DNA of 19,921 nucleotides from Bacillota bacterium (GTDB taxonomy: Bacteria > Bacillota_C > Negativicutes > CTSoil-072). Shown piece after piece: positions 1 to 19,921 of this stretch. Under the pieces are notes generated by a model. It saw only the letters and a list, made by a program, of their open reading frames with translations. It made no database searches and was not told where the DNA came from. Where the stretch lies: positions 1 to 19,921 of the forward strand of contig JAGFXW010000013.1 in assembly GCA_017861495.1 (NCBI GenBank), in the 5' to 3' direction. How positions within the stretch are numbered: position 1 is the first letter of the stretch; the number at the start of each line of letters is the position of its first letter. The position numbers and the translations under genes are program-made.

Positions 1-1488
1 TACCGTTTCGTACAGCAACGCATTATCGATCGCGATCGCAGCAATATCGGCGAGGCGGTTCAGCAAGTTTTCTTCTGCCGGCGACGGACTATGCTTGGCA
101 TCCGTATAGCCGATACCAAGAACGCCGACCACTCTGTCCCGGACCTGCAGAGGCGAACAGCCAATCGACAAAATCGAAGAAAAGGGATACGAGAACACAG
201 CACCTTCTAATTTCGAATAATCCTCAACCCACACGGGCCGGCCTTCTTGCCAAACCCGGCCGCATAAAGCCTCGCCCGATTTCAGGCGAAAACCCATTGC
301 CTCTTGATAAATTCCGACCCCGATTGTCAATTCGATTTCATCGCCATCTGCCGTCACCAAATGAAGGAACCCGTGCGGCGTATTGGTCAAAAAACAGGCC
401 CGTTCGACAATCGCCCACAGCAGGGCGTCCAAATCATGACGCTGCATCAGCGCTAATGCCGTTTCATGCAGCGCAACCAGATATTGGTTCTGTTGACTGA
501 TGTTTTCTTCGGCTTTGATTTGCTCCTCGGTTCGCCGTTTGATCTGTCCGCGCAGCATGAAACAACCAAAAGCAACAAACACGGTGAATATAAAGGCCGT
601 ACCAAAACACATGTTCCGCCGCTGAACATAGGACGCTAACGCAATCTCTTTGTCGGTTCCCACGCTGACAATCAACGGATAGTCCTTCATTACCCGGTAA
701 CTTTGAAACACCGGCTTTCCATCCGCAGCCGACTGATCCAGATAGGACCCGGAGGTCGCTTCCGCCACCCGCCATAAAAAAGAACCAGCAGTTGTATTTT
801 CCTCCGCCACAGATCCGTTTGCCGACAAGTTTGCTTTTACCACTCCGTCCAAACCGGTGATCACGGCAAATTTCCTATGGTCAATTTCCATTTGTTGATA
901 AAAAGTGTTAAAATATTCTGGCTTCAGCGTCGCAACCACAACCCCGCCAAATTTCCCATCGGGCCGTTCAATGCGCCGGCTGATCCGGATAAGGGATTGT
1001 TTCGTTTTTTCGTCGAGCACCGGATTATCAATGTACAATGTCCCGTTCGAACGCTCTTGCTGCTTTTTAAACGCAGCGCTGGCAGCAATTGCTTTTGCGC
1101 TCGTTTCGGTTGACCCGCCAATGACCTCCCCTTTCTCATTGAGCAAACACAGGAGGATGATGCCCGGTTCTTTCAATGCCTGGGAAACTTGTTCCCTAAT
1201 ATCGGCATTGATCCTTCGCTCCCGTTCGTAATCCTGCTTGATCGAAACCAATTTATCATCAACATTCTTTACTCGTGCCTGGACATATCCTTCCAGGAAT
1301 TTTGTCAGGTTCTCATTCTCCCGGATAATGTTGCCGGTTTCCGCCGCATATTCCCTGTTGACTTGGAGATAAGTAAACGTCCAGGCTCCCACAATAAGAA
1401 ATAAGCCTACGAACAAAACAAGTTGACGAAGGCTGATGATCTTCTTTATATTTTTGCTATCTTCTTTTCTATAAACAGTAAACAACAC
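1..1488 (-). CDS. Membrane sensor protein, Cache-like ectodomain plus GAF (C-terminus cut by window)
   Basis: The reading frame is open for 496 codons and runs off the left edge, so the output domain is missing. Visible order: a short cytoplasmic N-terminus, membrane segment at about residues 22-41, an extracytoplasmic region at about 42-290, a second membrane segment at about 294-313, a short linker helix, and a GAF domain from about 340 to the cut. The ectodomain has the layout of a double Cache/PDC sensor (long N-terminal helix, then a PAS-like strand pattern around RKFAVITGLDGVVKAN), which in known families binds small ligands outside the cell. The chosen start is GTG at 1488, five bases after AGGAGG; TTG at 1485 has better spacing and is equally possible. 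The missing part could be a histidine kinase, GGDEF, PP2C or other effector; nothing visible decides. It is 152 bases downstream of the DUF192 gene and probably has its own promoter. Confidence 0.8.
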   Translation of the reverse strand, partial: MLFTVYRKEDSKNIKKIISLRQLVLFVGLFLIVGAWTFTYLQVNREYAAETGNIIRENENLTKFLEGYVQARVKNVDDKLVSIKQDYERERRINADIREQVSQALKEPGIILLCLLNEKGEVIGGSTETSAKAIAASAAFKKQQERSNGTLYIDNPVLDEKTKQSLIRISRRIERPDGKFGGVVVATLKPEYFNTFYQQMEIDHRKFAVITGLDGVVKANLSANGSVAEENTTAGSFLWRVAEATSGSYLDQSAADGKPVFQSYRVMKDYPLIVSVGTDKEIALASYVQRRNMCFGTAFIFTVFVAFGCFMLRGQIKRRTEEQIKAEENISQQNQYLVALHETALALMQRHDLDALLWAIVERACFLTNTPHGFLHLVTADGDEIELTIGVGIYQEAMGFRLKSGEALCGRVWQEGRPVWVEDYSKLEGAVFSYPFSSILSIGCSPLQVRDRVVGVLGIGYTDAKHSPSPAEENLLNRLADIAAIAIDNALLYETV

Positions 1489-1540
1489 CTCAACCTCCTA
1501 CAGGTCTTTAAATCATGGAAGATGCTGGATTATGACTGCT

Positions 1541-1571
1541 ATTATAGAAGATTCTTTTTGTGTTTCTACAA
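1541..1571 (-). promoter_or_regulatory. Possible promoter of the Cache-GAF sensor gene
   Basis: A perfect TATAAT lies at 1546-1541 on the minus strand, about 50 bases before the start codon. The only -35-like hexamer is TTGTAG at 1571-1566, with a long 19-base spacer, so this is a moderate call. The same 152-base gap holds a small hairpin at 1611-1624 (TGCGC, loop AATG, GCGCA), 16 bases after the DUF192 stop. It lacks an adjacent T run, so I do not call it a terminator. Confidence 0.35.
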
Positions 1572-1640
1572 CTCCTGCTATTTTCCTATGACAGCAAAGA
1601 AAACTTTTCCTGCGCAATGGCGCAAATTAAAACAAAGGTC

Positions 1641-1988
1641 TCATTCGTGTTTTTTTATGAACAACTGATCCCCAACAACAGTCCCCGTTTTCGCCGCAAT
1701 TCCCGGCGGTAATTCCAGCACGTAAGAGCTGCCCCAGGCGACAGCAGCCCGGCCTGGCGGCATCGAAGCCGCAATCTTCAAAACCCGGTCATCTGCCGTC
1801 ATAAACAACACATCAATTGCATAATTCATACCCAGCGTATGGACACTGCTGCAGGGCCGAATGAGCAACGCTTCACCCTCCGGCAAAAATTTAGTCCCCA
1901 GAAGGCCTTTCAACCGTTGTAAAAACGTAACCGCTATGCGAAGCCGGCTGGCTAACTGGGTCTGTTGCGTTACATTCCACAATTCCAT
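1641..1988 (-). CDS. DUF192 family protein
   Basis: About 115 residues. Nearly the whole chain matches the DUF192 pattern: an early RLKGLLGTKFLPEGEALLIRPCSSVHTLGM block, then a strand-rich core with YAIDVLFMTADDRVLKI, and a C-terminal VLELPPGIAAKTGTVVGD segment. The family folds as a small beta barrel of unknown function; in some genomes members sit beside Tad/type II-like secretion genes, which fits the secretin and CpaE-like genes just upstream. No signal peptide is visible, whereas some relatives are exported. The start is either ATG at 1988 or an in-frame GTG at 1997, both with weak ribosome sites; the gap to the upstream kinase gene is only 16-25 bases, so the two are probably co-transcribed and translationally linked. 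The family call is firm, the role is not. Confidence 0.85.
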   Translation of the reverse strand: MELWNVTQQTQLASRLRIAVTFLQRLKGLLGTKFLPEGEALLIRPCSSVHTLGMNYAIDVLFMTADDRVLKIAASMPPGRAAVAWGSSYVLELPPGIAAKTGTVVGDQLFIKKHE

Positions 1989-2013
1989 GGCGTCCACTCA
2001 CTTTCCCGGCTAA

Positions 2014-3141
2014 TCACAAAGGAACCTTCACCATTACCTTTGTCCCCTTCCGTTTCTCTGAACGAACCACTACCTCTCCATTCAATAACTCCACCCGTTC
2101 CCGCATTCCCATCAGGCCAAAACTTTCCCGGCTTCTTTCCGCACCGGTATCAAACCCAACCCCGTCATCTTCAATAATCACAACGACCAGATCCGGCCGA
2201 AAATCGATTCTCACCCAGATGCAGCGGGCCTGGGAATGCTTTTCGGCATTATTCAAGGCCTCTTGAATAATGCGAAACAAACCAATTTCCAACGGGGTGG
2301 CATAACGTTTTTCTTCGCCGCTGATCTGTAATTCCGTAATAAAGCCCTTACGTTCTTTCAATGTATCCAATAACCGGCGGACCGTCGGCGCCAGGCCGAG
2401 ATCATCGAGTGTCATGGGACGCAGGGCAAAAATAATCTTACGGGTTTCCTGCAAGCAGCCCCGCACCTGTTCCTGTAAATCACGCATTTCCCCTTTGGCC
2501 CGGCTCAAATCGACGTCAATCAGACGTTCACACACTTCCGTACGAAACACGATGTTCGCCATTGCCTGCGCGGGACCGTCATGAATTTCACGGGCAACCC
2601 GGCGCCGTTCTTCTTCCTGGGCTTTGATAATTTGCGTGCCGAAGGCTTGACGCTGCTGAACGGTTTCAATTTGGTCAACAACCGTTTCCATCTGGTTGTT
2701 CAGATAGCCAAGTGCAGCCCCAACCTGGGCAACAAGGTTTTCAGCCTTGTTCACGGTCTGCTGCATGGACCGCAAGGTTAATTCCATCGCATCCCGTTCC
2801 CGCCGCAAATTTTGTTCCTGTTCGCGGGCGACCGCAAGTTCTACCTTCAAGGCGCTTGTTTCTTCATAAGCCTGCTTAATATCCGCTTCTTTATAGACTT
2901 GGAAATTACGGCTCACTTCCATGAGCCGCAACCGGGACTGGCGCTCTTTTTTTTCCAGGGCGTCAACTCTGGCAATCGTTTCTGCCGTTCTTTGTTTTAG
3001 CGCTTCATACTGCTGTTTAATCTTATTTAATTCCTTATTGGCTGCTTCGTAAATATCATAAATTTGTGTTTTGCCTTTTTCCACCGCGGAAATTGTCTGT
3101 TTGACAACAGTATCCAACATTTTTGCATCTACGTTCGCCAT
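2014..3141 (-). CDS. DegS-like sensor histidine kinase (HisKA_3 + HATPase)
   Basis: A 375-residue soluble kinase. Residues 1 to about 165 are mostly charged, heptad-like helix (coiled coil) with no membrane segment, as in DegS. The HisKA_3 phospho-acceptor motif EEERRRVAREIHDGPAQA lies near 177-194 with His187. The ATPase domain has an N-box around EALNNAEKHSQA (295-306), a G1 box EDDGVGF (324-330) and a G2 box GLMGMRER (342-349). Known members autophosphorylate on the HDGP histidine and pass phosphate to a DegU/NarL-type regulator. No such regulator is here; the adjacent upstream gene instead encodes a receiver fused to a CpaE-type ATPase, ending 18 bases before this start. I infer that receiver as the partner. 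The ribosome site is GAGGTG about 11 bases before ATG. Kinase identity is secure; the input signal is unknown and, without membrane segments, probably cytoplasmic. Confidence 0.92.
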   Translation of the reverse strand: MANVDAKMLDTVVKQTISAVEKGKTQIYDIYEAANKELNKIKQQYEALKQRTAETIARVDALEKKERQSRLRLMEVSRNFQVYKEADIKQAYEETSALKVELAVAREQEQNLRRERDAMELTLRSMQQTVNKAENLVAQVGAALGYLNNQMETVVDQIETVQQRQAFGTQIIKAQEEERRRVAREIHDGPAQAMANIVFRTEVCERLIDVDLSRAKGEMRDLQEQVRGCLQETRKIIFALRPMTLDDLGLAPTVRRLLDTLKERKGFITELQISGEEKRYATPLEIGLFRIIQEALNNAEKHSQARCIWVRIDFRPDLVVVIIEDDGVGFDTGAERSRESFGLMGMRERVELLNGEVVVRSEKRKGTKVMVKVPL

Positions 3142-3159
3142 GCTGCAATTCGCACCTCT

Positions 3160-4371
3160 TTATCCAAACAACCGCTTAAACTTGCTCATAACACCGCCCG
3201 GCGGTTCCGGCTTTTTTTCCTCGCCGCCGGCAATCATGGCTGCCAAAGAAAAAATACCTTTCGATACGCCCGCTTCAGGATGACTGGTGACAAACGGGAT
3301 GCCGCGGTTCACGGAATAAACAACGGTCCGCCCGTCGCTCGGCATCGCCGCCGCAAACGGATAGCGAAGGCTTTCTTGTACTTCCCGCCGTTCTAGTCCG
3401 CCCTCCGAATCGGCCCGGTTTAAAAACACCTTGATTTTGTCACGGCTATATTCCAATGACTCCATAATTTCCAGGCATAATTTTACATTTTTGATGGTCG
3501 GTAAATCCATCGATGTGATGACCAGAATTTGATCCGCCGCGTCCAACGTCGTCAACATTACATCATTGAACGTGGGTGACGTGTCAACAATAATATAATC
3601 AAACATTGTCCGCATCGTCGCCAAAATAGCAGTTATCTGCGCACTGCCGATCAACTCCGCCTGTTCAGGCCGGAGCGGCGCCGGCAAAAGGCTAACCAAT
3701 TCATTATAAGAGGAAAGATGGTTGGTGATCAGTTCCGCATCCATATGATCCGCTTCACGAACCAGGTCGGCAATGGTTGCCTTCGGTGCAACATTTAGAA
3801 ATAAAGCAACATCGCCAAACTGCAGATCGGCATCGACAATGCAGATCTTTGCTCCCGTATTGGAGGCCAGGGCAACGGCCAGATTACTGGCAATCGTTGT
3901 TTTGCCTATACCGCCTTTTGTGCTGAATATAGTAACGATTTTCCCTTGCTTGATAGGATCGGAAGCCGTTTGTGAAATTGTAATCCGTTTTTGGGCCAAC
4001 GAATATACCTGCTTGATGGCTTGCAACAATTCATCGCCGCTGAACGGCTTTACCATGTAATTCTTCGCGCCGGCAACCATCGCCCGCCGTAAATATTCCT
4101 GTTCGCCCTGTACACTCATAATGATAACATTGGCCTGCGGCACCTCGTCAGCCAATACCTCTGTGGCCGCAATTCCATCCATAACCGGCATATTGATATC
4201 CATCAAAATAATATCCGGCTGCAGTTCCTTCGCTTTTGCAATCGCTTCAGCAGCGCTTCCGGCTTGGCCAATAATCTTGACTTCCGAATGAAACTCCATT
4301 AGCTTGCTGATATTCTCCCGAATATCAGCCACATCATCAACGACCAGAACTCTTATCGCGTCTTTCTTCAT
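3160..4371 (-). CDS. cpaE: Response-regulator receiver fused to CpaE/TadZ-type MinD-like ATPase
   Basis: 403 residues, two domains. Residues about 5-125 form a CheY-like receiver with all key residues visible: acidic pair Asp12/Asp13, phospho-acceptor Asp58 in LMDINMPVMDG, Ser86 and Lys108 in KPF. Residues about 142-380 form a ParA/MinD-superfamily ATPase with a deviant Walker A, STKGGIGKTT (150-159, signature Lys152), an A' motif VDADLQFGD and a VDTSP switch region. The C-terminal tail is basic (KFKRLFG). CpaE/TadZ proteins place the Tad pilus machinery at the pole. In many relatives the receiver is degenerate; here it looks phosphorylatable, which makes control by the downstream DegS-like kinase plausible. 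The start overlaps the end of the secretin gene by 35 bases, with a GGAAGGGAAG ribosome site, so translation is coupled. It could also serve as a general secretion or localisation regulator. Confidence 0.9.
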   Translation of the reverse strand: MKKDAIRVLVVDDVADIRENISKLMEFHSEVKIIGQAGSAAEAIAKAKELQPDIILMDINMPVMDGIAATEVLADEVPQANVIIMSVQGEQEYLRRAMVAGAKNYMVKPFSGDELLQAIKQVYSLAQKRITISQTASDPIKQGKIVTIFSTKGGIGKTTIASNLAVALASNTGAKICIVDADLQFGDVALFLNVAPKATIADLVREADHMDAELITNHLSSYNELVSLLPAPLRPEQAELIGSAQITAILATMRTMFDYIIVDTSPTFNDVMLTTLDAADQILVITSMDLPTIKNVKLCLEIMESLEYSRDKIKVFLNRADSEGGLERREVQESLRYPFAAAMPSDGRTVVYSVNRGIPFVTSHPEAGVSKGIFSLAAMIAGGEEKKPEPPGGVMSKFKRLFG

Positions 4372-5617
4372 TTTTCTTCCCTTCCTGCCAAGGATTTTCG
4401 TTCAACAATGCTTGCATTTTTCCCGTTACCAAAGGCTGGTATGTCGTAGTATCGATCACTGTCGGCGTGACCAAAACAAGGAACTCGGTTTGGGTACGCG
4501 TGGACGATTTGCTGCGGAACACCGGCCCCACGATCGGCAAATCACCCAACAAAGGGAGCTTGTATATTTCGTTTCCGGCCTGCTCTGCAATCAGGCCGCC
4601 AAACACGATCGTTTTCCCGGACTCAAGAGCTACAACCGCTTCTGTTTTGCGCATAATCAGCGGTGGAATCGACATTCCGGATCCAAGCGTAATCCGGTGG
4701 GCCGAATCCCAATCCAGAGAACTCGATTCCGCGGTGATTTTGCTTTGGATTAGGTTCTCCGAATTAACTGTCGGTTCAATCGCCAATTTAACACCATAGG
4801 TTTTCCACTCAATTCCAACCTGGCCGTTATTAACGCTGACCGGTACCGGAATTTCACCGCCGACGGACAGGTTCGCTTTTTCGCCGCTTAAAACAACGGC
4901 ATACGGACAGAAAAGAATTTTTGCGTCGCCGGTCTGAACCAATGCATCCAGTTCCGCGTTCACATCGCTGTAAGAACCAAACCAGCCAAATGCCTGGTTT
5001 TGCCCGGGCACCGAATTGGCCGCTGTATAACTTTGCCCAAAAGAAAATGAGCCCGGCGCAGACGGCGTATTTCCCCACAAAACTCCCAGACTATTTGTTT
5101 TATTTTTGTCAATTTCAATAATTCGCGCTTCAATTTTCACCTGCGTGGGATTTCGCAATTCCATGAGGTTGATCACTTTTTCCCCGTAAGCGCCGGCAGC
5201 CTTTTCCACCCGGCTCCGTTCAAACTGGTCATTGACCCGCCCTTCCAACACAACGGTTTCATTGACTTTGCCCACTGAAAGTTCTGAACAACCGGTTATC
5301 TTCTTTATCTCATTGGCAATCCGCCGTTCTTCCGCCGCCACCTTCACGGAAAAACCAACCTGTTCCTGCGCTGTCCAGACGTACAACGTCGTGCTGCCAG
5401 GCGACCTCCCTACCAGCAATAGTTCAGAGCCGGAAACGATCGCCACATCCGCAATGTCCGGATTGGACACCGCCACCCTCTGCATCCCATTAAATGAAAG
5501 CAGCAGCGATTGATTGACCGTTACCACATAATCACCTGCGGCTGCCGCCGGAGGCGCCGGCGCCAGCATGAAGAGCAGCAGCGCCAGAGCAATGATTATA
5601 GTATACTGTCCCTTCAT
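4337..5617 (-). CDS. cpaC: CpaC/RcpA-type secretin (outer-membrane channel)
   Basis: 426 residues. A clear signal peptide covers about 1-27 (positive start, Leu-rich core, Ala-rich cleavage region). A pilus/secretion N-terminal domain follows (VNQSLLLSFNGMQRVAVSNPDIADVAIVSGSELLLVGRSPGSTTLYVW, roughly 34-83), then a BON-like segment, then the secretin beta domain ending with the family signature around KLPLLGDLPIVGPVFRSKSS and FLVLVTPTVID. Secretins form multimeric channels in an outer membrane, so this gene implies a two-membrane envelope. It is shorter than type II GspD and matches Tad-type CpaC/RcpA length. It follows the 576-residue membrane protein by 36 bases and overlaps the CpaE-like gene by 35. 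A very short gap (two to three bases) separates AGAGG from ATG. The lower-coordinate end carries a hydrophilic, Lys/Glu-rich tail. Family identity is firm; whether it serves a pilus or an exporter is open. Confidence 0.93.
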   Translation of the reverse strand: MKGQYTIIIALALLLFMLAPAPPAAAAGDYVVTVNQSLLLSFNGMQRVAVSNPDIADVAIVSGSELLLVGRSPGSTTLYVWTAQEQVGFSVKVAAEERRIANEIKKITGCSELSVGKVNETVVLEGRVNDQFERSRVEKAAGAYGEKVINLMELRNPTQVKIEARIIEIDKNKTNSLGVLWGNTPSAPGSFSFGQSYTAANSVPGQNQAFGWFGSYSDVNAELDALVQTGDAKILFCPYAVVLSGEKANLSVGGEIPVPVSVNNGQVGIEWKTYGVKLAIEPTVNSENLIQSKITAESSSLDWDSAHRITLGSGMSIPPLIMRKTEAVVALESGKTIVFGGLIAEQAGNEIYKLPLLGDLPIVGPVFRSKSSTRTQTEFLVLVTPTVIDTTTYQPLVTGKMQALLNENPWQEGKKNEERRDKSSGR

Positions 5618-5653
5618 TTCCTCTTAGCCACCCTCCACGGCGTTGTTGAAGCC

Positions 5654-7384
5654 TTAGAAACCCGTCGTTTCCACCTGCTGAATACTAATCTCCGTCTCCT
5701 TACCATCATTGAAAACCACAGCAATGGTATCACCGGAATGAATCAGCGACAATTTCGGCGAACTGCTCAGCGCGCCGACAAAGATCCGCGGATCTCCCTC
5801 CAGCATAAAGTAAAAATACGATTCGCCGCCTTTGACAACTTGGGAATAACGGGTTACTTTCCCCTGCAGGCGAATTTGTTTGATTTCGTTGCCAGGAATA
5901 AAGGCATTTCCTTTATTGATCAAGTTTAATTGGTACGCGCGCAGAGCGCTTTCAATATCCGGCCCAACACCAACCAGGTTATAGTTCTCCACGGAAATAA
6001 ACGACACCAATTTCAGCAAGCCCTCCTTGTCTTTCAAGGGAGCAATGTAGGTTGGCACGCCGTGAATATTATACAGGATCGGATACCCCGCCCGGTATCC
6101 TTTTTCCTGCACCTGTCCTTCGGCTGATTTCTTCGCAGCCGATTCCGTCGCTCCGGCGACTTTATACCATTTTGCGTCTTTCGTGCGCGAATTTACCAAT
6201 AAAAAGCCGACAGAACTTTCATCTTTACCGGAAGACGTAATGCCCGTGTACCAATAGACCCGGTCATCATTGCCGTATATTAAATGCAGCTGCTCGCCCG
6301 TTGGCTTTAAGGTACCGGTTTTGGCCAACAGAGAGTTCCAATAACCATTCACATATTCACCCCAACCGGCGATCTGGCGATAAATAAAACTTTCCGGTTG
6401 AATCCGGTCTACCCATTCGGGAACATTGTCCACCGCGTATTTTTGGATTTCACCGGTTTGGGCATTGACAAGCACCACGCCAACCGCATCCGGTCCACTA
6501 TAGCCAACCTTGTTTTTATACAACGTTACAACCCAATACGGGTTTAAATTATCATCTACTTCAAAGGAATAATCCATCATACCGGCGTTGATAATTCCAT
6601 GAAAATACAAGTACCGCGGCAAATAATCCATGAAAAAGCCATTGGTCTGAACTTTCAGATAAACCGGCTTATTGTTAACCTGCTGGATCAATCTCACATC
6701 CTGGGGATTCGTAGCCGATACCATGACATAGCCTTTGCTGCCCTGGGAAAAATTAGTAATCCACTGGAAAATCCCACGATGTTCCAACGGTGCAACATAA
6801 TAGAGCTTATTTTGCACCTTTTGCAAAACCAGGTTTCCCAGCCGTGTCTCACTGCCCAGAGCCGGAACTTCACCGACTTTTTTTTCCGCCAGTTTTATCG
6901 CCGTTTCTTCGTCTACGATACGGATCTGCGATAGATTAATCGGTTCCACATCCGCCGTGAAGGAGCTTTCTTCTACCGTTCCCAGCAAATTTCGGTAAGA
7001 TTGGCTGAAAAACACCGGATGGCTTAATATTACCGGAAGGACGATCAAATTTAAAATCCCCACCGCCAGAAATACAGCGCCGGCCATTGCTATCTTTCTG
7101 ATCGCCGGCGTAATATGATGGCCGCTGATATCAACCACTTTGCCCGTTTCAGAGCGGCCGCCGAGAACCATTTTTTCCAGCAAACGGCCCCAAGGAGAGT
7201 TGGACAAGGCCGCCCGGCCTTTTTGCAAAAGGGGACGAGCCAAAAAAAACAGCAGAATCCAGCCCCAAAACAACAAAGGCAATGACCAATCCGTAAACCC
7301 AAAAGCAAAAACCGGCATCTCAAAATACAAATAAATAAAGTTCAGCAGCAGAAAGAAACCAATCGTCCATACCATATATCGCAC
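5654..7384 (-). CDS. Uncharacterised membrane protein, three N-terminal TM segments and repeated PepSY-like periplasmic domains
   Basis: 576 residues, not assigned to a named function. Three hydrophobic segments are visible, at about 5-22, 34-53 and 97-120, followed by a long extracytoplasmic part rich in aromatic beta strands. Within it two similar blocks occur: YWVVTLYKNKVGYSGPDAVGVVLVNAQTGE, near the middle, and later YWYTGITSSGKDESSVGFLLVNSRTKDAKWY; both resemble the strand pattern of PepSY-like modules, as does the VPTYIAPLKDKEG block. The last ~75 residues (IRLQGKVTRYS to VVFNDGKETEISI) look like a small OB-like barrel. It is the first gene of the secretin operon, where many Tad loci carry cpaB, but I see no CpaB/SAF signature. 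The ribosome site GAGGTG lies six bases before ATG. Plausible roles are envelope assembly or gating of the secretin, both inference. Confidence 0.75.
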   Translation of the reverse strand: MRYMVWTIGFFLLLNFIYLYFEMPVFAFGFTDWSLPLLFWGWILLFFLARPLLQKGRAALSNSPWGRLLEKMVLGGRSETGKVVDISGHHITPAIRKIAMAGAVFLAVGILNLIVLPVILSHPVFFSQSYRNLLGTVEESSFTADVEPINLSQIRIVDEETAIKLAEKKVGEVPALGSETRLGNLVLQKVQNKLYYVAPLEHRGIFQWITNFSQGSKGYVMVSATNPQDVRLIQQVNNKPVYLKVQTNGFFMDYLPRYLYFHGIINAGMMDYSFEVDDNLNPYWVVTLYKNKVGYSGPDAVGVVLVNAQTGEIQKYAVDNVPEWVDRIQPESFIYRQIAGWGEYVNGYWNSLLAKTGTLKPTGEQLHLIYGNDDRVYWYTGITSSGKDESSVGFLLVNSRTKDAKWYKVAGATESAAKKSAEGQVQEKGYRAGYPILYNIHGVPTYIAPLKDKEGLLKLVSFISVENYNLVGVGPDIESALRAYQLNLINKGNAFIPGNEIKQIRLQGKVTRYSQVVKGGESYFYFMLEGDPRIFVGALSSSPKLSLIHSGDTIAVVFNDGKETEISIQQVETTGF

Positions 7385-7406
7385 CTCATCGCCGAAAAAG
7401 TCTATA

Positions 7407-7422
7407 CTTATATATCATACCA
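7407..7422 (-). promoter_or_regulatory. Extended -10 promoter of the secretin operon
   Basis: On the minus strand TGGTATGAT (7422-7414) is an extended -10 element (TGn before TATGAT). Transcription would begin near 7407 and give a leader of about 22 bases before ATG at 7384. No good -35 hexamer is found at normal spacing, which is common for extended -10 promoters. It sits between the decarboxylase terminator and the first gene of the operon. Confidence 0.45.
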
Positions 7423-7455
7423 CGTTTTACCACCTGCATACTACTATCCAAAGAG

Positions 7456-7487
7456 AAAAAGATGCCTGGCAACTGCACAGGCATCTT
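7456..7487 (-). terminator. Rho-independent terminator of the decarboxylase gene
   Basis: A perfect 10-base stem (AAGATGCCTG at 7459-7468 against CAGGCATCTT at 7478-7487) encloses a nine-base loop. Read on the minus strand the stem is followed by a TTTTT run. It lies 32 bases past the stop of the decarboxylase gene and separates it from the secretin operon. Confidence 0.9.
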
Positions 7488-7518
7488 GCTATTCTCTATA
7501 TTCCCGCGACCATCTATA

Positions 7519-8685
7519 TCAGCCCGCGGTCGGCAGGTTGCTATAACCGGTCAGCTCTTCACAAATTTTTTCCCAGACAATAATCTGCGCCTTGGCAAAT
7601 CCGTTGAAAGTAGTTGCCGATGCCGAACTGTACGCGCCGCAATTTCGTACCAGGATCAAGTCGTCCATTTCCAAGGGAACTGTCAATTTATCCCGGAAAA
7701 GAACGTCCAAGGAATCGCAGCTCGGGCCGGCAAAGGTCGCCAATATCTCGCTCCCGGTTTTAAACGTCTCCATGTCGTATTGCCAATGGTCAAAAATGAT
7801 TCCGGAGAAAGTGCCGTACAGGCCTTCATCCAGAAAATACCATTGCTGGCCATTGCGTTGCTGCGTTCCAATAACCCGGGTGATCAGGTTCATCGCCGTT
7901 CCGCATATAAACCGTCCCGGCTCCGCCCACACTTCAATGCCGGAAAAATGGGTTTTTAACATGGCAGAAATTTCATCGGTCATTGCCGCCACATCAATTT
8001 TTTGCGTTCCGTTCGGAATGGGGAAGCCGCCCCCAATGTCCAGCAACCGCAATTGAAATCCATCGGTTGCCGCTTCATCAAACAATTCCCGGCAAATTTG
8101 CAGAGCCGTTAAATAAGCGGTGGAACTGGTGGATTGGCTGCCGACATGAAAACATAACCCAGCCACATCAAGCCCTTTTTCCCGGGCTTTCCGTAACAGA
8201 GATAATGCTTCGTCGGGCGCAGCGCCAAATTTTTTATTCAAATCAACGAGCGCTTTCGGATTATCCACCCTGATCCGCAATAATACGGTAGCTCCGGGTA
8301 TTGCATTGGCGATTTTGCCGATTTCGCTCTCGCTATCAAACGTAAACTTATGAATACCTTTTTGACGAGCTATTTCCAAACCGCCGGCGGTCTTCACGGG
8401 GTTGGCATAAACAATCCGTTCCGGCTCAATCCCCAGATCGGACAGCATTCGCATTTCCCCATCGGATGCCACATCAAAACAAGACCCCAGGCCGGCCAAA
8501 GTCTTGATAATCCGCTCATCCGGGTTTGATTTCACTGCATAATACACCTTTACTCCCGGCAGCTGTTCCGTCAAAAAAGAATAATTACGGGCAACTTGTT
8601 CCAACGACAGCACCAAGGTCGGAGTGCCGTAGGTATTGGCGATTTGCTGCACAACAGCTTGTGATAAATTAAAATACTGTTTCAT
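7519..8685 (-). CDS. ldc: Lysine/ornithine decarboxylase, fold III PLP enzyme (Selenomonas type)
   Basis: 388 residues from ATG at 8685. It decarboxylates lysine and/or ornithine to cadaverine/putrescine. Visible motifs: the PLP lysine in YYAVKSNP (Lys52), the His-Val-Gly-Ser-Gln block FHVGSQS (180-184), the phosphate-binding GGGFP (218-222), EPGRF (255-259), and active-site Cys323-Asp324 in GPSCDSLD. This is the eukaryotic-ODC-like alanine-racemase fold, not the large bacterial fold-I enzymes. It aligns nearly end to end with the S. ruminantium Ldc/Odc as I recall it; of the residues reported to set dual specificity, the Pro after KSN and Ser322 are kept while the Ala-Gly at 44-45 are Val-Lys, so the substrate preference is uncertain. 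An upstream in-frame ATG at 8691 directly abuts AGGAG and cannot be used; 8685 has six-base spacing. It is a single-gene unit with promoter and terminator. Confidence 0.92.
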   Translation of the reverse strand: MKQYFNLSQAVVQQIANTYGTPTLVLSLEQVARNYSFLTEQLPGVKVYYAVKSNPDERIIKTLAGLGSCFDVASDGEMRMLSDLGIEPERIVYANPVKTAGGLEIARQKGIHKFTFDSESEIGKIANAIPGATVLLRIRVDNPKALVDLNKKFGAAPDEALSLLRKAREKGLDVAGLCFHVGSQSTSSTAYLTALQICRELFDEAATDGFQLRLLDIGGGFPIPNGTQKIDVAAMTDEISAMLKTHFSGIEVWAEPGRFICGTAMNLITRVIGTQQRNGQQWYFLDEGLYGTFSGIIFDHWQYDMETFKTGSEILATFAGPSCDSLDVLFRDKLTVPLEMDDLILVRNCGAYSSASATTFNGFAKAQIIVWEKICEELTGYSNLPTAG

Positions 8686-8713
8686 ATCCATCTCCTATCT
8701 TTCGGGAAGTATC

Positions 8714-8733
8714 CGGAAGGTTCTTTCCTTCCG
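8714..8733 (-). other. Hairpin in the 5' leader of the decarboxylase mRNA
   Basis: CGGAAGG (8714-8720) and CCTTCCG (8727-8733) form a perfect seven-base stem with a six-base loop. It lies within the predicted leader, 17 bases before the AGGAG ribosome site. No T run follows, so it is not a terminator. It may affect mRNA stability or translation; no known riboswitch class is recognised. Confidence 0.5.
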
Positions 8734-8750
8734 CCAGAAGGGAAAAATTA

Positions 8751-8785
8751 CGATATGATTTTATCACAAATGACCAAAAGTGCAA
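8751..8785 (-). promoter_or_regulatory. Sigma-A type promoter of the decarboxylase gene
   Basis: On the minus strand TTGCAC (8785-8780) and TAAAAT (8763-8758) are separated by 16 bases, and TGA before the -10 gives an extended -10. The predicted start of transcription is near 8751, giving a leader of about 65 bases that holds the hairpin at 8714-8733. Confidence 0.6.
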
Positions 8786-8829
8786 TAGAAAAATGCAAAA
8801 AATAAAAGCGAATCTGTGTAATTCAAAAA

Positions 8830-8885
8830 AAATAAATAAAATCCGGATGAAATAAATAAAATCCGGACAAAAATGTCCGGATTTT
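8830..8885 (-). terminator. Terminator of the peptidyl-prolyl isomerase gene, with a duplicated 3' arm
   Basis: A perfect 12-base stem (AAAATCCGGACA at 8858-8869, TGTCCGGATTTT at 8874-8885) has a four-base loop and is followed on the minus strand by a T-rich tract. It begins three bases after the isomerase stop. The 18-base element AAATAAATAAAATCCGGA occurs twice (8830-8847 and 8850-8867), so the stem's distal arm and T-rich tract are repeated once more downstream. Confidence 0.9.
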
Positions 8886-8887
8886 GC

Positions 8888-9319
8888 CTATTCTTCAACA
8901 AATGTAACTTTCTTCATCACATCGCCGGGCGTAATCGCGTCAACAATATCCATGCCGTCGATCACTTGGCCAAACACCGTATGCATGCCATCCAAATGCG
9001 GCTGCGGTTCATATACGATAAAGAACTGGCTGCCGCCGGTATTCGGTCCGCGATGGGCCATGGAAAGAGCGCCGCGGGTATGTTTGCGCGGATTGCCTTT
9101 CGTCTCGCAGGGGATTGTGTAGCCCGGTCCGCCGGTCCCGTTGCCGTTCGGACAACCGCCCTGGGCAACAAACCCTTTTATAACCCGATGGAAGGTGAGT
9201 CCATCGTAAAACCCTTCCTTGATCAGTTTTTCAAAGTTCGCAACCGTCTTCGGCGCTTCTTCCGCAAACAGTTCGATCGTGATCGTTCCTTTATCCATCT
9301 CAATAATTGCCTTCTTCAT
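8888..9319 (-). CDS. Cyclophilin-type peptidyl-prolyl cis-trans isomerase
   Basis: 143 residues from ATG at 9319. It catalyses cis-trans isomerisation of Xaa-Pro bonds and assists protein folding. Family motifs are visible: the strand-helix start ([19 protein letters not shown]), the catalytic-loop block [15 protein letters not shown] with the active-site Arg, the GSQFFI block, and [17 protein letters not shown] near the end. There is no signal peptide, so it is cytoplasmic. The position of the cyclosporin-contact Trp of human cyclophilin A is His here, as is usual in bacteria. An upstream in-frame codon at 9352 overlaps the -10 promoter element and ATG at 9325 abuts GGGGG, so 9319 (six-base spacing) is the best start. 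It stands as its own unit between IclR and the decarboxylase. Confidence 0.93.
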
Positions 9320-9343
9320 CTTCATCCCCCATTCATTTCCTAT

Positions 9344-9358
9344 CGGTGTCATTATACC
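9344..9358 (-). promoter_or_regulatory. Extended -10 promoter of the isomerase gene
   Basis: TGGTATAAT at 9359-9351 on the minus strand is a consensus -10 with the TGn extension. No convincing -35 is present at 16-18 bases; that zone is occupied by a 16-base palindrome (9364-9379). Transcription would start near 9344. Confidence 0.6.
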
Positions 9359-9363
9359 ATGTT

Positions 9364-9379
9364 ATGCAGATATCTGCAT
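9364..9379. promoter_or_regulatory. Perfect 16-base palindrome at the IclR gene end / isomerase promoter
   Basis: ATGCAGATATCTGCAT is a perfect dyad that starts in the last base of the IclR stop codon and ends five bases before the extended -10 of the isomerase gene. The position over the -35 zone fits an operator. No T run follows it, so it is not a terminator. Confidence 0.45.
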
Positions 9380-10146
9380 TATAATAATGCGGATATCGCC
9401 GCTGCCGTCTTTCGCACTTCCTGAACAATTTCATTGCATAAGTCACCTTGCAGACGGGAAGTCGGCCCAGACAAGCTCAACGCCGCTGCAATGTGGTCCC
9501 GGCCCATAATCGGCGCCGCAATACAAGTCAGCCCCAGCTCCAATTCTTCATCATCCACGGCAAAGCCTTTCGCGCGGATCGCGGTTAATTCATCCAACAA
9601 TACGGACCAATCGGTAATGGTCTTGTCCGTAAATGCCGGCAGCGATGCGCCTTGAAATTTAGCCAACTGCTTGGGATCGCTAAATGCCAGCAAACACTTC
9701 CCTACCGCTGAACCATGGCAGGCGGATACCGATCCGACGCCAGGTGTAAAACTGAGGACCTGCTGGCTCTCGAATTTATCAATAATGATTTGCTGCGGAT
9801 ATTGTTCCGCCTGAGGATCCAGTACGGCAATATGGACTACCTCGTTGCACTTCTCCGATAAGATACGGGCCAGCGGGGCAGCAATATTTTGCAACGGCAT
9901 CTTTCTGCGCATCTGCATGCCCAAAGAATACAGCTTCAATCCCATCCAGTATTTCCCCGTTTCTGGATTTTGCTGGACAAATCCTTTATTTTCCAACGTC
10001 GCCAAGGTTCTGCACACCGTACTCTTATACATTCCTAATGCGGAACTGATCTGGGTAACACCCATTTCTTTCTCTTCTTGATGCAGCAACAGTAATATAT
10101 CGAGTGCCCTGGCAACGGATTGGATTGAGTCTCTATCTTCGCTCAT
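9379..10146 (-). CDS. IclR-family transcriptional regulator
   Basis: 255 residues. Residues about 8-60 form the IclR winged helix-turn-helix (SVARALDILLLLHQEEKEMGVTQISSALGMYKSTVCRTLATLENKGFV). Residues about 75-250 form the IclR effector domain, with the usual GSAVGKCLLAF block and the ELELGLTCIAAPI block carrying the conserved Cys. IclR proteins are dimeric repressors or activators, often of carbon-source catabolism, controlled by a small carboxylate or aromatic ligand. It sits between a DctA-type symporter gene upstream and the isomerase gene downstream on the same strand. A TGGAA-N5-TTCC dyad in its leader suggests autoregulation. The neighbouring transporter or the acyl-CoA genes are candidate targets, which is inference. 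The start is ATG at 10146, with an AGAGAGGGAG ribosome site upstream. Confidence 0.93.
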   Translation of the reverse strand: MSEDRDSIQSVARALDILLLLHQEEKEMGVTQISSALGMYKSTVCRTLATLENKGFVQQNPETGKYWMGLKLYSLGMQMRRKMPLQNIAAPLARILSEKCNEVVHIAVLDPQAEQYPQQIIIDKFESQQVLSFTPGVGSVSACHGSAVGKCLLAFSDPKQLAKFQGASLPAFTDKTITDWSVLLDELTAIRAKGFAVDDEELELGLTCIAAPIMGRDHIAAALSLSGPTSRLQGDLCNEIVQEVRKTAAAISALL

Positions 10147-10180
10147 ACCTACATACTCCCTCTCTGATTGTTCCTCTCAT

Positions 10181-10195
10181 TGGAACCATGTTCCG
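10181..10195. promoter_or_regulatory. Candidate IclR operator in the iclR-family gene leader
   Basis: TGGAACCATGTTCCG contains the dyad GGAAC-CAT-GTTCC. It keeps the TGGAA-N5-TTCC frame of the classical E. coli IclR box (TGGAAATNATTTCCA, from memory). It lies about 35 bases before the regulator's start codon and just downstream of its predicted transcription start, as expected for autorepression. GGAACCAT recurs at 10300-10307. Confidence 0.45.
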
Positions 10196-10217
10196 TTTTT
10201 ATTGCCCTTAACAGTAA

Positions 10218-10245
10218 TCTATACGATCTCAACCGGTCTTAGCAA
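10218..10245 (-). promoter_or_regulatory. Possible promoter of the IclR-family gene
   Basis: TTGCTA (10245-10240) and TATAGA (10223-10218) on the minus strand are 16 bases apart. A second, extended -10 candidate (TGGTAAAAT) lies further upstream. In the 345-base gap between the regulator and the dctA-type gene (10147-10491) I otherwise see the operator-like dyad, the terminator at 10341-10364, a 6-base hairpin at 10425-10447 and a 21-codon frame at 10413-10478, but no supported gene. Confidence 0.4.
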
Positions 10246-10340
10246 AATAACAATGTTACCATTTTACCATAAACGATGCCAGATTCCTACCTGCAAGGCG
10301 GAACCATCAGTCCGTCAAAAGCATACGAATACAAAATTAG

Positions 10341-10364
10341 AAAACCCGGCTTCCGCCGAGCTTT
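10341..10364 (-). terminator. Probable terminator of the dctA-type gene
   Basis: Read on the minus strand, AAAGCTCGGC, loop GGAA, GCCGGGTTTT forms a ten-base stem with two G-U pairs and a GNRA tetraloop, ending in TTTT and then CTAATTTTG. It lies about 130 bases past the symporter stop and upstream of the IclR-family promoter. Confidence 0.65.
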
Positions 10365-10491
10365 TAGCGACCGCAGAGGCTGCCGGTTGCGCTTATGTCC
10401 ATCAGATGTACTTTATACTCTCTGACGGAGCAAGGAAACACCTCCGTTCCACTGAGGGGCCGGAAGCGTTTCGCTCATATCATTATGCCCT

Positions 10492-11799
10492 TTACCGCAT
10501 CATTTCTTTGTTCGATGGACTAACTGCAAGATTGTCCGGCCCATTGCCAAGGGTTTTGTGCAATTGCTCCATATCCAGTTCTTTTTCCCATTTGGAAACA
10601 ACAACCGTAGCAACGCCGTTGCCGACCAGATTGGTCAGCGCCCGGCCGGTTGACATGAACCGGTCAATCCCGAAAATCACCGCCAATGCAGCGACTGGAA
10701 TTCCAGGTATCACGGACAAGGTCGCCGCCAACACAATAAATCCGCTGCCGGTCACACCAGAAGCCCCTTTCGATGTCAGCAGCAGGACAGCAATAATCGT
10801 CAGCTCCTGCACCAAGGTCAGTTCGATATTCGTCGCTTGCGCCAAAAAAATGGCTGACATGGTTAAATAAATCGAAGTTCCGTCCAGATTAAACGAATAG
10901 CCGGTAGGGATAACAAGCCCAACAACCGGTTTGGAACACCCCAGCCGTTCCATTTTATCGATCATGCGGGGCAATACGCTCTCCGAGGAAGACGTTCCCA
11001 ACACAATCAGCAGTTCTTCTTTAATGTAGGCAATAAACTTCAGCAAGCTGAAACCGGCCCACTTTGCAACCGGGCCCATTACAATAAAAATGAAAATGAT
11101 ACAGGTAATATAAAACACGCCCAGCAGCTTGCCCAATGGCCCCAGCGACGCAATGCCGTATTTCCCGATGGTAAAGGCCATCGCGCCAAATACACCCAGC
11201 GGCGCCACTTTCATGATAATATCGACAATCTTAAAGAACGCATGCGAGACGTCGCTGATCAGCAAATAGACATTTCGCCCCTTTTTGCCCATCATCGACA
11301 AAGCCGCGCCGAACAGCAGGGAAAACAACAGTACCTGCAAAATATCCCCCTTGGCAAATGCATCGATTACCGTCGACGGAATGATATTCATAAAAAAATC
11401 CAGCGTGCTTTGGGATTTGGCTGCGGTTGTATACGCAGAAATCATCTTGGTATCCAATGCCGATACATCGACATTCATCCCCACGCCAGGCTGGAAAATT
11501 TTCACAGCCACCAAGCCCATAATCAAAGCCAGCGTAGTAATGACCTCAAAATAGATCAATGCTTTCGCCCCGACACGGCCGACTTTTTTCATATCATCCA
11601 TGCCGGCAATACCGGTAACAATCGTACAAAAAATAATCGGGCCAATGATCATTTTGATCAGCTTAATGAACGCATCCCCCAGCGGCCGCATACTTTCGCC
11701 GACAGACGGATAATAGTGGCCTAATGCTACACCAACAATAATCGCAACAAATACCTGGAAATGGAGGGATGTAAAAAATGATTTTTTCATGAATGGCAT
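10492..11799 (-). CDS. dctA: C4-dicarboxylate:cation symporter, DctA type (DAACS family)
   Basis: 435 residues from ATG at 11799. It imports succinate, fumarate or malate with protons or sodium across the inner membrane. The sequence resembles E. coli DctA along its length: N-terminal [18 protein letters not shown], then [22 protein letters not shown], the [12 protein letters not shown] re-entrant loop, [16 protein letters not shown], and the [19 protein letters not shown] substrate-binding block; eight transmembrane segments plus two hairpins are expected. GltP-type glutamate transport is the main alternative, but the match to DctA in these blocks is closer. Three in-frame ATGs occur (11805, 11799, 11784); AGAGAGGA abuts the first, so 11799 with six-base spacing is preferred. 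It has terminators on both sides and forms its own unit, between the acyl-CoA genes and an IclR-family regulator. Confidence 0.9.
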
Positions 11800-11975
11800 T
11801 CCCATTCCTCTCTGTTATTAATTACGGATCATAAATAAAATATGTTTTTCACGCATTATTCATAGAAATAAAATATCACAAACCCATGGAAAAAGAAAGC
11901 TTTTTTCGCCAAACGCTTCGATAAAATTAACTACAGATGTTTATTCCACCGAAACATCCATGCGTAAAGAGGGTA

Positions 11976-12015
11976 AAAAAATGCCCGGATCTTTGCAAAG
12001 ATCCGGGCATTTTTT
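11976..12015. terminator. Strong terminator after the hbd gene (40-base perfect palindrome)
   Basis: Positions 11976-12015 read the same on both strands: A6, a GC-rich stem (ATGCCCGGATC), a central TTTGCAAA and T6. It forms an 18-base stem with a tetraloop and has a T run in either direction, so it can stop transcription from both sides. It begins 18 bases after the hbd stop. The rest of the 236-base gap (11800-12033) shows no clear promoter for the dctA-type gene. Confidence 0.95.
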
Positions 12016-12033
12016 CATGCCGAACATAGATTG

Positions 12034-12888
12034 TTAATTGTAATCGTAAAATCCTTTACCCGTCTTGCGCCCTAAATATCCGGCCTGTACCATTTTTTTC
12101 AACAACGGGCATGGACGGTATTTCGGATCGCCAAAACCATTGAACAGAACTTCCATAATATACAGGATCGTATCGTTGCCGATCAAATCCGATAAAGCCA
12201 ACGGCCCCATTGGATGATTAAAACCAAGTTTGGCTACATTGTCAATATCCTCCGCATTGGCAACCCCTTCAGCCAAAGTGTAAATTGCTTCATTAATCAT
12301 AGGGATCATGATCCTGTTGCCGACAAAACCGGGAGAATCGTTTACTTCAACCGGGGTTTTGCCTAACGCTTCCGCCAACGCTTTAATTGTGGCGAACGTT
12401 TCCGAGCTTGTTGCCAATCCTTTAATGACTTCAACCAATTTCATTACCGGCGCCGGATTAAAGAAATGCATGCCGATGACTTGCGCCGGACGTCTCGTAA
12501 ACGACCCTAGTACCGTAATCGGCAACGAAGAGGTATTACTCGCTAAAATGGTTTTCGGCGGGCATAATTTACAAAGAGTTTCAAAAATCCCCTTTTTCAA
12601 CTCAATATTTTCGACGGCAGCCTCAACAACTAAATCGACGTCGCAAGATTTCTCATCTAATTCAACAACGCCGGAAATCCGTTGCATAATTTCATCCCGG
12701 GATTCTTGTGTCATTTTCCCCTTTTCAACCATTTTATTAAGGTTTTTGGAAATTCCAGTAATTCCGCGTTGGACAAACTCATCTTTGATATCGCGGACCA
12801 CCACTTCCAAACCGCCCTGCGCCATAACCTGGGCGATGCCGCTCCCCATTTGACCTGCCCCAATAATCAATACCCGTTGAATAGCCAT
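12034..12888 (-). CDS. hbd: 3-Hydroxybutyryl-CoA dehydrogenase
   Basis: 284 residues, the usual length for clostridial Hbd. It interconverts (S)-3-hydroxybutyryl-CoA and acetoacetyl-CoA with NAD(P). The Rossmann glycine motif GAGQMGSG is at 10-17, the acid [11 protein letters not shown] block near 89-99, the substrate Ser/Asn region SNTSSLPIT near 117-125, and the catalytic His141 in GMHFFNP. The C-terminal dimerisation/substrate domain begins near [19 protein letters not shown] and ends with [12 protein letters not shown]. The ribosome site GGGAGGG lies eight bases before ATG. It is the last gene of the CoA-transferase, thiolase, dehydrogenase operon, 102 bases after the thiolase, and is closed by a strong terminator. 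Together with thiolase it either degrades C4 acids or builds butyrate precursors; the operon context favours the former. Confidence 0.96.
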
Positions 12889-12990
12889 TAATAAAGCCCT
12901 CCCTCTCGCTCTTATTGTTAACAGCCTGCCTGCTTATACAGCAACAGTAACAGGCCGCAACATACACAACAAACTACATTGAATCAATGT

Positions 12991-14172
12991 TTAGATCCGT
13001 TCAACCACCATGGCAATTCCTTGTCCGCCACCGATGCACAAAGTCGCCAGCCCGTGTTTGCCATTTCTCGCCTCTAAAGCATGCAGCAACGTTACTAAAA
13101 TCCGTGCGCCGCTGGCGCCAATCGGGTGGCCGATTGCGGTTGCGCCGCCATTGACATTCACCTTGTCCATCGGGAAATTCAATTCCTTGCCTACCGCCAA
13201 GAATTGCGCCATAAACGCTTCATTGGCTTCTATCAAATCCAAATCTTCAACCTTCATCCCCGCTTTAGCCAACGCTTTCCGAGTGGCAGGGATCGGCCCG
13301 GTACCCATGATGCTGGGCTCAACGCCTGCCGACGCATAAGAAACAATTCTGGCGATCGGTTTCACGCCTAATTCTTTGGCCTTCTCGGCCGACATAATGA
13401 CAAATGCCGCTGCGCCATCGTTAATCCCTGAAGCATTGCCGGCCGTAACCGTCCCGTCTTTTTTGAAGGCAGGTTTCAGACAGCTTAGCGTTTCAGGCGT
13501 CGTGCCGCGCCGTGGATATTCATCGGTATCGAATACCGTATCGCCTTTTTTCCCTTTGATGATTACCGGCACAATTTCTTTTTTAAACGCGCCGCTGTCG
13601 ATAGCCGCAATCGCTTTGTTTTGCGACTCGGCCGCCTCTTTGTCCTGCTGCTCGCGGGTAATTCCGTATTGCGCTGCTACGTTTTCCGCAGTGATCCCCA
13701 TATGGTAATCATTAAACGCGCACCATAAGCCATCCTGGATCATCACATCGACAACCTTGGCATTGCCCATGCGATACCCCCAGCGGGCTTTGCTTTCCAA
13801 AACATAGGGAGCATTGGTCATGCTTTCCATTCCACCCGCAACTACCACGTCGGCGTCGCCGGCTTTGATAGCCTGGGCGGCCATGGCAACCGCTTTCAGA
13901 CCAGATCCGCACACCTTGTTGATCGTCAGGGAAGGAATTTCCACCGGCAAGCCCGCTTTTACAGACGCCTGGCGGGCAGGGTTTTGTCCTAATCCAGCCT
14001 GCAAAACATTCCCTAAAATTACTTCATTCACATCATCATTGGAAATACCGGCCCGTTTTATCGCTTCCTGGACAACAATACTTCCCAGTTCCGGAGCGGA
14101 TAACGAACTTAAACCACCATTAAAACTTCCTACCGCGGTTCTCACTGCACTCACTATCACTACTTCACTCAT
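12991..14172 (-). CDS. atoB: Acetyl-CoA acetyltransferase (thiolase II)
   Basis: 393 residues from ATG at 14172. It cleaves acetoacetyl-CoA to two acetyl-CoA, or condenses them. All catalytic residues are visible: nucleophile Cys88 in [12 protein letters not shown], His349 in [10 protein letters not shown] and Cys379 in LCIGGGQG. The QNPARQA and GGMESMT blocks are typical of biosynthetic-type bacterial thiolases. A longer in-frame start at 14247 would add 25 residues with no family counterpart and has no ribosome site; ATG at 14172 has GAGGGTGG upstream and gives the standard N-terminus [14 protein letters not shown]. It lies 144 bases after the CoA-transferase stop, a gap that holds an inverted repeat (14200-14255), and 102 bases before hbd. 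Confidence 0.96.
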
Positions 14173-14199
14173 ACATACACCACCCTCATTAATATTGAG

Positions 14200-14255
14200 A
14201 AACGGCGATAAACTTTCCCGTTTCCGGTATTTGACGACAAAAGCCATCGCCGTTT
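14200..14255 (-). other. Intercistronic inverted repeat upstream of the thiolase gene
   Basis: AAACGGCGAT (14200-14209) and ATCGCCGTTT (14246-14255) are perfectly complementary ten-base arms around a 36-base loop. The base of the stem is about 12 bases before the thiolase ribosome site. There is no following T run long enough for a normal terminator. It could stabilise or segment the operon mRNA. Confidence 0.45.
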
Positions 14256-14316
14256 TCGTAAACAGAAATCAATTCGTCTAGCTTTTTAGTCTATCGGCCT
14301 GATGAAAGATGCTTTA

Positions 14317-15864
14317 TTAAATCTTCAAGCCCATTGGTTCATCACGGAACAGTCTGGCATCCATTAATTTTAAGTCCGGAGCAACGATCACCGGAAACTC
14401 AATGAACGCCAACACATCTTTTTCCAAGTCAACGCCCGGCGCAATCTCGGTCAAAACCATTCCTTTTTGCGTCAGCTTAAACACGGCGCGTTCGGTAATG
14501 TACAGGACCGGCTGGTTGACCTTGCGGGCATAGTCGCCGCTGAAGGTAATTTGTTCCACGTGCTTCAGGAACTTTTTCACTTTGCCTTCCTGCAAAATAT
14601 TCAATTTTCCGTCTTTCACTTCCACCTTCAAACCGCCGGCGGTAAAGGTGCCGCAGAACACAACTTTTTTGGAATTCTGCGTAATATTGATGAAACCACC
14701 GCAGCCGGCAACACGGCCCTTAAATTTGCTCACGTTAATATTCCCGGCCTGGTCTGTTTCGGCCAAACCCAGGAACGCGATATCGACTCCGCCGCCGTCA
14801 TAAAAATCGAACTGGTACGGTTGATCCAGGATCGCTTCCGCGTTCGTCGAAGCGCCAAAACTTAATCCGCCGGCAGGGATGCCGCCAATCGGGCCGGCCT
14901 CAACCGTAAGCGTCATCAAATGGCCTACGCCTTCCTCATTGGCAACCATGGCAACGCCCTCCGGCACACCGATCCCCAAGTTTACCGCTGCATTCGGGAT
15001 CAGTTCCATGGCAGCCCGGCGGGCAATGACTTTCCGCTCGCTCAACGGCATCGACGGTATCGCGCTGACAGGTACGCGGGTTTCGCCGGAATACGCCGGA
15101 TTGTACTGTTCCGCAAAAGTCTGCATGTGCAATTCGGGCGGAGCGACAACGACATAGTCAACGATCAGTCCCGGCACCTGCACGCTCATCGGTTTCAACG
15201 AACCATTGGCAACAATTCGTTCGACCTGAACAATAACAATCCCGCCGGAATTTTTAGCGGCCTGCGCAATCGATAAAATCTCCCCGGTAATTGCTTCTTT
15301 CTCACAGGAAATGTTGCCTTTTTCATCGGCGCTGGTTCCCCGGATCAATGCTACCGTAACCGGAAATGCCTTATACCATAGCCATTCTTCGCCGCCTAAT
15401 TCAACTACTTCCACCAAGTCTTCCTTTGCTGCGTTTCCGATTCTTCCGCCCTCTAACCGCGGATCCACAAACGTATTCAGACCGACTTTGGTTATGACGC
15501 CCGGCCGATGGCCCGCAACCTCACGAAACCACTCCGACAGTGTCCCTTGGGGGAAATTGTACGCTTCGATGATGTTCTCGTGAGCAAGGTTGCCGAGTTT
15601 CGGGGCAAAATTCCAATGGCCGCCGATGACCCGTTTCGTCAATCCCGCATAGCCAAAATGGTTCATGCCTTTTTCCTTGCCGTCGCCTTGCCCCGCACAA
15701 TAAATCAGCGTCAGGTTACGAGGCGAATCTTCATTTTTAAACCGTTCTTCAATCGCTGCGGTCAACGCTTCCGGATGTCCATTTCCAACAAAACCGCTTG
15801 TTCCTATTGTGTCTCCATCCTTGATCAATTTGGCGGCCTCCGCCGCGGTGATAAATTTTGCCAT
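14317..15864 (-). CDS. Acyl-CoA:acetate/3-ketoacid CoA-transferase (Pct/YdiF type)
   Basis: 515 residues, a single-chain family I CoA-transferase in which the alpha and beta halves are fused. It moves CoA between an acyl-CoA (usually acetyl-CoA) and a short acid such as propionate, butyrate, 3-hydroxybutyrate or acetoacetate. The alpha half occupies about 1-255 ([31 protein letters not shown] at the start, [14 protein letters not shown] near 128-141). The beta half holds the catalytic Glu322 in [15 protein letters not shown] and the [15 protein letters not shown] block. The length matches C. propionicum propionate CoA-transferase and E. coli YdiF, unlike two-subunit AtoDA. The ribosome site GAGGGGG lies seven bases before ATG. 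It is the first gene of the operon with thiolase and hbd, behind a sigma-54 promoter. The substrate cannot be told from sequence alone; the neighbours suggest a C4 acid. Confidence 0.93.
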
Positions 15865-15959
15865 TCTTTTTCCCCCTCAAAAATGTCTATTATTTTTGAT
15901 TTAGCAACCGGCAAGTTCATGCACTAACGTATGGCATTTTTCTGTTCATCTTTTTCTTA

Positions 15960-15976
15960 TGCACATTCAGTGCCAA
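15960..15976 (-). promoter_or_regulatory. Sigma-54 (-24/-12) promoter of the CoA-transferase operon
   Basis: On the minus strand TTGGCACTGAATGTGCA carries the invariant GG and GC exactly ten bases apart and matches the YTGGCACGRNNNTTGCW consensus at all fixed positions but two. Transcription would begin near 15949, giving a leader of about 85 bases. The 402-base gap 15865-16266 also holds the half-site cluster (16023-16114), an AT-rich inverted repeat (16175-16227) and the terminator of the gene upstream; no coding sequence is seen in it. Confidence 0.8.
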
Positions 15977-16022
15977 TACAAGAAGGCTGATTTTAGTTAT
16001 ATTCTCTTGATTTTTTCCTGTT

Positions 16023-16114
16023 TAAGACATGTCTTATCCGACAACCAAACGATATTTCCGACACTTTTGGATTATAGTCAGACACTTTTTTTGCACTCGA
16101 CAACTCCGGTTGTC
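16023..16114. promoter_or_regulatory. Putative enhancer: cluster of GACA/TGTC half-sites upstream of the sigma-54 promoter
   Basis: GACA occurs at 16026, 16040, 16060, 16081 and 16099, and TGTC at 16030 and 16111. Four longer copies read TCCGACAACC (16037), TCCGACACTT (16057), TCAGACACTT (16078) and CTCGACAACT (16096), spaced 20, 21 and 18 bases, close to two helical turns. Perfect dyads TAAGACATGTCTTA (16023-16036) and GACAAC-TCCG-GTTGTC (16099-16114) flank them. The block is about 75-165 bases upstream of the predicted start, the normal place for sigma-54 activator sites. Confidence 0.65.
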
Positions 16115-16174
16115 TTATTTTTCACAATTAATATCTGGATAATTCAGGAAATGTGTACGATGTGAGAAAATTAA

Positions 16175-16227
16175 TTACAATCGAATTATTTTATATTTTT
16201 TAAAAATACAGAATAATTCGATTGTAA
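16175..16227. repeat. Long AT-rich inverted repeat
   Basis: The arms at 16175-16190 and 16212-16227 (core ACAATCGAATTATT) are perfectly complementary over 16 bases. The inner sequence continues to pair (TATTTTT against AAAAATA), giving a hairpin of about 25 pairs with a few mismatches. It directly adjoins, and shares a few bases with, the hbd-like gene's terminator. Its role is unknown. Confidence 0.7.
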
Positions 16228-16265
16228 AATTGGCGGCTCTCCACCTGTAAAGAACCGCCAATTTT
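16226..16265 (-). terminator. Terminator of the divergent 3-hydroxyacyl-CoA dehydrogenase gene
   Basis: Arms AAAATTGGCGGCTCT (16226-16240) and AGAACCGCCAATTTT (16251-16265) form a 15-base stem with one G-U pair and a ten-base loop, ending in TTTT on the minus strand. It starts one base after the dehydrogenase stop codon. Confidence 0.88.
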
Positions 16266-16266
16266 C

Positions 16267-17220
16267 TTAAAAGGTCATCTTCTTGTCTTTCTGCAGCCAC
16301 TCCAAAAGGACATCTTCGCGAGTCCGTTTGATTTTAGCCAATTGTTCCGGTTCCCAGTCATACATCCCCGTGCCGGTTTTCGCGCCAAGGTTCCCTTTTG
16401 CCGCCGGTTTGCTCAACAACGGCGATACTCCGTGGCTGTCGCACAAATCTTTGTTCAAATACGAAGAAATATTGTAGAAAACATCCAACCCGCCTAAATC
16501 AGCGCTTTCGATTGGACCGCTGGTTGACAGCCGGCGTCCAAGACTGTACTTCATGGTCGTATCGACCGCCTCTTTCGTGGCAATCCCGTTCTCCACAATA
16601 TACAAAGCTTCCCGCAGCAACGCAAATTGCAACCGGTTGCCAATAAACCCGAGCGCTTCTTTTAACAAAGCAACTGGTTTTTTGCCAATTTTTTCCATTA
16701 ATTTCCAAGTAGTGTCAACCGTTTCCTGCGCGGTATGTTTTCCCGGCACCACTTCTACCAGCGGCACGAGGTGCGGCGGATTCCAAAAATGCGCAACGAC
16801 AAAGCGGTCTTTTTTCGCCAGTTTTTCCGCAACAGCCGTCGGACTTAAGCCAGAGGTATTTGTCGCAAAAATCGTTTCCGGCTTGCAAAGTGTTTCCATT
16901 TTTGCAAAAAGATCTTGTTTTATGGCCAAATCTTCGGCCACCGATTCGATAACGAAATCAGCATCCACTGCCGCCTCTTCCAAAGTGGTTACACCTTTGA
17001 TCCGAGCCAAAATGGAATCAATGTCTTTCGGATCGACCAAACCATGCTGTTGATACGTTTCCAACCCGGCTTTGATCCCTTTGAAACCGCGTTCAATGCT
17101 GCTTTCCGAGCGGCCAAACATCCGTACATTATACCCGGCCATTGCAAACATCAACGCTGTGCCGAAACCCATGGTACCGGTACCCAGGTTACAAATATTT
17201 TTAATTTCTTCCATTTGCAT
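16267..17220 (-). CDS. Divergent 3-hydroxyacyl-CoA dehydrogenase family protein
   Basis: 317 residues from ATG at 17220. The fold is that of 3-hydroxyacyl-CoA dehydrogenases: NAD motif NLGTGTMGFG (11-20), ESVAEDLAIKQ block near 92-102, NTSGLSPT near 121-128, catalytic His144 in AHFWNPPHLVPLVEVVPG, and a helical C-terminal domain with ALGFIGNRLQFALLREALYIVENG. It differs from the hbd in this window by GTGTMG for GAGQMG, by FWNPPHLVP for FFNPAPVMK and by a longer C-terminal tail, traits shared with carnitine/beta-hydroxyacid-type dehydrogenases. The substrate may therefore not be simple 3-hydroxybutyryl-CoA. A longer frame to 17304 lacks a ribosome site and family support; 17220 has GGGAG upstream. 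It follows the AtoE-type transporter by 143 bases, probably in the same sigma-54 unit. Confidence 0.88.
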   Translation of the reverse strand: MQMEEIKNICNLGTGTMGFGTALMFAMAGYNVRMFGRSESSIERGFKGIKAGLETYQQHGLVDPKDIDSILARIKGVTTLEEAAVDADFVIESVAEDLAIKQDLFAKMETLCKPETIFATNTSGLSPTAVAEKLAKKDRFVVAHFWNPPHLVPLVEVVPGKHTAQETVDTTWKLMEKIGKKPVALLKEALGFIGNRLQFALLREALYIVENGIATKEAVDTTMKYSLGRRLSTSGPIESADLGGLDVFYNISSYLNKDLCDSHGVSPLLSKPAAKGNLGAKTGTGMYDWEPEQLAKIKRTREDVLLEWLQKDKKMTF

Positions 17221-17277
17221 GTTAAAAATCACTCCCGTTCTGATTCGTATATTATGGTTTATTCCACATTTGGAGCG

Positions 17278-17314
17278 AAAAGCCTGCAAAATTGTTTTAG
17301 CCAACTTTGCAAGC
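17278..17314 (-). terminator. Possible weak terminator or attenuator between transporter and dehydrogenase genes
   Basis: On the minus strand GCTTGCAAA (17314-17306) pairs with TTTGCAGGC (17290-17282) with one G-U pair and a 15-base loop, followed by TTTT (17281-17278). The large loop and short T run suggest partial termination at best, which would lower dehydrogenase expression relative to the transporter. Confidence 0.4.
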
Positions 17315-17363
17315 CATCCGCAGGATCATAAATCCCAGCAATTCGCACCATCTTACTCTCAAC

Positions 17364-18773
17364 TTAATTAATCATCGGCGCAACATAAGGCATCGTTTTT
17401 GACAAGAAGTACAGCAAAATCAATACGGTCGGGGTCAAGAAAATGAGCTGCAAAACAGAGAACCCCGCCAAATCCCGCGCTTTCATTCCCGAAAGGCCAA
17501 GAAGCGGCAGCATCCAGAACGGATTAATAAAGTTCGGCAATGCTTCAGCAGCATTGTATACCTGAACCATCCAGGCCAGATTCACTTTCAATTGGTTAGC
17601 GGCTTCCAATACATACGGAGCTTCTACAACCCATTTGCCGCCGCCGGACGGCAGGAACAGGCCCATAATCGCCGAGTAAGCACCAACAACAACCGGCAAA
17701 GAACCTTGTGTTGATACGGAAACGAAGAATTTTGCCAATAAATCATTTAAACCGGATGCCATTAATACACCAAAAATACCGGCATACAAAGGGAATTGGA
17801 GGAGAACGCCGCCCGTCATCGGAACAGACTTGCCTGCCGCTTTCAGGAAGCCTTTCGGAGTCCAGTGCAGCAGCATCCCCACGATGAGGAACATAAAGTT
17901 ATACGTATTGAGGTCAAGCATAGACATCGCGCCTTTGGTTGTGAACAGGAAAACCAAGTAACCAAAACCCAATAAACAAATAATAATCGTAAGGATCGGG
18001 CTGTATTCCAAATATTCGCCGGGAACTTTCGGTTTGCCCAAATCCTCTTGTTCGTCCGCAAATTGAATTCCGGCCATTTGAGCCGTTTTTGCTTTATCGG
18101 CGTTCGGCGTCGAAGCGTAACAAATCCAAATGGCAACGACGGAAACAACAACAATCATAACGAGGTTTTGCCAGGTGAAAAGAGTTAAACTCAGCGGTAT
18201 TTCACCACTAATCTTATACAGAGAAGCAGGGATAGAAGCTTTCGTCGCCATTAGCAACGCGGCTGAGGACGAGAAACCCAGCGCCCAAACACTGCCTAAA
18301 CCCAAATACGCAGCGGCGCCAATTGCCCGATAGTCTACTCCGGGAACACGCTTGAGAACTTCTTTCATCAATGATCCGGCAAAAATAAGACCAAAGCCCC
18401 AGCTAATCAGCGAAGCAACGATAGACACAAAACCGATATACGCTACGGCGACCTTCGGTGTTTTGGGGAAAGCAGCCATTGACACAATCAATCGTTTTAC
18501 CGGGGGGGCAACTGCCACGACATAACCGCCGATAACGATAAAGGCCATTTGCATAGTAAAGGGGATTAAGCCCCAAAACCCTTTACCAAAGTCGATAGCG
18601 ACCTGGTTGGGAGTCCGCCCCAGCGCCAATGCGGCTGCGCATACTACTGCCACTGCGATTAACGCAAAAACGTAGGCATCAGGAAACCAGCGTTCACTCC
18701 AGTCAGCCAGCGCCATTCCGGTCCGCGCCATTACGCCGGCTTCTTCTTGTTTTGGTTGACGTTGATCAGCCAT
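17364..18773 (-). CDS. atoE: Short-chain fatty acid transporter, AtoE family
   Basis: 469 residues from ATG at 18773, hydrophobic throughout, with about 11-13 membrane segments expected. AtoE-family proteins carry short-chain fatty acids such as butyrate, acetoacetate or hydroxybutyrate across the inner membrane. Family features: N-terminal WSERWFPDAYVFALIAV, GFWGLIPFTMQMAFIVIGGYVVA, ISWGFGLIFAGSLMKEV, FPLYAGIFGVL, and the diagnostic LPSGGGKWVVEAPYV followed by QVYNAAEALPNFINPFWMLPLLG. An in-frame GTG at 18785 gives a protein of 473 residues but has only one base between AAGGAG and the codon; ATG at 18773 has a rather long 13-base gap, so the start is uncertain by four codons. A sigma-54 promoter lies about 110 bases upstream. 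With the two dehydrogenases, CoA-transferase and thiolase nearby, it supplies the uptake step of the presumed pathway. Confidence 0.93.
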   Translation of the reverse strand: MADQRQPKQEEAGVMARTGMALADWSERWFPDAYVFALIAVAVVCAAALALGRTPNQVAIDFGKGFWGLIPFTMQMAFIVIGGYVVAVAPPVKRLIVSMAAFPKTPKVAVAYIGFVSIVASLISWGFGLIFAGSLMKEVLKRVPGVDYRAIGAAAYLGLGSVWALGFSSSAALLMATKASIPASLYKISGEIPLSLTLFTWQNLVMIVVVSVVAIWICYASTPNADKAKTAQMAGIQFADEQEDLGKPKVPGEYLEYSPILTIIICLLGFGYLVFLFTTKGAMSMLDLNTYNFMFLIVGMLLHWTPKGFLKAAGKSVPMTGGVLLQFPLYAGIFGVLMASGLNDLLAKFFVSVSTQGSLPVVVGAYSAIMGLFLPSGGGKWVVEAPYVLEAANQLKVNLAWMVQVYNAAEALPNFINPFWMLPLLGLSGMKARDLAGFSVLQLIFLTPTVLILLYFLSKTMPYVAPMIN

Positions 18774-18834
18774 ACAATAATTCACTCTCCTTATTCTTTA
18801 TTGTGCATTTTTTCACTACAGCTTACGCAAAGGC

Positions 18835-18842
18835 ACCTCCTT
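18835..18842 (-). promoter_or_regulatory. Near-perfect Shine-Dalgarno with no evident gene in the atoE leader
   Basis: AAGGAGGT on the minus strand is followed five to six bases later by TTG CGT AAG CTG TAG, a four-codon frame. It is about 60 bases before the atoE start codon, which has its own AAGGAG. It may be a non-productive ribosome site or a very short leader peptide. Confidence 0.35.
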
Positions 18843-18883
18843 ATACCTATTTTCCCGCAATAATGATTACGCGAAATAAATAA

Positions 18884-18900
18884 TGCAAATCATATGCCAG
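18884..18900 (-). promoter_or_regulatory. Sigma-54 (-24/-12) promoter of the atoE-type transporter gene
   Basis: On the minus strand CTGGCATATGATTTGCA has GG and GC ten bases apart, a full CTGGCA -24 block and a full TTTGCA -12 block. Transcription would begin near 18872. It sits directly downstream of the terminator of the preceding gene, so atoE does not rely on read-through. Confidence 0.8.
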
Positions 18901-18901
18901 C

Positions 18902-18950
18902 AAAAAAAGAAACCTGAGTCTACCATCTAACGATGAATAAACTCAGGTTT
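18902..18950 (-). terminator. Terminator of the glutamate synthase small subunit / NfnB-type gene
   Basis: AAACCTGAGT (18910-18919) and ACTCAGGTTT (18941-18950) form a perfect ten-base stem; the 21-base loop contains a small inner CATC/GATG stem. On the minus strand it is followed by C and a run of seven T (18908-18902). It lies 110 bases after the stop codon. Confidence 0.88.
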
Positions 18951-18971
18951 TTCTTACACTGCACTACTACA

Positions 18972-19035
18972 TTTTTGCAAAAACGCAATCACAAGGTCCA
19001 AATATAGCTGCGCATAGTGTGCATTTTTTCATGCA
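18972..19035. promoter_or_regulatory. Dyads upstream of the atoE sigma-54 promoter, candidate activator sites
   Basis: TTTTTGCAAAAA (18972-18983) is a perfect palindrome; TGCGCA is at 19009-19014 and TGCAT-N6-ATGCA at 19020-19035. They lie about 100-165 bases upstream of the predicted atoE transcription start, where an activator would bind. The GACA/TGTC motif of the other sigma-54 promoter is absent. Confidence 0.3.
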
Positions 19036-19060
19036 ACTGACTAATTTTTGCGCAGTTCGC

Positions 19061-19921
19061 TTAGAGGTTGCTCAGGTATTCATGAATTGCTTTGGCCGCC
19101 CGCTTTCCGGCTCCCATCGCACTGATAACCGTTGCTGCTCCTGTTACGATATCGCCGCCGGCATAAACGCCTTCCCGGGCCGTCTTGCCTTCCTCATCGG
19201 TATTAATCGTTCCCTTACGGCCGATTTCCAAGCCCGGCGTCGTATGGGGGATCAACGGGTTCGGCGTATTGCCGATTGCAATAACTACAGTTTCTACCGG
19301 CAGCACGAAATTCGAGCCTTTCACTTCTACCGGTGAACGGCGGCCCGAAGCATCCGGTTCGCCTAGTTCCATTTTTACGCACTCTAAACCGGCAACCCAG
19401 CCGTCTGCATTGCCGATTACTTTAACCGGGTTCGTCAGGACATTGAAATCAATTCCCTCTTCTTTGGCATGCTCCACTTCTTCATGGCGTGCGGGCATCT
19501 CTTTTTCTGACCGACGGTATACCAGATAAACTTTATCGGCCCCGAGACGCAAAGCAGTACGCGCAGAATCCATCGCAACGTTGCCGCCACCAACGACAGC
19601 CACCTGTTTGCCTATGCCAATTGGCGTATGCTGGTTCGGAAAATCATACGCTTTCATGAGGTTCGTACGGGTCAAAAATTCATTGGCGGAATAAACACCG
19701 TTCAAATTTTCACCCTGGATCCGCAAGAATTGAGGGCTGCCTGCGCCGGAACCGACGAATACCGCCTTGTACCCTTGCTCAAACAATTCGTCGACGGTGA
19801 TGGTTTTGCCGACGACTACGTTCGACACAAACTCAACACCTAAATTTTTGATATATTCTACTTCTGCGGCAACAATGTTTTTCGGCAGACGGAATTCCGG
19901 AATACCGTATACTAAAACGCC
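19061..19921 (-). CDS. NADPH-dependent glutamate synthase small subunit / NfnB-type flavoprotein (N-terminus cut)
   Basis: The frame is open to the right edge; 286 C-terminal residues are present. The visible part starts at GVLVYGIPEFRLPK, continues with VGKTITVDELFEQGYKAVFVGSGAGSPQF, GVYSANEFLTRTNLMKAYDFP, a second Rossmann motif VAVVGGGNVAMDSARTALRLGA, VYRRSEKEMPARHEE, and the C-terminal GDIVTGAATVISAMGAGKRAAKAIHEYL. These are shared by the glutamate synthase beta subunit (electrons from NADPH through FAD and Fe-S to the large subunit) and by NfnB/SudA, the NADP-binding subunit of electron-bifurcating ferredoxin:NADP reductase. The N-terminal Fe-S region is outside the window. Separating the two needs the upstream neighbour: an NfnA-like reductase subunit would favour Nfn, which is common in anaerobes using butyrate-type metabolism. 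GTG at 19828 is internal, not the start. Confidence 0.9.
   Translation of the reverse strand, partial: GVLVYGIPEFRLPKNIVAAEVEYIKNLGVEFVSNVVVGKTITVDELFEQGYKAVFVGSGAGSPQFLRIQGENLNGVYSANEFLTRTNLMKAYDFPNQHTPIGIGKQVAVVGGGNVAMDSARTALRLGADKVYLVYRRSEKEMPARHEEVEHAKEEGIDFNVLTNPVKVIGNADGWVAGLECVKMELGEPDASGRRSPVEVKGSNFVLPVETVVIAIGNTPNPLIPHTTPGLEIGRKGTINTDEEGKTAREGVYAGGDIVTGAATVISAMGAGKRAAKAIHEYLSNL

Follow-up and report, generated by a model that had tools for sequence, protein, structure and literature searches.

The window analysed here, the whole stretch of 19,921 nucleotides, carries on its minus strand an operon for a CoA-transferase, an acetyl-CoA acetyltransferase (thiolase) and a 3-hydroxybutyryl-CoA dehydrogenase (hbd), together with genes for a short-chain fatty acid transporter and a second 3-hydroxyacyl-CoA dehydrogenase (hbd2) (Table 1). 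A predicted sigma-54 promoter and an array of repeats sit on the same strand between hbd2 and the CoA-transferase gene, and from its sequence this stretch looks like a switch that turns on genes for breaking down or making four-carbon acids. As bacterial gene switches go, it is well resolved but ordinary. The nearest relative found is the locus L001 from the metagenome-assembled genome (MAG) CTSoil_073 (Bacillota; referred to below as G001), in which the CoA-transferase is 83% identical. An IclR-type regulator (9379-10146) and a sodium:dicarboxylate symporter (10492-11805) are encoded downstream of the operon, and the L001 operon is likewise trailed by a symporter of the same family; neither is connected here with the array. 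A long inverted repeat, TTACAATCGAATTATT...AATAATTCGATTGTAA (16175-16227), lies between hbd2 and the promoter, adjoining a hairpin at which hbd2 transcription probably ends; the repeat is not intact in L001.

Table 1. Genes, promoter elements and predicted binding sites of the window
Feature	Position	Strand	Remarks
3-Hydroxybutyryl-CoA dehydrogenase (hbd)	12034-12888	minus	above NCBIfam cut-off NF004474
Acetyl-CoA acetyltransferase (thiolase)	12991-14247	minus	above NCBIfam cut-off TIGR01930; true start probably inside the listed ORF
CoA-transferase, first gene of the operon	14317-15864	minus	PF01144
Sigma-54 -24/-12 element TTGGCACTGAATGTGCA	15960-15976	minus	GG-N10-GC, 11 of 13 consensus positions; belongs to the CoA-transferase operon
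Inner dyad GACATGTC	16026-16033	none	overlaps the proximal site; ACATGT kept in L001
Proximal activator site (predicted) TGTCGGATAAGACA	16030-16043	minus	TGT-N8-ACA, 69 bases upstream of the -24 GG
Distal activator site (predicted) TGTCGG	16058-16063	minus	89 bases upstream of the -24 GG
Third repeat TGTCTG	16079-16084	minus	110 bases upstream of the -24 GG; 111 in L001
Outer dyad GACAAC-N4-GTTGTC	16099-16114	none	only the GACAA arm (16110-16114) kept in L001
Second 3-hydroxyacyl-CoA dehydrogenase (hbd2)	16267-17238	minus	L001 orthologue with 3HCDH domains
Short-chain fatty acid transporter (atoE type)	17364-18785	minus	L001 orthologue PF02667
Second sigma-54 element CTGGCATATGATTTGCA	18884-18900	minus	before the transporter/hbd2 operon; L001 has TTGGCATGGTAATTGCA at the matching place
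AtoC-type sites (19016-19037, 19035-19056)	19016-19056	none	upstream of the second sigma-54 element

The sigma-54 promoter and its upstream repeats

An earlier note on this DNA had proposed that the CoA-transferase/thiolase/hbd operon is preceded by a sigma-54 promoter and, further upstream, by a phased array, and the element itself, the register of the repeats and their conservation all support this proposal. The -24/-12 element is present on the minus strand with the spacing then described and is kept in L001, which has TTGGCATCAAACATGCA at the matching position. It lies (15976-15960) about 95 bases from the ATG of the CoA-transferase gene, and we infer a transcription start for the operon near 15949. 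Taken alone, the element is not rare: TGGCACN5TTGCW with at most one mismatch occurs twice in the window against 0.73 expected, and two or more occurrences were reached in 33 of 200 shuffles. The other occurrence is the second promoter-like site, 18900-18884. Across 35 CoA-transferase leaders, the window included (CoA-transferase identity of at least 68%, match starting by residue 4, at least 120 bases of upstream DNA, leaders with identical last 150 bases merged), TGGCA-N6-(T/A/G)TGC was found within 300 bases upstream in 25; the other ten have no such match there, several of them standing directly behind another gene. Plasmid records held no match to the leader. No sigma-70-type start was found on the minus strand between 15850 and 16300. 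Sigma-54 is encoded in G001, the genome of the relative.

Seven GACA/TGTC half-sites had been reported upstream of the element and exactly seven are counted, at 16026, 16030, 16040, 16060, 16081, 16099 and 16111, spanning 16026-16114. This number was reached in none of 20,000 shuffles of the stretch (mean 0.96), in which blocks of two bases were moved, a procedure that only approximates a dinucleotide shuffle. Of the 115-base stretches, 27 contain seven half-sites, and every one of these covers this same cluster. Four extended copies, at 16040, 16060, 16081 and 16099, have the spacings of 20, 21 and 18 claimed for them, and both perfect dyads are present, one around 16026-16033 (AAGACATGTCTT) and one around 16099-16114 (GACAAC/GTTGTC). 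With these positions and spacings as given, and with the shuffles, the sequence observation holds in all its counts. An IHF site had also been suggested to mark a bend. The match exists but is at chance level, with 29 IHF-like sequences in the window at up to one mismatch against 24.7 expected, and by eye it has no aligned counterpart in the L001 leader; the bend was rejected on these two grounds.

The L001 leader aligns poorly with that of the window except over the -24/-12 element, three TGTC(G/T)G repeats, GACAA, ACATGT and the ATTGTGAAAAA stretch. Conservation in a related genome, which the promoter proposal had called for, is thus found for both the element and the half-site repeats, and their register is conserved: the distances from TGTC to the -24 GG are 110, 89 and 69 bases in the window and 111, 90 and 69 in L001, a spacing of about two helix turns that is kept while many of the intervening letters change. 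In the proximal site, moreover, TGT is paired in a dyad with an ACA arm that stands about 60 bases from the -24 GG. Among the 35 CoA-transferase leaders, the array was found only in the window and in L001, and the other 33 are without it. The role of the outer dyad (16099-16114) is unsure. Beside the array, ATTGTGAAAAA (16118-16128) is kept in L001 with the GACA that extends the element over 16111-16128. This longer element is a good fit to neither the activator matrix nor the AtoC matrix described below, and it bears a faint likeness to a Rex operator.

Association of the array with a CBS-PAS activator

We searched 380 genomes of the class of L001 for the strict pattern TGTCGG-N12-16-TGTCGG-N45-75-TGGCA-N7-TGC, which was found in seven of them; a reversed-pattern control gave none. 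Six of the seven matches lie within about 115 bases of the gene for a CBS-PAS-AAA+-Fis activator. The remaining match is L001's own CoA-transferase promoter, and G001 carries the activator on another contig (C43), where its gene has an array of its own. A relaxed TGTCKG pattern gave ten matches in nine of the 380 genomes (reversed control 0), the additions being the C43 promoter, an activator-linked promoter in G030 and one match in G099. Eight of these ten are within 270 bases of a gene for an activator with the helix-turn-helix (HTH) signature HR(S/A)TLY, and one is the L001 CoA-transferase promoter; the G099 match falls inside an open reading frame, in a genome with no activator match at E <= 1e-140. 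With three candidates scored per genome, 14-16 of the 380 genomes have the activator, and the hypergeometric chance that all seven strict genomes fall among them is 2-5e-11, ignoring kinship. The activator has the architecture CBS-CBS-PAS-PAS-AAA+-Fis. Pfam recognizes CBS, PAS, Sigma54_activat and Fis-type HTH domains in it, and no PrpR_N domain.

The geometry of the sites could be compared in a similar way. A site matrix was trained on eight activator-linked promoters, with the CoA-transferase promoters of the window and L001 held out. In the eight, the proximal site lies 69-72 bases and the distal site 90-93 bases from the -24 GG; the third repeat was seen only in the window and L001 among the ten promoters compared. 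The held-out window promoter had a pair score of 19.3, which no control reached: the highest pair scores were 17.0 for 1,436 sigma-54-like positions from 79 other loci and 12.6 for 20,000 shuffles. As single sites, the window repeats rank 3, 7 and 9 of 39,808 positions; they are weaker than the trained sites, and only the proximal one has both the TGT and the ACA arm. An array was found within 300 bases of the gene for 13 of 15 HR(S/A)TLY activators versus 0 of 13 activators with the signature HRSGFY. In this count two of 30 loci, L229 and L237, were removed by a frame filter (L229 has TGTCGG palindromes by eye, 160-181 bases out instead of 70-90, and the activator helix of L237 reads QRSAFYQK), and L224, which has one TGTCGATGCCGACA palindrome, and L236 were counted as array-less. 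The 70/90 register is found in 8 of 16 HR(S/A)TLY activator loci; it is absent from L224, L227, L228, L235 and L236, and in L229-L231 repeats are present but 150-181 bases out. The window, with TGTC(G/T)G at 69 and 89 bases from the -24 GG and a spacing of 20, fits it. Eleven HR(S/A)TLY rows grouped with full support in a tree; on midpoint rooting L232-L235, which are also HR(S/A)TLY, stood across the root with the HRSGFY rows, and the HR(S/A)TLY activators may not be a single clade.

Scored on the plus strand, the outer dyad resembles a terminator hairpin, and some TGTCGG palindromes beside activator genes run into T tracts, where they may double as terminators. It is nevertheless extremely improbable that the array arose by chance or as a terminator-hairpin by-product: the shuffles, the background loci and the reversed patterns all disfavour this, and in G322-G324 divergent starts flank the array, a setting in which an activator gene would not be expected to have its terminator. 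Another possibility is that the -24/-12 element is real and the array serves some other regulator, such as a different sigma-54 activator (for example, of PrpR type), a repressor or a redox regulator, or that two unrelated regulators bind there. G001 has 34 matches to the sigma-54 activator domain, and both the outer dyad and the L001-conserved ATTGTGAAAAA misfit the activator matrix. We regard another regulator as unlikely, given that the two TGTC(G/T)G repeats stand at an almost fixed distance from the sigma-54 element in nine promoters of eight genomes as well as in the window, and that eight of the nine adjoin the gene of a CBS-PAS activator.

Since the strict matches adjoin the activator gene and L001's own genome carries it, the array most likely binds the CBS-PAS one-component activator and not AtoC. 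On these sequence comparisons, we consider it highly probable that the array is the binding site of a CBS-CBS-PAS-PAS-AAA+-Fis one-component activator at a sigma-54 promoter, with the activator encoded elsewhere in the genome. The suggestion that an AAA+ activator acts from outside the window therefore stands, with the array linked to this CBS-PAS-AAA+-Fis protein and the gene on a separate contig in G001; the window's own genome presumably carries the gene as well. A literature search of titles and abstract openings found, among the matches listed, no TGTCGG sites for a CBS-PAS activator.

In G001, the neighbours of the activator gene encode an acyl-CoA dehydrogenase, a GntP-type permease (24.0 bits, cut-off 22.5), a CoA-transferase and a crotonase. 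G040 has open reading frames of the same lengths and order (379, 467 and 518 codons), of which only the CoA-transferase was confirmed, and further along a crotonase, two ETF subunits and a flavoprotein with an ETF-QO domain. G001 contains ten CoA-transferase matches. At six further loci of this genome (L206, L207, L208, L210, L211 and L212) each CoA-transferase is accompanied, at a distance of up to about 4.1 kb, by a separate sigma-54 activator gene, which suggests that the organism habitually pairs its CoA-transferases with activators of their own.

AtoC-type sites and the transporter operon

The earlier note's finding did not include a second sigma-54 promoter, which stands before the transporter/hbd2 operon with AtoC-type sites upstream of it. 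With a matrix trained on other genomes, these sites rank second and third of 19,900 window positions; rank 1 (position 3624) falls inside a gene. At the matching transporter promoter of L001 the AtoC-type sites rank 1 and 4 of 21,527. The matrix was built on 12 sites already matching the motif TGYGCA-N6-TGCRCA, which occurs at 9 or more of its 12 positions in 12 of 16 promoters linked to AtoC-like regulators. These 16 were hand-picked, with L173, L185 and L186 unscanned and further sigma-54 matches in the same loci unused.

The gene order of L001 is atoS-atoC-nfnA-nfnB-atoE-hbd2-CoA-transferase-thiolase-hbd1. The window ends inside nfnB, so that atoSC would be expected about 1.5 kb beyond it if this order is kept. 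In related loci the AtoC-like regulators are 51-75% identical to that of L001, and atoSC stands beside transporter, hbd2, thiolase or CoA-transferase genes in 15 of 16 loci with such a regulator, the sixteenth being cut by a contig end. The L001 AtoC scores 565, with the equivalog cut-off at 714. A third sigma-54 element, TTGGCATGGATTTTGCA, with 13 of 13 consensus positions, lies between atoC and nfnA in L001 (L001:4343-4359); its counterpart would fall outside the window. From its position, nfnAB may also be under sigma-54 control.

This arrangement raises the question of whether AtoC, encoded by atoSC five genes upstream in L001, also binds the array, so that one two-component system would drive both operons. 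Besides the L001 gene order, three other genomes speak for it: in G012, G033 and G034 atoSC is divergent from the CoA-transferase gene, with TGYGCA-N6-TGCRCA palindromes between them in G012 and G034. We nevertheless find AtoC at the array very unlikely. The HTH of the L001 AtoC is nearly identical to those of genomes that use TGYGCA sites, and no TGYGCA-N6-TGCRCA site of this quality was found before the window's CoA-transferase gene, where the best AtoC-type position ranks only 35th of 19,900 (62nd of 21,527 in L001). TGTCGG arrays, moreover, adjoin activators in G028 and G038 whose best AtoC match, with 27 of 76 and 27 of 70 candidates scored, covers only residues 136/139-454 and is without the receiver domain. 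The suggestion that AtoC is the activator of the array is thus not borne out, the array tracking the CBS-PAS activator instead. From the ranks of the sites within the window, AtoC most likely runs the neighbouring transporter operon rather than the CoA-transferase operon, and the transporter-hbd2 operon, with its own sigma-54 promoter, is probably under AtoSC.

Proposed control of the operon and comparison with known systems

We propose that the CBS-PAS activator would sense an intracellular signal through its CBS/PAS part and bind the TGTCGG sites, phased by 21 bases on one face of the DNA at about 70, 90 and 110 bases upstream of the -24 element. The bound protein would then loop to the sigma-54 polymerase and open the CoA-transferase-thiolase-hbd promoter. 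In relatives, the activator presumably drives the adjoining acyl-CoA dehydrogenase/permease/CoA-transferase/crotonase operon and, because the same activator adjoins that operon there, it would in the L001 lineage coordinate two separate operons. Together these could cover a complete C4 beta-oxidation (or reverse) route. On this functional reading thiolase and hbd would complement the steps of the activator-side operon, and shared control would thus be explained.

It is possible, and we put it forward tentatively, that the CoA-transferase-thiolase-hbd operon has been rewired. In Pelosinus and Sporomusa relatives the CoA-transferase orthologues also stand behind sigma-54 promoters, but the sequences upstream of these promoters are different (TAGACA-type by eye), and in several of these genomes an HRSGFY activator, in some without the CBS part, is encoded within about 12 kb of the CoA-transferase. 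Of the 34 sigma-54 activators of G001, the HTH could be read in 30; it is HR(S/A)TLY in one and HRSGFY in none. The sister HR(S/A)TLY CBS-PAS activator may have captured the operon in trans through a new TGTCGG array at its usual register. Two unlinked operons would then between them provide every step of C4 acyl-CoA beta-oxidation, with the transporter staying under AtoSC, a reading drawn from two leaders and one metagenome-assembled genome. If true, it would be a small, clean case of an activator paralogue taking over the target of another. More generally, the co-occurrence and the geometry seen in many genomes connect an orphan enhancer array with one particular group of activators. This gives a testable DNA-binding rule, TGTCGGNNCCGACA-like sites two turns apart, some 70 and 90 bases from the -24 element, which would apply to the CBS-PAS sigma-54 activators of L001's class. 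Two adjacent sigma-54 circuits of C4-acid metabolism can also be told apart, one run by a two-component system (AtoSC) and one by a one-component activator.

Among the best 25 of 52 matching NCBIfam models, none is an equivalog above its cut-off for the activator. The top model is PrdR (NF041552), to which the PAS-AAA+-Fis part aligns with 580 bits, below the cut-off of 795, over a best stretch (residues 244-689) that misses the CBS part. A parallel may lie in XcgR, CrbR and YctR, which a study limited to Clostridiales (Nie et al. 2019; PMC6615313) describes as sigma-54 activators predicted to control CoA-transferase/permease/bcd/etf operons. The XcgR target given there, cotY-gntT-bcd-etfAB, is similar in make-up to the operon that adjoins the present activator, which may be a counterpart of XcgR. 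The motifs of XcgR and CrbR in that text consist of TGT and ACA with 10-12 bases between them, YctR having a distinct motif, whereas the sites found here are TGTCGGNNCCGACA-like, with TGT-N8-ACA in the best cases (N7 in some). Sigma-54 control of a set of short-chain-acid CoA-transferase and transporter genes is also described for AtoSC of E. coli (PMC3118216). The AtoC site reported there, GCTATGCAGAAATTTGCACA, matches the site type at the second promoter of the window, and the two atoD sites match TGYGCA-N6-TGCRCA at 9 and 10 of 12 positions. The likeness to E. coli thus lies at the transporter promoter, whereas the CoA-transferase promoter carries a different type of site.
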